Shown here piece by piece: positions 1 through 64,000 of a stretch of 64,000 bases of DNA (within the stretch, counting starts at the first letter, position 1; the number at the start of each line of letters is the position of its first letter). Below the pieces are notes generated by a model. That model was given only the letters and a program-made list of their open reading frames with translations. It was not told the origin of the DNA and did no database searches. The position numbers and the translations under genes are program-made. This DNA comes from Seongchinamella unica. Lineage in GTDB: Bacteria; Pseudomonadota; Gammaproteobacteria; Pseudomonadales; Halieaceae. The stretch covers positions 248,001 through 312,000 of the forward strand of contig NZ_SMSE01000002.1 of the NCBI RefSeq assembly GCF_004354085.1, given 5' to 3'.

Positions 1-80
1 ACCACCACGAACTCATCGGCGGTGTCTACCAGGGTGCCGTCCAGGTCGAACAGCACGGCCTTGAGCCGGACCGGGCTCAC
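1..80 (-). CDS. HAD-family sugar-phosphate phosphatase, Gph/MupP type (5' fragment)
   Basis: Only the first 26 codons are inside the window; the gene runs off the left edge. The N-terminus contains AVLFDLDGTLVDT, the DxDGT nucleophile motif of haloacid-dehalogenase phosphatases. The GTG start overlaps the ubiG stop in a GTGA arrangement, so the two are translationally coupled. In Pseudomonas the phosphatase next to ubiG is MupP (N-acetylmuramate 6-phosphate phosphatase of peptidoglycan recycling); phosphoglycolate phosphatase is the other common annotation. The fragment cannot separate the two. Confidence 0.8.
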   Translation of the reverse strand, partial: MSPVRLKAVLFDLDGTLVDTADEFVV

Positions 81-787
81 GCGGGTTTTACCGCGTGAAC
101 GAGGTAGTTGACACTGACGTCCCCGGGGTTGAGCCGGTAGTTGCGGGTGATCGGGTTGTAGGTGAGTCCGGTCATGTCTTCCAGCACCAGGCCGGCGTCA
201 CGCAACCAGCCTGCCAGTTCGGAGGGCTTGATGAATTTGTCATACTCGTGGGTGCCCGCCGGCAATAGCTGGAGAATATGCTCGGCGCCGACAATGGCGA
301 ACAGGAAGGCCTTGGGATTTCGATTAATGGTGGAGAAGTACAGCGCTGCCCCGGGTCTGGCCATGTCCGCGCAGGCCTGTATGACCGCACCCGGGTCGGG
401 CACATGTTCCAGCATTTCCAGACAGCAGACGATGTCGAAACTTTCCGGCTGGCCGGCGGCCAGCGTCTCGGCGGTGCTGTGCAGGTACTCAACTTCAACC
501 CCGGACTCCAGCTGGTGCAGCCTGGCTACCGCAAGGGGGGCTTCCCCCATGTCGATACCCGTCACCCGGGCGCCGCGCTGGGCCATGGCTTCCGCCAGTA
601 TGCCGCCGCCGCAGCCGACGTCTACCAGCCGTTTGCCGGCCACCGGTGAAAGCCGGTCAATGTAGTTTGCCCGCAGCGGGTTGATGTCGTGCAGGGGTTT
701 GAATTCGCTGTTACGGTCCCACCAGCGTGAGGCGAGGGCTTCAAACTTGGCGATTTCCGCCGGATCGACATTGGCTTCAGAGGTCAT
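77..787 (-). CDS. ubiG: Ubiquinone biosynthesis O-methyltransferase UbiG
   Basis: SAM-dependent methyltransferase for the two O-methylation steps of ubiquinone synthesis. The 236-residue length is normal for the family. Class I methyltransferase motif I (VDVGCGGGILAE) lies at about residues 55-66, followed by an acidic cofactor-binding residue in GIDMGE. The N-terminal WWD and the PLHDINPLRANYI segment are typical of UbiG. It lies between an amidohydrolase gene upstream (4-bp gap) and a HAD phosphatase downstream (overlapping), all on the minus strand, as in Pseudomonas. Confidence 0.96.
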   Translation of the reverse strand: MTSEANVDPAEIAKFEALASRWWDRNSEFKPLHDINPLRANYIDRLSPVAGKRLVDVGCGGGILAEAMAQRGARVTGIDMGEAPLAVARLHQLESGVEVEYLHSTAETLAAGQPESFDIVCCLEMLEHVPDPGAVIQACADMARPGAALYFSTINRNPKAFLFAIVGAEHILQLLPAGTHEYDKFIKPSELAGWLRDAGLVLEDMTGLTYNPITRNYRLNPGDVSVNYLVHAVKPA

Positions 788-791
788 GTGC

Positions 792-2123
792 TCAGGCCTG
801 TTGGCTGTTGATTTTCTGCTGCCAGCGCGCGCAGCGCGAGAGCAGGTCAGTGATGTTGATACGGGTCAGGTTGCCCTCCCGGACCAGCACGTGGCCCGCC
901 ACCCAGCTGTGCGTCACCTGGCTGCCGTTGCAGGCGTAGACCAGTTGCGACAGCGGGTTGTAGAGCGGCTGGCACTCGGGGCCGGAGAGATTCACGGCGA
1001 TCAGGTCGGCCTGCTTGCCGGTCTCCAGGCTGCCGATATCGTCGGCCAGCCCCATTGCCCGGGCTCCGCCCATGGTGGCCATGTACAGGCTGTCCTCGGC
1101 GGGCACGGCGGCGGCGTCCGCAGCGGACAGTTTGCCCAGCAGGGCGGCTGACTGCATTTCCATGAACATATTGAGACCGTTGTTGCTGGCCGCACCATCG
1201 GTGCCCAAAGCGACGTTAATGCCCTTGTCGAGCAATCTGGCGGCAGGGCAGGCGCCGGAGGCCAGCTTCATATTGGATTTGGGGCAGTGCACCACATGAG
1301 CGCCGGTGGCCGCCAGCAGGGCCATGTCCTGGTCACCCAGGTCGGTCATGTGGACACACTGGGTGCGCGGCCCCAGCAGGCCGATGGCGTTGAGTGTGTC
1401 CAGCGGGCGCTCGCCGTTTTCTTCCACCGCGGCCAGTACCTCGCCGGTGGTCTCGTGCAGGTGAATCTGCACCGGCACGTCCAGCTCCGCCGCCAGGGTC
1501 GCTACTTTCTGCAGGTTGGGCCTGGACACGGTATAGGGCGCGTGGGGCCCGAAGCCGACGGTCACCAGCGCCTGGTGCTTGAGGTCGTCACGCAGGCGCA
1601 GCCCCTTGCTGATGTATTCGTCGGCATCCCGGGCCCAGGCGGTAGCGAAGTCCAGTACCGGGAAGACGAGCTGGCTGCGGATGCCGCTGCTGATGGCCGC
1701 GGCCGCGGCCGCGTCGGGAAAAAAGTACATGTCGCTGAAGGTGGTGGTGCCGCTGCGCAGCATTTCCGCAATGGCCAGTTCTGTGCCGTCACGGACGAAC
1801 TCGGCGCTGACGTGCTGGCCCTCGGCGGGCCAGATATGTTGTTCCAGCCAGGGGATCAGTGGCAGGTCGTCGGCGAAGCCGCGCAACAGGCTCATGGCAG
1901 CGTGGCCGTGCAGGTTGACCAGCCCCGGCATCAGCGCCTGACCGGGCAGTTCCAGCTCCTCGTCCGCCTGCAGATCGCGGGCCCGGTCGCGGGGCAGTAT
2001 GTGGCTGATACGCCCGCCGCTAATCGCCAGGCTGTGCTTGTCCAGGACCACGCCCCGGGGCACAACCGGTACGATCCAATCCGGGTGTAGCAGGGTGTCG
2101 ACGATGTTTTCTGGCGCGCTCAT
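792..2123 (-). CDS. mtaD: 5-methylthioadenosine/S-adenosylhomocysteine deaminase (TRZ/ATZ amidohydrolase)
   Basis: Metal-dependent deaminase of the amidohydrolase superfamily. Metal ligands are visible in LHGHAAM (His72, His74), in HLHET near residue 221 and in GTDGAASNN near residue 309. Length 443 aa is typical. The Pseudomonas gene at this position next to ubiG is a methylthioadenosine deaminase, which feeds purine and methionine salvage; that is the best functional guess here. It is the first gene of a minus-strand operon with ubiG and the phosphatase, and is divergent from gyrA. Confidence 0.87.
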   Translation of the reverse strand: MSAPENIVDTLLHPDWIVPVVPRGVVLDKHSLAISGGRISHILPRDRARDLQADEELELPGQALMPGLVNLHGHAAMSLLRGFADDLPLIPWLEQHIWPAEGQHVSAEFVRDGTELAIAEMLRSGTTTFSDMYFFPDAAAAAAISSGIRSQLVFPVLDFATAWARDADEYISKGLRLRDDLKHQALVTVGFGPHAPYTVSRPNLQKVATLAAELDVPVQIHLHETTGEVLAAVEENGERPLDTLNAIGLLGPRTQCVHMTDLGDQDMALLAATGAHVVHCPKSNMKLASGACPAARLLDKGINVALGTDGAASNNGLNMFMEMQSAALLGKLSAADAAAVPAEDSLYMATMGGARAMGLADDIGSLETGKQADLIAVNLSGPECQPLYNPLSQLVYACNGSQVTHSWVAGHVLVREGNLTRINITDLLSRCARWQQKINSQQA

Positions 2124-2433
2124 AGGCTCCCGTTTGCAGGTTCAGGCCGTTTCGATTTGCACAAAATTTCGCCACTTGTGAGGGCGTCGGCGGCAAACCC
2201 TCGAAGCGGGGCAAAGTATAACCCCTGGCACCGCCGATTGTCGGCGAAATTCTTTAAAAACATGGTAGTTAGGGGGTGAATTCCGTATAATTGGCGGTTT
2301 GTGTTTCGGGGCGCGCAACGTTGTTTTTGCCGCTCTCCCAGGGTGTCTGCGGGCGCCTCTTCCCGGGAGCGCGGCAACCATAACTCACACGATAAAAAGG
2401 CCTTTTTGCTGGACCTGAAGGAAACAGTGCTAC
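2124..2433. promoter_or_regulatory. Divergent promoter region between mtaD and gyrA
   Basis: This 310-bp gap contains no convincing gene. A good -10 hexamer TATAAT is at 2286-2291 on the plus strand, suited to gyrA, with only a poor -35 about 17 bp upstream (near 2263). A 9-bp inverted repeat, AATTTCGCC at 2164-2172 and GGCGAAATT at 2243-2251, flanks the promoter-proximal segment. The gyrA leader would be about 135 nt. Promoter assignment is by eye only. Confidence 0.45.
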
Positions 2434-5073
2434 ATGGGTGATTTAGCCAAAGAAATTCTTCCCGTCAATATCGAAGACGAGATGAAGCAGTCGTATCTCG
2501 ATTACGCCATGAGCGTCATCGTGGGCCGGGCTCTGCCGGACGTCAGAGACGGTCTGAAGCCGGTGCATCGCCGGGTCCTGTTCGCGATGAACGAGCTGAA
2601 TAACGACTGGAACAAGGCCTACAAGAAGTCGGCCCGTGTGGTGGGTGACGTGATCGGTAAGTACCATCCCCACGGTGACTCGGCGGTGTATGACACCATT
2701 GTGCGGATGGCCCAGCCCTTCTCCATGCGTTACATGATGGTCGATGGCCAGGGTAATTTCGGTTCCATCGACGGCGATAACGCCGCCGCCATGCGTTATA
2801 CCGAAATCCGCATGCAGAAGATCTCCCACCAGATGCTGGCAGATCTCGACAAGGAAACCGTGGATTTCGTCGACAATTACGACGGCACTGAGCAGATTCC
2901 CGCGGTGTTGCCTACCCGCGTGCCCAACCTGCTGGTCAATGGTTCTTCCGGTATCGCCGTGGGTATGGCGACCAATATTCCACCCCACAACCTGACCGAG
3001 GTTGTCAGCGGCTGCCTGGCTCTGCTGGCCGATTCCGAGCTGACCGTGGATGAGCTGATGGAGTACATCCCGGGCCCTGACTTCCCCACCGGCGCCATCA
3101 TTAATGGCCGCGCGGGCATCATCCAGGCCTATCGGACCGGCCGCGGTCGCATCTATGTCCGTGCTCGCGCGGAGGTGATTACCGACGAAAAGCGCGGCAA
3201 GGACATCATTATTATTCACGAAATTCCCTACCAGCTGAACAAGGCACGTTTGATAGAACGCATCGCCGAGCTGGTGAAAGAGAAAAAAATCGAGGGCATC
3301 ACCGAGCTGCGGGACGAGTCCGACAAGGATGGCCTGCGTGTGGTCATCGAGCTGCGGCGGGGGGAAGTGGGCGACGTGGTCCTCAACAACCTGTACGCCC
3401 AGACCCAGTTGCAGGCCGTGTTCGGTATCAACATGGTGGCGCTGGTGGATGGCCAGCCGAAAATCCTCAATCTAAAGGAAATACTCGAGGCCTTTATCCG
3501 CCACCGTCGCGAGGTGGTGACCCGGCGCACGGTCTACCTGCTGCGCAAGGCGCGTGAGCGGGGCCATATTCTGGAAGGGCTGGCCATCGCCCTGGCCAAT
3601 ATCGATCCGGTGATCGAGCTGATCAAGGCCTCGCCGAGTTCCGCGGAGGCGAAAGAGAAACTGATTGCCCAAGCCTGGGAACCCGGCGATGTCACCGGCA
3701 TGCTGGAGCGTGCCGGCGAGCATGCCTGTCGGCCGGAGCATCTGGAGCCCCAGTACGGACTGCACGAGGGGCTCTACCACCTGTCGCCGGCACAGGCCCA
3801 GGCCATCCTGGAATTGCGCCTGCACCGCCTCACCGGCCTGGAGCACGAGAAGCTGCTCAGCGAATTCGAGGAAAAACTGCGGGAAATTGGCGAGTTCCTG
3901 GAAATCCTCTCGGATCCCGAACGCCTCAAGGCGGTGATCCGCGAGGAACTGGAAGAGATCGCCACCGAATACGGTGACGAGCGCCTGACCGAAATCACCG
4001 CCTCCCAGCACGATCTTACCGTCGAGGATCTGATTACCGAGGAAGACCGGGTGGTCACCATCTCTCACGGCGGCTATGCCAAGACACAGCCCTTATCCGA
4101 TTACCAGGCCCAGCGTCGTGGCGGCATGGGCAAGTCGGCCACGGCAGTGAAGGACGAGGACTTCGTCGAACACCTGTTGATTGCCAGCACCCACGCCACG
4201 ATCCTGTGCTTTTCCAACCTGGGCAAAGTTTACTGGCTGAAGGTGTACCAGATCCCGCTGGCCGGTCGGAACTCCCGCGGCCGGCCCATGGTAAACCTGC
4301 TGCCGCTGGAAGAAGGGGAACGGGTAACCTCTATTCTGCCGGTGGAAGAGTATACCGAGGGCCACTATATCTTCATGGCGACCGCCAACGGCACCGTGAA
4401 GAAGACAGCCCTCACCAACTTCGCCCGCCAGCGCAGTGTCGGCCTGCGTGCCCTTGAACTGGAGGAGGGTGACGTGCTGGTGGGCACCGCAATCACCACC
4501 GGCGACTGCGACGTGATGCTGCTGTCCAGCGAGGGCAAGGCGGTGCGTTTCAGGGAAGATGATGTGCGCGCCATGGGCCGAACCGCCAGGGGTGTGCGCG
4601 GCATCAAGCTGGGCACTGGCCACGAAATGATTTCACTGATTATTCCGCGCGAGGGTGGCCGGGTGCTGACGGTGTCGGAGCACGGGTACGGCAAGCGCAC
4701 GGAAATTACCGAATTTCCCACCAAGGGCCGGGGCACCAAGGGTGTTATCGCCATGCAGACCTCCGAACGGAACGGCAAGCTGGTGGGCGCGGTGCAGGTA
4801 TTCGACGGTGATCAGCTCATGCTGATCTCCAACCAGGGTACCCTGGTGCGCACCCGGGCCGACGAAGTGTCCGTGCTGGGGCGCAACACCCAGGGCGTCA
4901 GGGTCATTCGCACCAAAAGTGATGAGTCGCTGGTGAGTGTGGAGCGCATTGATGAGCCGGAAGAAGATCCGGAACTGGAAGGCGCAGTAACTGCCGAATC
5001 GGGGGAGCCCGGTTCCGAGACGGGAGAAGCTTCTGCTGCGGATGATGCCAGCGACGATGCCGAAACCCATTAA
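2434..5073 (+). CDS. gyrA: DNA gyrase subunit A
   Basis: Breakage-reunion subunit of the type II topoisomerase that introduces negative supercoils. The catalytic tyrosine is Tyr122 in AAMRYTEIR. The quinolone-resistance-determining region reads [11 protein letters not shown] with Ser83 and Asp87 in E. coli numbering, the wild-type (susceptible) residues. The GyrA box that starts the DNA-wrapping C-terminal beta-pinwheel is QRRGGMG, with Met where E. coli has Lys. The 879-aa length and acidic C-terminal tail are normal. Next gene is serC after about 190 bp containing a REP-like palindrome. Confidence 0.98.
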
Positions 5074-5174
5074 CGCTGCGGGGGTGGTTATCCCGGCGCG
5101 GTCCTGTGGCGATAAGGGCCTGAATGACGATTAGGGGCTGAATAGTCTGGCAATACAGGACAATGCAGAGCTAC

Positions 5175-5201
5175 CGTCATCCCGGCGTACGCCGGGATCC
5201 A
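5175..5201. repeat. REP-type palindrome between gyrA and serC
   Basis: GTCATCCCGGCG-TACGCCGGGATCCA forms a perfect 10-bp stem. It is a single half of the element seen complete (two inverted halves) at 8435-8503, 43659-43741 and 43794-43876. No plain U-tract follows, so it is a repeat family member rather than a normal terminator. Confidence 0.8.
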
Positions 5202-5265
5202 TTTGGTCGGGTCCTTGCTGGCCGCCCGCGATACAACAACACCTTGATGTAAAGAGAACGTGATT

Positions 5266-6345
5266 ATGACCCGCTGTTACAACTTTTGCGCCGGCCCCGC
5301 CGCATTACCGCAAGTGGTACTGGAAAAGGCCCGCGATGAAATGCTGGACTGGCACGGTGCCGGCCTGTCCATCATGGAGATGAGCCATCGCAGCCCGGAG
5401 GTCGTTGGGGTTGCCCAGCGTGCCGAGGCAGACCTCAGGGAGTTGCTGGGCATTTCCGATGACTATGCCGTGCTGTTTCTGCAGGGCGGAGCCAGCACCC
5501 AGTTCGCCGCGGTGCCTTTGAACCTGGCAGGTGAAAATGACCTGGCTGACTACGTCAACACCGGGCAGTGGTCAAAAAAGGCAATTGCCGAGGGCAGGCG
5601 TTTCACCCGGGTGAACGTGGCCGCCAGTTCCGAGGACAGCAACTTCTCTACCATACCGCCGCGGGAAAGCTGGCAGCTCTCCGCCGACGCGGCCTACCTC
5701 CATTACACGCCCAATGAAACCATTGGCGGCGTGGAATACTTCTGGGTGCCGGAAGCGTCGGCGCCACTGGTTGTGGACATGTCCTCTACCATCCTGTCCC
5801 GCCCGGTGAACGTGGCCGATTATGGCGTGATCTACGCCGGGGCACAGAAAAACATCGGTCCGGCGGGCCTGACGCTGGTCATCGTTCGCCGTGACCTGCT
5901 GGGCAGGGCAGGCGACAAGTGCCCAGCGATGCTCAACTGGCAGACTGCCGCTGACAATGATTCCATGTATAACACGCCGCCCACTTTTGCCCTGTACCTT
6001 GCGGGCCTGGTGTTCGAGTGGCTCAAGGAGCAGGGCGGCCTGGCAGCCATGGAACGGCTTAATCGCCGCAAGGCCGGGAAACTGTACGCCGCCATCGATA
6101 GCTCCGCCTTCTACGCCAACCCGGTTGAAGTGCAGAGCCGCTCGCTGATGAACGTGCCCTTCACCCTGGCAGACGACGCGCTGGACAAACAGTTCCTGGC
6201 AGAGGCAGACGCCGCAGGGCTGCTCAACCTCAAGGGGCATCGGTCGGTCGGGGGTATGCGGGCCAGCATTTATAACGCAGTGGGCGAGGACGCCGTCGAT
6301 GCGCTGATCGCCTTCATGCAGGACTTTGAGCAACGCAACGGGTAA
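5266..6345 (+). CDS. serC: Phosphoserine aminotransferase
   Basis: PLP enzyme converting 3-phosphohydroxypyruvate to phosphoserine (serine pathway) and acting in pyridoxal phosphate synthesis. The N-terminus RCYNFCAGPAALP and the PLP lysine region YAGAQKNIGPAG are diagnostic. The ATG at 5266 is preferred because AAGAGAA lies about 8 nt upstream; an in-frame GTG at 5260 would sit too close to that site. It is followed after 3 bp by pheA, so serC-pheA-tyrA form one operon, as in Pseudomonas. Confidence 0.97.
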   Translation: MTRCYNFCAGPAALPQVVLEKARDEMLDWHGAGLSIMEMSHRSPEVVGVAQRAEADLRELLGISDDYAVLFLQGGASTQFAAVPLNLAGENDLADYVNTGQWSKKAIAEGRRFTRVNVAASSEDSNFSTIPPRESWQLSADAAYLHYTPNETIGGVEYFWVPEASAPLVVDMSSTILSRPVNVADYGVIYAGAQKNIGPAGLTLVIVRRDLLGRAGDKCPAMLNWQTAADNDSMYNTPPTFALYLAGLVFEWLKEQGGLAAMERLNRRKAGKLYAAIDSSAFYANPVEVQSRSLMNVPFTLADDALDKQFLAEADAAGLLNLKGHRSVGGMRASIYNAVGEDAVDALIAFMQDFEQRNG

Positions 6346-6348
6346 GCC

Positions 6349-7476
6349 ATGGCTGAATCTGGAGATAACAGGAGCCTGGAGCAGGTCAGGGCGGACATTG
6401 ACGCCATCGACCGGGAAATCCAGCAACTGATCAGTCGTCGGGCCCGCTGTGCCCAGCGCGTGGCCGATATCAAACTGGCGGAGGTACAGGCAGCCCGGGA
6501 AGCGGGTGAGGCTGAGACCGAAGTCGTGTACTACCGTCCGGAACGCGAGGCCCAGGTGCTCAAGCGCATCATTGACCGCAACGAAGGCCCGCTGGAAGGG
6601 GAGACAGTCGCCCATATTTTTCGCGAAATCATGTCCTCCTGCCTGGCGCTGGAAAAACCCCTGCAGGTGGCCTTTCTTGGTCCTGAGGGCACCTTCACCC
6701 AGGCGGCGGCCATCAAGCATTTCGGTCACGCGGCACTGTGCGTGCCCCAGGGCACGATCGATTCGGTATTTGCCCAGGTCGAGTCCGGTGAGTGTAATTA
6801 CGGCGTGGTGCCGGTGGAAAACTCCACCGAGGGCATGGTCAGCCATACCCTGGATAATTTCATGGATTCCGGACTGAAAATTTCCGGCGAGGTGGAGCTG
6901 GCCATTGCCCATCACCTGCTGGTTGCCAGCCACACCGGCAAGGACGACATTACCCGCATCTGCGCCCACCAGCAGGCCCTGGCCCAGTGTCGCAACTGGC
7001 TCGATGGCCACTGGCCCCACGTGGAACGGGAGGCGGTGAGCAGCAATGGCGAGGCCGCGCGCATGGCGCTGGAAATCCCTGGCGTAGCGGCCATCGCCGG
7101 TGATATGGCGGCGGACCTGTATGGCCTGGAAAAGCTCGCGGAAAACATCGAGGACTATGCCGATAACACAACCCGCTTCCTGGTCATCGGCAGGGAAGAG
7201 GTACCGCCCTCGGGGCGCGACAAGACCTCCATTATCGTTTCCAGTCGCAACAAGCCGGGCGCCTTGTTCACCCTGCTGGACCCCTTCCGCAAGGCGGGGG
7301 TGAGCCTGACCCGGATCGACACCCGGCCCTCGCGCACGGAGAAGTGGGCCTATGTCTTCTTCATCGAATTTGAAGGGCACCTGCAGGACGAAAATATCGC
7401 TGCCATCGTTGCCGAACTGGAAGAGCAGTCGATCCTGCTCAAGCCCCTGGGCTCCTATCCCCGGGCTGTATTGTAA
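6349..7476 (+). CDS. pheA: Bifunctional chorismate mutase/prephenate dehydratase (P-protein)
   Basis: Converts chorismate to prephenate and then phenylpyruvate for phenylalanine synthesis. Residues 1-90 are an AroQ-type chorismate mutase (IDAIDREIQQLISRRARCAQ). The prephenate dehydratase domain starts near residue 103 (VAFLGPEGTFTQAA) and includes VPVENSTEGMV. The C-terminal ACT domain for phenylalanine feedback has GALFTLL and a TRPSRTEKWAY segment in place of the classical ESRP. The start lies 3 bp after the serC stop. The hisC2-type aminotransferase found downstream of pheA in Pseudomonas is absent here. Confidence 0.97.
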   Translation: MAESGDNRSLEQVRADIDAIDREIQQLISRRARCAQRVADIKLAEVQAAREAGEAETEVVYYRPEREAQVLKRIIDRNEGPLEGETVAHIFREIMSSCLALEKPLQVAFLGPEGTFTQAAAIKHFGHAALCVPQGTIDSVFAQVESGECNYGVVPVENSTEGMVSHTLDNFMDSGLKISGEVELAIAHHLLVASHTGKDDITRICAHQQALAQCRNWLDGHWPHVEREAVSSNGEAARMALEIPGVAAIAGDMAADLYGLEKLAENIEDYADNTTRFLVIGREEVPPSGRDKTSIIVSSRNKPGALFTLLDPFRKAGVSLTRIDTRPSRTEKWAYVFFIEFEGHLQDENIAAIVAELEEQSILLKPLGSYPRAVL

Positions 7477-7482
7477 CTGGCC

Positions 7483-8394
7483 ATGGCTGAACGGGTAGAT
7501 ACAGTTGCTATTCTGGGCCTTGGCCTGATTGGCGGGTCCCTTGCCAGGGCACTGCGGGCCAATGGTTTTTGTCGTCGGGTTATCGGCTACGGTCACCGGG
7601 AGCCTTCCCTGCGCCGCGGCGTGGAACTGGGCGTCATCGACGATTTCACCCTGGATCTCGACGAGGTCATCAGCCAGGCCGACATTCTGGTCATCTGTAC
7701 CCCCACCCTGGTGGCTGCCGAGGTCCTCGCCGCCATCCTGCCCCGCTTGCAGGGCCTGGCGAGGGCACCGGTGATTACCGACGCCGCCAGCGTCAAGGGC
7801 AGCCTGTACCGGGCGGCAAAGGCGGCCTGTGACGGCAGTTTTCCTCCCGGCTTGGTTCTCGGTCATCCCATCGCCGGTTCGGAGCGCAGCGGGGTGGAAG
7901 CCTCGAAAGCGGACTTGTATGAGAATCACCGGGTCATACTGACCCCGGTGGCCGAGAACGACAGCGAAGCTGTCGAGCTGGTGCGCGATATGTGGCTGGC
8001 TACCGGCGCCGAAGTTGTCGAGATGGAGGTTGAGCAGCACGATGCCGTGCTTGCCGCCACCAGTCATCTGCCCCATGTGCTGGCGTACGCCCTGGTTGAC
8101 GCCCTGGCCCGGTCGGATTCCAGCGAGGAGATTTTTCGCTGTGCCGCCGGTGGCTTTCGTGACTTTACCCGTATCGCCTCCTCGGACCCGGTGATGTGGC
8201 GGGATATCGCCATCGCCAACCGTTCGGCCTTGCTGGACGCTATTGACCTGTTCAGTGAGCACCTCGGGCAGTTGCGCGAAGCTGTGGCCGCAGAGGACTC
8301 GGAAGGAATGCATGCGACGTTTACCCGGGCCAAGGCGGCGCGGGATGATTTTGCGGCGATCCTTGCCCAGAGAGGGCAGGGGAAGCAGGGCTAG
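7483..8394 (+). CDS. tyrA: Prephenate/arogenate (cyclohexadienyl) dehydrogenase
   Basis: NAD(P)-dependent oxidative decarboxylation in tyrosine synthesis. The Rossmann motif GLGLIGGSLARAL is at residues 10-22 and HPIAGSERSGVEAS is the substrate-binding histidine region. At 303 aa it is a stand-alone enzyme. In Pseudomonas the homologous protein is fused to the N-terminus of AroA; here the two are separated by a stop codon and about 127 bp occupied by a complete REP pair. It starts 6 bp after pheA, so it is co-transcribed. Confidence 0.95.
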   Translation: MAERVDTVAILGLGLIGGSLARALRANGFCRRVIGYGHREPSLRRGVELGVIDDFTLDLDEVISQADILVICTPTLVAAEVLAAILPRLQGLARAPVITDAASVKGSLYRAAKAACDGSFPPGLVLGHPIAGSERSGVEASKADLYENHRVILTPVAENDSEAVELVRDMWLATGAEVVEMEVEQHDAVLAATSHLPHVLAYALVDALARSDSSEEIFRCAAGGFRDFTRIASSDPVMWRDIAIANRSALLDAIDLFSEHLGQLREAVAAEDSEGMHATFTRAKAARDDFAAILAQRGQGKQG

Positions 8395-8434
8395 AGTCTT
8401 GCGTTTGCCATCGCGGCGATTAATTTAAAGTATC

Positions 8435-8503
8435 GTCATCCCCGCGAAAGCGGGGATCCAGTAGCTTTCTGGATTGCTGGAATCCCGCCTTCGCGGGAAT
8501 GAC
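8435..8503. repeat. Complete REP pair (REPIN-like) between tyrA and aroA
   Basis: Two inverted hairpins: GTCATCCCCGCGAAAGCGGGGATCC on the left and a GGAATCCCGCC-TTCGCGGGAATGAC half on the right, with an AGTAGCTTTCTGGATTGCT spacer. Ends GTCAT and ATGAC are mutual complements. It fills almost all of the gap between tyrA and aroA. An in-frame extension of aroA into this repeat is possible from 8474 but would encode repeat-derived residues. Confidence 0.85.
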
Positions 8504-8521
8504 CCGGTTGGAAACAGGAAT

Positions 8522-9829
8522 ATGGAATTCAAACTACTCCCAGGCGGAACCATCAACGGTGAAGCCCGCGTGCCCGGTGACAAGTCCATGTCGCACCGGT
8601 CGATGATGCTCGGTGCGCTGGCGGAAGGCACTACCCGGGTTACCGGTTTCCTTGAAGGTGAAGACGCCCTCGCTACCCAATCGGCATTCCGTGCCATGGG
8701 TGTGGAGATCGAACGGCTGGGAGAGGGCGAGGTACTGGTGCATGGTGTGGGTCTGCGTGGACTGAAAGCCCCCTCCGGGCCTCTGGATCTGGGCAATGCC
8801 GGCACCGGAATGCGTTTGATGTGCGGCCTCATGGCCGGCCAGACCTTTGATACGGTACTCACCGGTGACGCCTCACTCTGTTCCCGCCCCATGGGTCGGG
8901 TTATCGACCCGTTGACCTTGATGGGGGCGGAAATTGCCTCGGAGGAGGGTGGTCGACCCCCCCTGGTTATCAGCGGCGGCAATTCCCTGCAGGGCATCCA
9001 CTACGACCTGCCCATGGCCAGCGCTCAGGTGAAATCCTGTGTGCTGCTGGCTGGCCTCTATGCCCGGGGCCGGACCTCCGTCACTGAGCCAGCCCCCACC
9101 CGTGATCACACCGAACGCATGCTGCGCGGTTTCGGCTACGAGGTCAGCAACGAAAACGGCGTGATCAGTTTGCAGGGCGGCGGTCGTCTCAAGGCCACGG
9201 ACATCGATGTGCCTGCGGATATCTCCTCGGCCGCCTTTTTCCTGGTGGCGGCCAGCATCACCCCGGGGTCTGATTTACTGCTGACCCACGTGGGTATTAA
9301 CCCCACCCGCACCGGGGTACTGAATATTCTCCGCCTGATGGGCGCGGACATTACCCTGAAAAATGAACGCGAGGTCGGCGGTGAGCCGGTGGCGGACATC
9401 CGGGTTCGTTATGCGCCCTTGCAGGGCATCGATATTCCCGAGGACCAGGTGCCCCTGGCCATTGATGAGTTTCCGGTGCTGTTTATTGCCGCGGCCTGTG
9501 CCGAGGGACGCACCGTGTTGCGCGGTGCCGAGGAGTTGCGGGTCAAGGAGAGCGACCGTATCGCCGCCATGGCCGAAGGGCTGGATACCCTGGGCGTGCC
9601 CAACGAGGTACTGGACGACGGCATTATCATCGACGGTGGCAGTCCGATTGGCGGCGGTGAAATTCGCACCCATATGGATCACCGTATTGCCATGGCCTTT
9701 GCCATCGCCGCACTGCGTGCCGAAAAGGAAATCTACGTGCTGGACTGCGATCACGTGGCCACATCTTTCCCCGGTTTCGATGCGCTGGCCCGGGGCCTGG
9801 GCCTGCAGATCACCGTGCAGGCGGATTGA
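8522..9829 (+). CDS. aroA: 3-phosphoshikimate 1-carboxyvinyltransferase (EPSP synthase)
   Basis: Sixth step of the shikimate pathway. The family motifs PGDKSMSHRS near the N-terminus, LGNAGTGMRLM, and EELRVKESDR are present, and the 435-aa length is normal. The glycine in NAGT is kept, unlike the alanine of CP4-type glyphosate-insensitive enzymes. The ATG at 8522 is chosen because GGAA lies about 8 nt upstream and the protein then begins MEFKLLPGG; the longer reading from 8474 lies inside the REP element. The stop overlaps the cmk start by one base. Confidence 0.96.
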   Translation: MEFKLLPGGTINGEARVPGDKSMSHRSMMLGALAEGTTRVTGFLEGEDALATQSAFRAMGVEIERLGEGEVLVHGVGLRGLKAPSGPLDLGNAGTGMRLMCGLMAGQTFDTVLTGDASLCSRPMGRVIDPLTLMGAEIASEEGGRPPLVISGGNSLQGIHYDLPMASAQVKSCVLLAGLYARGRTSVTEPAPTRDHTERMLRGFGYEVSNENGVISLQGGGRLKATDIDVPADISSAAFFLVAASITPGSDLLLTHVGINPTRTGVLNILRLMGADITLKNEREVGGEPVADIRVRYAPLQGIDIPEDQVPLAIDEFPVLFIAAACAEGRTVLRGAEELRVKESDRIAAMAEGLDTLGVPNEVLDDGIIIDGGSPIGGGEIRTHMDHRIAMAFAIAALRAEKEIYVLDCDHVATSFPGFDALARGLGLQITVQAD

Positions 9830-10506
9830 TGAGCGCACCTGTTATTACCGTCGATGGCCCCAGTGGCGCCGGCAAAGGCACCATCAGCCATAAGCTGGCG
9901 GATCGCCTGGACTGGGGATTTCTGGACAGCGGTGCCCTGTACCGGGTCACCGGCCAGGCCTGCCTGATCGAGGGAGTCAGTTGGGACGACGTCGATGCGG
10001 TCACCGAGATCGCCCGCCACCTCGATGTGAGTTTCGCCAGTGCGGCCAATGGCGAGGTCCTGGTGGCCTACAAGGGGCAGGACGTTTCCCGCGCCATTCG
10101 CACCGAAGAGGGCGGGCGCGGCGCCTCGACCGTGGCGGCAATTCCCAGCGTGCGTGAAGCACTGCTGGCGCGCCAGCGTGACTTTCGCCAGCCCCCCGGA
10201 CTGGTGGCCGATGGTCGCGATATGGGGACGGTGGTTTTCCCCGACGCACCGCTCAAATTTTTCCTTACCGCCTCCGCCGAAGAGCGCGCCAGGCGGCGCT
10301 ATAAGCAGTTGATTTCAAAGGGGGAAAGTGTTAGTCTCCCGCGCCTTCTTGAGGACATCAAGGAGAGAGATGCGCGCGATTCAAGCCGATCCGTCTCTCC
10401 GCTGGTGCCCGCAGGGGACGCCATTGTCATTGACAGCACCGCCACATCCATCGACCAGGTGTTCGATCAGGTGATGCAGAAAGTGAGAGAAAAGGGTCTC
10501 ATCTAG
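9829..10506 (+). CDS. cmk: Cytidylate kinase
   Basis: Phosphorylates CMP and dCMP. The P-loop VDGPSGAGKGT is at residues 7-17 and the LID/substrate region VADGRDMGTVVFPDA is present. The ATG at 9829 shares its A with the aroA TGA stop (TGATG), indicating translational coupling; a TTG one codon earlier is less likely. The order cmk-rpsA-ihfB that follows is conserved across gammaproteobacteria. Confidence 0.96.
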   Translation: MSAPVITVDGPSGAGKGTISHKLADRLDWGFLDSGALYRVTGQACLIEGVSWDDVDAVTEIARHLDVSFASAANGEVLVAYKGQDVSRAIRTEEGGRGASTVAAIPSVREALLARQRDFRQPPGLVADGRDMGTVVFPDAPLKFFLTASAEERARRRYKQLISKGESVSLPRLLEDIKERDARDSSRSVSPLVPAGDAIVIDSTATSIDQVFDQVMQKVREKGLI

Positions 10507-10646
10507 CGGACAAATTCCGCAAACTCCTTTTAAATGGCACAACATTGTTTCGTTGGCTGAATCCAGTCAGGGCCGACTTCACAGTGTACTTTAACAACCC
10601 CGCACCGGCTGGAGGCGCGGATGACCAAACCAACAGGTAATGTGTA

Positions 10647-12323
10647 ATGAGCGAATCTTTCGCCGAACTATTTGAAGAAAGCCTTAAAACCGTCGACATG
10701 CAGCCCGGCGCCATTGTTACCGGCGTTGTTATCGACATCGACAGCGATTGGGTAACCGTACACGCGGGCCTCAAGTCCGAAGGTGTGATCCCCCGTTCCC
10801 AGTTCACCGACGCTAACGGTGAGTGCTCCCTGAGCATTGGCGACGAGGTACAGGTGGCTCTGGAGTCCGTGGAAGACGGATTCGGTGAAACCAAACTGTC
10901 CCGCGAGAAGGCCAAGCGTGCCGAAGCGTGGAAAGAGCTGGAAGCTGCCTACGAGGCAGAAGAAGTCGTCAAGGGTGTGATCAACGGCAAGGTCAAGGGT
11001 GGCTTTACCGTGGATATCAACACCATCCGCGCCTTCCTGCCCGGCTCGCTGGTTGACGTGCGTCCCGTTCGCGAGACCACGCACCTCGAAGGCAAGGAAC
11101 TGGAATTCAAGGTCATCAAGCTGGACCAGAAGCGCAACAACGTCGTGGTTTCACGTCGCGCTGTCATGGAAGCTGCCAACTCCGAGGAGCGCGAGGCGCT
11201 GCTGGAGACCCTGCAGGAAGGCATGTCCGTCAAGGGCATCGTCAAGAACCTGACCGACTACGGCGCGTTCGTAGACCTGGGTGGCGTAGACGGCCTGCTG
11301 CACATTACCGACATGGCCTGGAAGCGCATCAAGCATCCGTCCGAGATCGTGGAAGTTGGCCAGGAAATCGATGTCAAGATCCTCAAGTTCGACCGCGAGC
11401 GCAACCGCGTGTCCCTGGGTCTGAAGCAACTGGGTGAAGATCCCTGGGTGGAAATTACCGGTCGCTACCCCGAGGGCAGCCGCGTCAAGGCCAAGATCAC
11501 CAACCTCACCGACTACGGCTGCTTTGCCGAGCTGGAAGAGGGCGTTGAAGGTCTGGTGCACGTGTCCGAAATGGACTGGACCAACAAGAACGTACACCCC
11601 TCCAAGATCGTCCAGCTGGGCGACGAGGTGGAGGTTATGGTCCTGGACATCGACGAAGAGCGTCGGCGTATTTCCCTGGGTATCAAGCAGTGCCAGCAGA
11701 ATCCCTGGGACGCATTTGCATCGCAGTACAGCAAGGGCGACAAGATCTCTGGTTCCATCAAGTCGATCACCGACTTCGGTATTTTCATCGGCCTGGAAGG
11801 CAACATCGACGGCCTGGTGCACCTGTCAGACATCAGCTGGAATGAGACTGGCGAAGAAGCGGTTCGCAATTACAAGAAGGGCGACGAGATCGAGACAGTT
11901 ATCCTGTCCATCGACCCTGAGCGCGAGCGCATCTCCCTGGGCATCAAGCAGCTGGAAGACGATCCCTTCGGTAACTACGTGTCTGCCAACGATCGCGGCT
12001 CCATCGTTACCGGTGAAGTGATCGAAGTGGATGCCAAGGAAGTGATCATCAAGCTGGCCGACGAAGTGGAAGGCATCCTGAAGGCCTCCGACATCTCTCG
12101 CGACCGCGTGGAAGATGCTCGCAACTCCTTCAAGGTTGGTGACACCGTTGAAGCCAAGATCGTCTCCGTGGATCGCAAGAATCGCGGCGTGGTACTGTCC
12201 ATCAAGGCCAAGGACTACGACGACGAGAAGGAAGCGGTCAAGTCCCTGAAAGAGTCCGAGCAGGAATCGGCTTCTCCGGGCACTATCGGCGACCTGATCA
12301 AGGCGCAGATGGGCGACAAGTAA
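10647..12323 (+). CDS. rpsA: 30S ribosomal protein S1
   Basis: Binds mRNA upstream of the start codon and unwinds structured leaders on the 30S subunit. Six S1 (OB-fold) repeats are visible across 558 aa, for example [18 protein letters not shown] at the N-terminus and repeated [18 protein letters not shown]-type segments. Length equals that of E. coli S1. A 140-nt leader separates it from cmk; autoregulation through the leader is known for E. coli rpsA but cannot be judged here. A strong terminator follows at 12375. Confidence 0.98.
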
Positions 12324-12334
12324 GTCGTCCACCC

Positions 12335-12365
12335 CCCGGGGACAGAATTCAATTCTGCCCCCCGG
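12335..12365. repeat. Short palindrome after rpsA
   Basis: CCGGGGaCAGAATT pairs with AATTCTGcCCCCGG across a one-base centre, giving a near-perfect 14-bp stem immediately after the rpsA stop. It has no U-tract and is followed 10 bp later by the proper terminator. It may be a small mobile palindrome or a transcript-end protector; there is no way to tell here. Confidence 0.6.
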
Positions 12366-12374
12366 TTATCTCGG

Positions 12375-12403
12375 AAAGGGCTCACTTCGGTGGGCCCTTT
12401 TTT
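12375..12403 (+). terminator. Rho-independent terminator of rpsA
   Basis: AAGGGCTCAC-TTCG-GTGGGCCCTT followed by TTTT: a 10-bp stem with one wobble, a UUCG tetraloop and a U-tract, 52 nt after the rpsA stop. Confidence 0.9.
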
Positions 12404-12457
12404 GTTGCGGTTCGCTTAGCTTGATTTTGGTAGTGAAATTGCTTGCTAAGCGGGCGC

Positions 12458-12522
12458 CCCGGGCGGGGAAGACCTTGCTCGGTCGAAAAGCACACTCCCT
12501 CTCAAGGTATTCCCCGCCCGGG
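12458..12522. other. Left conserved hairpin of the palindrome
   Basis: A 20-position stem (12458-12477 with 12503-12522, one G-A mismatch) closes a 25-nt loop at 12478-12502. The loop is almost identical in the inverted copy at 12989-13055. Relative to that copy, the C12464-G12516 pair is replaced by T-A and the A12469-T12511 pair by G-C, i.e. both partners changed together, which suggests the fold itself is or was selected. Confidence 0.75.
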
Positions 12523-12988
12523 TCACCCTCCGTCCAATTCGACTCCACTATCCATTACCTATACTCCCGGTGACGTTCCAAGTCGCTGCTAAAGTGCCTG
12601 CATTTCCCGTCTTGTACACGCGGCCCTCCGGGCTACCCTCAGTCGGTCGCGAGCCAGATAAACCCTGTCTCGCTCCACTCCTTCAGCGCGCACTTGCGAC
12701 CGAAAATGCAGCCGCTTTAGCCGCTCGCCAGTGGTAAAGCTACAGGGACCGGTGTAATCGGGATCTGTGGATTGCTCGATGTGGAGGCGGGTGAGCGGCT
12801 GAATCGGCTCTCGCAAACATGGTGCCGAGAGAGTGGAGGGAGACGGCGCTTTTCCGGCTCCCGACCGACCGAGGGGACCCCGGAGGGGCGCCAATGTAAG
12901 AGAGTCGATGCAGGCACTCGTCCGGCGACCTGGAACGTCACAGGGAGTTATAGGTAGTGGATAGCGATGTCAAAGCGAAAGGAGGGCG

Positions 12989-13055
12989 CCTCGGGTGGGG
13001 GATACCTTGAGAGGGAGTGTGCTTTTCGACCGATCAAGGTATCCCCCACCCGGGG
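12989..13055. other. Right conserved hairpin of the palindrome (inverted copy)
   Basis: Inverted, diverged copy of the hairpin at 12458-12522. The stem 12989-13009 with 13035-13055 is fully paired apart from one G-T wobble. It shares 29 consecutive identical bases, covering the loop and the inner stem, with the left copy. Confidence 0.75.
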
Positions 13056-13083
13056 TGCCCGCTTAGCAAGAAAACTCACCAAT

Positions 13084-13224
13084 CGTCGACCTTCCCCCCG
13101 ATCCCGGGTCAAATACCGTTAAAATTGTGACTAAATCCACACTTTTTCTTTATAAAATAACAACTTGCGATATATCCTGTCTCGGTCCACAATTAAGCAC
13201 CGGTGAAAACAAGCCATAAGACCG
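13084..13224 (+). promoter_or_regulatory. Upstream region of ihfB
   Basis: AT-rich stretch in contrast to the GC-rich palindrome before it. A possible sigma70 promoter is TGACTA (13128-13133), 17 bp, TATAAA (13151-13156). No clear IHF consensus site was recognised, although ihfB is autoregulated in E. coli. Confidence 0.4.
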
Positions 13225-13521
13225 ATGACCAAAAGTGAATTGATAGAAACGATTGCAGCCCGGCAGAGCCAGCTGTCCGCCAAGGACGTGGAACTGGCGG
13301 TGAAAACGATCCTCGAACACATGTCCCAGTCCCTCTCCGAGGGTGAGCGCATCGAGATTCGGGGCTTTGGCAGTTTCTCCCTGCATTACCGGGAGCCCCG
13401 GCGCGGTCGCAATCCCAAGACCGGTGATGCGGTGGAACTCACCGGAAAATACGTCCCTCACTTCAAGCCGGGCAAGGAATTGCGTGAGCGTGTCAACCTG
13501 GGGCTGCAACAGGGGCTGTGA
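13225..13521 (+). CDS. ihfB: Integration host factor subunit beta
   Basis: DNA-bending histone-like protein that acts as an alpha-beta heterodimer with IhfA (encoded here at 47324). The signature [21 protein letters not shown] of the HU/IHF family is present at residues 46-66 and the beta-arm proline region is intact. Length 98 aa. A strong terminator follows 20 nt after the stop, separating it from lapA. Confidence 0.97.
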
Positions 13522-13541
13522 GCTTGCCCCTGAAAATACAG

Positions 13542-13577
13542 ACGGTATGATCGAGCGGTCATACCGTTTTTTTTTTT
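13542..13577 (+). terminator. Rho-independent terminator of ihfB
   Basis: ACGGTATGA pairs with TCATACCGT around an 8-nt loop and is followed by more than ten T residues. Confidence 0.92.
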
Positions 13578-13600
13578 GACCTTCCGAACCGGACGTTCCT

Positions 13601-13906
13601 ATGAAGCTGCTGCGCAACCTCCTGTATCTCGCTCTCGTTGTCGCCATGGCCGCGGTCGGTGTGTTGTTTGCGCTGCAGAATGAAATGCCGGTGCCCCTCG
13701 ACCTGCTTATCGTCAACTTTGAACCGCGCAGCCTGGCACTGTGGCTGCTGATCGCCTTTGCCCTGGGTGGCCTGCTGGGCATGCTGATGTCGTCGCTTCT
13801 GGTGTTGCGCACCCGCGCAGCCCTCGCGTCGACCAATCGCCAACTGGCCCGGAGTCGCGCCGAGTTGAACAAGCTGCGCACAGCAGGTCTCAAAGACGGT
13901 GAATGA
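13601..13906 (+). CDS. lapA: Lipopolysaccharide assembly protein A (DUF1049)
   Basis: Small inner-membrane protein that works with LapB in controlling LPS amount through LpxC turnover. Two hydrophobic segments lie at about residues 5-25 and 44-66, followed by a charged helical tail, the DUF1049 layout. Length 101 aa. It overlaps lapB by 8 bp and starts just after the ihfB terminator, whose U-tract lies near its ribosome-binding site. The ihfB-lapA-lapB-pyrF order is common in gammaproteobacteria. Confidence 0.9.
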   Translation: MKLLRNLLYLALVVAMAAVGVLFALQNEMPVPLDLLIVNFEPRSLALWLLIAFALGGLLGMLMSSLLVLRTRAALASTNRQLARSRAELNKLRTAGLKDGE

Positions 13907-15110
13907 TTACCTTGTCTTCGGCCTGTTTTTTGTTGCGATCGCCATTGGCTGGTTCCTGGGCCGTCGCGGCCAGGCCAGGTCCAAAGTCCGCTCGGCGCGC
14001 TTGCCAGGCCAGTATTACCAGGGGCTGAACTACCTGCTGGACGGCAAGCCCGACGGCGCGGTGGACGCGTTCATCAACGCCCTGGAAGTCAATAGCGAAA
14101 CCCTGGAGACCCACATTGCGCTGGGTAACCTGTTGCGCAAGCGAGGAGAAGTGGACAGGGCGATCCGGATCCACCAGAATCTGCTGGCCCGCCCCAGCCT
14201 GCCGCGTACCCAGGTGCACCAGGCTCACCTGGAACTGGCGCGGGATTACATCAGTGCCGGCCTGCTGGACCGGGCTGAGCGCCTGCTGCTGGACCTCGTG
14301 CAGGAGTCCCCCACCCAGCGCAGGGCAAGTCAGTGGCACCTGCTGGATATCTACCAGAGTGAGCGCGAGTGGCAACAGGCCATTGATACTGCCAGGCAAC
14401 TGCTGCCCCGCAAAAGCCTGCTCGGCAGTGGCGGAGCGGACCACGAGGAGGTGCCGGGGCAGTCGGTTCACGTCGTACTGTCACATTACTACTGTGAGCT
14501 CGCGGCGGAACGGCGTGAGTCGGGTGATTTGCAGCAAGCCCGCAACCTGCTGCAGGAAGCGGTGAACCAGGACCGGAAGTGCGTTCGTGCCTCACTGATG
14601 CTGGGCGAGGTAGAGTGCGACGCGGGTCGTTTCAAACTTGCCATCAAGGCCCTGCGCAAGGTTCGTCAACAGGATCCGCTCTATATCAGCGAATCGGTCC
14701 CCACCCTGCGCAAGTGTTACCGCGAACTGGGTGACGAGAAAGCCCTGCTTGCCTATCTGCGCGACTGTCTGGACAGCGCGCCTTCACCGCCTTTGTTGCT
14801 CGCCGCAGCCGAGGACATTCGTGAGATGGAGGGGCTTGAGGTAGCGGAGGCATTCATGGTCAGGCAACTGGACAAGATGCCTTCCCTGCGAGGGCTGGAA
14901 AAACTGGTCAGCCTGCAAGGCAGTGTCAGCGAGGGCAAGGCCCGCGATGATTTCGGGCTGGTGCGGCAACTGGTGCAGCGACTGATAGAACAGCGCCCGT
15001 CATACCGATGCAGCCACTGCGGATTCGCTGCCCGGCACCTGCACTGGTTCTGCCTCGGCTGCAAGTACTGGGGCACAGTGCGGCCCATTCGCGGCACCAG
15101 TATGGAATAA
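13899..15110 (+). CDS. lapB: Lipopolysaccharide assembly protein B (TPR protein with rubredoxin-like C-terminus)
   Basis: Regulates LpxC degradation by FtsH and so balances LPS with phospholipid synthesis. An N-terminal membrane anchor (residues 4-20) is followed by tetratricopeptide repeats and a C-terminal metal-binding module with CSHCG and CLGC cysteine pairs. The 403-aa length is slightly above the E. coli protein. A GTG start is used, inside the end of lapA, indicating coupled translation. Confidence 0.94.
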   Translation: MNDYLVFGLFFVAIAIGWFLGRRGQARSKVRSARLPGQYYQGLNYLLDGKPDGAVDAFINALEVNSETLETHIALGNLLRKRGEVDRAIRIHQNLLARPSLPRTQVHQAHLELARDYISAGLLDRAERLLLDLVQESPTQRRASQWHLLDIYQSEREWQQAIDTARQLLPRKSLLGSGGADHEEVPGQSVHVVLSHYYCELAAERRESGDLQQARNLLQEAVNQDRKCVRASLMLGEVECDAGRFKLAIKALRKVRQQDPLYISESVPTLRKCYRELGDEKALLAYLRDCLDSAPSPPLLLAAAEDIREMEGLEVAEAFMVRQLDKMPSLRGLEKLVSLQGSVSEGKARDDFGLVRQLVQRLIEQRPSYRCSHCGFAARHLHWFCLGCKYWGTVRPIRGTSME

Positions 15111-15137
15111 TGGCGGCCCGCTTCAAGAGAACAGATT

Positions 15138-15836
15138 ATGAGTGATAACCCGGTCATCGTCGCCCTGGATTTTCCCGCTGCCGAACCCGCACTGGAGCTC
15201 GCTTCGCAGCTCACTCCCGAGCTGTGTCGGCTGAAGGTGGGCAAGGAGATGTTCACCCGCAACGGTATCGGCCTGGTCGAGGCCCTGCAGGACATGGGCT
15301 TTGACGTGTTCCTGGACCTCAAATTCCATGACATTCCCAATACGGTGGCCGGCGCGGTGCGATCAGCGGCAGAGCTGGGGGTGTGGATGGTCAATGTGCA
15401 CGCCAGCGGCGGACGCAGGATGATGGAGGCTGCAGTGGAGGCCCTGCAGGGCTGCCAGAGCAAACCCCTGCTGATCGCAGTGACCGTATTGACCAGCATG
15501 TCCGACGAGGACCTGGCGGAACTGGGGTATACCGAAACCGCCGCCGAGCGGGTGATGCGGCTCGCGGCCCTGACCGAGGACTGCGGTCTCGACGGGGTCG
15601 TGTGTTCCGCCATGGAAGCACCGCAGTTGCGGGCCGAGCGCGGCCAGGGCTTCTGCCTGGTGACACCGGGGATACGGCTTGCCGGCGATGCCGCGGGCGA
15701 CCAGCGCCGGGTGCTGACGCCCGCGGACGCGATTGCCAATGGTTCCGATTATCTGGTGATCGGTCGCTCTGTCACCGCCGCTGAAGATCCCCTTGCGGCC
15801 CTGGAGCGGGTTCACCGCGAACTGGGCCGCCACTGA
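15138..15836 (+). CDS. pyrF: Orotidine 5'-phosphate decarboxylase
   Basis: Last step of UMP synthesis. The strand-1 motif VIVALDFP and the catalytic [13 protein letters not shown] (DxKxxD type) are intact, and the C-terminal SDYLVIGRS phosphate-binding segment is present. Length 232 aa. It follows lapB by 27 bp, the usual arrangement. Confidence 0.97.
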
Positions 15837-15944
15837 AAACCATCAGATGCGGCCGCAGGCCCATCGCCTGCCCCCTTTGTTGCTAGACTCCCTATCGGTA
15901 CGGATGCCTGCACGGATGCAGAGAGCTGATCAGGGAGATCAATC

Positions 15945-16292
15945 ATGACCAAATCAATTGTTAGCAACACTGCCAGGGGCAGTGCACACCGATTCCAACC
16001 CGTCAAACAACTGGCGACACTGCTGGTGCTGTTGTGCGCCCTCGTGGCGATGCCCCTGCAGGCGCAGGAATCGCCACCGGATCCGCCAGCGGTGGCGGCG
16101 GTGAATATCAATACCGCGGATGCGTCGGCACTGGCGGCCGGGCTGACGGGAGTGGGTCCGTCCCGGGCCGAGGATATTGTCCGCTACCGGGAAGCATTCG
16201 GGCCTTTCACCACTGTCGAGCAACTGGCAGAGGTGAAAGGTGTTGGCCCATCGACGCTCGAGAAGAACCGGGCGCGGATAACACTGGATTAA
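15945..16292 (+). CDS. ComEA-like helix-hairpin-helix protein (exported)
   Basis: A signal-peptide-like segment around residues 21-42 ends in LQAQE. It is followed by a helix-hairpin-helix domain with VNINTADASALAAGL and the second hairpin GVGPSTLEKNR. This is the ComEA fold, which binds DNA non-specifically and helps pull incoming DNA through the periplasm in competent bacteria; in gammaproteobacteria many such short proteins have no proven role. A terminator follows at 16315. Confidence 0.85.
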   Translation: MTKSIVSNTARGSAHRFQPVKQLATLLVLLCALVAMPLQAQESPPDPPAVAAVNINTADASALAAGLTGVGPSRAEDIVRYREAFGPFTTVEQLAEVKGVGPSTLEKNRARITLD

Positions 16293-16314
16293 GGGCAGCG
16301 CATCCGTATCATGT

Positions 16315-16335
16315 GGGGGCTTATGCCCCCTTTTT
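16315..16335 (+). terminator. Rho-independent terminator after the ComEA-like gene
   Basis: GGGGGC-TTAT-GCCCCC followed by TTTTT, 22 nt after the stop and 14 nt before the next start codon. Confidence 0.85.
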
Positions 16336-16348
16336 CATACATCCCGGC

Positions 16349-17275
16349 GTGAAATACCTGGTAACCGGCGCAACCGGCTTTATCGGCGTGGAGTTGTGCC
16401 GGCAAATCATGCAGGCCGGCGATGAACTGTCGGCCTGCAGCGCCAGTGGTCGCCTGCTGCCCGATGGCACTGCGACCCGGGCCCTGGATTTGCGCGGCGA
16501 ACAGCCCGACAGCCATGCGCTGGTCGGTATCGACGCCGTCGTCCACCTGGCGGGCATTGCCCATCGCAGTGCCGGTGCCCAAGAGTACGAACTGGTCAAT
16601 CATCAGGCGACTGTTGCGCTGGCCAGGCGCGCGGCAGAGGCCGGCGTGGGCGCTTTTGTCTTTCTCAGCAGCGTCAAAGCGATGGGTCCCGCGATAACCG
16701 ACCAGCCCCGGGCCGAGTCACAATGCAGCCTCCCCGATGACGCCTACGGGCGCTCGAAACGCGATGCTGAACGGGCCCTTATCGATGAATGTTCCGGCGG
16801 CCCCATGTCGGTCACCATTCTGCGTCCCGCACTGGTGTACGGAGAGGGCGCCAGGGGCAACCTCGCCCTCTTGTCCCGCGCGGTTGCGAACGGGCTGCCC
16901 AGGCCGCCAGCCGACGGCGGGCGATCGATGATCGACCGCGGGGACCTGTGTCGGCTCATTCGCCTCCTTGCGGCGAGAGATGAACCGGGGATCCACACCT
17001 ATATCGCGGCCGATGGCGAGGTCTACAGTACCCGGCGAATATACGATGCCCTGCGGGGTGCGATGGGTCTGCCCCCGGGACGGAACTGGTGTCCCCGCTG
17101 GGGCTGGCGGCTGGGCTGTGGGCTGCTGGACCTGATGTCGAGCAACCCGGAACCGGCCTGGCAACGATTGTTCGGGGTGGAAACCTACAGCAGCGAGGCC
17201 CTGCGCAGGGAACTGGGATGGCAGCCGCGGCAGACCCTGGAAAAAGCGCTCCGGGGAAGTGGGGAACCGGCGTGA
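16349..17275 (+). CDS. NAD-dependent epimerase/reductase, WbpV-like (O-antigen sugar)
   Basis: Extended short-chain dehydrogenase. It begins KYLVTGATGFIGVELC with the glycine-rich NAD motif and has the YGRSK (YxxxK) catalytic pair near residue 134. Its position directly before WbpL- and WbpM-like genes matches Pseudomonas WbpV, which reduces the 4-keto-6-deoxy sugar made by WbpM. The GTG at 16349 is chosen because homology begins there; no good ribosome-binding site is visible and a terminator lies just upstream, so expression may depend on read-through or an unseen promoter. The stop overlaps the next start (GTGA). Confidence 0.8.
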   Translation: MKYLVTGATGFIGVELCRQIMQAGDELSACSASGRLLPDGTATRALDLRGEQPDSHALVGIDAVVHLAGIAHRSAGAQEYELVNHQATVALARRAAEAGVGAFVFLSSVKAMGPAITDQPRAESQCSLPDDAYGRSKRDAERALIDECSGGPMSVTILRPALVYGEGARGNLALLSRAVANGLPRPPADGGRSMIDRGDLCRLIRLLAARDEPGIHTYIAADGEVYSTRRIYDALRGAMGLPPGRNWCPRWGWRLGCGLLDLMSSNPEPAWQRLFGVETYSSEALRRELGWQPRQTLEKALRGSGEPA

Positions 17276-18246
17276 CGGTGCTGCTTGTTACTCTCTTGCT
17301 GTCTCTGGCCTTGTGCGGTGCCTACCTGAGGTTCGCCCGTCGCCTGCAGATACTGGATCGACCCAATGAGCGCAGCTCGCATACCCGGCCCACCCCCCAC
17401 GGCGGTGGCGTACCCCTGCTGCTGGCGATGGGACTGGGCGTGGCCATGGCGCCTGTGGCATGGCAGGCGCAGTACCTGCTGCTGATGGCGCTGGCGTTCG
17501 GCTTGTCCGCATTGGGTGTGCTGGATGATTTACGCGGGCTCAGTGTGCGTCTGCGCTTTTCCCTGTATTGCCTGGCCTGTGTGCTGGCGGTGCTGGTGAT
17601 CCAGAACCCCCTGGCCACTCCCGGCCCGGCGAGCCTGCTGATCGCCCTGGTCTCGGTCGCTGCCCTGCTGTGGATGCTGAATCTCTATAACTTCATGGAT
17701 GGCATCGATGGCTATGCTGCGACGCAGTGCATTATCGCCTGCGCCTGCGTGGTGTTGTTGGCGTGGGGACAGGGCGCCGCGCCGCAGTACCTGCTGTTCT
17801 GCCTGTTGCTGGCCGCCGCCCAAGTGGGTTTCCTGTTCTGGAACTGGCCGACGGCGAGGCTGTTCATGGGCGATGCCGGTAGTGTACCGACTGGCTTTCT
17901 GCTGGGCGCGCTGGCTCTGTACGGCCATGCCCAGGGTTACCTGCCGCTGGCCTGCTGGCTGATCCTGTTGGCGGTATTTGTTACCGATGCCAGTGTGACC
18001 CTGCTGTGGCGCGTGGCCACCGGCCAGGCGTTTACCCAGCCCCACAGGCTGCACGCCTATCAGCGACTGAGCCGCCATCTGGGGGGGCACTTGCCGGTGG
18101 TGTTGCTACTGCTGGCCCTCAATGGGCTGTGGCTCTTCCCCCTGGCCCTGGCCTCAGCTGTTTTCCCCAAGTATTCAATTTTATTGGTAATTTTGGCATA
18201 TGTTCCGCTGCTGGCAGGCATGGCTAAAGCCCGGGAATTCGGCTAG
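17272..18246 (+). CDS. wbpL: WbpL-like polyprenyl-phosphate sugar-1-phosphate transferase (glycosyltransferase family 4)
   Basis: Integral membrane enzyme of the WecA/MraY superfamily that loads the first sugar-1-phosphate onto undecaprenyl phosphate to start O-antigen assembly. About ten hydrophobic segments are visible. Diagnostic loops are PHGGGVPLL, NFMDGIDGYAA, FMGDAGSVPTG and the HRLHAYQRL segment, the last typical of WbpL. The GTG at 17272 overlaps the preceding stop; the reading frame is open further upstream but without homology. It lies 78 bp before the WbpM-like gene. Confidence 0.9.
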   Translation: MTVLLVTLLLSLALCGAYLRFARRLQILDRPNERSSHTRPTPHGGGVPLLLAMGLGVAMAPVAWQAQYLLLMALAFGLSALGVLDDLRGLSVRLRFSLYCLACVLAVLVIQNPLATPGPASLLIALVSVAALLWMLNLYNFMDGIDGYAATQCIIACACVVLLAWGQGAAPQYLLFCLLLAAAQVGFLFWNWPTARLFMGDAGSVPTGFLLGALALYGHAQGYLPLACWLILLAVFVTDASVTLLWRVATGQAFTQPHRLHAYQRLSRHLGGHLPVVLLLLALNGLWLFPLALASAVFPKYSILLVILAYVPLLAGMAKAREFG

Positions 18247-18324
18247 TATCTCTCTTTGGGCCGTATCAAAAACTAAACCAAAACGGCCAGTAACAGAAGA
18301 CCATCAACGAGTGAGGTAAGAAAC

Positions 18325-20349
18325 TTGCTGAAGTTTCTGGGCCGTATTGTTTCGCGCTTCCTATCCGGAATTCTCGGAGGTGTGCGCGGCGGTCTGGAAA
18401 AGTTGATCGAACTGCCCCGCAACATCAAGCAATCGGGCCTGCTTGCCCTGGACATGTGCTTCGTCACGTTCTCCATGTGGGCGGCGGTCGCCTTCCGCTA
18501 CGGTCATCTTGAATTCAACCTGGGCCCGGTAGAACTGTTCTGCGCTGTGTTTACCGTGCTGGTCAGTGCCTTCATCTTTTTGCGCCTGGGGCTTTACCGT
18601 GCTGTCATCCGGTTCATGGGGCAGCAGGCCATCTGGGCGGTTATTACCGCCGTCAGCTATTCAACCCTGGTGCTGGGCGCTACCGTTTTCTTCACCCAGG
18701 CCGATGTGCCCCGGTCCATGCCGTTCGTTTACTGGGGTCTGGCCATGCTGGGTATTGGTGGCACCCGGCTCAGTGTCCGCGCCTACTACCAGGCCAAGCT
18801 CCGCTCGCTGTCCGAGAATGTCATTATCTACGGTGCCGGGGAGTCCGGCCGCCAATTGTTGACCGCGCTCAATCACGGCGACCAGTACCGGGCGGTGGTG
18901 TTCGTCGACGACGATCCCCGATTGCATCACTCGGTGATCAACGGCCTGCAGGTGGCCCCGCCGGAACAGATTGAGCAACTCATCGCCGAACACGATATTA
19001 CCCAGGTATTGCTGGCGATTCCGTCAGCCTCACCTGAACGCCGCAAGGAAATCATCAACTCCCTGGTCGGGCTGCCGGTGTATGTGCGTACCGTGCCCCG
19101 TATTGCCGAGTTGCTGGCGGGCGAGGCCAGTGTGATCCAGATCCAGGACGTGGACCTCGACGACCTGCTGGGGCGCGAGCCGGTGCCTCCCAAGCCCGAG
19201 TTCATTGACCGCTGCATTACCGACAAAGTGGTAATGGTCACCGGCGCCGGCGGTTCCATCGGCTCGGAGCTGTGCCGGCAGATCGTCAAGTCCGGCCCGC
19301 GCGAGCTGGTTCTGCTGGACAATTCGGAGTACGCGCTCTACAACATCGAGCGCGAGTTGCGTGAGCTGATGGCGTCACTGGAGCTGGATTTCCCCATGGT
19401 GGCCCTGCTCGGGTCAGTCCAGGACGGCCGCCGGCTGGAGAGCGTCTATCGCACCTTCCAGGTTGAGACGGTTTACCACGCGGCCGCCTACAAGCACGTT
19501 CCCATGGTGGAATACAACGTGGCCGAGGGGGTTGCCAATAACGTGTTTGGTACCTGGTATGCCGCCGAGGCGGCCCGCAAGGCCGGGGTGGATACCTTCG
19601 TCCTGGTCTCCACCGACAAGGCCGTGCGCCCCACCAATATCATGGGCGCCTCCAAACGGTTCGCGGAGATGATTCTGCAGGGCCTGGCCCAGCGGGAGAC
19701 CAGCACTCGCTTTTGCATGGTGCGTTTCGGTAATGTCCTGGGCTCTTCGGGCTCGGTGGTGCCGCTGTTCCGGGAGCAGATCGAGGCCGGCGGTCCGGTG
19801 ACCGTCACTCACCCTGAGGTGACCCGCTACTTTATGAGCATCGCCGAAGCCGCCCAGCTGGTATTGCAGGCGGGCGCCATGGGCACCGGCGGTGATGTGT
19901 TTGTGCTGGATATGGGCGAGCCGGTGCGTATCGTCGACCTGGCCCGGCGGATGATCCGTCTCAGCGGCTACGAAATGGACCACGACACCCACGTCGGCCA
20001 CCACATAGATATCGAGTTTATCGGCCTGCGCCCCGGCGAGAAGCTGTACGAAGAGCTGTTGCTCGGCAGCAATGTGACCGGGACCGGCCACCCGATGATC
20101 ATGCGTGCCGAGGAAGAGTGCCTGTCCTACGGCCAGATTCACGGCTATGTTACCGAGCTTGTGCGCTACTGCGACGCCATGGATTGCGCCGGCATTACGT
20201 CGGTGCTGCGTAAAGCGGTCAGCGGCTTCAGCGAGCACGAGGTGCGCCACGACTACATCTGGAACAAGCAGGCGGAGCAGGATGCCCAGCCCCGTGCACC
20301 GGTAGTCACCTCCAACGTGAAAGAGTTGTTCCCCGAAAAATCTTCCTGA
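18325..20349 (+). CDS. wbpM: WbpM-like membrane-bound UDP-GlcNAc C4,C6-dehydratase
   Basis: Makes UDP-4-keto-6-deoxy-GlcNAc, the precursor of QuiNAc and FucNAc in O-antigen. Four N-terminal membrane helices (to about residue 155) are followed by a first Rossmann-like domain (IIYGAGESGRQLL) and then the catalytic SDR domain with VTGAGGSIGSELC near residue 309, VSTDKAVRPTN and MGASKRFAE. The 674-aa length is right for the family. The TTG start at 18325 has a GAGGT site 8 nt upstream. With the two preceding genes it forms a minimal sugar-synthesis and priming set. Confidence 0.93.
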   Translation: MLKFLGRIVSRFLSGILGGVRGGLEKLIELPRNIKQSGLLALDMCFVTFSMWAAVAFRYGHLEFNLGPVELFCAVFTVLVSAFIFLRLGLYRAVIRFMGQQAIWAVITAVSYSTLVLGATVFFTQADVPRSMPFVYWGLAMLGIGGTRLSVRAYYQAKLRSLSENVIIYGAGESGRQLLTALNHGDQYRAVVFVDDDPRLHHSVINGLQVAPPEQIEQLIAEHDITQVLLAIPSASPERRKEIINSLVGLPVYVRTVPRIAELLAGEASVIQIQDVDLDDLLGREPVPPKPEFIDRCITDKVVMVTGAGGSIGSELCRQIVKSGPRELVLLDNSEYALYNIERELRELMASLELDFPMVALLGSVQDGRRLESVYRTFQVETVYHAAAYKHVPMVEYNVAEGVANNVFGTWYAAEAARKAGVDTFVLVSTDKAVRPTNIMGASKRFAEMILQGLAQRETSTRFCMVRFGNVLGSSGSVVPLFREQIEAGGPVTVTHPEVTRYFMSIAEAAQLVLQAGAMGTGGDVFVLDMGEPVRIVDLARRMIRLSGYEMDHDTHVGHHIDIEFIGLRPGEKLYEELLLGSNVTGTGHPMIMRAEEECLSYGQIHGYVTELVRYCDAMDCAGITSVLRKAVSGFSEHEVRHDYIWNKQAEQDAQPRAPVVTSNVKELFPEKSS

Positions 20350-20370
20350 AGCGCCCCGGATCGGGGTCGC

Positions 20371-20787
20371 CTAGTCTTCTACATCGTCTACCGAGTACTG
20401 GCCGCTCAGGCGGCGGCGGATGTGCGCCCAGGACATGCCCACCGCCAGCAGCATGGCGACCAGTAACAGGGCGATCCAGGTGATGGCGCCGGGTGACTCA
20501 AGGCTAAGCCAGCCCAGGTCTACCAGTAGCCAGATGATGGCGCAGAACAGGGCGGTGCCGAGAATGATTCCCAGCGGGCCAAGGGAGTTGAAGCTGGCCC
20601 GCAGGAAGATAATCCAGCCGATAATCAGCACGATGCCGACCAGCGCCGTCACCGGCCCGAACTCAGTCCCTTCGGCGAACACCCAGCCGATGTAGGACCA
20701 CTCCGTTGGATTGTAAGTGCCGAATACCAGCACCGCGGCAAAGACAAAGCGGCCGAGAAAACTGACCGCGTTGAACTCCTTGGACAT
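20371..20787 (-). CDS. Four-helix membrane protein, DUF6524-like
   Basis: 138-aa protein with four hydrophobic segments (about residues 9-24, 45-62, 69-90, 100-120) and a charged C-terminal tail. The conserved NPTEWSYIGWV segment after the first helix resembles the DUF6524 family, which has no known function. It converges on wbpM with a GCGCCCC/GGGGTCGC hairpin between the stops, and is last in a minus-strand run behind the alcohol dehydrogenase. Confidence 0.7.
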   Translation of the reverse strand: MSKEFNAVSFLGRFVFAAVLVFGTYNPTEWSYIGWVFAEGTEFGPVTALVGIVLIIGWIIFLRASFNSLGPLGIILGTALFCAIIWLLVDLGWLSLESPGAITWIALLLVAMLLAVGMSWAHIRRRLSGQYSVDDVED

Positions 20788-20832
20788 GTGGCTCTCCTGT
20801 AACTGGGATCCCGGCGGCCAACAGTAAGTGGC

Positions 20833-22035
20833 TCAAGCCGCTGAAAGCAAGCCGCGCACGATGGTGGTAATTTCCACGTCCGACATATAGCGGGGCACGG
20901 GGTAGAGGTCCCCGGCCTCGGTGATCGCCTCTTCGACAATCGTGGGAATATCCGCTGCCTGCAGCCCCTCCGGCTTGAGCGGCAGTTCCAGTTCTGCACG
21001 CAGGTCGATGATGGCCTGGATAAACCCCCGGGCCAGCTGAGAGGGGGCATCGCTTGCGTTGCCTAGCCCTACCAGCAGGGCGAGGTCGGCCAGGCGCTGG
21101 TGGGTGCAGCTGCCATAGGCGGCCAGCACCTCCGGCAAGACCATGGCGTTGGCATTGCCGTGGGGCGTGTGGCAGATGCGGCCCAGCTGGTGGGCGATAC
21201 CATGGACATAGCCAACCGAGGTACGGCCGAAAGCGGCACCGGCATAAAATGAGGCAACGGCCATGCCGTCCCGCGCTTCCATATCACCGCCGTCGTGCCA
21301 GGCGCGAGCGAGGTACTTGAACACCAGCCGCACGGCCGCCTTTGCCTGCAGTTCGGTGGCCGGCGTGGCGGCCTTGGACAGGTAGGATTCCACCGCGTGG
21401 GTGAGGGCGTCCATGCCGGTCGCCGCAGTGATACCCTTGGGCATGCCTTTCATGATGTCCGCGTCCAGGGCCACGTATCCAGGGATTAATTTGCTGTCGA
21501 CCACCGGTACCTTGCGGTGGCTCTCGGGATCAGTAATAACCGAAGCCAGCGTGATTTCCGAACCGGTACCAGCGGTGGTGGGAACAGCGAACAGGGGAAG
21601 GCCGGGTTTGCTGGCTTTCTGGATGCCGTCAAAGGATGCCAGGTCACCGGGATTGGTGTGCAGCAAGGCGATGAGTTTGCCCGCGTCGAGCACCGAGCCG
21701 CCGCCAACGGCCATCACCGCTTCACAGGCCTCTGTCCGCAGCAGCGCCTCGCCGGCCTGCACCTGGTCAAACGTGGGATCCGGCAATACTCCGTCGAAGA
21801 TGGCAAATTCGACACCGTCCTTTTCCAGTTGCTGCTTGATGCCGTCGAGGATGCCGGAACCTGCCAGGAAGGCGTCGGTAACGATTAATACCCTGTCGAT
21901 GCCGAGAACGGCAAGTTGCCCGGCGAGGGTAACGGCCGAGCCTTCGCCCTTGTAGACCAGCGGCGAATGTCGGGGTAGCAGGCGAAGCAACCAGGTGACT
22001 ACAAAGGCTCTTATACGGTAGTAAAGCGTTTTCAC
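20833..22035 (-). CDS. Iron-containing alcohol dehydrogenase
   Basis: Group III alcohol dehydrogenase. The dinucleotide motif VGGGSVLDAGKL and metal ligands in DALTHAVESYLS and HGIAHQLGRICHTPHGNANA are present. The GTG at 22035 gives an N-terminus VKTLYYRIRAF like others in the family and has AGGA about 10 nt upstream; an in-frame ATG at 22080 would add 15 residues. Substrate unknown. It lies 60 bp after the two-domain protein at 22096-24303 and is probably co-transcribed with it. Confidence 0.88.
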   Translation of the reverse strand: MKTLYYRIRAFVVTWLLRLLPRHSPLVYKGEGSAVTLAGQLAVLGIDRVLIVTDAFLAGSGILDGIKQQLEKDGVEFAIFDGVLPDPTFDQVQAGEALLRTEACEAVMAVGGGSVLDAGKLIALLHTNPGDLASFDGIQKASKPGLPLFAVPTTAGTGSEITLASVITDPESHRKVPVVDSKLIPGYVALDADIMKGMPKGITAATGMDALTHAVESYLSKAATPATELQAKAAVRLVFKYLARAWHDGGDMEARDGMAVASFYAGAAFGRTSVGYVHGIAHQLGRICHTPHGNANAMVLPEVLAAYGSCTHQRLADLALLVGLGNASDAPSQLARGFIQAIIDLRAELELPLKPEGLQAADIPTIVEEAITEAGDLYPVPRYMSDVEITTIVRGLLSAA

Positions 22036-22095
22036 TAAGGGGAATCCTGTTGCTGGTATAGGGCAGGCCATGATACCCACCGGGCAGGGTTTACG

Positions 22096-24303
22096 CTACT
22101 TTTGCCCGGCTTGTTTGCGCTGCCAGCGGGTGACGCTGGCCAGTGCCCTGATTCGCTTCTGGCGCATGGCCCTCGCCAGGTTTTCATTGACGAAGCGGGT
22201 CATCGCCGCGGTAATCTGCCGGGCCATGTTGTTGCCCTCGCGGTTGGTAGACATGACCAGCAGGTGCGGGTTGAGCGGATCCAGGGACAGTTCGTCCTGT
22301 TCGCGGGGAAGAATAACCAACCGCGCCGGGACCGTAAGCTCATCCTCGCTGCTTACCCCTTCCTTGCGCAGGCGGCCAGCCAGCAGGTATTCGTGTTCCT
22401 CCCGGTGGCGACCTGGCGACACCAGAAAGTCATCCTGGTGCACAATGCTCAGGAACGGAATATCGTAGGCGAGAATGATGTCCAGCGCTTTCAGGTGCCG
22501 CCGTTGGTACTCCACCGGATCGTGCAGTGCCGCGTTGACTTCCTTGGCCATACCGTAGAGTGAGGCCGTTTTCAGCAACCGGCTGCCGACCAGGCGCATG
22601 ACATAGGGCAGGTCGGCGTTGAGCAATCGCTGCTGCACGCTGCGCTGCTCCAGCAGCTTGCGCAGCCCGACCGTCATGCCGTTGATCAGCGGTCGCGACA
22701 TTCGCTGCGACAGGAACCGGTCGAGGCGTTGCAGGTTTCTGGCGCTGTCGGCAAGCGCATCAGCCTGTGCCGGCAACAACCGGCCCTGTTCGTCCCGTTG
22801 GTAGATGTGCTCGAAACCGCTGTAGTCCAGGTCCGCCTTGCGCCGCAGGTGGGACAGCAGCGACTTAACATTTTCCCCGGTATTGGGCCCGTCACAGGGC
22901 GACCAGCTGGCAAGGTGGATGATGCCGCCGGTGCGCAGCGCATCGACCAGTTGTCGATCTTCGGCCCTGAGCTTCCGGTAAGGCGGAATCTCACTGTCAT
23001 AGCTCTTCAGCAGCGACAGCAACAGGTGATCGGAAATCACACCGGCAATGGAATGACCGGCAATGGGGACCGGCCGCCCCTGGCGCCACTGGCTGAGAAT
23101 GGCTTTGCGCAGGAAGCGGGCATAGTGGGGGAAAATGGCGTCGTTGGCCATGAACTTGGCACGGCTGCCGCGGTGCAGGGCCGACACCGTCCAGGAACTG
23201 GGCAGGCGTATCAGCAGGTTGGCAAAGCTGAACAGCCCCATAAAGCCGTGCATCAACAGAATGTGTACGCCGTTTTCCTCGTCGCCCGCCCGGGTTTCCG
23301 CCTTGTTCTCTATCCGTTGACCGCGCTCGCTGTATTCAAACCGGGTTTCATCGAAATGCAGCGCCTGTTCATCGGCCAGGATGTACACTCTCTCGGCGAT
23401 GTCCCGGGTCTCGCGCAGCAGGCGCAGCGGCGTTTCCATCACCGTTTGTTCGAAGTCAGTGGTCTCCTCCATCTCGAACCGTCCCAGCGCCTTCAGCTTC
23501 AGCGAGCCGGACACGATCAGGTAGATTTGCTCGGCATTGACCAGGACCCCCCGGTTGAGGGCGATGCGGAAAGCGCCGGCGCCTTTTTTCAGCAGCAGTG
23601 CGGCCGGCTCCCGAACGGCCAGCTCGGGTGTGTAGGGCGATAGGGCGCCGATGGTGCCGTCCTTGCCAATGCCGCTGACAATACAGTGAAAAGCCATGGT
23701 GGCTCCGAGCTTTTCCTGGATGTTCTGCTGGTAGCGCCGGCATTCCTCACGCGCCAGTTGCAAGGCCTTGCGCGGACGGTTATTTTTCAGCGCCTGGCGG
23801 GCGGTGGCGAGGTTGATCGGGTGAACCATGGTGGTGGCCATGGCGTCGACGATGTCGTCCAGATCTGCGTTTGCGGCCAGGTTCAGGGTGCGCGCGAGTG
23901 TTCGAATGCCACGCTGGCGGCGCAATTTGCTGGCCAGGGGCACCAGGAAGTTGATCAGCAGTGACTGTTCGGCGCTTTCCCAGCCCGGTTCTCCGGTGGT
24001 CTCCTCAAGAAAGAAGAAGCGGACATGGCGCAGCCAGTCGATACTGCTGTGGTGCTGCTCCAGCCAGGCCCGGTATTGCGCTTTTACCGTGTTCCCGCCG
24101 CCCAGGGCGATGGTGAAGTGCTCGCGTTTAAACGCGCCCCAGGCCTGGAAACGGTCCCTGCTCAGCCACTGGTCGTACTGGCGCTGCAGCAGGCTGGCGG
24201 CGTGCCGGCCCGCCTGGGGCAGGGTGGCCGATATCCCCACGTGCACGCCAGAGGCTTCCTGGATGAGGGCAAAGTCACGCCCTGTTTTTGTGCCAACGTT
24301 CAT
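22096..24303 (-). CDS. Fusion: sugar-phosphate isomerase/lactonase-like domain plus alpha/beta hydrolase
   Basis: A 735-aa protein of two parts. Residues about 20-270 resemble the NagB/6-phosphogluconolactonase fold (FTIALGGGNTVKAQY near 63-77; SGIGKDGTIGALSP near 210-223). The usual GxDGHT histidine is replaced (GKDGTI), so the classic lactonase or isomerase chemistry is doubtful. Residues about 345-700 are an alpha/beta hydrolase with an oxyanion-type LLMHGFMG (349-356) and nucleophile elbow GHSIAG (Ser418). No signal peptide is visible. The function is not recognised; the neighbouring alcohol dehydrogenase suggests lipid or alcohol metabolism. Confidence 0.65.
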   Translation of the reverse strand: MNVGTKTGRDFALIQEASGVHVGISATLPQAGRHAASLLQRQYDQWLSRDRFQAWGAFKREHFTIALGGGNTVKAQYRAWLEQHHSSIDWLRHVRFFFLEETTGEPGWESAEQSLLINFLVPLASKLRRQRGIRTLARTLNLAANADLDDIVDAMATTMVHPINLATARQALKNNRPRKALQLAREECRRYQQNIQEKLGATMAFHCIVSGIGKDGTIGALSPYTPELAVREPAALLLKKGAGAFRIALNRGVLVNAEQIYLIVSGSLKLKALGRFEMEETTDFEQTVMETPLRLLRETRDIAERVYILADEQALHFDETRFEYSERGQRIENKAETRAGDEENGVHILLMHGFMGLFSFANLLIRLPSSWTVSALHRGSRAKFMANDAIFPHYARFLRKAILSQWRQGRPVPIAGHSIAGVISDHLLLSLLKSYDSEIPPYRKLRAEDRQLVDALRTGGIIHLASWSPCDGPNTGENVKSLLSHLRRKADLDYSGFEHIYQRDEQGRLLPAQADALADSARNLQRLDRFLSQRMSRPLINGMTVGLRKLLEQRSVQQRLLNADLPYVMRLVGSRLLKTASLYGMAKEVNAALHDPVEYQRRHLKALDIILAYDIPFLSIVHQDDFLVSPGRHREEHEYLLAGRLRKEGVSSEDELTVPARLVILPREQDELSLDPLNPHLLVMSTNREGNNMARQITAAMTRFVNENLARAMRQKRIRALASVTRWQRKQAGQK

Positions 24304-24425
24304 CCCCCGATACTAGCGCGAAACAGCCGCGCCGGCAGTGTTCCCCGGGAATTAAAGGCCTAAACAGGCCAGCTGGCATGCTAATTTGCACTGGCAGGAG
24401 CAGGGCGATGGTCGTCGTCGCTGGA

Positions 24426-25538
24426 TCAATACCAGTAAAGCCTGAAACCGGTGGAGAACGCCCAGCCCTTGTAGCTGCCACCATCCGCGGCACTATCCTC
24501 CATCCGCGCCCATTGCAGCCCTCCCTGCCACTTGAGTTTGTGGCCGTAGAAGAGGTAATTCACCCCCAGGTAGACCTCGTCGTAGCCATCGCCTCGACCC
24601 CCGACCACATCCCGCTCATAGCGACCCAGGCGCAGGCCATTGGCCTCATCGCTGTCCAGGTAGGTGTAGCGTGCCACCCACTGTACATTGTCCGAGCTGT
24701 GGTAGAAGGGCATCACCACCAGGCCCCAGATATCGCTTTGCCCGGCGAGTCCCCGACCCGCCGAAAGGTCGGTCCACAGTCCCCAGTTTTCCGTCCCCCA
24801 TTGGCTGACCAGGTTGAAAACGTGAGAAAAATCCCGTGTGTTGTTATCCGGATCCTCGTCCTGGTAGACATAATCGATACGAACGGTGGCGGTCTCCATG
24901 CCCGTCCCGGCGGCGAAGTCCCAGCCCAGGGAGGCGAGGGTAAAGTAGCTGCCGTCCTGGAATTGTATCTCCTCGTCGGGATCGCCGGAGAATACACCCG
25001 CCCGGTAGCTCAGGCCGTTGTCCAGTTTGCCCTGGGCGCTTACGCCGGAAAAGTATTCCGCGGTAAACCACAGGTTGTTGCTGAGATTGTTGCGCTCCAT
25101 GGTGAGTAATTTCTTGGAGGAGGTAGCGCCATCGAGGGTAAAGCCCGCCGAGTGTTTGAGAAAACGCAGGTCCAGGGCATCGCCGGGGTTCCAGCCGATG
25201 TAGGCGTCGGTCAACCCTCTATAGAGATCGGTACCTGTCTGATTGAGATCAAAATCGCCTTCCAGTTGCAGCACCCAGTCGTTGGCCAGTAGCGACTTGA
25301 AGCCAAAGCGAAAGCGGCGCCATAACTGGTCATTGAAATTACCCTGGTCGGCATTGACCCAGGCCAGGTCTCCCTGTAGCCGACCGGCCAGGGCGAAACT
25401 GCGGATCAAACCCTCGTCTTCTGATTCATAGAGGATGAAGTGAGACCAGATCTTGTCGTAGTCGGCTTGGGCCAGGGTGACCGGGGAGGGGAGCGTGATC
25501 AGGCACAGGACTGGCAGGAGTCTGGTGGCAACAGTCAT
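24426..25538 (-). CDS. Phosphate-selective porin O/P family outer-membrane protein
   Basis: 370-aa outer-membrane barrel with a signal peptide (first 23 residues, ending LAQA), alternating aromatic beta-strands throughout and a C-terminal aromatic end FRLYWY. The segment EGDFDLNQTGTDLYRGLTDA followed by DLRFLKHSAGFTLDGATSSK is typical of the OprO/OprP-like family, although substrate selectivity cannot be read from it. No Pho box was recognised upstream. Confidence 0.85.
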   Translation of the reverse strand: MTVATRLLPVLCLITLPSPVTLAQADYDKIWSHFILYESEDEGLIRSFALAGRLQGDLAWVNADQGNFNDQLWRRFRFGFKSLLANDWVLQLEGDFDLNQTGTDLYRGLTDAYIGWNPGDALDLRFLKHSAGFTLDGATSSKKLLTMERNNLSNNLWFTAEYFSGVSAQGKLDNGLSYRAGVFSGDPDEEIQFQDGSYFTLASLGWDFAAGTGMETATVRIDYVYQDEDPDNNTRDFSHVFNLVSQWGTENWGLWTDLSAGRGLAGQSDIWGLVVMPFYHSSDNVQWVARYTYLDSDEANGLRLGRYERDVVGGRGDGYDEVYLGVNYLFYGHKLKWQGGLQWARMEDSAADGGSYKGWAFSTGFRLYWY

Positions 25539-25693
25539 CTTGTCGGTTGTACTGGGAGGCGATAGGTCAGGAGTGTAACAGGGAAATGTGACGGCGCATT
25601 GAGGTTTTGGTCAGGTCCACTTGTATTGCCCCTGGGCCCGGGTGGGATTATCGTATCGGATGACATCGGATAACAAGCAAACAGGCGCAGCGA

Positions 25694-27109
25694 ATGAAAT
25701 CGATCATGTTGACTGGATTACTGGTAGCCGCCGTCGCCCTGTCCGCGCCGTCCCGGGTAACGGCGGCAAGTGGGCCATCCCCGGCGGTGAAGCATCTGGC
25801 CCAGGCGATCCAGTTCCAGACAGTCAGTTTCCAGGAGCGCTCGCAAATCGACTATGCGCAGTTTCGGGCCTTCCAGCAGTTTCTCGCAGAGACCTATCCG
25901 CGAACATTCAGCGCCCTGCAGGTGGCTACCGTGGCGGACTACAGCCTGCTGCTGACCTGGCCGGGTCGGCAGCCGGAACTGAAACCCGTGCTGCTGGATG
26001 CCCACTACGACGTGGTGCCGATTGAACCCGGTACCGAGCAGGAGTGGACCCAGCCGCCGTTTGCCGGCGCGATCAGCGATGGCTACCTGTGGGGACGCGG
26101 CGCCCTGGATGACAAGGCCTCGGTGATAGCAACCCTCGAGGCAGTAGAGACGCTGGTTGGCGAGGGCTTTCAACCGGAGCGGACGCTGTTGTTTTCCTTC
26201 GCCCATGATGAAGAGATAGGCGGTACCGAGGGGGCGGCCAATATCGTCAGGCACCTGCAGGACAAGGGTATTGAGTTGCAATACATGATTGCCGAAGGAG
26301 GACTGATAGTTGAGGGTAACCCCCTGTTGCCGGGCAGGGCTATGGCCATGATCGGGCTTGCGGAAAAAACCTACGTGACCCTGACGTTGCGAGCGAAGGG
26401 GGCGGGCGGCCATTCCTCCATGCCGGTGCAGGATAACGCCATTGTTCGTTTGTCCCGCGCCCTCACCAGGCTCCATGAAAATCCGTTTGCGGCACAATTG
26501 AAGCCGCCGGTCAGTGACATGCTGAAAATTGTCGGCGCGGAGTTGGGGGGACTCAAAGGCTTTGTACTGCAAAATCAGTGGCTCACCAGACCCCTGTTAC
26601 TGGCGACGATGGCGAAAGACTCGATGACCAACTCAATGATCCGCACAACCACAGCAGTGACCATGTTCGATGCCGGCATCAAGGAAAACGTGATTTCCCA
26701 GCAGGCCGAGGCCAAGGTGAATTTCCGGCTGATGCCGGGCTTCAGCCCTCAACAGCTGCTGGATGCTGTGACCGAACTGGTTGACGACGAGAACATCGAG
26801 ATCGAGTCGCAACAGTGGAAACCGGGCCCACCGGTCGCTGACATCGAGGGAGAGGGGTATCAGCGGGTCAAAAGTGCAATTAATGAATCCTATCCGCAGG
26901 CGCTGGTCGTGCCGGGGCTGTTGACGGCGACCACCGATAGCGCCCACTACGTGGAAGTGGCACCGCAGATCTATCGCTTCCACCCGTTTTCACTGCCAGT
27001 GACTGATACCAAAACAATCCACAGCACCGATGAGCGTATTTCCCTGGAGGCGGTGGAGCGTTCAGTGAGGATATCGCGTGCGCTGATAGAAGCTGCGGCG
27101 CAGCGGTAA
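25694..27109 (+). CDS. M20-family metallopeptidase, PM20D1-like (exported)
   Basis: Dizinc amidase/carboxypeptidase. It starts with a signal peptide (about 24 residues). Metal and catalytic residues are visible: DAHYDVVP (His104), RGALDDK (Asp139) and AHDEEIGG (catalytic Glu173, metal Glu174), with a dimerisation domain around GGHSSMP. Its relatives include PM20D1, which makes and breaks N-acyl amino acids; the natural substrate here is not known. It converges on tRNA-Asn, with a shared hairpin between them. Confidence 0.87.
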   Translation: MKSIMLTGLLVAAVALSAPSRVTAASGPSPAVKHLAQAIQFQTVSFQERSQIDYAQFRAFQQFLAETYPRTFSALQVATVADYSLLLTWPGRQPELKPVLLDAHYDVVPIEPGTEQEWTQPPFAGAISDGYLWGRGALDDKASVIATLEAVETLVGEGFQPERTLLFSFAHDEEIGGTEGAANIVRHLQDKGIELQYMIAEGGLIVEGNPLLPGRAMAMIGLAEKTYVTLTLRAKGAGGHSSMPVQDNAIVRLSRALTRLHENPFAAQLKPPVSDMLKIVGAELGGLKGFVLQNQWLTRPLLLATMAKDSMTNSMIRTTTAVTMFDAGIKENVISQQAEAKVNFRLMPGFSPQQLLDAVTELVDDENIEIESQQWKPGPPVADIEGEGYQRVKSAINESYPQALVVPGLLTATTDSAHYVEVAPQIYRFHPFSLPVTDTKTIHSTDERISLEAVERSVRISRALIEAAAQR

Positions 27110-27111
27110 AA

Positions 27112-27140
27112 CAAAAAAGGGCCGCACAATGTGCGACCCT
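27112..27140 (-). terminator. Terminator of tRNA-Asn (possibly bidirectional)
   Basis: Read on the minus strand, AGGGTCGCACA-TTG-TGCGGCCCT is followed by TTTTTT, 10 nt after the tRNA 3' end. It may also stop transcription of the M20 peptidase gene from the other side. Confidence 0.8.
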
Positions 27141-27149
27141 GTTCATGTT

Positions 27150-27225
27150 TGGCTCCGCCTGCTGGGCTCGAACCAGCGACCCAATGATTAACAGTCATTT
27201 GCTCTACCAACTGAGCTAAGGCGGA
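27150..27225 (-). tRNA. tRNA-Asn(GTT)
   Basis: 76-nt cloverleaf with acceptor TCCGCCT/AGGCGGA, D-arm AGCTCAGTTGGTAGAGC, anticodon loop CTGTTAA, T-loop GGTTCGAGCC and encoded CCA. Confidence 0.97.
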
Positions 27226-27248
27226 ATTGATCTCTTCAGAGGCCGCGT

Positions 27249-27277
27249 ATATTAATGATCACGGGGGGTGGGGTCAA
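27249..27277 (-). promoter_or_regulatory. Sigma70 promoter of tRNA-Asn
   Basis: On the minus strand TTGACC (27277-27272), a 17-bp spacer and TAATAT (27254-27249) lie about 24 bp before the tRNA 5' end, an excellent sigma70 match. Confidence 0.8.
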
Positions 27278-27392
27278 CAGCAAATTGGGGATTATTTTGT
27301 AATCTGGACAGGGCGTGGATTCAGGCTGCAATTGATCGCTATGTGGATGATAATAAACGGCTATTTTTCATTCAGGATCAGGTGCAGCGCCG

Positions 27393-29414
<2,022 letters not shown>

Positions 29415-29641
29415 GTCTCAGCAACTTTGCAGTGCTGTTCGAGTGGCTCCGAACAGGTCCGGTTTCGGGCGAGCCGGTCGTCAATCGATTCGTATGTGTG
29501 GCCGGGAGTTATCCAGTCCGGGTGCGGTAAACGTCAATTTTTTGTCCGAATGTAATCTCTCCCGTCGCTTGCGGGCCCCTCCTGCTGGTCTATAGTTGCA
29601 AGGGGCGGCGATCCCCTCAAATTTTGCCAAAGGAGCTCTCA

Positions 29642-31198
29642 ATGCTGAGATTAACCAGGTCGCTTGTGGTTGGCGCTTTAGCCAGCGTCGCGATAAGTGT
29701 TCAGGCCGCCGACAAACCCAATATCCTGGTGGTATGGGGTGACGACGTCGGCCAGTCGAATATATCTGCCTACACCATGGGGATGATGGGTTACCAGACT
29801 CCCAACATCGACCGGATTGCCAATGAAGGCATGATCTTCACCGATTACTATGGCGAGCAGAGCTGCACCGCAGGTCGCTCCTCGTTCATCATGGGCCAGT
29901 CCGTGTTCCGTACAGGGCTGAGCAAGGTCGGCTTGCCGGGTGCGGAATTGGGTATGCGAGAGGAAGACCCAACCATTGCCGGACTGCTGAAAAATCACGG
30001 TTATGTCACCGGCCAGTTCGGCAAGAACCACCTGGGCGACCGGGATGAGCACCTGCCTACCAACCACGGTTTCGACGAGTTTTATGGCAACCTGTATCAC
30101 CTTAACGCAGAGGAGGAACCGGAAAATGCCGACTATCCGACTGATCCCGCGTTCCGTGAGAAGTTTGGCCCCCGCGGCGTTATCCGCTCATCGGCTGATG
30201 GCAAGATCGAGGACACCGGCCCCCTGACCAGGAAGCGGATGGAAATAGTTGACGACGACACCTCCGCCGAAGCGCTCAAGTTTATTGAGAACGCAGTGAA
30301 GGCCGACAAGCCTTTCTTCGTATGGTGGAGTGGCACCCGCATGCACTTCCGCACCCACGTCTCTGACGAAAAGATGAAGTGGTGTCAGGAAATGTACCCG
30401 CGTCGGGGTAAGGACCCTTACACCTGCGGCATGCTCGAGCACGACGCCCATATCGGCCTGTTCCTCGACAAGCTGGATGAACTGGGCGTTGCCGACAACA
30501 CCATCGTGTTCTACTCCACGGATAACGGTCCGCACATGAACACCTGGCCTGACTCTGCAATGACGCCGTTCCGTGGTGAGAAAAACACCAACTGGGAAGG
30601 CGGCTGGCGAGTGCCTGCCATGGTGCGCTGGCCGGGTAAAATCGAAGCCGGCAGCATCTCCAATGACATCATGCACCACATGGACTGGCTGCCCACTTTC
30701 CTGGCGGCAGCGGGCGAGCCTGACGTGAAGGAGAAACTGCTCAAGGGGCATCGCGCGATTGGCCGCAATTACAAGGTGCACCTGGACGGCTACAACTTCC
30801 TGCCCCTGTTGACCGGCGAGGCCGAGAAGGATCCGCGAGACGAGATATTCTATTTCTCCGACGACGGTGACCTGACGGCGCTGCGTTACCGTGACTGGAA
30901 ACTGGTGTTCATGGAGCAGAAAACCCAGGGTGGCTTCCGGGTATGGATGGATCCGTTCGTGCCGTTGCGCGTGCCGCTGATCTTCAACCTGCGCCGTGAC
31001 CCCTACGAGCGTGCACCCCTGACATCCAATACCTATTATGACTGGATGATCGACCGTGCCTACATGCTGGTACCTGCCCAGGCGTATGTAGGGGAGTTCC
31101 TGGAGACCTTCAAGAAGTACCCGCCGCGGCAGAAAGCGGCCAGCTTCTCGCTCGACCAGGTCATGGAAAAACTGTCCGATCCGGGCGGCGCCCAGTAA
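29642..31198 (+). CDS. Arylsulfatase-type sulfatase (exported)
   Basis: Signal peptide (MLRLTRSLVVGALASVAISV...) then a sulfatase domain. The active-site Cys75 lies in C-T-A-G-R, the CxAxR variant of the signature that is converted to formylglycine. Metal ligands are in WGDDVGQSN near the N-terminus and YSTDNGP later. ATG at 29642 is chosen because AAAGGAG lies 6 nt upstream. The family includes hydrolases of sulfated polysaccharides and aryl sulfates; substrate unknown. No maturation enzyme gene is visible in the window. A terminator follows. Confidence 0.9.
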   Translation: MLRLTRSLVVGALASVAISVQAADKPNILVVWGDDVGQSNISAYTMGMMGYQTPNIDRIANEGMIFTDYYGEQSCTAGRSSFIMGQSVFRTGLSKVGLPGAELGMREEDPTIAGLLKNHGYVTGQFGKNHLGDRDEHLPTNHGFDEFYGNLYHLNAEEEPENADYPTDPAFREKFGPRGVIRSSADGKIEDTGPLTRKRMEIVDDDTSAEALKFIENAVKADKPFFVWWSGTRMHFRTHVSDEKMKWCQEMYPRRGKDPYTCGMLEHDAHIGLFLDKLDELGVADNTIVFYSTDNGPHMNTWPDSAMTPFRGEKNTNWEGGWRVPAMVRWPGKIEAGSISNDIMHHMDWLPTFLAAAGEPDVKEKLLKGHRAIGRNYKVHLDGYNFLPLLTGEAEKDPRDEIFYFSDDGDLTALRYRDWKLVFMEQKTQGGFRVWMDPFVPLRVPLIFNLRRDPYERAPLTSNTYYDWMIDRAYMLVPAQAYVGEFLETFKKYPPRQKAASFSLDQVMEKLSDPGGAQ

Positions 31199-31215
31199 GG
31201 TCGCAAATCAGACAA

Positions 31216-31240
31216 AAGGCCTCTTCGGAGGCCTTTTTTA
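31216..31240 (+). terminator. Rho-independent terminator of the sulfatase gene
   Basis: AAAGGCCTC-TTCG-GAGGCCTTT followed by further T residues, 18 nt after the stop. Confidence 0.9.
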
Positions 31241-31282
31241 TGTCCGTCGTTTGAGTTCAGCCTGTTTCCCAGCCCTTGATGT

Positions 31283-33361
31283 TCAGGTGGTTGATGTCGC
31301 CCGGGGGAACCACATGTGCACCGTCACGCCAGGTGGATTTACCAGGTTGCTGGCCGTTACCCGGCCCTGGTGGTATTCACAAATCAGCCGCACCACGTGC
31401 AGACCCAGCCCAAGGTGAACGGTATCGCCCGCGCTTGCGCGTTGCGACACCATGGGATCGAACATGGACTGGGCCAGGGCGGGAGATAGCGTGGGCCCCA
31501 CGTTACTCACCGCCAGTTCCCAGCCTCCCTGTTTGCCGCCCAGCGAGAGGGTGATGGGTGCACCCGGTTCGCTGAAGGACACGGCGTTATCCATCAGTTT
31601 GTCCAGCGCCTGGATAATCAGCTCCGGGACACCGTTAATCCGGGCCTGCACGGTGTCCACTGCCAGTCCGATCGCATATTGCGGGTAAACCGCCTGATAG
31701 GCCTTATGGACTTCCTGTAGCAGCGGCACCAGGTCCAGCAGTATCAGCGGATTGCTGCGAATGCTCTCTTCCAGTCGCGATGCCTCGCTCATGGCATCGA
31801 GAATTCGCCGCAGGCGATCCAGCCCGTCACGGGCGCGATTTACATACACCGCCTGGTCCGGCTGGTGCTCCTGCTCCAGGTTTTCCAGCGAGGTCTGGAT
31901 AATGGCGATGGGGGTCCGCAATTCGTGCGAGAGCTTGCGGCTCAACGTGCGCAGATAGTCGTTGTACTCGCGCAGCTTTTCCAGCAGGGCCGCATAGTGA
32001 CGCGAGAGCTCACCGATTTCATCAGCTGCCCCGCTCGCCGGGAAGGCGCCGCTGATGGAACCATCAGGCGCAATCACCCGACTGGCGGCCTGGCTCAGCC
32101 TCCGTATGCGCAGGGACAGCACGCTGGCATAACCGAGCAGTCCCAGTGCGCCGAGACCAATGGCAAACAGGCTGTAACCCAACAGTCGGCTGAACGCCTG
32201 GTCGGTCAGTGACAGGTACTGTTCACCGGACTCACTGACCAGCACGCTGCCGATCACCTGGCCCTGGTGGCGTATCGGCGCAGCGGCGCTGAGCAGGGTG
32301 TGGGTACTGCTGCCAGTCGCCCGGTAACGATAGCTGCCCGGATTGCCCGCCAGGGCGCCTGCCACGCCCGGGCCGGCCATTTTTCCCGCCTGTGCGGCAA
32401 CGGGCGGGGAGGGCAGATCGGTCTCGGCGAGCACACTGCGGTAGATCAGGCGCAGCAACCAGAAGGTGTCCGGGATGCTGGCGTCGCTGGCCGCCGGTGC
32501 CAGTTCGCCGACCCGCCAGCGCTGATTGTCACTGACCTCGATTTTACGGCCGCCATGGGCGAAGGGTGCCAGCGCAGTTTGCAGCGCGTCACTGCTGTAA
32601 ATCAGCCATGGGGGTGCCCGGGTTTCCAGCGGCGAGACATTACCCAGGGTTTCAACGGGACCGCTTGCCCGGGCACCGGTGTTAATCACGTAGAAACCCA
32701 GGCGCTCTCCGGTGTAGGACAGGGGAATCTCCAACTCCAGGGTGTAGCCGCCCCGGGCATCCTGCCAGAAACCGGCGATTCGGCCCGGGTCGATGCCCCG
32801 CAGGCGGCGACCGGCGGCCTGGGCCCGAACACTGCCCGGTGCGGCGGTGGCGATCACGTACTCCTGGCGTCTGCCATCGCGCCAGGTGCGCAGTATCAAG
32901 CGGTCGCCATTGGGTTCGCGGGACAGACCCGGGTTATGGTAGATCACCTCGGGATCCTGAACCTTGAGTAGCAGGAACAGGGAGTTGCCCCGGGTCAGCG
33001 CCCGGTAGCTCAGCGCCAGCGGCGCCGTCAGGTCCGGGTTACTCAGCGTGTATTCCGCAATGTCCTCCCAGCCATCGGCGTAGCCGTCTACTGAAATGTA
33101 GTGCTGTGCGGGCAGGGCATACACGGAGGGGCGCGGGTCCTCGCGGGTGACGATACGGGCCGGGTCCGGATATATCAGCTCCTGACGGGCGCCGATCACC
33201 GCCGCAACGGCCTCGGCCGTGGCCTGCAGGGCCTGCTCCTGGCCGTGGCGCAACGCGCCCTCCATCTCGCGGATAAACTGGCAACCCGCCCAGGGCAGTG
33301 ACAGCAACAGCACCGATACCAGTATTAGCTGCCGGCGCAGGCTGAAGGTCAGCCTTTCCAT
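31283..33361 (-). CDS. pdsS: Dedicated sortase system histidine kinase (PdsS-like)
   Basis: 692-aa membrane sensor kinase. An N-terminal helix (about 10-27) and a second helix near residues 390-415 enclose a large periplasmic sensor domain with a carbohydrate-binding-like stretch (SVDGYADGWEDIAEY; LELEIPLSYTGERLGFYV). A HAMP-like linker, H-box LSHELRTP (His479), N-box NAVSFSE and G-box LGLGLHVV follow. This domain layout matches the kinases that accompany the single sortase of marine proteobacteria. It overlaps the regulator gene by 13 bp. Confidence 0.88.
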   Translation of the reverse strand: MERLTFSLRRQLILVSVLLLSLPWAGCQFIREMEGALRHGQEQALQATAEAVAAVIGARQELIYPDPARIVTREDPRPSVYALPAQHYISVDGYADGWEDIAEYTLSNPDLTAPLALSYRALTRGNSLFLLLKVQDPEVIYHNPGLSREPNGDRLILRTWRDGRRQEYVIATAAPGSVRAQAAGRRLRGIDPGRIAGFWQDARGGYTLELEIPLSYTGERLGFYVINTGARASGPVETLGNVSPLETRAPPWLIYSSDALQTALAPFAHGGRKIEVSDNQRWRVGELAPAASDASIPDTFWLLRLIYRSVLAETDLPSPPVAAQAGKMAGPGVAGALAGNPGSYRYRATGSSTHTLLSAAAPIRHQGQVIGSVLVSESGEQYLSLTDQAFSRLLGYSLFAIGLGALGLLGYASVLSLRIRRLSQAASRVIAPDGSISGAFPASGAADEIGELSRHYAALLEKLREYNDYLRTLSRKLSHELRTPIAIIQTSLENLEQEHQPDQAVYVNRARDGLDRLRRILDAMSEASRLEESIRSNPLILLDLVPLLQEVHKAYQAVYPQYAIGLAVDTVQARINGVPELIIQALDKLMDNAVSFSEPGAPITLSLGGKQGGWELAVSNVGPTLSPALAQSMFDPMVSQRASAGDTVHLGLGLHVVRLICEYHQGRVTASNLVNPPGVTVHMWFPRATSTT

Positions 33362-34038
33362 CGGTAGCCCATGCCGTAGGCCGTTTCGATGTGCTCAAAC
33401 GCCGGATCCAGGGCCTGGAATTTGCGACGGATGCGCTTGATGTGTGAGGTAATCGTGTTGTCGTCCAACACCACGTTGGCCTGGTCCATCAGCTGCTGGC
33501 GATTTTTAACATGGCCGGGGTGCAGCGCCAGGGTGTGGACGATCCAGAATTCGGTGACGGTGAGTTCCAGCGCCTGACCGCGCCAGCTGGTGGTCATGCG
33601 TTCCCGGTTCAGCTCCAGCTTGCCCTGGCGCACCAGGTGCTGCTCCTGTTCCGGTATGCGCAGCGCATCGACCCGGCGCAGCAGGGCATTGATCCGCGCA
33701 CTGAGTTGCGCCTGGCTGATGTCCTTGGTCAGGTACTCATCCGCCCCCAGCCGGAAGCCGGAGATAATATCCAGTTCGGAATCCCTGGCGGTGAGGAAGA
33801 CGATGGGTAGCACCGGCGATTGTGCCCGTAATTCCCGGCACAGCTCGAATCCACCTTCCATTTCCTCACCCAGGCCCACATCGATGATGGCCAGGTCGGG
33901 CAATTGCCGGGTAAATGCCTCGGCGGCGGTGGCTTTACTGGGGTACAGGGATACGCGAAAACCCTGGCGCTGAAGGTGGTCGCGATAATTGGCGGCAATC
34001 GCAGCCTCGTCCTCGACGATGGCGATGTGCTTCTGCAT
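33349..34038 (-). CDS. pdsR: Dedicated sortase system response regulator (PdsR-like, OmpR family)
   Basis: 229-aa regulator with a receiver domain (phosphoacceptor Asp53 in LAIIDVGLG; conserved Lys109 in YLTKD) and a C-terminal winged helix (ETAYGMGYRWKG). It is upstream of and overlapping the kinase gene and divergent from the sortase target gene. A pair of 10-bp direct repeats in the shared intergenic region is a candidate binding site. Confidence 0.92.
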   Translation of the reverse strand: MQKHIAIVEDEAAIAANYRDHLQRQGFRVSLYPSKATAAEAFTRQLPDLAIIDVGLGEEMEGGFELCRELRAQSPVLPIVFLTARDSELDIISGFRLGADEYLTKDISQAQLSARINALLRRVDALRIPEQEQHLVRQGKLELNRERMTTSWRGQALELTVTEFWIVHTLALHPGHVKNRQQLMDQANVVLDDNTITSHIKRIRRKFQALDPAFEHIETAYGMGYRWKG

Positions 34039-34105
34039 CTGGGCTTCCTGGGTATTGCCGATGTGTCCATGGTTTCAAATAACACCCGGCGGCTCAAGCG
34101 GGCGC

Positions 34106-34168
34106 CACAATTGATCACAATTGGCCATCCCCGTGCCACTTTCCGTCCCCGATTTTGCCACTTCCGTT
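34106..34168. promoter_or_regulatory. Candidate PdsR operator: two sets of direct repeats
   Basis: CACAATTGAT (34106-34115) is directly followed by CACAATTGGC (34116-34125), a 10-bp period typical of OmpR-family sites. A second pair, TGCCACTTTCCGT (34134-34146) and TGCCACTTCCGTT (34156-34168), is spaced 22 bp, two helical turns. Both lie in the 166-bp gap between the divergent regulator and target genes. Function is inferred. Confidence 0.5.
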
Positions 34169-34204
34169 CGCTGTACTGGGGCAAATGAACTCGGAGACAC
34201 GGCG

Positions 34205-36382
34205 ATGCCAACCTTGCAACTGAATCGGATTCTTGCCCGGGATATACAGCGCTTTGGCCGCCTTTCCTGGTGGCTGCTGTTCCGCTGCCTGCCGGCGTTG
34301 ATACTGGCCGCCTTGAGCCTGCTGGTTCTCGGTGCTGCCGCGGTGAGGGCGCAAGCTTCCCTTGCGGAGGTGGAGGGTGGGCAGCTCATCCTGCGCGATG
34401 AGTCAGGGCAACGCACGGCAGCCCTGGCCCAGCGAACGAAGGTTGATGTGGAGGTGACCGGCATGATCGCCATCGTCACCCTGGAGCAACAGTTCCGCAA
34501 CAGGGGCGGCGAATGGATGGAGGGGGTCTACGCCTTTCCGCTGCCTGAGCAGGGCGCAGTCCGGCACCTGGAGATGCGGGTGGGTGAGCGGCGGATCGTC
34601 GGCGAGATTCGCGAGCGGGCACAGGCACAGCAAATTTATCGCGAGGCCAGGGCGGCGGGAAAGAAAAGTTCGCTGGTGGAGCAGCAAAGACCCAACCTGT
34701 TCACCAGCCGGGTGGCAAACATCGCCCCGGGCGAGTCTGTCAGCGTGAGGCTGGAGTATGTCCAGCAGGTGAACTTTGACGGCGGCCGCTTCTCCCTGCG
34801 ACTGCCTACCACGATCACCCCCCGTTACATTCCCGGCATCAGTCCGGCCCGGCAGGTGGAGCAGGGCAGCGAAACACTGAGCGTATTGCCCGGCCTCGGC
34901 TGGGCGAAGCCGACCGACCGGGTAGTTGACGCCGACCAGATTACCCCCCTGTTGCATCCCCGGCCGGGGAATGATGACGATCCACGCAATGCCCTGGAAC
35001 TGCGCGTCCGGCTGGACATGGGTATGCCATTGACCGAGGTCCATTCCCCCTATCATGACATTGCCCTCAGTCGCCGGGCCGGAATCTATGAAATTGTCCT
35101 GGCCCGCGGCGTGGCTGAAATGGACAGGGACTTCGAACTGCAGTGGACTCCCGTGTCCGGTAGTGCGCCTTCGGCGGCATTTTTCATCGAGAAATTCGCT
35201 GGCGAATACTACGGCCTGTTGCTGCTGGTCCCCCCTGGGCCGGAGCGGGCACCGGCGCCCACCCCGCGGGAGATCGTGTTTGTCGTTGACACCTCCGGCT
35301 CAATGGGCGGAGTCTCCATCCGCCAGGCACGGCAAAGCCTGGCGCGTGCGCTTCAGCATCTGCGCCCGGAGGATCGCTTCAATATCATTCAGTTCAACTC
35401 CAGCCACCATGCCCTGTTTCGACGGGCGGCCCCGGCGACCCGGCATAACCTGCAACTGGCGGGGGAATATGTACGCCACCTGCGGGCCACCGGGGGCACC
35501 GAGATGATGCCCGCGCTGCAGGCAGCGCTGGCGCCTGCCGCAGCAGCGGATGAATTCAGCCCGCAGCCGGCGCTGCGCCAGGTGATTTTCATTACCGACG
35601 GCGCGGTGGGCAACGAGCAGGCCTTGTTCGAGGTGATCGTGCGGGAACTGGGGCCAAGCCGGCTGTTCACGGTGGGAATCGGTTCCGCGCCAAACAGTTG
35701 GTTCATGCGTAAGGCGGCCGAATTCGGCCGAGGGACCTATACCTACATCAGTGACGTCGCCGAAGTGGGTGCCACCATGGATGCCCTGTTCCGTCAGCTG
35801 TCGTTTCCCATAGCGACCTCGTTAACCGTGGACTGGCCGGACGGAGTGGAACCGTGGCCATCAAGAATACCCGATCTCTACCTGGGTGAGCCCCTGCTGG
35901 TCGCTGTCAGGCTGGGTGCGCAGTTGCCCGATGCAGACCTGCTGGTGCGCGGCCGTGTGGGCGAGCGGGAGTGGGCAACCACGCTGGAATTTTTCCAGGG
36001 TTCGGACCCCGTCCACGTGGACGATCACCGGGGCGTGGCTGCGGTCTGGGCGCGCAGCAAAATTTCCGCACTGCTGGACATGAAGGCTCATGGCAAGGAC
36101 GATGACTGGGTGCGCGACCGGGTGCTGCCCCTGGCGCTCGAGCACCGCCTGATGAGCCCCTACACCAGCTTTGTCGCCGTGGAGCAGCAGCCGAGCAGGC
36201 CCGATGCCCGCGCCCTGGACAGTAACCCGGTGCCGAATACACGCCCCCGTGGCCAGAGCCCGCAGACCTTCGCCTACCCGCACACCGCGACAACTGCCGC
36301 GGCAAATGTCTGGCTGGGCAGCTTCCTGTTGCTGCTGGCGCTGTTCGCAAGGGCATTCCGGGAGGAGGAACAGGATGGTTAG
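34205..36382 (+). CDS. Marine proteobacterial sortase target protein (VIT and vWA domains)
   Basis: 725-aa surface protein. A long N-terminal signal/anchor segment is followed by a vault/inter-alpha-trypsin (VIT) domain (about 55-190), a von Willebrand A domain with MIDAS motif DTSGS (Asp362), and a C-terminal sorting signal: Y-P-H-T-A (691-695), a hydrophobic helix (about 702-718) and charged tail FREEEQDG. The motif departs from LPxTG. ATG 34205 has GGAG 8 nt upstream; the frame is open back to 34121. It overlaps the sortase gene by 8 bp, and is presumably that enzyme's substrate. Confidence 0.9.
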   Translation: MPTLQLNRILARDIQRFGRLSWWLLFRCLPALILAALSLLVLGAAAVRAQASLAEVEGGQLILRDESGQRTAALAQRTKVDVEVTGMIAIVTLEQQFRNRGGEWMEGVYAFPLPEQGAVRHLEMRVGERRIVGEIRERAQAQQIYREARAAGKKSSLVEQQRPNLFTSRVANIAPGESVSVRLEYVQQVNFDGGRFSLRLPTTITPRYIPGISPARQVEQGSETLSVLPGLGWAKPTDRVVDADQITPLLHPRPGNDDDPRNALELRVRLDMGMPLTEVHSPYHDIALSRRAGIYEIVLARGVAEMDRDFELQWTPVSGSAPSAAFFIEKFAGEYYGLLLLVPPGPERAPAPTPREIVFVVDTSGSMGGVSIRQARQSLARALQHLRPEDRFNIIQFNSSHHALFRRAAPATRHNLQLAGEYVRHLRATGGTEMMPALQAALAPAAAADEFSPQPALRQVIFITDGAVGNEQALFEVIVRELGPSRLFTVGIGSAPNSWFMRKAAEFGRGTYTYISDVAEVGATMDALFRQLSFPIATSLTVDWPDGVEPWPSRIPDLYLGEPLLVAVRLGAQLPDADLLVRGRVGEREWATTLEFFQGSDPVHVDDHRGVAAVWARSKISALLDMKAHGKDDDWVRDRVLPLALEHRLMSPYTSFVAVEQQPSRPDARALDSNPVPNTRPRGQSPQTFAYPHTATTAAANVWLGSFLLLLALFARAFREEEQDG

Positions 36383-37004
36383 CCCGCTGTCGCGCATCTC
36401 TGCCCTGCTGCTACTGCTTGCCGCCAGTCACCAGCTCGGCACTGCGCTGCTTATCCAGCTCAAGGCGCAGCTGGCCCCTCGGCTGGTCGAACGGGCCTGG
36501 GCCCAGAGTCTGGCGCAGGACGGCCGGCCGGTAAAACCCTGGCCCTGGGCTGACACCTGGCCGATGGCCAGGCTGGAGATTCCCGCACTGGCGGAATCGC
36601 AACTGGTGCTGGCCGGGGACACGGGCAACGTGCTGGCTTTCGGGCCCGGTCATCAGCGCGCCAGTGCGATGCCGGGGACCCGTGGGGTTGCCGTCATCGG
36701 CGGTCACCGGGACACGCATTTCCGCTTTCTCAGGCACATCGTTCCCGGGCAGCGAATAGTGGTGCAGCTGGCATCCGGCAGGGCCATACATTACCGGGTC
36801 GTGGCGACAGACATTGTCGATGCGTCAAAGGGCGGGATTGCCATTGATTCGGGTGACAACTTGCTGCTGTTAGTGACCTGCTACCCCTTCGACGCGCTCT
36901 CAAGTGACGGTCCCCTGCGGTACCGGGTCATCGCGACACCGGAGCCCCGGCAGGAGGCGTTCGCGCCATCAGCATCAGCAGGCGCCGGCCGATTCATGCT
37001 GTAG
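36375..37004 (+). CDS. Class GN (marine proteobacterial) sortase
   Basis: 209-aa membrane-anchored transpeptidase with an N-terminal helix (about 8-28). The catalytic triad is visible: His111 in IGGHRDTHF, Cys169 in LLVTCYPF and Arg182 (or Arg184) in LRYRV. The start overlaps the end of its target gene and has a strong GGAGGAGGAACAGG site. Gram-negative sortases of this group normally serve one neighbouring target, here the VIT/vWA protein. Confidence 0.93.
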   Translation: MVSPLSRISALLLLLAASHQLGTALLIQLKAQLAPRLVERAWAQSLAQDGRPVKPWPWADTWPMARLEIPALAESQLVLAGDTGNVLAFGPGHQRASAMPGTRGVAVIGGHRDTHFRFLRHIVPGQRIVVQLASGRAIHYRVVATDIVDASKGGIAIDSGDNLLLLVTCYPFDALSSDGPLRYRVIATPEPRQEAFAPSASAGAGRFML

Positions 37005-37038
37005 CGGACAGGGTGCTGGCTGCAATAACACGGACTGC

Positions 37039-37044
37039 TATAAT
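37039..37044 (+). promoter_or_regulatory. Probable -10 box before the WS/DGAT-like gene
   Basis: TATAAT 32 bp before the start codon. The -35 (CTGGCT at 37016) is weak. This suggests the storage-lipid genes can be transcribed separately from the sortase operon. Confidence 0.45.
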
Positions 37045-37075
37045 CCCCAGCCCCTGACCTGGACCGCGAACACCT

Positions 37076-38452
37076 ATGTCGGCAATTACCCTGAAACCGC
37101 TCGATGCCATCTGGCTGATGCTGGAGTCGGATGAAACACCCATGCACGTCGGCGTGCTGGCCACCTTCCGCAAGCCGGCCAACGCCGGGAACAACTTTTA
37201 TGCCGAGATGGCCAGGCAGATGCGGGATGCCGAAGTGGTGGCGCCCTGGAATCTGCGCCTGGGCAGCGGACCGATGCCGAAGCTGGCAGAAGACCGAGGG
37301 TTTGACATCGACTATCATTTCCGTCGCTCGGCCCTGGCGCAGCCCGGCGGTGAGCGGGAACTGGGCCGAATGATCTCGAGGCTGCACAGTTACCCGCTGG
37401 ACCGACGTCGCCCACTGTGGGAGTTTCACCTCATCGAGAGGCTCGAGCGCAACCGCTTTGCCTTTTACATCAAGATCCATCACGCCCTGGTGGATGCCGT
37501 CAACGGTGTGCCGATCCTGCTGTCCACCCTGGCAGCCAGTGCCAGGTCGCGCAACACCCGGCCGCTGTGGGCGCAGCCCATCGCTGCCGCCGGCGCCGGG
37601 GACCTGGTCGAAGATTTCAATGTGCCGGGCCTGGGGCAGACGATGGAGTCACTGGGCGCCATGGCTAAAGCCGCGGCCGGCATGCTGCAGAGCGCCATCC
37701 GACCCAGCGAACGCAACACCTTCCTGTTTCCTCGTGGCACCCCGAGAAGTACCCTCAACCGGCGGATCAATTCCCAGCGCAGGTTTGCCACCCAGCAGTT
37801 ATCCGTTGCCCGCTGCGTTGCCCTGGCGGAAAATACCGGGAGCACGGTCAATGAGATGTTGACCTATTTGTGCGGCTCAACCCTGCGGCGGTTTTTCAAG
37901 GAATACAACGCGCTGCCCGATCATTCACTGATCGGGATGATGCCCGTCTCCCTGCAGGAGCGTGGCCAGCACATCGCCGGCAATGCCATTGCCGGTTTCC
38001 GGGTGCCATTGTGCACTGACGTTGGCGACCCCCTGGCCAGGCTGGCCGCCGTGAAGGAGGGGATGAAAAAGGTGCGTGAAGATCGCGCATCCCTGCCGGA
38101 AGACGCGGTCACCTCCTACGTGATGATGCGCGCCGCGCCCCTGTATGCCAGTCAACTGGGAGGGCTGGGGAGGTGGATTCCGCCGCTGTTTAACCTGGCT
38201 GTTTCCAATACCCGGGGCGCGGACAAACCACTGTATTTCAACGGGTCAAGAATGGAGGCAGTCTACCCGCTGAGCCAACTGATGCAGTTCAGTGCCCTGA
38301 GTATCGATTGTGTGAATTATGCGGGTACCTTCAACGTCGGTTTCACCGGGGCACGGGACACTCTGCCGCACCTGCAACGCATGGCGGTGTACTTCGGCAA
38401 GGCCGTGGACGAACTGGAAGAACTGGTGGCGCAAGGGGAGGTGGTCGAATGA
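37076..38452 (+). CDS. Wax ester synthase/diacylglycerol O-acyltransferase family protein
   Basis: 458-aa acyltransferase homologous to the bacterial WS/DGAT enzymes that esterify fatty alcohols or diacylglycerols with acyl-CoA. It begins with the family segment LKPLDAIWLMLESDETPMHVG and contains PLWEFHLIE. The active-site motif is H-H-A-L-V-D-A (135-141), i.e. HHxxxDG with Ala in the last position, so activity needs proof. The C-terminal condensation-like domain is complete. Its stop overlaps the start of a PHA-synthase-like gene (ATGA). Confidence 0.9.
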   Translation: MSAITLKPLDAIWLMLESDETPMHVGVLATFRKPANAGNNFYAEMARQMRDAEVVAPWNLRLGSGPMPKLAEDRGFDIDYHFRRSALAQPGGERELGRMISRLHSYPLDRRRPLWEFHLIERLERNRFAFYIKIHHALVDAVNGVPILLSTLAASARSRNTRPLWAQPIAAAGAGDLVEDFNVPGLGQTMESLGAMAKAAAGMLQSAIRPSERNTFLFPRGTPRSTLNRRINSQRRFATQQLSVARCVALAENTGSTVNEMLTYLCGSTLRRFFKEYNALPDHSLIGMMPVSLQERGQHIAGNAIAGFRVPLCTDVGDPLARLAAVKEGMKKVREDRASLPEDAVTSYVMMRAAPLYASQLGGLGRWIPPLFNLAVSNTRGADKPLYFNGSRMEAVYPLSQLMQFSALSIDCVNYAGTFNVGFTGARDTLPHLQRMAVYFGKAVDELEELVAQGEVVE

Positions 38453-39714
38453 ACAAGTTAGCCAGAATTGCCCTGGACCAGGGCCTCGCTCTGAACCAGC
38501 GGCTGGCGGCGAGCACGGCCAACAGTATCGACTGGCTGTTCAAACGTGACACCCTGATCCAGTCCGGCAGGACCTGGTTCGAGCTGGTACACGACGGCGA
38601 CCTGATGGCGGTGCGCTACTACGAACTGCCGGAAGAGGACGAAATCGAACTGGTGAACGGCAGCACCATGCCTATCGAGCGCGAGCAGCACGCGGTACCG
38701 CTGGTGCTGGTGCCGCCATTGGGCGTGACGACCGAGACCTTTGACCTGATGCCGCAGCGCAGCCTGGTGCGATACATGGTGGCCCGGGGTTTCAAGGTCT
38801 ACCTGCTGGACTGGGGCAAGCCGAAAAAAGAACATGCCCGCCTTGGCATACTGGACTACTGCGACGACATGATGGGCACCGCGCTGGAAAAAATCCGCCG
38901 TCATTCGGGGAGCAAGGACCTGTCATTAATGGGCTGGTGCATGGGCGGGCTGCTCTGCCTGTTTTACCAGGGAATCAACCGGGACAGGCACATCCGCAAT
39001 ATCGTCACCGTCGCCAGCCCCATCGATGTGGAGACGGGTAAGGGCGTGATTGCCCGGGTTGCCGGGGTAGCACAGGCGCTGGATGGGCCGGCGCAACTGG
39101 TCAGCAATTACTCCAACCTGCGGCTCAATACCCTTGATCCCGCGCGGCTGTCGCTGCCGGATTGGGCCACCACGATCGTGTTCAAGATGACCGACCCGAT
39201 TGGCAGCGTGACCACCTATTGGGACCTGGTGACGCGGCTTTGGGATCGCGAGTTTGTGGAGTCACACTCCACCACGTCCGACTACCTCAACAACATGCTG
39301 CGCTATCCCGGCGGGGTGTTACAGGACATGGCTGGCGGCGTCGTGATGGAGAACCAGATCGCCGGCGGCAAGGTAAAGATTCGCGACAAGGTGGCCGAGA
39401 TCGACCGCATCGACTGCAACCTGCTCGCGTTCGCCGGAGAGAGCGACAACCTGGTGCCTGCGGAGGTCGCCGAGCGCAGTGTCGAACTGGTGGCCTCCCG
39501 TGACAAGGAGTTTCGGGTGGCGCCCGGCGGTCATATGGGGGTCATTATTGGCAGCAAGGCCCCGGGAGCCGTCTGGGCCGAGTCCGCAGACTGGCTGGAG
39601 CCCCGGTCACAAAGTACGCCGATGAAACAGCGCAAGACCGCGACCGGGCGCAAGCCGAAGGCGAGGCCCAGGGCAAAGCCAAAGCTGAGGGGCAGGGCGA
39701 GCGCCGCCAGCTAG
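38449..39714 (+). CDS. PhaC-like alpha/beta hydrolase (polyhydroxyalkanoate synthase family)
   Basis: 421-aa protein with a cysteine lipase box GWCMGG (Cys164), a catalytic Asp in GESDNLVP and His in GGHMGVIIG, the PHA synthase pattern. It is shorter than class I synthases and closest in size to class III PhaC. The last 30 residues are a Lys/Arg/Pro/Ala-rich tail (KPKARPRAKPKLRGRA) that could bind DNA, granules or membranes. Translationally coupled to the WS/DGAT-like gene. No phaA, phaB or phasin gene is adjacent, so a role outside PHA synthesis is possible. Confidence 0.8.
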   Translation: MNKLARIALDQGLALNQRLAASTANSIDWLFKRDTLIQSGRTWFELVHDGDLMAVRYYELPEEDEIELVNGSTMPIEREQHAVPLVLVPPLGVTTETFDLMPQRSLVRYMVARGFKVYLLDWGKPKKEHARLGILDYCDDMMGTALEKIRRHSGSKDLSLMGWCMGGLLCLFYQGINRDRHIRNIVTVASPIDVETGKGVIARVAGVAQALDGPAQLVSNYSNLRLNTLDPARLSLPDWATTIVFKMTDPIGSVTTYWDLVTRLWDREFVESHSTTSDYLNNMLRYPGGVLQDMAGGVVMENQIAGGKVKIRDKVAEIDRIDCNLLAFAGESDNLVPAEVAERSVELVASRDKEFRVAPGGHMGVIIGSKAPGAVWAESADWLEPRSQSTPMKQRKTATGRKPKARPRAKPKLRGRASAAS

Positions 39715-39746
39715 TACCGACAGCAAGCAACAGGGGGGTATTTCGG

Positions 39747-40124
39747 GTGAAACAACTGATAGCGCTGGTACTGCTGGTGCTGGCCAGCGGGGCGCAGGGT
39801 GCACTGACGGTGGATGATTACCAGAAAATGCAGAAAAAGCACGGCAAGGATAACCAGGCGCTGCAGTTGCAGGTACGCATGTACCTCGATGGCCTGCTCG
39901 ACGGGCTGTTCATGGCGTCCAGGGATGTGCCCGAGGATAAACGCAGCTGGTGTATTCCCGACGACCAGCCGATGACGGATGAACTGGCGCTGGGGCTGTT
40001 CGAGAAGGAACTCAAGGCCCGCCGGGCCGAGTACGCCGAGTTCGCTGAACTGGGCATCCAGATTCCGTTTTCCCTGGTGATGGTAGACGCCCTGCAGCGC
40101 GCCTTTCCCTGCCAGCGGACCTGA
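39747..40124 (+). CDS. Small exported protein, Rap1a/Tai-like
   Basis: 125 aa with an 18-residue signal peptide (ending GAQG-A) and two cysteines, in SWCIPDD and AFPCQ. The spacing of a central Cys-x-Pro segment, a helix and a final ALQRAFPC resembles the Rap1a/Tai fold first known from type VI effector immunity proteins; many such proteins have other unknown roles and no toxin gene is seen beside it. The start is GTG. A GC-rich hairpin with a T-tract ends near 40195. Confidence 0.6.
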   Translation: MKQLIALVLLVLASGAQGALTVDDYQKMQKKHGKDNQALQLQVRMYLDGLLDGLFMASRDVPEDKRSWCIPDDQPMTDELALGLFEKELKARRAEYAEFAELGIQIPFSLVMVDALQRAFPCQRT

Positions 40125-40271
40125 CGCCCCCGCACCCGGCCTGGCGGCGCAGAGCGTTGCGGACCGATTGGCCGGCGGGGGTTTTCATGCCCTTCCAGCT
40201 CCATTAGAATGCGTCTCCGGCCTCACTGCGCCGAAGAGTACGCCGATCGGTCACGCAACTGGTCACTGCAA

Positions 40272-40355
40272 CGCGGAATCGTTACCGCGATAATGTGAAA
40301 AGTTGCCTGAAATCAACCGGTTGGGAAATAGCATGTGACCTCTGGTACGGGTCAC
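40272..40355 (+). promoter_or_regulatory. thrS leader operator with threonine anticodon-loop mimic
   Basis: A 7-bp stem GTGACCT/GGGTCAC (40335-40341 with 40349-40355) closes a 7-nt loop CTGGTAC. That is exactly an anticodon arm with U33 and the Thr anticodon GGU. It ends 9 nt before the AAGG ribosome-binding site of thrS. A second hairpin, CGCGG-AATCGTTA-CCGCG (40272-40289), has CGU, another Thr anticodon, in its loop. E. coli ThrRS represses its own mRNA through tRNA-like leader hairpins; the same role is inferred here. Confidence 0.65.
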
Positions 40356-40375
40356 CACTGACACAAGGAAAGCTC

Positions 40376-42298
40376 ATGCCTGTGATTACCCTGCCTGACG
40401 GCAGTCAGCGCTCATTTGACAAACCTGTTTCCGTTCACGACGTGGCCGCCGACATTGGTCCCGGGCTGGCCAAGGCCGCCCTGGCCGGCGTGGTCGATGG
40501 TCGTGAAGTGGATACCTCTTACCTGATCGAAGAGGACGCCGCCCTCGCCATTATCACCGAGCGCGACGAGGCCGGCATTGAGGTCATCCGCCACTCCACC
40601 GCCCACCTGCTGGCCCAGGCGACCCAGCAACTGTTTCCGGGCATCCAGGTCACCATCGGCCCGGTGATCGAGGACGGCTTTTACTACGATTTTGCCACTG
40701 GCCACAATTTCACCCCGGAAGACCTGGAGAAGATCGAGCAGCGGATGGAGGAGATCGCCAGCCAGGACCTGCCGGTTGAGCGCATCGTTTGCAGCCGCGA
40801 GAAAGCGATCGAGATCTTCCGCAATATGGGCGAGCGCTACAAGGTGCAGATCATCGAGGAATTGCCGGAGGGTGAGGAAATTTCCATCTACCAGCAGGGT
40901 GCCTGGATGGATCTCTGCCGCGGTCCCCACGTGCCCAGCACCGGCAAGTTGAAAGCCTTCAAGCTGACCAAAGTGGCCGGTGCCTACTGGCGCGGCGACT
41001 CCAACAACGAAATGCTGCAGCGGGTTTACGGCACCGCCTGGGCCAACAAGAAGCAGCTCAAGCAGTACCTGCACCGTATCGAGGAAGCGGAGAAGCGCGA
41101 CCACCGCAAGATCGGCAAGAAGCTGGATCTGTTCCATACCCAGGAGGAAGCTCCGGGGATGGTGTTCTGGCACCCGGCGGGCTGGAGCATTTACCAGACG
41201 ATCGAGCAGTACATGCGCGCAGCCCAGCAGCGCCACGGTTACCGGGAGATCAAGACACCCCAGCTGGTGGATCTCTCCCTGTGGGAAAAGTCCGGCCACG
41301 CCGACAAGTTTGGCGATGACATGTTCATGCTCAGGGCCGAGGAACGGGAGTTCGCGGTCAAGCCAATGAACTGTCCCTGTCACGTGCAGGTGTTCAACCA
41401 GGGCCTGAAGTCCTATCGGGACCTGCCGCTGCGCCTGGCGGAGTTTGGTTCCTGCCACCGCAACGAGCCCTCAGGTTCCCTGCACGGCATCATGCGGGTC
41501 AGGGGCTTTGTCCAGGACGACGCCCACATTTTCTGTACCGAGGAGCAGATCCAGCCGGAGGTGTCTTCCTTTATCGACTTTTTGCACGGTGTCTACGAGG
41601 ACTTCGGCTTCAGCGACGTCATTTATCGGCTGTCTACCCGACCGGAAAAGCGGGTCGGGTCCGATGCGGACTGGGACCGGGCGGAAAAAGCCCTCGCCGA
41701 CGCGCTGGATGCGCAAAACCTGCCCTGGGAAGAGCTGCCGGGGGAGGGGGCCTTCTACGGCCCCAAGATCGAGTTCTCACTGAAGGACTGCATTGGCCGG
41801 GTCTGGCAGCTGGGCACCATCCAGGTGGATTTCTCCATGCCCGGGCGGCTGGACGCCCAGTACGTGGCGGAGGACGGCTCCCGCCAGGTACCGGTCATGC
41901 TGCACCGCGCTATCCTCGGGTCTTTCGAGCGATTTATCGGGATTTTGATCGAACATTACGAAGGCGTATTTCCCACCTGGCTGTCGCCAACCCAGGCCGT
42001 CGTGCTCAATATCACCGATAAACAGGCCGAATATACCAAATCTGTGGAAGATTCCTTAAAAAACAAGGGCTTTCGGGTGATTTCGGACTTGAGAAACGAG
42101 AAGATCGGCTTTAAAATCCGCGAGCACACGATTCAGAAGGTTCCATACCTGCTTGTGGTAGGGGACAAAGAAGTAGAATCACAGTCAGTGGCCGTGCGCG
42201 CCCGTCGTGGTGAGGACCTGGGATCCATGGATCTCGATGCGTTTGTAACGCTCCTCTCGGACGATGTAGCGCGTCGCGGTCGTATTGCAATGGAATAA
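40376..42298 (+). CDS. thrS: Threonine-tRNA ligase
   Basis: Class II synthetase, 640 aa. An N-terminal TGS domain (1-61), the editing domain with HSTAHLLA and [11 protein letters not shown], and the catalytic core with the zinc cysteine (Cys333 in MNCPCHV), [11 protein letters not shown] and [10 protein letters not shown] are present, followed by the anticodon-binding domain. ATG 40376 follows AAGGAAAG by 5 nt; an upstream GTG at 40295 would translate the operator hairpin. First gene of the translation operon. Confidence 0.98.
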
Positions 42299-42310
42299 TG
42301 GAGAGTCAGC

Positions 42311-42844
42311 ATTAAGAGAGACACAAAAGGCGCCGCCAAGAAGGCGCTGACAAATGACCAGATCACGTCGGACCCGGTCCGCCTGGTTGGAGCCGATGGT
42401 GAGCAGGTGGGCATCGTCTCCCTGAGTGAAGCCAAGGCGGCGGCGGAAGCCGCCAGCATGGATCTTGTATTGATAGCTGATTCAGATCCCGCAGTCTGCA
42501 AGGTGATGGACTACGGGAAACACATCTTTGAGGCGAAGAAACAGAAAGCGGCCCAGAAGAAAAAGGCCAAGCGGACTCAAATCAAGGAGATGAAGTTTCG
42601 TCCAGGGACGGAGGAAGGAGATTATCAGGTAAAACTACGCAACCTGACCCGTTTCCTTGAAAATGGCGATAAGGCCAAGGTCACGCTGCGGTTTCGCGGT
42701 CGTGAAATGGCTCACCAGGAAATCGGCATGGAGCTACTCAAGCGAGTAGAAGCCGATCTGGCCGAGTTGGGTGGTGTCGAGCAATTCCCGAAAATGGAAG
42801 GCCGACAACTCACAATGGTTATCGCACCCAAGAAGAAGAACTGA
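42311..42844 (+). CDS. infC: Translation initiation factor IF-3 (AUU start)
   Basis: Homology to IF-3 starts at an ATT codon at 42311 (encoded [17 protein letters not shown]), with GGAG 7 nt upstream and no in-frame ATG between it and the thrS stop. AUU is the conserved rare start through which IF-3 limits its own synthesis. The product is 177 aa: N-terminal domain, lysine-rich linker ([14 protein letters not shown]) and C-terminal domain ([18 protein letters not shown]). An internal ATG at 42407 would lose the start of the N-domain. Confidence 0.95.
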
Positions 42845-42903
42845 CGGCATTGTGACGCCTCAGTTTCTTTAATTTTTATTACTCAAATGCGGAGTATTTG
42901 ATT

Positions 42904-43098
42904 ATGTCAAAAGCAAAAGTTCACAGTGGTGCTGCCAAGCGGTTCAAGAAGACCGCCGGCGGTTACAAGCGTAAAAGCGCGAACAAGAGTCACATCCTGA
43001 CCAAGATGACTACCAAGCGTAAGCGTCAGCTGCGTGGAACCAGCATGATCGACAAGAACGACGTTGTTCTGATTGATCGCATGCTGCGTGCCAAGTAA
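42904..43098 (+). CDS. rpmI: 50S ribosomal protein L35
   Basis: 64 aa, very basic; [24 protein letters not shown] and the C-terminal LIDRMLRAK are diagnostic. ATG 42904 is used; a TTG two codons earlier is not needed. Lies in the conserved infC-rpmI-rplT order, where L20 represses rpmI and rplT translation in E. coli. Confidence 0.97.
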
Positions 43099-43124
43099 CG
43101 GTTAGATAGGAAAGGAGAAGACTT

Positions 43125-43481
43125 ATGCCTCGCGTAAAACGTGGTGTGGTGGCCCATCGCCGTCACAAGAAGATTTTGAAGCAAGCCAAGGGATACTACG
43201 GAGCTCGCAGCCGTATTTTCCGTGTTGCCAAGCAGGCCGTAACCAAGGCTGGCCAGTATGCCTACCGTGACCGCCGTCAGCGCAAGCGTCAGTTCCGCTC
43301 GCTGTGGATCACCCGCATCAACGCCCAGTCTCGCGCCAATGGCCTGAGCTACAGCCGCCTGATCAACGGCCTGAAGAAGGCTGACATCGCCCTGGATCGC
43401 CGTGTACTGGCGGACCTGGCGGTTCATGACAAGCCGGCTTTTGCAGCGATTGTGGAGCAAGCGAAGGCCGCTCTGGCCTAA
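43125..43481 (+). CDS. rplT: 50S ribosomal protein L20
   Basis: 118 aa; [20 protein letters not shown] and the [18 protein letters not shown] segment are diagnostic. AAAGGAGAAG ribosome-binding site upstream. Early 50S assembly protein and autogenous repressor in E. coli. A strong terminator follows, so pheST downstream may depend partly on read-through. Confidence 0.98.
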
Positions 43482-43538
43482 GCCCACCCCCGCGCGGTGA
43501 ATCTTGCCGCGCAGTCGCTGGCTACACTTTAAAACCAT

Positions 43539-43570
43539 AAGGGAAAGGGCTCTGCTCTTTCCCTTTTTTT
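43539..43570 (+). terminator. Rho-independent terminator of the thrS-rplT operon
   Basis: AAGGGAAAG pairs with CTTTCCCTT around a 9-nt loop and the T-run extends to seven or more. Confidence 0.88.
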
Positions 43571-43577
43571 ATGTACA

Positions 43578-43594
43578 GGACGTACGGTACGTCC
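43578..43594. repeat. 17-bp palindrome upstream of the tandem repeat
   Basis: GGACGTAC-G-GTACGTCC, a perfect 8-bp inverted repeat around one base. Function unknown. Confidence 0.6.
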
Positions 43595-43615
43595 GCGGGA
43601 GGCAGGACGCCGGAG

Positions 43616-44910
<1,295 letters not shown>

Positions 44911-44937
44911 GCCACCGTATTGCGGAGTAAGTAGAAA

Positions 44938-47313
44938 GTGATTATCAGTGAACAGTGGCTGCGTGAATGGGTCAGCCCTGAACTCAGCAGTGAAGACCTG
45001 GCCCACCAGATCACCATGGCCGGCCTGGAAGTAGACGCTATCGACCCGGTAGCCGGTGAATTCAGCGGGGTTGTGGTGGCGGAAATTGTGTCTGCCGAGC
45101 AACACCCGGACGCCGACAAGCTGCGGGTCTGCCAGGTCAATACCGGCAGCGAGACTGTGCAGATCGTCTGCGGTGCACCCAACGCCCGGGCCGGGCTGAA
45201 AGCCCCCCTGGCGACCGTGGGTGGTGAACTGCCCGGCAACTTCAAGATCAAGAAGGCCAGGCTGCGCGGTGTCGAGTCATTCGGAATGCTGTGTGCCGGT
45301 GAAGAACTGGGCCTGACCGATGACAGCGACGGTTTGATGGAACTGCCGACCGATGCGCCTGCCGGGGACGACCTGCGCGACTACCTGCGCCTTGACGACA
45401 ATGCCATCGAGATCGGCCTTACCCCCAACCGGGCCGACTGCCTGGGCCTGGCGGGAATCGCCAGGGAAGTGGGCCTGCTCAATAACCTGCCCGTTAACGC
45501 GCCCGCTATACAGCCGGTTGCACCCGCCATCGACGACAGCTTGCCGGTGGAACTGCAGGCGCCGGAGCGATGTCCCCGCTTTGTCGGTCGGGTCATTCGC
45601 GGCATTGATGTGTCCCGCCCCAGCCCACTGTGGCTGCAGGAAAAGCTGCGCCGGGTGGGCCTGCGCTCCATCGATGCGGTGGTCGACGTGACCAACTACG
45701 TGATGATGGAGCTGGGCCAGCCCATGCACGCCTTCGATTTTGCCAAACTGGAGGGCGGTATCAGGGTGCGCCTGGCGGAGCAGGGCGAGTCCCTGGAGCT
45801 GCTCGATGGCCAGACCCTGGAACTCAACGACGACACCCTGGTGATCGCCGATCACGAGAAGGCCGTTGCCATGGCGGGTATTATGGGTGGCCAGCAGACC
45901 GCGGTCAGTGACAGCACCGTCGACCTGTTCCTGGAGGTGGCATTCTTCACCCCCGACCTGATGGCGGGCAAGGCCCGCTCCTATGGCCTGCACACGGATG
46001 CCTCCCACCGGTTTGAACGGGGCGTGGACTTCCAGCTGCAGGTGACCGCCATGGAGCGCGCCACCGCGCTGCTGCTCGGCATTGTCGGTGGACAGGCCGG
46101 CCCCCTGCAGGAGACGGTGGCCGCCGACTACCTGCCCTCGCGGCCCGACGTCAGCCTGCGCGAGGCGCGTATCCGGAAGCTGCTGGGTTTTGAGATGGAC
46201 CCCGCGGAAGTGGAGCGTATCCTCAGCGGGCTGGGCCTGGGCGTGACCCGCACCGGGGACGGTTGGAAGTGCACCGTACCCAGCTGGCGTTTCGATATCG
46301 CCATTGAGGCGGACCTGCTCGAGGAACTGGCCCGGGTGTACGGCTACAATCGTTTGCCGGTCAGCCATATTCACGCCGACCTGGTGATCCCGGCTAAACC
46401 GGAACAGACCCTGGCCCTCTCCGGTATTCGTAATCACCTGGCTGCCCGCGGTTACCGCGAGGCGATCACCTACAGCTTCGTCGAGCCGGCCCTGCAGAAA
46501 GTCTTCGACCCGGGCCTGGACCCGGTGGCCCTGAGCAATCCCATCTCTGCCGATATGGCGGTCATGCGCACCAGCCTGCTGCCGGGCCTGGTGTCCGCCG
46601 TGCTGCGCAACACCAATCGCCAGCAGCCCCGGGTGCGTCTGTTCGAAAGCGGCCTGCGGTTCCTGCCCGGTGACGACTGCCTCAAGCAGGTGCCGACCCT
46701 GGCCATGGTGGTCACCGGCGATCGCTTTGAGGAGGGCTGGACCGGCAATGCCGAGCCGGTGGATTTTTTCGACCTCAAGGGCGACGTGGAAAGCCTGCTG
46801 TGCCTGACCCGGGCCGCTGACAGCTTCCATTTCGAGGCGGCCAGCCGGGACGCCCTGCACCCCGGGCAGACCGCGCTGGTGTTGCGCGACGAGGAAACCG
46901 TTGGCTACCTTGGCGCGCTGCACCCCTCAGTCTGCCGCGAGCTTGGCTTGAACGCTCCGGCCTACGTCTGCGAGATTACCCTGTCGGCCCTGCTGCAGGC
47001 CAGGTTACCAGCCTTCAGCGAGCTCTCCAGGTTCCCCGAGGTGCGACGGGATCTGGCGGTGCTGGTGGACAAGACTGTCCCCGCCCGGGAACTGATGGAA
47101 AATGTTCGTTCCTCGGCAGGGACTTACCTCACAGACTTAACCCTGTTTGATGTCTATGAGGGCAAAGGCATTGATCCTAAAAGAAAAAGTCTGGCTCTAG
47201 GTTTGACATTCCGGGATTCTTCGCGCACTCTTAGCGATGAAGATGTGAATCTGGCGGTTAATCAAGTCATTGATTCGCTGGAAAAAAACTATAAAGCCGA
47301 GCTTAGGAACTAG
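44938..47313 (+). CDS. pheT: Phenylalanine-tRNA ligase beta subunit
   Basis: 791 aa. N-terminal tRNA-binding (EMAP-like) domain around [15 protein letters not shown]3/B4 editing domain, B5 and the C-terminal ferredoxin-fold anticodon-binding domain ([16 protein letters not shown]). GTG start; GGAG lies about 12 nt upstream. Followed 10 bp later by ihfA, the conserved order. Confidence 0.97.
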
Positions 47314-47323
47314 GTACGGGACG

Positions 47324-47632
47324 ATGACCGCGCTGACAAAATCTGAGATGGCAGAACGCCTGTTTGAGGAGCTTGGGCTCAACAAACGGGAAGCCAAGGA
47401 GATTGTTGAGCTCTTCTTCGAGGAGATACGTTCGTGCCTCGAAAATAACGAACAGGTGAAGTTGTCGGGATTCGGCAACTTTGACCTGCGCGACAAGAGC
47501 CAGCGCCCCGGTCGAAACCCCAAAACCGGTGAGGAAATCCCCATCTCTGCCCGCAGAGTGGTGACTTTCCGGCCTGGGCAGAAGCTGAAAGCCCGAGTAG
47601 AGGAATATGCTGGAACCGAGCAACAACAATGA
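47324..47632 (+). CDS. ihfA: Integration host factor subunit alpha
   Basis: 102 aa. [20 protein letters not shown] and [18 protein letters not shown] are diagnostic of IHF alpha. ATG 47324 chosen by homology; the frame stays open upstream into pheT. Partner of IhfB at 13225. Overlaps the following MerR-type gene by 26 bp. Confidence 0.97.
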
Positions 47633-47969
47633 ATTGCCCGCGATCCCGGGGAAGCGTTACTTCACCATAGGTGAGGTCAGTGAACTGTGCGCTGTGAAGC
47701 CGCACGTGCTGCGCTACTGGGAGCAGGAGTTTCCCCAGTTGAAGCCGGTCAAGCGTCGCGGCAACCGCCGCTATTACCAGCGTGATGATGTGCTGACCAT
47801 CCGCCAGATCCGCAGCCTGCTGTACGATCAGGGCTACACCATCGGTGGCGCCAGACAGCGCATGACCGACGAGGACAACGGCTCCGCGGGCGACAGTATC
47901 AAGGCTGTTATCCGGGAAACCATCGAAGAACTCGAAGAGCTGCTCAAAACCCTGTCGCCGGCCAAATAG
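47607..47969 (+). CDS. MerR-family transcriptional regulator
   Basis: 120 aa. N-terminal winged helix [25 protein letters not shown], wing residues [13 protein letters not shown], then a helical C-terminus rich in Glu. There is no cysteine-rich metal site, so a metal sensor is unlikely. This short MerR protein is a standard companion of ihfA in gammaproteobacteria; its target is not established. Overlapping translation with ihfA. Confidence 0.9.
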
Positions 47970-47972
47970 TGT

Positions 47973-48000
47973 TTGTAAGCAGGGCGGTTTTCAGTATAAT
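47973..48000 (+). promoter_or_regulatory. Sigma70 promoter of tRNA-Pro
   Basis: TTGTAA (47973-47978), 16 bp, TATAAT (47995-48000), 27 bp before the tRNA. Confidence 0.7.
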
Positions 48001-48026
48001 GCCGCCCTCGCAAACAAAGCGATTAT

Positions 48027-48103
48027 CGGGGCGTAGCGCAGTCTGGTAGCGCACCACACTGGGGGTGTGGTGGTCGTAGGTTCAAATCCTGCCGTCCCGA
48101 CCA
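48027..48103 (+). tRNA. tRNA-Pro(GGG)
   Basis: 77-nt cloverleaf with acceptor CGGGGCG, anticodon stem CCACA/TGTGG and loop CTGGGGG (anticodon GGG), T-arm GTAGGTTCAAATCCTGC and encoded CCA. Confidence 0.96.
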
Positions 48104-48111
48104 AAAAAACC

Positions 48112-48156
48112 ATCAAAAACAGTCAGTTAGGCCTTCAGTCTGCTGGCTGTTTTTGT
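48112..48156 (+). terminator. Possible terminator of tRNA-Pro
   Basis: AAAAACAG and CTGTTTTT flank an inner imperfect stem; a T-rich tract follows. It directly follows the tRNA and precedes the transposase remnant. Confidence 0.6.
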
Positions 48157-48218
48157 TTGTTCAGAAGTTTAAGTCCATATTAAGTCCGTTCGGGATGAGC
48201 GAGAGCGGCTCTACCCAA

Positions 48219-48500
48219 TTAACGGGGATGGGCATTCATCCGTACCCGACTGATAATGCCGTCCCACCCGCAGTGGGTCAGCACCCTCAACCGATAGTTC
48301 TCAAAGTTTCTAAAACCATAGGCCCTCCTGCAGATCATTTCCACCGTGTTATGGAAGCCCTCCGCGATGCCATTGCTCTTACTGAACCGCCACATGGCAA
48401 CGATGGGCTCCAGCCAGCGGGTGAGGGTCCAACAAGACACAGGCCATAGCCCTGTAGGCAGCAAGCAGCGGCGCCTGTTAGGGTCCGGGTTAATCCAGCA
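48219..48500 (-). pseudogene. ISL3-family transposase, C-terminal remnant
   Basis: On the minus strand the frame encodes LEPIVAMWRFSKSNGIAEGF followed by a HNTVEMICRRAYGFRN-type stretch and FENYRLRVLTH, the conserved C-terminal end of ISL3 transposases. No complete N-terminus is present: upstream the frame is interrupted by stops. The rest of the 528-bp stretch from tRNA-Pro to 48631 shows nothing else recognisable. It is a decayed insertion at a tRNA gene. Confidence 0.75.
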
Positions 48501-48631
48501 CTGACAATGATGGGGAGAGGACGCTGAAACCAGGTATCACGTAGTTTCTTGAGCTTCTGCTGCCCAGTGGCTATGTTGATTTGCGTATCATAATCTTTAG
48601 CGCTGAGCGCCACTGAAAATGGAGCAAAACC

Positions 48632-49336
48632 ATGTCCGCCGAAGTCACGATAGCCAGTCAATACAACGGGCCACCGAATTCAGGTAATGGCGGTTACGCC
48701 TGCGGCGTGCTTGCGGCCTTTCTGGGTGGTCCAGCCAGGGTCAGGTTACACGTGCCCCCACCCTTGAATACTGCGTTGCGGGTCGTGGAAACGGCCGCCG
48801 GTGGTGTCGAAATGTATGACGGCGACACGCTGGTGGGCAGTGGCGCGCCGGCCGCCGTCGACCTGGATATACCGGCTGCTCCCTCGTTGGAACAGGCTGA
48901 GGAAGCCACAGCCCGCTATCTCTGTTACGAGGATCACAATTTCCCCACCTGTTTTGTCTGCGGGCCGGAGAGAATCGATCATGATGGCCTCGAGTTATTC
49001 CCGGGACCGGTATCCGACTGGAACCTCCTGGCCTGCCCATGGCAGCCCGCGGCAGACTGTTTGGACACTGCAGGCACTGTCCGTCCTGAAATCGTCTGGT
49101 CCGCGCTGGACTGCCCCGGTTACTTCGCTGCCATGGGTGAGTACATCCGCCCTGCGGTGTTAGGCGAACTGGTCGGTGATATTCACGCCGATGTTCCCGG
49201 TGGAGAACGTCTGGTCGTGTATTCCTGGCCCCTGGGCGAGGAGGGCAGGAAGTTCTACGCCGGTACCGCCATCGCCACTGCCGCCGGTGAAGTACTGGCA
49301 AGTTCCAGATCGACCTGGATCCTGTTGAACCGCTGA
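48632..49336 (+). CDS. Hot-dog-fold thioesterase-like protein
   Basis: 234 aa, two half-domains. The N-terminal YNGPPNSGNGGYACGVLA segment is typical of acyl-CoA thioesterase-like hot-dog proteins in which a helix follows GNGGY. FPTCFVCGP in the middle could bind a metal. No signal peptide. GGAG lies 7 nt before the ATG. Substrate unknown; no partner gene is adjacent. Confidence 0.7.
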   Translation: MSAEVTIASQYNGPPNSGNGGYACGVLAAFLGGPARVRLHVPPPLNTALRVVETAAGGVEMYDGDTLVGSGAPAAVDLDIPAAPSLEQAEEATARYLCYEDHNFPTCFVCGPERIDHDGLELFPGPVSDWNLLACPWQPAADCLDTAGTVRPEIVWSALDCPGYFAAMGEYIRPAVLGELVGDIHADVPGGERLVVYSWPLGEEGRKFYAGTAIATAAGEVLASSRSTWILLNR

Positions 49337-49581
49337 GTCGCGATCCATTCAAAGCGGCGAGTGCGATTGTTCTACTGGCGGTGGGAGATCAACTGCATCG
49401 CCAGCAGGTTTTCTGGCCAAGCCCTGTTTCCAGAGAGAAATGAAATTCAGGGATAAAAAAGTGGCCGCTGTTTCAGCATCGATGTCAGTGACGGGTCGGG
49501 TTTGTTCGCTAGCAAGCACCGCAGGCGCCCCCGTTTACGCTAGACTTTGCATCTTATTCACTGCCGGACTTCACCACCCTC

Positions 49582-50349
49582 ATGAAAATCGCCTCCTGGA
49601 ATGTCAACGGCCTGCGCGCCATCATGAAAAAAGACTTCACCGAATCCCTCCACACCCTGCAGGCAGACATCCTCTGCCTGCAGGAGACCAAGGCGCAGGA
49701 CGACCAGGTGCACGCCGCCCTCGAGGGCGTGGAGGGCTACCACGTGTACAGTAACTCGGCGGTTCGCAAGGGCTACTCCGGGGTCGCCATCCTGAGCCGG
49801 CAGGAGCCACTGTCGGTCCACGCGGGTATCGGCATGGACGACCACGACCAGGAGGGTCGTGTGCTCACCGCCGAGTACCCGGACTTCTATCTACTCACAG
49901 TCTACACCCCCAATTCCGGCAATGAGCTGGTTCGCCTGCCCTATCGCGAGGCGTGGGACCGGGATTTCCTGTCCTTTGCCCGGCAACTCCAGCAGAAAAA
50001 ACCGCTGCTGATGTGCGGCGATTTCAACGTCGCCCACCGGGAAATCGACATCGCTCGGCCCAAACCCAACTACAACAGGAGCGCTGGCTACACGCAGCGG
50101 GAGATCGACGGAATGGACAACATTCTCGCCGCCGGCTTCGTGGATACTTTCCGCCACTTCCATCCCGATACGGTCAAGTACAGCTGGTGGAGCTACCGGG
50201 CGGGGGCACGCGGCAAGAACATCGGCTGGCGGATCGACTATTTTCTCGGCTCCCGCGAGTTGGTGGAGTCGCAGGTGGTGGACGCAGGGATCCACAACGA
50301 CATCTTTGGCTCAGACCACTGCCCGGTGGATGTCGAGTTGAAAGGGTAG
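49582..50349 (+). CDS. xthA: Exodeoxyribonuclease III / AP endonuclease
   Basis: 255 aa of the ExoIII family, acting at abasic sites and 3' blocked ends in base excision repair. Motifs: MKIASWNVNGLRA, LCLQETKA (metal Glu34), CGDFNVAHREID and the final GSDHCPV (catalytic Asp-His). About 245 bp of unassigned sequence separates it from the gene upstream. Confidence 0.95.
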   Translation: MKIASWNVNGLRAIMKKDFTESLHTLQADILCLQETKAQDDQVHAALEGVEGYHVYSNSAVRKGYSGVAILSRQEPLSVHAGIGMDDHDQEGRVLTAEYPDFYLLTVYTPNSGNELVRLPYREAWDRDFLSFARQLQQKKPLLMCGDFNVAHREIDIARPKPNYNRSAGYTQREIDGMDNILAAGFVDTFRHFHPDTVKYSWWSYRAGARGKNIGWRIDYFLGSRELVESQVVDAGIHNDIFGSDHCPVDVELKG

Positions 50350-50454
50350 CCGCTATTGTCACCGCCCGATTCCCGGGCTGGCGGCGCAAGCCGCACCCGC
50401 TGCCAGTTAGGCTACACTCCTGAAGAGTTACCGACAGAACCGGGAGTTGAGCGC

Positions 50455-50670
50455 ATGTCAGACCATCACACCTACAAGAAAATAGAAGTTGTCGGGTCAT
50501 CGAGAGAAAGCACGGATGATGCCATCCGGAATGCGATCAGGCAGACCGCAAAATCCGTCGACAATCTGGAATGGTTCGAGGTTGTCGAGAGCCGAGGCCA
50601 CGTGGTCGACGGCGATATCGGCCACTTCCAGGTCGTATTGAAGCTGGGATTCAGAATAGAGGGCAGTTGA
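50455..50670 (+). CDS. Dodecin family flavin-binding protein
   Basis: 71 aa. YKKIEVVGSSRESTDDAIRNA, the flavin-stacking Trp in NLEWFEV, and HFQVVLKLGF at the end match dodecins, which form hollow dodecamers storing riboflavin or FMN. ATG 50455 with GGGAG 8 nt upstream; the open frame extends to 50356 without homology. Confidence 0.93.
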   Translation: MSDHHTYKKIEVVGSSRESTDDAIRNAIRQTAKSVDNLEWFEVVESRGHVVDGDIGHFQVVLKLGFRIEGS

Positions 50671-50865
50671 TCATTGAGTTGTGGGATCGCGATGTGTCCG
50701 GGGAGGACCGTCAGCCTCACTATGGAATGGCCTGTCCACTCACATCAAGCGCTTATTTCTCTGAGAGCGGACACTGCACGGAGCAGCGCTATCCCTTTTC
50801 CCAGCTAGTCTGCGGGGAGCGTATGTCATTACACACATTAGCAGTAATAGAAGGATGATCTTTAT

Positions 50866-53334
50866 ATGCAAAATAATTATATAAATCGCAGGCAACAACA
50901 CCCCGGCACGCGTACCTCTCTGGCTTTTGCGGTAGCAGCCATTGCTGCAATCGGCTCGGCGGCGGCGTCTGCTGTTCAATTGGAAGAAGTCGTGGTGACT
51001 GCGCAGAAACGCGCGCAGACTGCCAATGACATCGGTATGGCGATCAGCACCTATACCGGGGATGATATGAAAGAATTGGGAGTGGTCGATACCGCTGACA
51101 TCGCTAAATTTACCCCCGGCTTTACCTTTACAGACTCCGGCAGTGGTGTTCCAGTCTATACCCTGCGCGGTGTCGGCTATAACGACGGCAGCTACAGTGC
51201 CACGTCCACCGTCAGTGTGTATGTCGATGAATTTGCTATTCCTTATCCCATCATGACCCACGGCGCGCTGCTTGACCTGGAGCGTGTAGAGGTGCTCAAG
51301 GGGCCGCAGGGCACGCTCTATGGACGCAACACCACCGGTGGCGCCATCAACTATATTGGCGTCAAGCCCCGTGAAGAGTTCGAAGCGGGCATTCTCGCCT
51401 CCTATGGCAGTTTCCAGACCTTCGAAACCGAGGCCTATGTAAGTGGCGCGTTGGGCGATACCGTGCTTGCACGGTTGGCGGCACGCACCGTTCAGTCCGG
51501 CGAGGGATGGCAGGAAAACCCGGCCAATGGCGAGGAACTGGGCGAAAAGGATACGACCTCATTGCGACTGACCCTGACTGCCGATATGACCGACAGACTG
51601 TCGGGTCAGTTGCAGGTAAACTGGTGGGAAAATAAGTCGGACACCCAGGCTCCCCAGTTCGTGAGCGCCGCGTTCCAGAGCCCGAATAACGCGCTGGTCG
51701 TGCCGCTGTTCGAGAAGTGGCAACCCAGTGGAAAGGACGATGACACCGAGGATGCGAGCTGGATCGCGGAGCAGGACTTCACGTATGACATGGAGGGGAC
51801 CTCAGTCAGCCTGGCATTGAACTATGTGATCAACGATGCACTCGAACTGGTGTCGCTCACCGGTTACTCCACATTCGATGACTCTGGTTCATCGTTTGAT
51901 CGCAGCGGTTTTACCGGTGTTCCCTTTGCAGAGGCCGAGCCTTTTCTGAGCTATCTTGATCTTGCCACCGGGCAATTGATTCCCATCGCAACTGAAGAGG
52001 AATACCCCTGGGTGCCGGAGAGCATTTTCGATAACGACGCATCGATTGATTTTTTCTCACAGGAATTACGCCTGCTGGGATCAATGGGTGACGTTAACTG
52101 GGTAGCCGGTTTGTACTACAGTAGCGATGATAACGACTCACTGGTGAAACAACAGAACCAGATATCGACCAATACCAACGGTGCGGGCGGCGCACCCTTC
52201 CTGGGCTTCAGTGGAGTGAATACCTCGACAGAGCAGGAGTCACAGACGCTCGGCGCCTACGTACACAGCGAGTGGCAGTTCACCGATACACTGCGCCTGA
52301 CCACGGGGCTGCGATACAGTGATGACGAGATTGACTTCTATGGCTGCTCCGCTGACCCGGGTGACGGATCGCTGGAAAATTTCTTCTTCAATATCACTGC
52401 GCTTGGGGCGGCCAATCTGTATATACCCCCCGGCTTCGATGCCAATGACTGCGGCACAACCCTGACTGATGCGGACGGGAACCCCCTCAGGCATGGCGCT
52501 GCGGAAGATAAGCTCGAGGAAGACTCCTGGTCTTACAAGCTCGCGCTGGATTGGTTCGTGACGAATGATGTGATGCTGTACGGCAGTCTCAGCCGCGGTT
52601 TTAAATCAGGGGCTTTCCCAAATCTCCCCGCCAATGTCGACCGCCAGTATGAACCGGTGGTGCAGGAACAACTCGATGCCATCGAGGGCGGCATGAAAGC
52701 CACCTTGCTGGATGGTGGTATGCAACTGAATGCCAGCGTCTATTACTATGACTATAAAGACAAGCAGTTGCTAGGAAGCATTCTGGATCCCACCTTTGGT
52801 GTCCTGCGCCTGCTGGAGAATGTGCCGGAGGCTACGGTCAAGGGCGCCGAGTTGGACATGCAATGGCAACCGCTGGATGGATTGTATATCGCCCTGGGCG
52901 CCAGCTATGTAGACAGTGAAGTCGAGGAGTACACCGGGCCCAATGCGTTCGGGGAGATTCTTACCTTCGACGGGTCTCCATTTCCCTACACTGCTGAACT
53001 GCAAGCCAACGCACTGGTTAACTACGAGTGGTCTATCAGTGACAGGCTCAACGGCATCATCGGGTTTGACGTTAACTACTCCGATGAGATTCCACAGGAC
53101 TTTGAGCCGAAGTCTGGCAAGCTGAATTCCGACTTCCTGGTCGATTCCTACAGTGTAGCCAATGCCCGCCTGGGAATTGCGGATGTCGGCGAGAATTGGC
53201 GCGCCATGCTCTGGGTGCGTAACCTCACCGACGAGGTCTATGCCAACAGCGTTATCAAATCCCCGGATGCGGTGGTCCGCTACATGGGGATGCCGAGAAC
53301 CTACGGAGTGACGTTACAGTACACGTTCAACTAG
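50866..53334 (+). CDS. TonB-dependent receptor
   Basis: 822 aa outer-membrane receptor. Signal peptide ending near SAAASA, TonB-box-like LEEVVVTAQKRAQT, plug domain with RVEVLKGPQGTLYGRNTTGG, then a long barrel ending GVTLQYTFN. It belongs to the OMR group common in marine gammaproteobacteria. The substrate cannot be read; no siderophore or polysaccharide gene is next to it. An AAGGA site lies upstream. The dodecin gene before it is separated by 195 bp. Confidence 0.92.
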   Translation: MQNNYINRRQQHPGTRTSLAFAVAAIAAIGSAAASAVQLEEVVVTAQKRAQTANDIGMAISTYTGDDMKELGVVDTADIAKFTPGFTFTDSGSGVPVYTLRGVGYNDGSYSATSTVSVYVDEFAIPYPIMTHGALLDLERVEVLKGPQGTLYGRNTTGGAINYIGVKPREEFEAGILASYGSFQTFETEAYVSGALGDTVLARLAARTVQSGEGWQENPANGEELGEKDTTSLRLTLTADMTDRLSGQLQVNWWENKSDTQAPQFVSAAFQSPNNALVVPLFEKWQPSGKDDDTEDASWIAEQDFTYDMEGTSVSLALNYVINDALELVSLTGYSTFDDSGSSFDRSGFTGVPFAEAEPFLSYLDLATGQLIPIATEEEYPWVPESIFDNDASIDFFSQELRLLGSMGDVNWVAGLYYSSDDNDSLVKQQNQISTNTNGAGGAPFLGFSGVNTSTEQESQTLGAYVHSEWQFTDTLRLTTGLRYSDDEIDFYGCSADPGDGSLENFFFNITALGAANLYIPPGFDANDCGTTLTDADGNPLRHGAAEDKLEEDSWSYKLALDWFVTNDVMLYGSLSRGFKSGAFPNLPANVDRQYEPVVQEQLDAIEGGMKATLLDGGMQLNASVYYYDYKDKQLLGSILDPTFGVLRLLENVPEATVKGAELDMQWQPLDGLYIALGASYVDSEVEEYTGPNAFGEILTFDGSPFPYTAELQANALVNYEWSISDRLNGIIGFDVNYSDEIPQDFEPKSGKLNSDFLVDSYSVANARLGIADVGENWRAMLWVRNLTDEVYANSVIKSPDAVVRYMGMPRTYGVTLQYTFN

Positions 53335-53549
53335 AAAGCGACCCGCCTTCTCCCGGGATCGGTTGCAGGTAATCTGCCGGCAGCTGATTCCTGGGGGGCG
53401 AGTTTAACCTTTTCAAGGGGAGCCGGGCGACCTTGGCTCCCCATCTCCAGCACCTTCCCGATCGCGATAATCCCCAGGATCACCAGCGTCCCGCCCATCA
53501 ACTGCAGCCTGCGCTGGACCCCAGACCGGGCGTCTGCAAAAAAATTCAA
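53331..53549 (-). CDS. Short hypothetical protein with one membrane segment (doubtful)
   Basis: 72 codons with a plausible membrane helix (LMGGTLVILGIIAIGKVLEM, about residues 17-36) and a Pro/Arg-rich tail. Convergent with the TonB receptor gene and overlapping its stop by 4 bp. No family recognised and no good ribosome-binding site; it may be the end of a decayed transporter gene. Confidence 0.3.
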   Translation of the reverse strand: MNFFADARSGVQRRLQLMGGTLVILGIIAIGKVLEMGSQGRPAPLEKVKLAPQESAAGRLPATDPGRRRVAF

Positions 53550-53931
53550 TTATTTTCGAAATAGGTGGAATAACTTCCGGCCCTCACCCGTCAATTAGTC
53601 AAAGTGGAGTGAAACACCACCTTGAGGTAGCGGGTGGCGAGCCATTTGGGTACGCATCGAAGAGCCTTAAGGCCAGTACAGAATGCGAGGCCGTCACTGC
53701 AGACCTCACCTTTTTTCGCTACAGGCTCCAGGGTTAAACGTAACCGGAGTCGGTAGCTCATGCCTCCCAGAGCGGGGACCGCTAGCCCTCCGCACTGAAC
53801 TTCAGGGCCTGTCATCTACATGGGGTGGCAGGCCCTGTTTCTCTTTTAAATCAGTATCTTAGTTCTCTTACCTAATTGCTTTTCCAGGCAGGCCTGCGGC
53901 CTCGCTACAGGCTGAAACCGCAGGGCGCCCA
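53550..53931. other. Unassigned stretch with several hairpins
   Basis: No convincing gene. Visible structure: GGGCCTGTCA/TGGCAGGCCC around 53797-53826, GTGG/CCAC around 53605-53622, and CGCTACAGGCT occurring twice (53717-53727 and 53903-53913). A 74-codon frame on the minus strand at 53591-53815 has no protein-like features. It may be a decayed mobile element or a structured RNA; evidence is weak either way. Confidence 0.4.
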
Positions 53932-53968
53932 TAAAAAAGCCCGGTTGCCGAGGCAACCGGGCCAAAAA
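53932..53968 (-). terminator. Rho-independent terminator of the ECF sigma/anti-sigma operon
   Basis: On the minus strand GCCCGGTTGCC-TC-GGCAACCGGGC followed by TTTTTT, 20 nt after the anti-sigma stop. Confidence 0.92.
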
Positions 53969-53987
53969 GGGGTAGCCCGTGGACCTG

Positions 53988-54680
53988 CTATTCCCAGTGA
54001 GTGTCAATCAGTGCCTTTTCATCGGCTGCGCTGAGGGGAATTCCCTCTGCGTGCTCCGCCAGGAAGTCGGCAACCGCGTCGGCATCACCGGCGCCGGCGG
54101 GGCGGAACTCGGAGGCACTGCCGGGTAATTCTGCTGCGGCAAGCACGCGGTTATCCCACTGGCCGGCCTCGCGACAGGCGACACCGCGCTGTGCTTCACC
54201 TGAGACGCTTAGCAGATACTCGCGGCACCAGTTGCCATCCATGGAGTGGAAACTCAATACAGGGCGGACCTGGCTGCCGTCGGCAAGCGTCTTCCAGCCA
54301 GCAGCCATGGAAGGGGTGGTTTCCAGAATGCCTGCCAGTGTCGGTCCGGCGGGGGCATTCTGCTGCCACTGCGGTGCCAGCAGGACACCTGCCGCGGCGA
54401 CCAGGGACGCGGCCACCGCGTACTGCCATGCGCGGCGCTGCCTGCGCGCGGGAAAACTGACAATATTGGAGGCGGGGCGGAGCATGGCGACGATTCGCTG
54501 CGGCGCCTTGTCGGTGCCGGCGAAGGCCTGCTTTACCCGGTCATCCAGCTTGCCCATCTCTTCAAGGCTGGCCCGCAGTTGCGGTTCGGCCTGCAGGCGC
54601 TGCTCCAGTTGGCGGGCGGCGATATCGTTCAGTTCGCCATCCAGGTACTGGGAGAGCAGTTGATAATCCTGTTCGTTCAT
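53988..54680 (-). CDS. Membrane anti-sigma factor
   Basis: 230 aa. N-terminal cytoplasmic helical domain (YQLLSQYLDGELNDIAARQLEQ, the anti-sigma layout without a full zinc HxxxCxxC), one membrane helix at about residues 85-102, then a periplasmic domain with two cysteines (NWCREYLL; GVACREAG). It lies 14 bp after the ECF sigma gene, so it is its partner. It probably holds the sigma factor at the membrane until an envelope signal acts. Confidence 0.85.
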   Translation of the reverse strand: MNEQDYQLLSQYLDGELNDIAARQLEQRLQAEPQLRASLEEMGKLDDRVKQAFAGTDKAPQRIVAMLRPASNIVSFPARRQRRAWQYAVAASLVAAAGVLLAPQWQQNAPAGPTLAGILETTPSMAAGWKTLADGSQVRPVLSFHSMDGNWCREYLLSVSGEAQRGVACREAGQWDNRVLAAAELPGSASEFRPAGAGDADAVADFLAEHAEGIPLSAADEKALIDTHWE

Positions 54681-54694
54681 AGTGCGGTCTCGCT

Positions 54695-55198
54695 TCAGTC
54701 CACGTCTCGCGGCGGGCTGTAGTGCTGAAGTAAATTTTTTCTCGCCCGGGCGATGCGACTCATGATGGTGCCCACCGGCACTTCAAGAATCTCCGCCGCC
54801 TCGGCGTAAGTCTTGCCCTCAATCGTTACCAGGCTGAGCGCCAGGCGCTGTTCCTCCGGTAACTTTTCCAGGGCGGCTGACACGGCTGCTATCTCCCGTT
54901 CTCCGTCAGCGATTTTTTCCGTGGAAGGCGACTGTTCCTCCTCATCGGCAAGCGATGGATAGCGCTGCCTCACATCCCTGGATCGCAACTCGTCGATCCA
55001 TACATTCTTGCAGACCCGGTAACTCCACTTGGCGGGGTGCGCGTCTTCCGGCATGCCCTTGTGCAGCAGTTTCTCAACCGTGGTCTGCAGCAGGTCGTCA
55101 GCGTCAGCGGCATTGCCGGTCAGCGAGTAGCAGAACCGGCGCAATCCACCCAGTTCGGCCATCAGAGCCTCACGTTGTGAATCGCTGAGCGCTGGCAT
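54695..55198 (-). CDS. ECF-type RNA polymerase sigma factor
   Basis: 167 aa with region 2 (LGGLRRFCYSLTGNAADADDLLQTT) and region 4 (LPEEQRLALSLVTIEGKTYAEAA...VPVGTIMSRIARAR), no region 3, as in ECF sigma factors. First gene of a two-gene operon with its anti-sigma factor. A GGAAT-N17-CGTCT promoter matching ECF consensus lies just upstream, and a matching one faces the protease gene on the other side. Confidence 0.93.
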   Translation of the reverse strand: MPALSDSQREALMAELGGLRRFCYSLTGNAADADDLLQTTVEKLLHKGMPEDAHPAKWSYRVCKNVWIDELRSRDVRQRYPSLADEEEQSPSTEKIADGEREIAAVSAALEKLPEEQRLALSLVTIEGKTYAEAAEILEVPVGTIMSRIARARKNLLQHYSPPRDVD

Positions 55199-55218
55199 AC
55201 AAATCCTGTTAAAATATG

Positions 55219-55245
55219 AGACGTTTGGGCGCGCGATTTTATTCC
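55219..55245 (-). promoter_or_regulatory. ECF-type promoter of the sigma/anti-sigma operon
   Basis: Read on the minus strand: GGAAT (55245-55241), 17 bp, CGTCT (55223-55219). This is the GGAAC/CGTC class recognised by many ECF factors and implies autoregulation. The predicted leader is short, about 14 nt. Confidence 0.6.
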
Positions 55246-55252
55246 ATCAGGG

Positions 55253-55278
55253 GGAATTATTCCTTGCGCGGCACGTCA
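55253..55278 (+). promoter_or_regulatory. ECF-type promoter of the subtilase gene
   Basis: GGAAT (55253-55257), 16 bp, CGTCA (55274-55278). It mirrors the promoter of the divergent sigma operon and lies 26-44 bp before the candidate start codons. Confidence 0.6.
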
Positions 55279-55321
55279 TCATTACACTAGACGACGCGTT
55301 GTCGTGACGGTGAATACTAGC

Positions 55322-57190
55322 ATGATTTTCTTCAAGCCATTGATAACTTTAGCAATAATCCGGGGTTTGTTCCGCGCACTCAGTGCTGGAACAGTACTGT
55401 CGCTTTGTCTGCTTGCCGGCAATGCTGCCTACGCCCAGGTACCCGGTGAGCTGGTCGGCTCAGACCTTGATGAGCAGGTCGAGGACGCCGTCGAAGACGA
55501 AATTGAAGAAACGGTCGATGATACGGTGGCCGACGTCGCCGATGAAAGTGTACAGGATGCGGTGGAAGACGCAGTCGAAGATCAGTTGGACGAGTTGCTG
55601 CTTGGCCCCGGCGATCGGCAGGTAGAGGAAGAGATCGAGGAATCGGTCGAGGATGAACTTGAGGAATCTCTGGAAGATGCCCTCGAGGACGACGCCGAGC
55701 AAGTCGCCGAGGAGACCGTCGAGGACCTGGTCGAGGAGGCCGTAGAGGAGCAGATTACCGAAACCGTCACCGAAGACGTGGAAGAAAATGTCGACGAAAC
55801 GGTAGAGGAAGCGGTCGAGGAGACCGTTGCCCAGAACGTTGAGGACTCGGTTCAGGACCAGGTAGAGGACTCTGTGCAGCAGGAAGTTGCCCAGAATGTC
55901 GAGGACACGGTAGAGGGTGATCTGGAAGAGCAGGTGGAGGCCGAACTTGAAACGTCGGTGGAAGAGGGGATAGCGCAGACGGTGGAAACCGAGGTGGAAG
56001 CTTCGGTGGAAGAGGGTATTGCCCAGGCCGTCGAAATGTCCACCGAAGTCCAGGTCGCTGATGCGGTGGAGGAGCGTTTCGAAAACCAGATTGACGACAT
56101 TCTCGACACCCTGGAAAGCGACCTCGAGGTGGACGAGGACAGAATTGCCCGGGAGCAGTGGCTGGTCATGGCCGAGCCGGAAGTGTTCGAGGAGTTGGCT
56201 GAAAAAGGCTACCTGTTTGACACGGTAACCGACCTGCCTGCCCTGGGTATGCGCCTCGCAGAGGTGGCAGGCCCCTCCAGCTTTGACATCACCGAGGTTC
56301 GCCGCGGGGTACTGGACGTGGTCGGCAAGGACCGGGCCGATGTCGATTTCAACCACATATACACTGCCGGTACCGAACTGGTGGCGACCGAAACCGGTAT
56401 TGCTCCCCGTCAGGCTATCAGTCTGCCCGAGACTGGCACCGCGACGAGTGCCCCTCGAATCGGCATGATCGACAGCCGGGTGGACGTGGCACATCCGGCA
56501 CTGGCAAGTGCCAGCATTGAGAGCCGTTCATTTGTCGCCAGCGATGCCGTCCTGCCCGATTTTCACGGTACCGCCATCGCCTCCATCATTGCCGCCAATG
56601 ACCAGGGCTACCAGGGCTTAATGCCGAACGCACGCCTGTACGCTGCCGCCGTGTTCGAGCGGGATGAGGAGCGTGGTGAGATCGCGTCTACGGTCAGCCT
56701 GTTGCGGGCTCTCGACTGGTTGATTTCCAGCGAGGTGGACGTGGTGAATATCAGCCTGGCGGGCCCTCCCAATCGCCTGCTGGAAACCGCACTCAAGAGA
56801 GCCGCCAGTCAGCACGTCCTGGTCATGGCCGCGGCCGGTAATGGCGGCCCTGTCGCCCAGCCCATGTACCCGGCCGCCTACGACACGGTGGTGGCGGTGA
56901 CTGCGGTGGACGAGGGACGCCAGATATTCAGGCTGGCAAACCGCGGTAGCTATCTGGATATCGCGGCACCTGGCGTCGGTTTGCTGCACGCCCGGGCAGG
57001 CGGTGGCTATGCGGCGTCCTCGGGCACCTCCTTTGCGGTGCCGTTTGCCGCAACTGCGGCGGCCAGGCTGTTGAGCGAGCAGCCGGGGGCGGATGTAATG
57101 ACCCAGTTGTACCAGTCTGCGGAGGACCTGGGGCCGCCCGGGCGCGACGAAATCTACGGCTACGGGCTATTGCGCCTCACTGCAATCTGA
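55322..57190 (+). CDS. Exported S8 (subtilisin-like) serine protease with long acidic repeat region
   Basis: 622 aa from ATG 55322 (a GTG at 55304 would add six residues). The hydrophobic signal segment ends at AAYAQ. Next comes about 225 residues (roughly 50-275) of almost pure Glu/Asp/Val repeats of the VEDxVEExV kind, with a local duplication around VEEGIAQTVE. The protease domain has Asp384 (GMIDSRVD), His415 (FHGTAIAS) and Ser570 (SGTSFAVPFA). It faces an ECF sigma/anti-sigma pair through a shared promoter region. The acidic arm could bind calcium, act as a propeptide or form a long helix. Confidence 0.87.
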   Translation: MIFFKPLITLAIIRGLFRALSAGTVLSLCLLAGNAAYAQVPGELVGSDLDEQVEDAVEDEIEETVDDTVADVADESVQDAVEDAVEDQLDELLLGPGDRQVEEEIEESVEDELEESLEDALEDDAEQVAEETVEDLVEEAVEEQITETVTEDVEENVDETVEEAVEETVAQNVEDSVQDQVEDSVQQEVAQNVEDTVEGDLEEQVEAELETSVEEGIAQTVETEVEASVEEGIAQAVEMSTEVQVADAVEERFENQIDDILDTLESDLEVDEDRIAREQWLVMAEPEVFEELAEKGYLFDTVTDLPALGMRLAEVAGPSSFDITEVRRGVLDVVGKDRADVDFNHIYTAGTELVATETGIAPRQAISLPETGTATSAPRIGMIDSRVDVAHPALASASIESRSFVASDAVLPDFHGTAIASIIAANDQGYQGLMPNARLYAAAVFERDEERGEIASTVSLLRALDWLISSEVDVVNISLAGPPNRLLETALKRAASQHVLVMAAAGNGGPVAQPMYPAAYDTVVAVTAVDEGRQIFRLANRGSYLDIAAPGVGLLHARAGGGYAASSGTSFAVPFAATAAARLLSEQPGADVMTQLYQSAEDLGPPGRDEIYGYGLLRLTAI

Positions 57191-57195
57191 TGGTC

Positions 57196-57216
57196 CGGGG
57201 CTTTCGCGGAGCCCCG
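57196..57216. terminator. Hairpin between convergent subtilase and barrel genes
   Basis: CGGGGCT-TTCGCGG-AGCCCCG, 7-bp stem in the 27-bp gap between two convergent stops. No U-tract, so termination is only likely. Confidence 0.4.
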
Positions 57217-57217
57217 C

Positions 57218-58150
57218 TCACCAGCGGTAGGAGAGGCGGGTTCCAATCACGTGCTGGTCGTAGTCTGAGCGGGGAAAGTTGGAGTCGTAATCCCCGTAAC
57301 CGCCATATAGGCTAATGCTGCCCTTTTCCATCACCGGGTATTCGAGGTCGATCTTCCAGCGGTGACGCCGGTCCTCACGCTCTTCGCCGATACTGGGGGT
57401 AATGCCGCTGTAGTCCCGGTGTTCATAGCGCCAGGAAAGTTCGGTCTTCAATACGTCGCCGAAGACCTCGAAGCGGTGGATATAGCGCAGTTTGAAATTG
57501 TCCGCACTGTAGTCGTAGCGGTCTGCTACCGCATCTTCGTCCTTGAACTTGTAACCCAGGTTAAAGTAACTGCGCAGCCCGCGGCGGAAAAAGTAGAAAT
57601 CCACTTCTCCGGCGTGACTTTCAGCGTTGCGGAACTCATTCTGTTCGATAGTCTTGTCCGAGTAAACGTAGGCACCCCTTGCGAACCAGCGCTTTGAGAG
57701 GAAGCCCGAGACATAGGGAGAGCCCCGGTAGTACTCAAGGAAGTCATTGCCGTCCAGCCGGGCGTTGATATAGTACAGAGTCAGCCCGCTGTTTACCTCG
57801 CCAATCCTGGCGCCAAAATCCAGTCCCAGCAGGTGAGTCTGTCGGTCGACAAAATTGAATTCCTCGTAGTCTGCCTGGCTGAAGTCGTAGGTGAGGGTCA
57901 TGTCCAGGGTGTCGGTGAACTGGTGCTCCAGTTGCAATTCCGCGTTCACCATCAGGGAGTAGTCGCTCTGGTTGCTGGACGCATCCAGTTCATCAACCGT
58001 GACGTTGCTGTCATACTCCACGCCGAGACTCACTTCCGCGGAAAAGTCGGTAGCCGAGGTGCCGCCGTTTTGACCCGAGGCCGGAACAGCCACCACGCCA
58101 ATGGCGAGAGCGCAGTAGAATCCTGCCGTGTAAACGGGTAGTTTTGTCAT
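57218..58150 (-). CDS. Outer-membrane beta-barrel protein
   Basis: 310 aa from ATG 58150 (the frame continues to 58207). A signal peptide (MTKLPVYTAGFYCALAIGVV...) ends near ASGQ. GVEYDSNVTVDEL at the start of the mature part and alternating aromatic strands to a final GTRLSYRW indicate a barrel like those seen in exopolysaccharide export loci and Slam-type C-terminal domains. The exact family is not recognised. It converges on the subtilase; it lacks the ECF-type promoter seen for its neighbours. Confidence 0.7.
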   Translation of the reverse strand: MTKLPVYTAGFYCALAIGVVAVPASGQNGGTSATDFSAEVSLGVEYDSNVTVDELDASSNQSDYSLMVNAELQLEHQFTDTLDMTLTYDFSQADYEEFNFVDRQTHLLGLDFGARIGEVNSGLTLYYINARLDGNDFLEYYRGSPYVSGFLSKRWFARGAYVYSDKTIEQNEFRNAESHAGEVDFYFFRRGLRSYFNLGYKFKDEDAVADRYDYSADNFKLRYIHRFEVFGDVLKTELSWRYEHRDYSGITPSIGEEREDRRHRWKIDLEYPVMEKGSISLYGGYGDYDSNFPRSDYDQHVIGTRLSYRW

Positions 58151-58296
58151 GTATCTCGGGAAGCGTTTTATTGTAGGGTTTCGGGTGGATGTCAGGCTGG
58201 CGGCCATGATAGCAAAAATTTCTCCCGGGTCATCCCCGGGGTCGCGCTATTGCCCTAGTGTATACTTTTAATTTCGCCAGACTGAACCGACCGTCC

Positions 58297-59016
58297 ATGC
58301 GCCGTCACATTTTCCTGCAGACCCTTTTACTGTTTGTGTTGTGCCAACAGGGTCAGGTACGCGCCGCCGACAGTGGCGAATGCGTGGTGCTCCTGCACGG
58401 CCTGTTCCGCTCATCTGCGGCGATGAAGCCGATGGAATGGTATTTCCAGCGTTCCGGCTACGAGGTGGTCAATCAGGGTTATGACTCAATCGCCGAAACC
58501 ATAGAGGTACTTGCTGAAACGGCGGTGGGTGGGGGGCTGGCGGCCTGCCATGCCCAGGGTTTCCCCCGGGTTCACTTTGTCACCCATTCCCTGGGCGGCG
58601 TTCTGGTCCGGCAATACGCTTCCGTGCACTCCCTGGCGCCGGAGACTCGTGTTGTCATGCTGGGGCCACCCAACCAGGGCAGCCAGGTGGCAGCGTACTA
58701 CGCCGGTATCGACTGGCTGGAAGTGCTCAGGCCCGTGGCCATTGACCAATTGGCTGCCGGTGACCAATCCATGCCGCTGAAACTGGGGCCGGTGGATTTT
58801 CAGCTGGGAATCATAGCCGGTAACCTCCGGGGTTCAACCCTGTTGCCGGGCTTTCCTGATGGCCCCAGCGATGGCACTGTATCGGTCGCCGAGACCGTGG
58901 TTCCCGGCATGCTGGACTTTCTGCAGATGCCGGTCATGCATACATTTATGATCTGGAACCCGCTGGTGTGGGAACAGGCAGAACATTTTATCCGCCATGG
59001 TTCATTCAGCCGTTGA
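58297..59016 (+). CDS. Exported alpha/beta hydrolase, lipase-like
   Basis: 239 aa. Signal peptide RRHIFLQTLLLFVLCQQG... to VRAA; oxyanion loop VVLLHGLFRSS; nucleophile THSLGG (Ser98); late Asp in PDGPSDGTVS and His in PVMHTFM. This resembles the PGAP1/triacylglycerol lipase-like group. ATG 58297 is preferred over a GTG at 58258 because the signal peptide begins there; the ribosome-binding site is weak for both. Confidence 0.8.
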   Translation: MRRHIFLQTLLLFVLCQQGQVRAADSGECVVLLHGLFRSSAAMKPMEWYFQRSGYEVVNQGYDSIAETIEVLAETAVGGGLAACHAQGFPRVHFVTHSLGGVLVRQYASVHSLAPETRVVMLGPPNQGSQVAAYYAGIDWLEVLRPVAIDQLAAGDQSMPLKLGPVDFQLGIIAGNLRGSTLLPGFPDGPSDGTVSVAETVVPGMLDFLQMPVMHTFMIWNPLVWEQAEHFIRHGSFSR

Positions 59017-59102
59017 CGATACCCTGCCAGCGATAGTCGGCAGGCCCTGGCAAAAGTGCTAGAATCCCGCGCCTTTAACCGCCCGTTCCGACAGGAGACC
59101 TC

Positions 59103-59375
59103 ATGTCCAAATCCGATGCCCAGATGCACACAGAATGTTTGAATCGTTTTATCGATCTCGCCAATACCATCAAAGATGAAGGGGTGGGTACCCACGTGAT
59201 TTCCGCTGCCATGATGTCTGCGTCGGCCGTCTACGCCACTTACGTCGCCGCCGGCAACGAAGGTGGGCTCACCGAGTCAGGTATGGACAAGATTGTTGAA
59301 GCCTATCGTCACCAGATGAAGCAGGTGCAGGCGGCCAAGAAGGCGGAGTTTGATCGGGCAAACGCGTCGTCCTGA
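59103..59375 (+). CDS. DUF3144 family protein
   Basis: 90 aa, mostly helical: RFIDLANTIKDEG, VISAAMMSASAVYATYVAA, then an amphipathic C-terminus. This matches DUF3144, a family of unknown function frequent in aquatic gammaproteobacteria. GACAGGAGACCTC provides the ribosome-binding site. Confidence 0.85.
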   Translation: MSKSDAQMHTECLNRFIDLANTIKDEGVGTHVISAAMMSASAVYATYVAAGNEGGLTESGMDKIVEAYRHQMKQVQAAKKAEFDRANASS

Positions 59376-59490
59376 TGGACTGACCATCGGCGTTCAGCCC
59401 GGACTGGCGATTCGTCCGCTTTTCCTTTGCCTCTGCAAGCCCGCTCGGGCAGACTGAGCGTCCCTGTGTACTGTTGAGTGTGGCCTTTCC

Positions 59491-60795
59491 ATGTTTGAGA
59501 CTGTTGCTGTTGTCGGCCTCGGCTATGTTGGCCTGCCACTGGCGATCGCCTTCGGCCGTCTGCAGCGCACAATAGGCTTTGATCTCGATGAGGCCAGGCT
59601 GGAGCGCTACCGGCAGGCATTGGACCCCAACGGCGGTATCTCAGCCGATGAGTTCACCGCAGCCACTTACCTGGAGTTCAGCAGTGACCCGGGGTGCCTG
59701 CGGGATGCGGATGCAATTCTGGTGGCGGTGCCAACCCCCATTGATGAAGCCCACCGCCCCGACCTGTCACTCCTGGAAGGGGCTTGTCGGACTGTCGGGG
59801 CTAATTTGCGCTCTGGCGCCACGGTGATTTTTGAATCCACGGTGTTTCCCGGGTGTACCGAGGAAGTATGTATACCCATTCTGGAGCAGACCTCCGGACT
59901 GAGCTGGCTGGGAGCAGAGGGGGCCAGCGGTGCGGGGTTTCATGTGGGGTACTCCCCCGAGCGTATTAACCCTGGCGACAAAACCAACCGACTGGAGACT
60001 GTGGTCAAGGTCGTGGCCGGCGATACGGCAGAAACCCTGGAAAAAATAGCCTCCTTTTACCAGTCGGTGGTAACAGCCGGTGTGCACCGGGCGGTCAGTA
60101 TAAAAGTTGGGGAAGCCGCCAAAGTCATCGAGAATACCCAGCGCGATCTCAACATCGCGCTGATGAACGAATTGTCCCTGATCTTCAACCGCATGGGCAT
60201 CGACACCCTGGATGTGCTGGAAGCGGCCGGGACCAAGTGGAATTTCCTGCCTTTTCGCCCGGGGCTGGTCGGTGGACACTGTATCGGCGTCGACCCTTAT
60301 TATCTCACCTACAAGGCTGAAACACTGGGGCACCACCCCCAGGTCATACTGGCCGGTCGCCAGACCAATGACGGCATGGGCAAGTTTGTCGCCGAACAAA
60401 CGGTCAAGAAACTGCTGCAGTCAGGTCGGCCGGTTGATTCGGCTCGAGTAGTGGTCCTGGGACTCGCCTTCAAGGAAGATTGCCCGGATATCCGCAATTC
60501 CAAGGTGGTGGATATTGTCACCGAACTGCTGGATTACCGCTGTGAGGTATTGGTTCATGATCCCCTGGCGGAGCCGGCGGAAGCGCTCGGTGAGTATGGG
60601 CTCGAACTACACCCCTGGGATCAATTGCCGCCCGCGGACGCATTGGTACTGGCTGTGCCCCATCGGCAGTACCTCGACATGGGGCTGGAAAAACTGGTCG
60701 CCCTGTTGGCTCCAGGGGGGATTGTTATCGACGTCAAGTCACGTCTCGATAGAACTTCACTGGCTGCCGCTGGCGTTCCCTGCTGGCGGCTATAG
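59491..60795 (+). CDS. UDP-N-acetyl-D-hexosamine 6-dehydrogenase (TviB/WbpO/WbpA family)
   Basis: 434 aa. Rossmann motif VVGLGYVGLPLAIAFG at the N-terminus, catalytic Cys264 in GGHCIGVDPYYLT, and a C-terminal UDP-binding domain (GLAFKEDCPDIRNSKVVDI). Oxidises UDP-GalNAc or UDP-GlcNAc to the uronic acid for surface polysaccharide. It stands alone here, about 39 kb from the WbpL/WbpM-like genes, so it may belong to a polysaccharide made elsewhere. Its stop is 2 bp from that of the convergent flavoprotein gene. Confidence 0.92.
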   Translation: MFETVAVVGLGYVGLPLAIAFGRLQRTIGFDLDEARLERYRQALDPNGGISADEFTAATYLEFSSDPGCLRDADAILVAVPTPIDEAHRPDLSLLEGACRTVGANLRSGATVIFESTVFPGCTEEVCIPILEQTSGLSWLGAEGASGAGFHVGYSPERINPGDKTNRLETVVKVVAGDTAETLEKIASFYQSVVTAGVHRAVSIKVGEAAKVIENTQRDLNIALMNELSLIFNRMGIDTLDVLEAAGTKWNFLPFRPGLVGGHCIGVDPYYLTYKAETLGHHPQVILAGRQTNDGMGKFVAEQTVKKLLQSGRPVDSARVVVLGLAFKEDCPDIRNSKVVDIVTELLDYRCEVLVHDPLAEPAEALGEYGLELHPWDQLPPADALVLAVPHRQYLDMGLEKLVALLAPGGIVIDVKSRLDRTSLAAAGVPCWRL

Positions 60796-60796
60796 C

Positions 60797-62320
60797 TCAG
60801 CGATACTGGGGCAGCGTTTGCGCTTCCGGGTATAAATCCACCATGGACTCCGGGCTACCCATTTCATTGATTATCTGGGCGTTGTCCCGCCGCAGCAGGG
60901 CAGGCTCCGCCACTCCACAGGAATGGGCAATCACTTCCACCTCATGCATCAGGTTACGGGCGTAGTGAGCGACGCGCTCGGCCTTGTCCGCCGGTACCAG
61001 GCCCCGCTGCAGATCTTCGTCGTGGGTGGTGATACCCGTGGGGCAGGTGTTTTTGTTGCACTGCAGGGCCTGCACACAGCCCAGGGCAAACATGAAACCG
61101 CGCGCGGAATTGACGCAATCCGCTCCCAGGCAGAGCGCCGCCGCCACCCCGGAAGGATTGATCATTTTTCCGGAGCAGATCACCCTGATTCGGCCCCTGA
61201 GACCATATTCCACCAGCTTGTTGACCACCAGTGGCAGGCTGCGGCTGAGGGGCAGGCCCATATAGTCAATCAGGCTCTGGGGGGCGGCGCCGGTACCGCC
61301 ATCGGCGCTGTCGAGAGTGAAAAAGTCGGGGGCGTAGTCCAGGCCACGTTGGTGAATCTTCTGGCAGAACTCATCCAGCCACTGTGACTGGCCCATCACC
61401 GCCTTGATGCCCGTGGGCTTGCCAGTGACCTGTCTCACCCGGTGAATCATGTCCAGCAGTTCATCCAGTGAACTGATATCCGGGTGACGGTTGGGGCTGA
61501 TCGAGTCCTCACCTTCGGGGATGCCGCGCGTGCTGGCGATGTCGTGGGTGACCTTGGCGCCCGGAAGGATACCGCCTTTGCCGGGTTTCGCTCCCTGCGA
61601 CAGCTTGATCTCGAACATCCTGACCTGTTCGTGGGCGGCCAGCGCTTTCAGTTTGTGGTCGCTGAGTTTGCCGTTGGCATCGCGAACACCGTACTTGGCG
61701 GTGCCTATCTGGAATACGATGTCGCAGCCGCCCTGCAGGTGATAGGGCGAAATGCCGCCCTCACCGGTATTGAGCCAGATACCGGCCTTGTGCGCACCCG
61801 AGGACAGGGCGGTGATGGCGGGGGCGGATAACGCGCCGAAGCTCATGGCGGAGATGTTGAAGAACGCGGTAGTGGAGTAGGGCGTGTGGGCAAAGCCATG
61901 ACCGAAGTCGATGGAACTGCGTGGCTGTATCTCTTCATCCAGTGGCGGGAACAGGCCATTGAGGAAAATGTAATCCCCTGGCTGGTTGAGTGGGTGAGTG
62001 GAGCCAAAGGCGACGGTGGAGTCCAGGTTTTTTGCCGCTCGGTAAACCCAGGACCGCTGGGCACGGTTAAAGGGCAACTCCTCCCGGTCGAGGGCAAAGA
62101 AGTACTGCCGGAAAAATTCGCCCAGGTGTTCGAAAAAATAACGAAAACGGCCGATAACCGGGTAGTTGCGGCGGATGGTCTGGGAGGTCTGGGTGACATC
62201 GATGATATACATCCAGGCCACAACGAGAATCACCACGCCAATGGTGAAGGTGAACAGGAGCGCGCTGATTTCAATAAACCCCAGCGCGAAGTTTTTCAGC
62301 GTGTTCATCTCCGTATCCAC
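60797..62320 (-). CDS. FMN-binding glutamate synthase family protein (membrane-anchored)
   Basis: 507 aa. One N-terminal membrane helix (about 13-38), then the FMN-binding barrel of glutamate synthase: NISAMSFGALSAPA, NTGEGGISPYH, DSADGGTGAAP and the iron-sulfur cysteines in CVQALQCNKNTCP. The amidotransferase and NADPH subunits are missing, as in this stand-alone family; the reaction is unknown. The GTG start has GGGAG 6 nt upstream. Confidence 0.92.
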   Translation of the reverse strand: MDTEMNTLKNFALGFIEISALLFTFTIGVVILVVAWMYIIDVTQTSQTIRRNYPVIGRFRYFFEHLGEFFRQYFFALDREELPFNRAQRSWVYRAAKNLDSTVAFGSTHPLNQPGDYIFLNGLFPPLDEEIQPRSSIDFGHGFAHTPYSTTAFFNISAMSFGALSAPAITALSSGAHKAGIWLNTGEGGISPYHLQGGCDIVFQIGTAKYGVRDANGKLSDHKLKALAAHEQVRMFEIKLSQGAKPGKGGILPGAKVTHDIASTRGIPEGEDSISPNRHPDISSLDELLDMIHRVRQVTGKPTGIKAVMGQSQWLDEFCQKIHQRGLDYAPDFFTLDSADGGTGAAPQSLIDYMGLPLSRSLPLVVNKLVEYGLRGRIRVICSGKMINPSGVAAALCLGADCVNSARGFMFALGCVQALQCNKNTCPTGITTHDEDLQRGLVPADKAERVAHYARNLMHEVEVIAHSCGVAEPALLRRDNAQIINEMGSPESMVDLYPEAQTLPQYR

Positions 62321-62435
62321 ATCGCACTCCCGCGGTCAGTTTGGCAGGGAACCAGTGTAGCCGTGTGGAGGAGTTTTTCGCCAGCTGAAATATCCTGCTG
62401 AGGGGGTCAGGTCCCGGTTCGCCCGCTTCGACGGT

Positions 62436-63689
62436 TCAGGGCTGTGAGGAAAGTTTCTCTTCCTCGAGTTTGAGTCGGGCGAGCCGTGCCTCGAGCGCCT
62501 GCCGCTGGCTTTTGCGAGTCTCCTCCAGGTGCATGAGCTGCTCCTGGGCTTCGTGCTGGACGCGCTCCTCGTGCTCCCAGAGCTCGGTGAGTTTGTCCTC
62601 TCGATCCTGCTCGGTTTGTTCACGTAGCTTGCGGACTTCTTCCAGTTCGGATTCGAGCTGATGCTCGTGTTCCTGGCGTTTGGCCTGCAGGCTGGCGATG
62701 GCCTTGTCATAGTTATCCTGCAGGGATTCCAGTTGCGCCTGGAGCTGTTCGGCTTCCCGTTCGCGCGTCTGCTCCGAATCTGCGAGCAGTTGATCGAACT
62801 CGGCAACGTCTCTTTCCGCTTGCTCGCGAATGGCGACTATGCGGGCCTCGAGCTGGGCGATGCTTTCCTCGGCTTCCCGTTCGCATTTCTCCCTGTCCAG
62901 GCGCAGCTGCTCTGCGTTGGATTCCGATTCGGCAATTCTTGCCCGGGACTCATCGTCCGCATGCTTTATCTGCAGTTTCAGCTGTCGCTGCTGCTCGAGC
63001 TCTGCTTCGTCGATACCGGCCACGCTTTCTTCCAACTGCTTCCGGCTCTCGGATTCCAGCGCTTGCAGTCGGCTGAACTCGTCCTGGCTGGCCAGCAGTA
63101 TTTCTTCCCGCTGAGCCTTGATATGTTCCAGGGTTTCGCTGTTCTCGCTTTTGATCTCGTCCTGCATCTGCTGCAACTGCTCGAGTCGGCTGGCGAGGCT
63201 CGCTTCGGCGTCGCTCCTGAGTGAACGCAATCGGGCCAGTATTTCCTCTTTGCTGGGTCCTTCAGTCTCATCACTGTCGGCTGGCACCGGCTCTGGATCG
63301 GCTTGAGGAGGCGGGGCAGGAGGTTCAGGCGGTTGTTCCCGAGAGGGTGGAACCGAGACGATTTCGCCCCGGCGGGGCGCCTGGAAAACGGCCGGGTCGG
63401 GGGCGGTAATCCGGGTAAAAACTTCCGCAGCGGGGGCGTCCGAGTTGGCTGCCGGCTGGTCGCTGGGCACCAGTTGGGCGACCCCGCCGATATCGGTAAT
63501 TCGACGGAAATAGTCGGCTGCTGCCTTGCGGTCCAGGTTGCTGCGCAGCACGAAAGAATCGCCGGAAAACAATTCATCCAACACCAGCGGGTCACGGATA
63601 CGGAACAGCTCCGCGAAGCCGTCGCGGACCTGCCCAGGCTCATGATCTGGCAGAATGTCGCCCTTGAAGGTGAGGTCAAACCGTTTCAC
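62436..63689 (-). CDS. Coiled-coil protein with small N-terminal domain
   Basis: 417 aa. Residues 1-75 form a compact domain (MKRFDLTFKGDILPDHEP; RSNLDRKAAADYFRRITDIGG) also seen at the start of other gammaproteobacterial membrane proteins. A Pro-rich linker (about 105-135) follows, then about 270 residues of uninterrupted Glu/Gln/Arg-rich coiled coil. There is no membrane helix or signal peptide. The family is not recognised; a scaffold or filament role is possible. The codon pattern is like that of its neighbours. Confidence 0.6.
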   Translation of the reverse strand: MKRFDLTFKGDILPDHEPGQVRDGFAELFRIRDPLVLDELFSGDSFVLRSNLDRKAAADYFRRITDIGGVAQLVPSDQPAANSDAPAAEVFTRITAPDPAVFQAPRRGEIVSVPPSREQPPEPPAPPPQADPEPVPADSDETEGPSKEEILARLRSLRSDAEASLASRLEQLQQMQDEIKSENSETLEHIKAQREEILLASQDEFSRLQALESESRKQLEESVAGIDEAELEQQRQLKLQIKHADDESRARIAESESNAEQLRLDREKCEREAEESIAQLEARIVAIREQAERDVAEFDQLLADSEQTREREAEQLQAQLESLQDNYDKAIASLQAKRQEHEHQLESELEEVRKLREQTEQDREDKLTELWEHEERVQHEAQEQLMHLEETRKSQRQALEARLARLKLEEEKLSSQP

Positions 63690-63786
63690 CCGCTTACCCT
63701 TGTGCTGCGTTCTTGTCGATTATCGAATTTAGGGTGCTGGACAGGTCGTATCCAGCGAAAAAGGGTGAAATCTCCAGATTTTTAGC

Positions 63787-63804
63787 GTGGTACCGGAGGC
63801 CGGA
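63787..63804. repeat. Duplicate of the tRNA-Leu 3' end
   Basis: GTGGTACCGGAGGCCGGA is repeated exactly at 63873-63890, where it is the 3' end and CCA of tRNA-Leu. Copies are 86 bp apart. Such partial copies are left by integrated elements or by loss of a tandem tRNA. Confidence 0.75.
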
Positions 63805-63873
63805 GGCGCTCGGCCGGCGTCCCGTGGTCCGACACATCGGCCGGCACGCGCCTGGCGTGCCGTTGAGCAGTAG

Positions 63874-63960
63874 TGGTACCGGAGGCCGGACTCGAACCGG
63901 CACGCTTTTAAGGGCGGGGGATTTTGAATCCCCTGTGTCTACCAATTTCACCACTCCGGC
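63874..63960 (-). tRNA. tRNA-Leu(CAA)
   Basis: 87-nt class II tRNA: acceptor GCCGGAG/CTCCGGT, anticodon stem GGGGA/TCCCC with loop TTCAAAA (anticodon CAA), a long variable arm, T-arm CCGGTTCGAGTCCGG and encoded CCA. The 40 bp from here to the right edge shows nothing recognisable beyond possible promoter sequence. Confidence 0.96.
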
Positions 63961-64000
63961 ACAGAGGGGGATATGGACCTGAAAGTGTCCATCTGGAGAG

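Follow-up and report, generated by a model that had tools for sequence, protein, structure and literature searches.

The gap between rpsA and an ihfB-like gene of Seongchinamella unica, in the 64,000-nucleotide stretch of DNA analysed here (the window), is occupied by an imperfect palindrome, and the question is what kind of object it is and what keeps it there. The palindrome belongs to a multi-copy family with mobile members, built of paired modules placed at gene ends and carrying local structure that is under selection as RNA in a defined sense. On balance it is probably a dispersed non-autonomous mobile element that consists of two inward-facing structured-RNA modules and is selected as RNA. 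The parts of the window copy and its neighbours are as follows:

10647 to 12323, plus strand: rpsA (ribosomal protein S1), upstream neighbour; Pfam S1 2.7e-95, six stretches
12375 to 12403, plus strand: terminator-like stem-loop of rpsA with T-run, apparent insertion point; read from the sequence, 8-bp stem facing the element in the terminator test
12404 to 13115, no strand: the element, probable full extent (+/- about 15 bp), degenerate ends
12442 to 12455, plus strand: outermost perfect inverted block, left copy (GCTAAGC...); arm comparison
12452 to 12528, minus strand (putative RNA strand, centre outward): H1 of the left half, a terminal hairpin with variable stem and conserved 25-nt loop; hairpin search and H1 search
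12529 to 12579, minus strand: linker of the left half, 51 nt, with CTATCCATTACCTAT; H1-H2 distance 51
12580 to 12726, minus strand (putative RNA strand): H2 of the left half, with a variable stem below a conserved branched apex; model R1 156.9 bits, stem 22/27 Watson-Crick
12727 to 12783, no strand: central segment, separating the halves and hypervariable across the other copies; comparison of copies, no conserved promoter seen
12784 to 12931, plus strand (putative RNA strand): H2 of the right half; R1 146.6 bits, stem 19/25 Watson-Crick
12932 to 12983, plus strand: linker of the right half, 52 nt; H1-H2 distance
12984 to 13060, plus strand: H1 of the right half; hairpin search and H1 search
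13057 to 13070, minus strand: outermost perfect inverted block, right copy; arm comparison
13225 to 13521, plus strand: ihfB-like DNA-binding protein gene, downstream neighbour; Pfam Bac_DNA_binding 9.4e-32

The ihfB-like product is 88-94% identical to its counterparts in Halioglobus, Haliea and other Halieaceae. The stem-loop assigned to the rpsA terminator (12375-12403) is absent from the list of the consensus terminator scan; upstream of it, after the rpsA stop codon, comes another short hairpin (12332-12365) whose middle is rich in GAATTC, and locus L036 has a similar one. The element probably starts further out than 12433, behind the T-run 12398-12403. Its left extent is based on the distance from T-run to H1, which is similar in genome G007, and its right extent on a by-eye comparison with the short gap of genome G003 (L171), by which host sequence is back near 13110.

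The initial annotation had described a single gapless palindrome. Two long inverted arms do exist, outer (12433-12563 / 12949-13079, 83% complementary) and inner (12563-12687 / 12824-12948, 75%), but not around one centre: the blocks 12442-12455 (14 bases) and 12479-12510 (32 bases) pair about 12756, and the blocks 12570-12580 and 12593-12603 (11 bases each) about 12755.5, which implies a one-base insertion or deletion in the palindrome. The single register 12755.5 gives agreement at just 158 of 328 positions, and a gapped arm-to-arm alignment reaches 74% over 653 columns. Folded as one RNA strand, 12428-13083 yields -451 kcal/mol (z = -28.7 against 20 shuffles). The local hairpin that had been noticed in each arm, now H1, is borne out on the left (12452-12477/12503-12528, 88% complementary) and on the right (12984-13010/13034-13060, 93%), as is its loop, near-identical between the arms. 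Both compensatory changes are likewise real when the arms are read by eye: pair 12464-12516 is C-G in the left H1 and T-A in the right, and pair 12469-12511 is A-T in the left and G-C in the right. The second local hairpin of each arm, H2, had been missed; the model match to the left H2 (12580-12726) itself runs on the plus strand, from outer to inner. In the window copy the halves resemble each other more than partner halves do at most other loci.

The palindrome is one copy of a dispersed repeat and not a one-off. Partial copies lie at four further places of the host genome (E<=1e-4), and a DNA search gives matches in 4 of 8 genomes of the genus. In G007 alone 38 DNA matches are spread over 18 contigs; 16 of these lie at or near the end of one, the pattern that assembly-breaking repeats should leave. 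Within the host family, a model built from alignment A2 of ten inner parts (R1) picks up 16 of 140 genomes and 7 of 28 genera, some of the matches being weak. Its successor R2, built from 85 matches, picks out 15 of 390 genomes in the order set, belonging to 9 of 143 genera and six families (f1, f4, f32, f40, f44, f47), and 2 of 369 genomes of the class set, namely the host genome and one weak match (E 1.4e-5). These family, order and class counts are lower bounds, since the order and class sets were samples, filters were strict and scoring stopped at the 8 or 22 best candidates of each genome. Half-module matches number up to at least 22 in a genome. Neither phages nor plasmids gave a DNA-level match to the element, and viral contigs gave none to one exact degenerate pattern of it. 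The initial annotation had allowed that other genomes might hold no further copy; the search of related genomes found them.

The anatomy of the family was read from 124 halves at 87 loci, kept out of 164 model matches in 93 sources after 40 rows that were wrong-strand, cut-off, short or weak had been dropped. From the outside to the centre a half consists of H1, a linker of about 50 nt and H2. All 37 two-half loci of the host family face inward, with no other order and with 29-541 nt between the cores; the remaining 50 of the 87 loci have one half each, many cut by a contig end. Of the 121 halves whose outer sequence is long enough, H1 is present in 86, for the most part at a distance of 47-59 nt from H2 (cut-off score >=13; best of one shuffle per half 11.2). 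Its stems differ almost completely between subfamilies and its loop core is conserved, as TCGAAAAGC..ACTC or TCGGAAGGC..GATACTC. The stems of H2 are hypervariable (117 distinct among 124), four of at least 26 pairs being fully Watson-Crick, for instance 32/32 in L170, and its apex of roughly 50-100 nt is conserved. An origin of H2 stems by copying from flanking host DNA was rejected, as 0 of 124 share a 14-mer with their own flanks.

Outside the host family, the ten loci inspected by eye have H2 but lack H1, and in several the stem is perfect over about 30 bp. The ten multi-half loci there comprise five inward pairs and five other orders (++, -+, -+-, ++-, +-+-), tandem ones included, which counts against the favoured reading. 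Such tandem or mixed H2 arrays (+-+-, ++-, ++, -+, -+-) were seen at L309, L314, L315, L312 and L317, in other families of the order. Two further loci stand out: eleven tandem GGACTGCT units lie in the centre of L225 (1198-1285; G115:C6), and in L217 (G113:C33:67400-70000) an inward pair stands 541 nt apart, with repeated sequence shared by flanks and centre, as if the 3' end of the neighbouring gene had been duplicated along with the pair (the latter read by eye).

The palindrome arises because two half-modules face inward as mirror images, and it is merely a by-product of this arrangement. Compared over their inner 22 nt, partner H2 stems of the 37 two-half loci are 0.443 identical, against 0.424 for random stems of the family, so that no upkeep of cross-arm H2 complementarity is visible; local H2 stems, which were chosen as the best hairpin, are 0.869 Watson-Crick, and local pairing exceeds cross-arm likeness in 37 of 37 loci. 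On these values selection for the long palindrome itself was rejected, and with it the initial suggestion that a maintained long palindrome made the locus unusual: only the local hairpins are kept.

How such modules come to be dispersed is best seen in sister genomes, where the element often starts directly behind a T-run with GGYTCWTCGCANATTAGCGGGG. Thirteen related elements have both ends in one stretch; they measure 176-585 bp and bear 22-bp ends resembling those of ISL3. At least seven of eight flanking bases are alike in seven of them and all eight in three (L130, L135, L139); some of these matches are cheap because the targets are T- and A-runs, those of L135 and L139 not being homopolymers. 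The end pattern has 55 matches in G007 and 22 in G002, and the reversed pattern has none in either. Judging from these ends and flanks, the relatives moved as non-autonomous transposons, and ISL3-type ends make a transposase of that family, acting in trans, the likely mover. ISL3 insertion sequences of G006 and G127 have ends (GGCTCTTCATCATTAACGGGGG and similar) that are built like the element ends, as judged by eye, with an 8-bp duplication at one of three copies examined. Coding capacity of its own was rejected for the window copy, whose longest open frames (101, 74, 61 and 60 aa) have no Pfam match at E<=0.1.

Several observations count against this picture of movement. The 13 complete elements are mostly small or deleted; none has two H2 and the longest (585 bp) has one. 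ISL3-like element ends occur mainly in genus g1, with traces in g10 and g23. PF01610, the ISL3 transposase domain, occurs in 11 of 25 carrier genomes, and no match to it came from G007, G034 or G113, all rich in copies. Clear terminal repeats and a target duplication are both missing from the window copy itself. ISL3 remnants exist elsewhere in the host: a transposase fragment (PF01610, E 4.7e-14) at 48282-48437 of the window, minus strand, near a tRNA (48027-48100), and further ones at G000:C4:108563-109218.

If mobility were the whole story, the family would be a purely selfish miniature transposon whose hairpins are needed as DNA, for single-strand recognition by a transposase, with no RNA role. 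The transposon ends and duplications of the relatives, the many copies at which assemblies break, the placement at T-runs and the failure to find a promoter all fit this account. It is nevertheless unlikely, as it does not foresee the strand-specific excess of G.U in stems that unpaired bases lack, or a core that stays structured across genera, with matches in six families, and that does so also in copies with no visible transposon ends.

The excess of G.U emerges from the way the stems change. In alignment A4, 91.5% of cells are paired, against 39-49% when it is slid by one to three columns, and 867 cells are doubly changed against 234 in shuffles, a count inflated by relatedness. Covariation thus extends beyond the two pairs first noticed, the initial annotation having left room for its absence. 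One of five covariation measures counts against RNA selection: further pair types are not above shuffles (107 vs 107.4). The strand test used nine clusters of close copies with three or more halves each (80 of the 124 halves), took the majority base as the older one and defined the structure without G.U pairs. Single stem changes, read on the centre-outward strand, gave 62 G.U against 21 A.C, and unpaired positions of the same sequences 173 would-be G.U against 172 A.C (Fisher p = 4.6e-5 vs stems). A mutation bias should also show in the unpaired bases, and the even count there argues for selection on RNA instead. H2 alone gives 34:5 (p = 5e-6). H1 alone, de-duplicated and with G.U excluded from the structure, has no G.U excess (25:15, p = 0.18), again a point against; its raw count, A.C 115 vs G.T 24 before de-duplication, was not used as proof. 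The opposite strand folded without G.U likewise gives 62:21; with G.U allowed the ratio is 92:16 on the centre-outward strand and 65:29 with the structure taken from the other strand. Statistically, it is selection on RNA of the centre-outward strand that preserves the hairpins. The RNA sense of the window copy would accordingly be minus for the left half and plus for the right, and RNA from the left neighbour would have the required sense in the right half but not in the left.

A mutational origin of the structure deserves attention at this point, namely hairpin-templated correction (quasi-palindrome template switching), which copies one stem arm onto the other and confers no function. The first alignment, with its many double changes and few one-sided intermediates, is what such copying would leave, and so are very long perfect stems like that of L170; part of the compensatory double changes could stem from it, which weakens them as support for selection. 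As a full account it is improbable, since the asymmetry of G.U over A.C on one strand and the conserved unpaired bases of apex and loop are left unexplained.

Selection on RNA presupposes a transcript. A scan of the window copy detected no promoter-like site, and the centre differs between copies within one genome; both count against the favoured reading and leave outward transcription of the halves putative. A promoter in linker or centre was rejected: a TTCGAC-16-TATACT-like string (outer-to-inner), spotted by eye in g1, is absent in the other genera viewed, in line with the window scan. H2 was also rejected as an intrinsic terminator. A T-run (>=6 T in 10 nt) follows it in 0 of 124 cases in the RNA sense and in 4 of 124 in the other sense, and terminator-like sites in the window region number one, vs 1.4 in shuffles. 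Nor is it a known Rfam RNA: no Rfam 15 family reaches its curated cut-off in the element (best MIR844, 35.1 bits vs 70) or in the other copies, and in the whole window three tRNAs alone pass.

The placement of copies suggests where such RNA could matter. Copies lie downstream of genes and in many cases beyond the terminators of these. Flanking genes, chosen by coding score, point toward the element in 138 cases and away in 33, and 65 loci with both sides known comprise 43 convergent, 20 co-directional and 2 divergent arrangements (counted with L301, the cut-off second match in L319 and flanks of coding score <25 left out). A terminator of the neighbour faces the element within 330 nt in 52 of 152 halves vs 205 of 2800 random places; outward-pointing terminators accompany 16 of 152 halves. 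In L013 (G000:C1:520285-520430) and in L122 (G007:C68) the copy lies directly behind an apparent groEL terminator (GGM-rich end), either as a shared position or as a repeated target.

Taken as a dispersed mobile element selected as RNA, the family would work as follows. Each element would comprise two inward-facing modules, ordered H2, linker, H1 from the centre outward. Related elements entered runs of T or A, as a rule the run belonging to the terminator of a neighbour, and left an 8-bp duplication; in the sister genomes this involved 22-bp ends of ISL3 type, and an ISL3-family transposase, supplied in trans, would probably be the mover. In RNA crossing the element, presumably read through the centre, the half that runs centre-outward would fold into H2-H1, the hairpins being maintained through selection on that strand. 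There H2-H1 may act as a stable 3'-end structure or a protein-binding site behind genes, mostly convergent ones, and the insertion would thereby be tolerated or useful. We put this role forward tentatively, as a suggestion drawn from strand sense and placement. More doubtful still is the wider proposition of a novel class of mobile element that carries, as its cargo, two RNA devices in mirror image and delivers them behind two genes at once, with free stem and fixed apex, read outward and kept by the host for 3'-end use. If true, it would mean RNA that is useful at 3' ends, for example in protecting or marking the transcripts of convergent genes.

Among known systems, REPs and REPINs are the closest in placement and as inverted hairpin pairs that may act as RNA. 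Two accounts describe REPs as dispersed extragenic hairpins, often in inverted pairs, downstream of or between convergent genes, and thought to act partly as RNA (PMC3116915, PMC3733652). The element shares with REP, BIME and REPIN sequences, as portrayed there, its extragenic inverted hairpin pairs near convergent gene ends, and Y1_Tnp occurs in 11 of 16 carriers of the host family vs 22 of 124 other genomes. Membership of this group, with spread by a RAYT (Y1) transposase, is nonetheless very improbable. R2 matches 1 of 20 Y1 loci, and weakly (L345, E 0.0066 and 0.092), and no Y1 transposase gene adjoins the element in the other 19. The typical tags are no commoner than control words at the feet of 124 H2 stems, both sides counted (GTAG/CTAC 7 and CGTC/GACG 19; controls CATC 18, CTGC 15, GCAG 11), and the ends and 8-bp duplications are of ISL3 type. 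A RAYT-driven REPIN was rejected on the first two of these grounds, loci and tags. The unit is moreover many times longer than a REP (20-40 bp) and has two different hairpins per half, with hypervariable stems and conserved apex. Elsewhere in the host, at L327 (G000:C5:83600-88000), a Y1_Tnp gene has an inverted repeat of another kind, GGGGTCAGAGTAAAAACT, no more than about 350 bp away; this repeat also occurs in L147.

MITEs with ISL3-type ends resemble the element in being non-autonomous and multi-copy, with 22-bp inverted ends (GGYTCWTCGCANATTAGCGGGG) and an 8-bp target duplication; large copies of the element differ in carrying two conserved structured RNA modules, and the window copy in having lost recognisable ends. 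ERIC, RUP, Correia and similar sequences are intergenic palindromic repeats of bacteria that move without genes of their own; their sizes and architecture, as generally described, differ from those of the element. Candidate structured RNAs of the Rfam type share its covarying stems and conserved unpaired bases, whereas here these occur as mirror pairs within a mobile element. By the ends of its relatives the element classes as a MITE, and by content as a structured RNA family that falls short of every Rfam 15 cut-off. The initial annotation was largely right in proposing structured RNAs in an inverted pair and, likewise, a fold-back element with hairpin ends: the pair recurs across genera with covarying stems, and the relatives have transposon ends and target duplications. 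Searches of an open-licence library, by listings and abstracts, yielded no description of the family. Two things usually kept apart, a repeat of transposon type and an RNA structure under selection, are united in the element. With stems that change freely, apex and loops that stay and carriers in six families, many natural variants are available, and strand-resolved data from any carrier would allow a direct test of whether dispersed palindromic repeats pay their way as RNA.

The history of the site itself can be read from the relatives. In G003 the rpsA-ihfB gap is short and empty (164 bp, no element), the comparison having been proposed with the initial annotation. In G007 a related element starts exactly behind the matching T-run (L176), complete with ends and with both H1 and no H2. 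Either a single insertion at this site was later reduced in different ways, or there was more than one insertion. Regulation of rpsA or ihfB, also raised initially, is scarcely credible: it could draw on the position between the two genes, behind the rpsA terminator, and on the forms found at the same place in G007 (H1 only) and in the closest relative, G005 (H2), but R2 detects H2 in this one alone of 27 relatives' ihfB loci, a DNA search of 31 ihfB loci found none with the element, and the family occupies many other intergenic places. The gap of G001 (L175) measures 1277 bp with no H2 match, apparently other inserted or decayed sequence. In two further relatives (L030, L035) it holds other long hairpins unrecognised by R2, and on these two loci the rpsA-ihfB gap seems to attract insertions.
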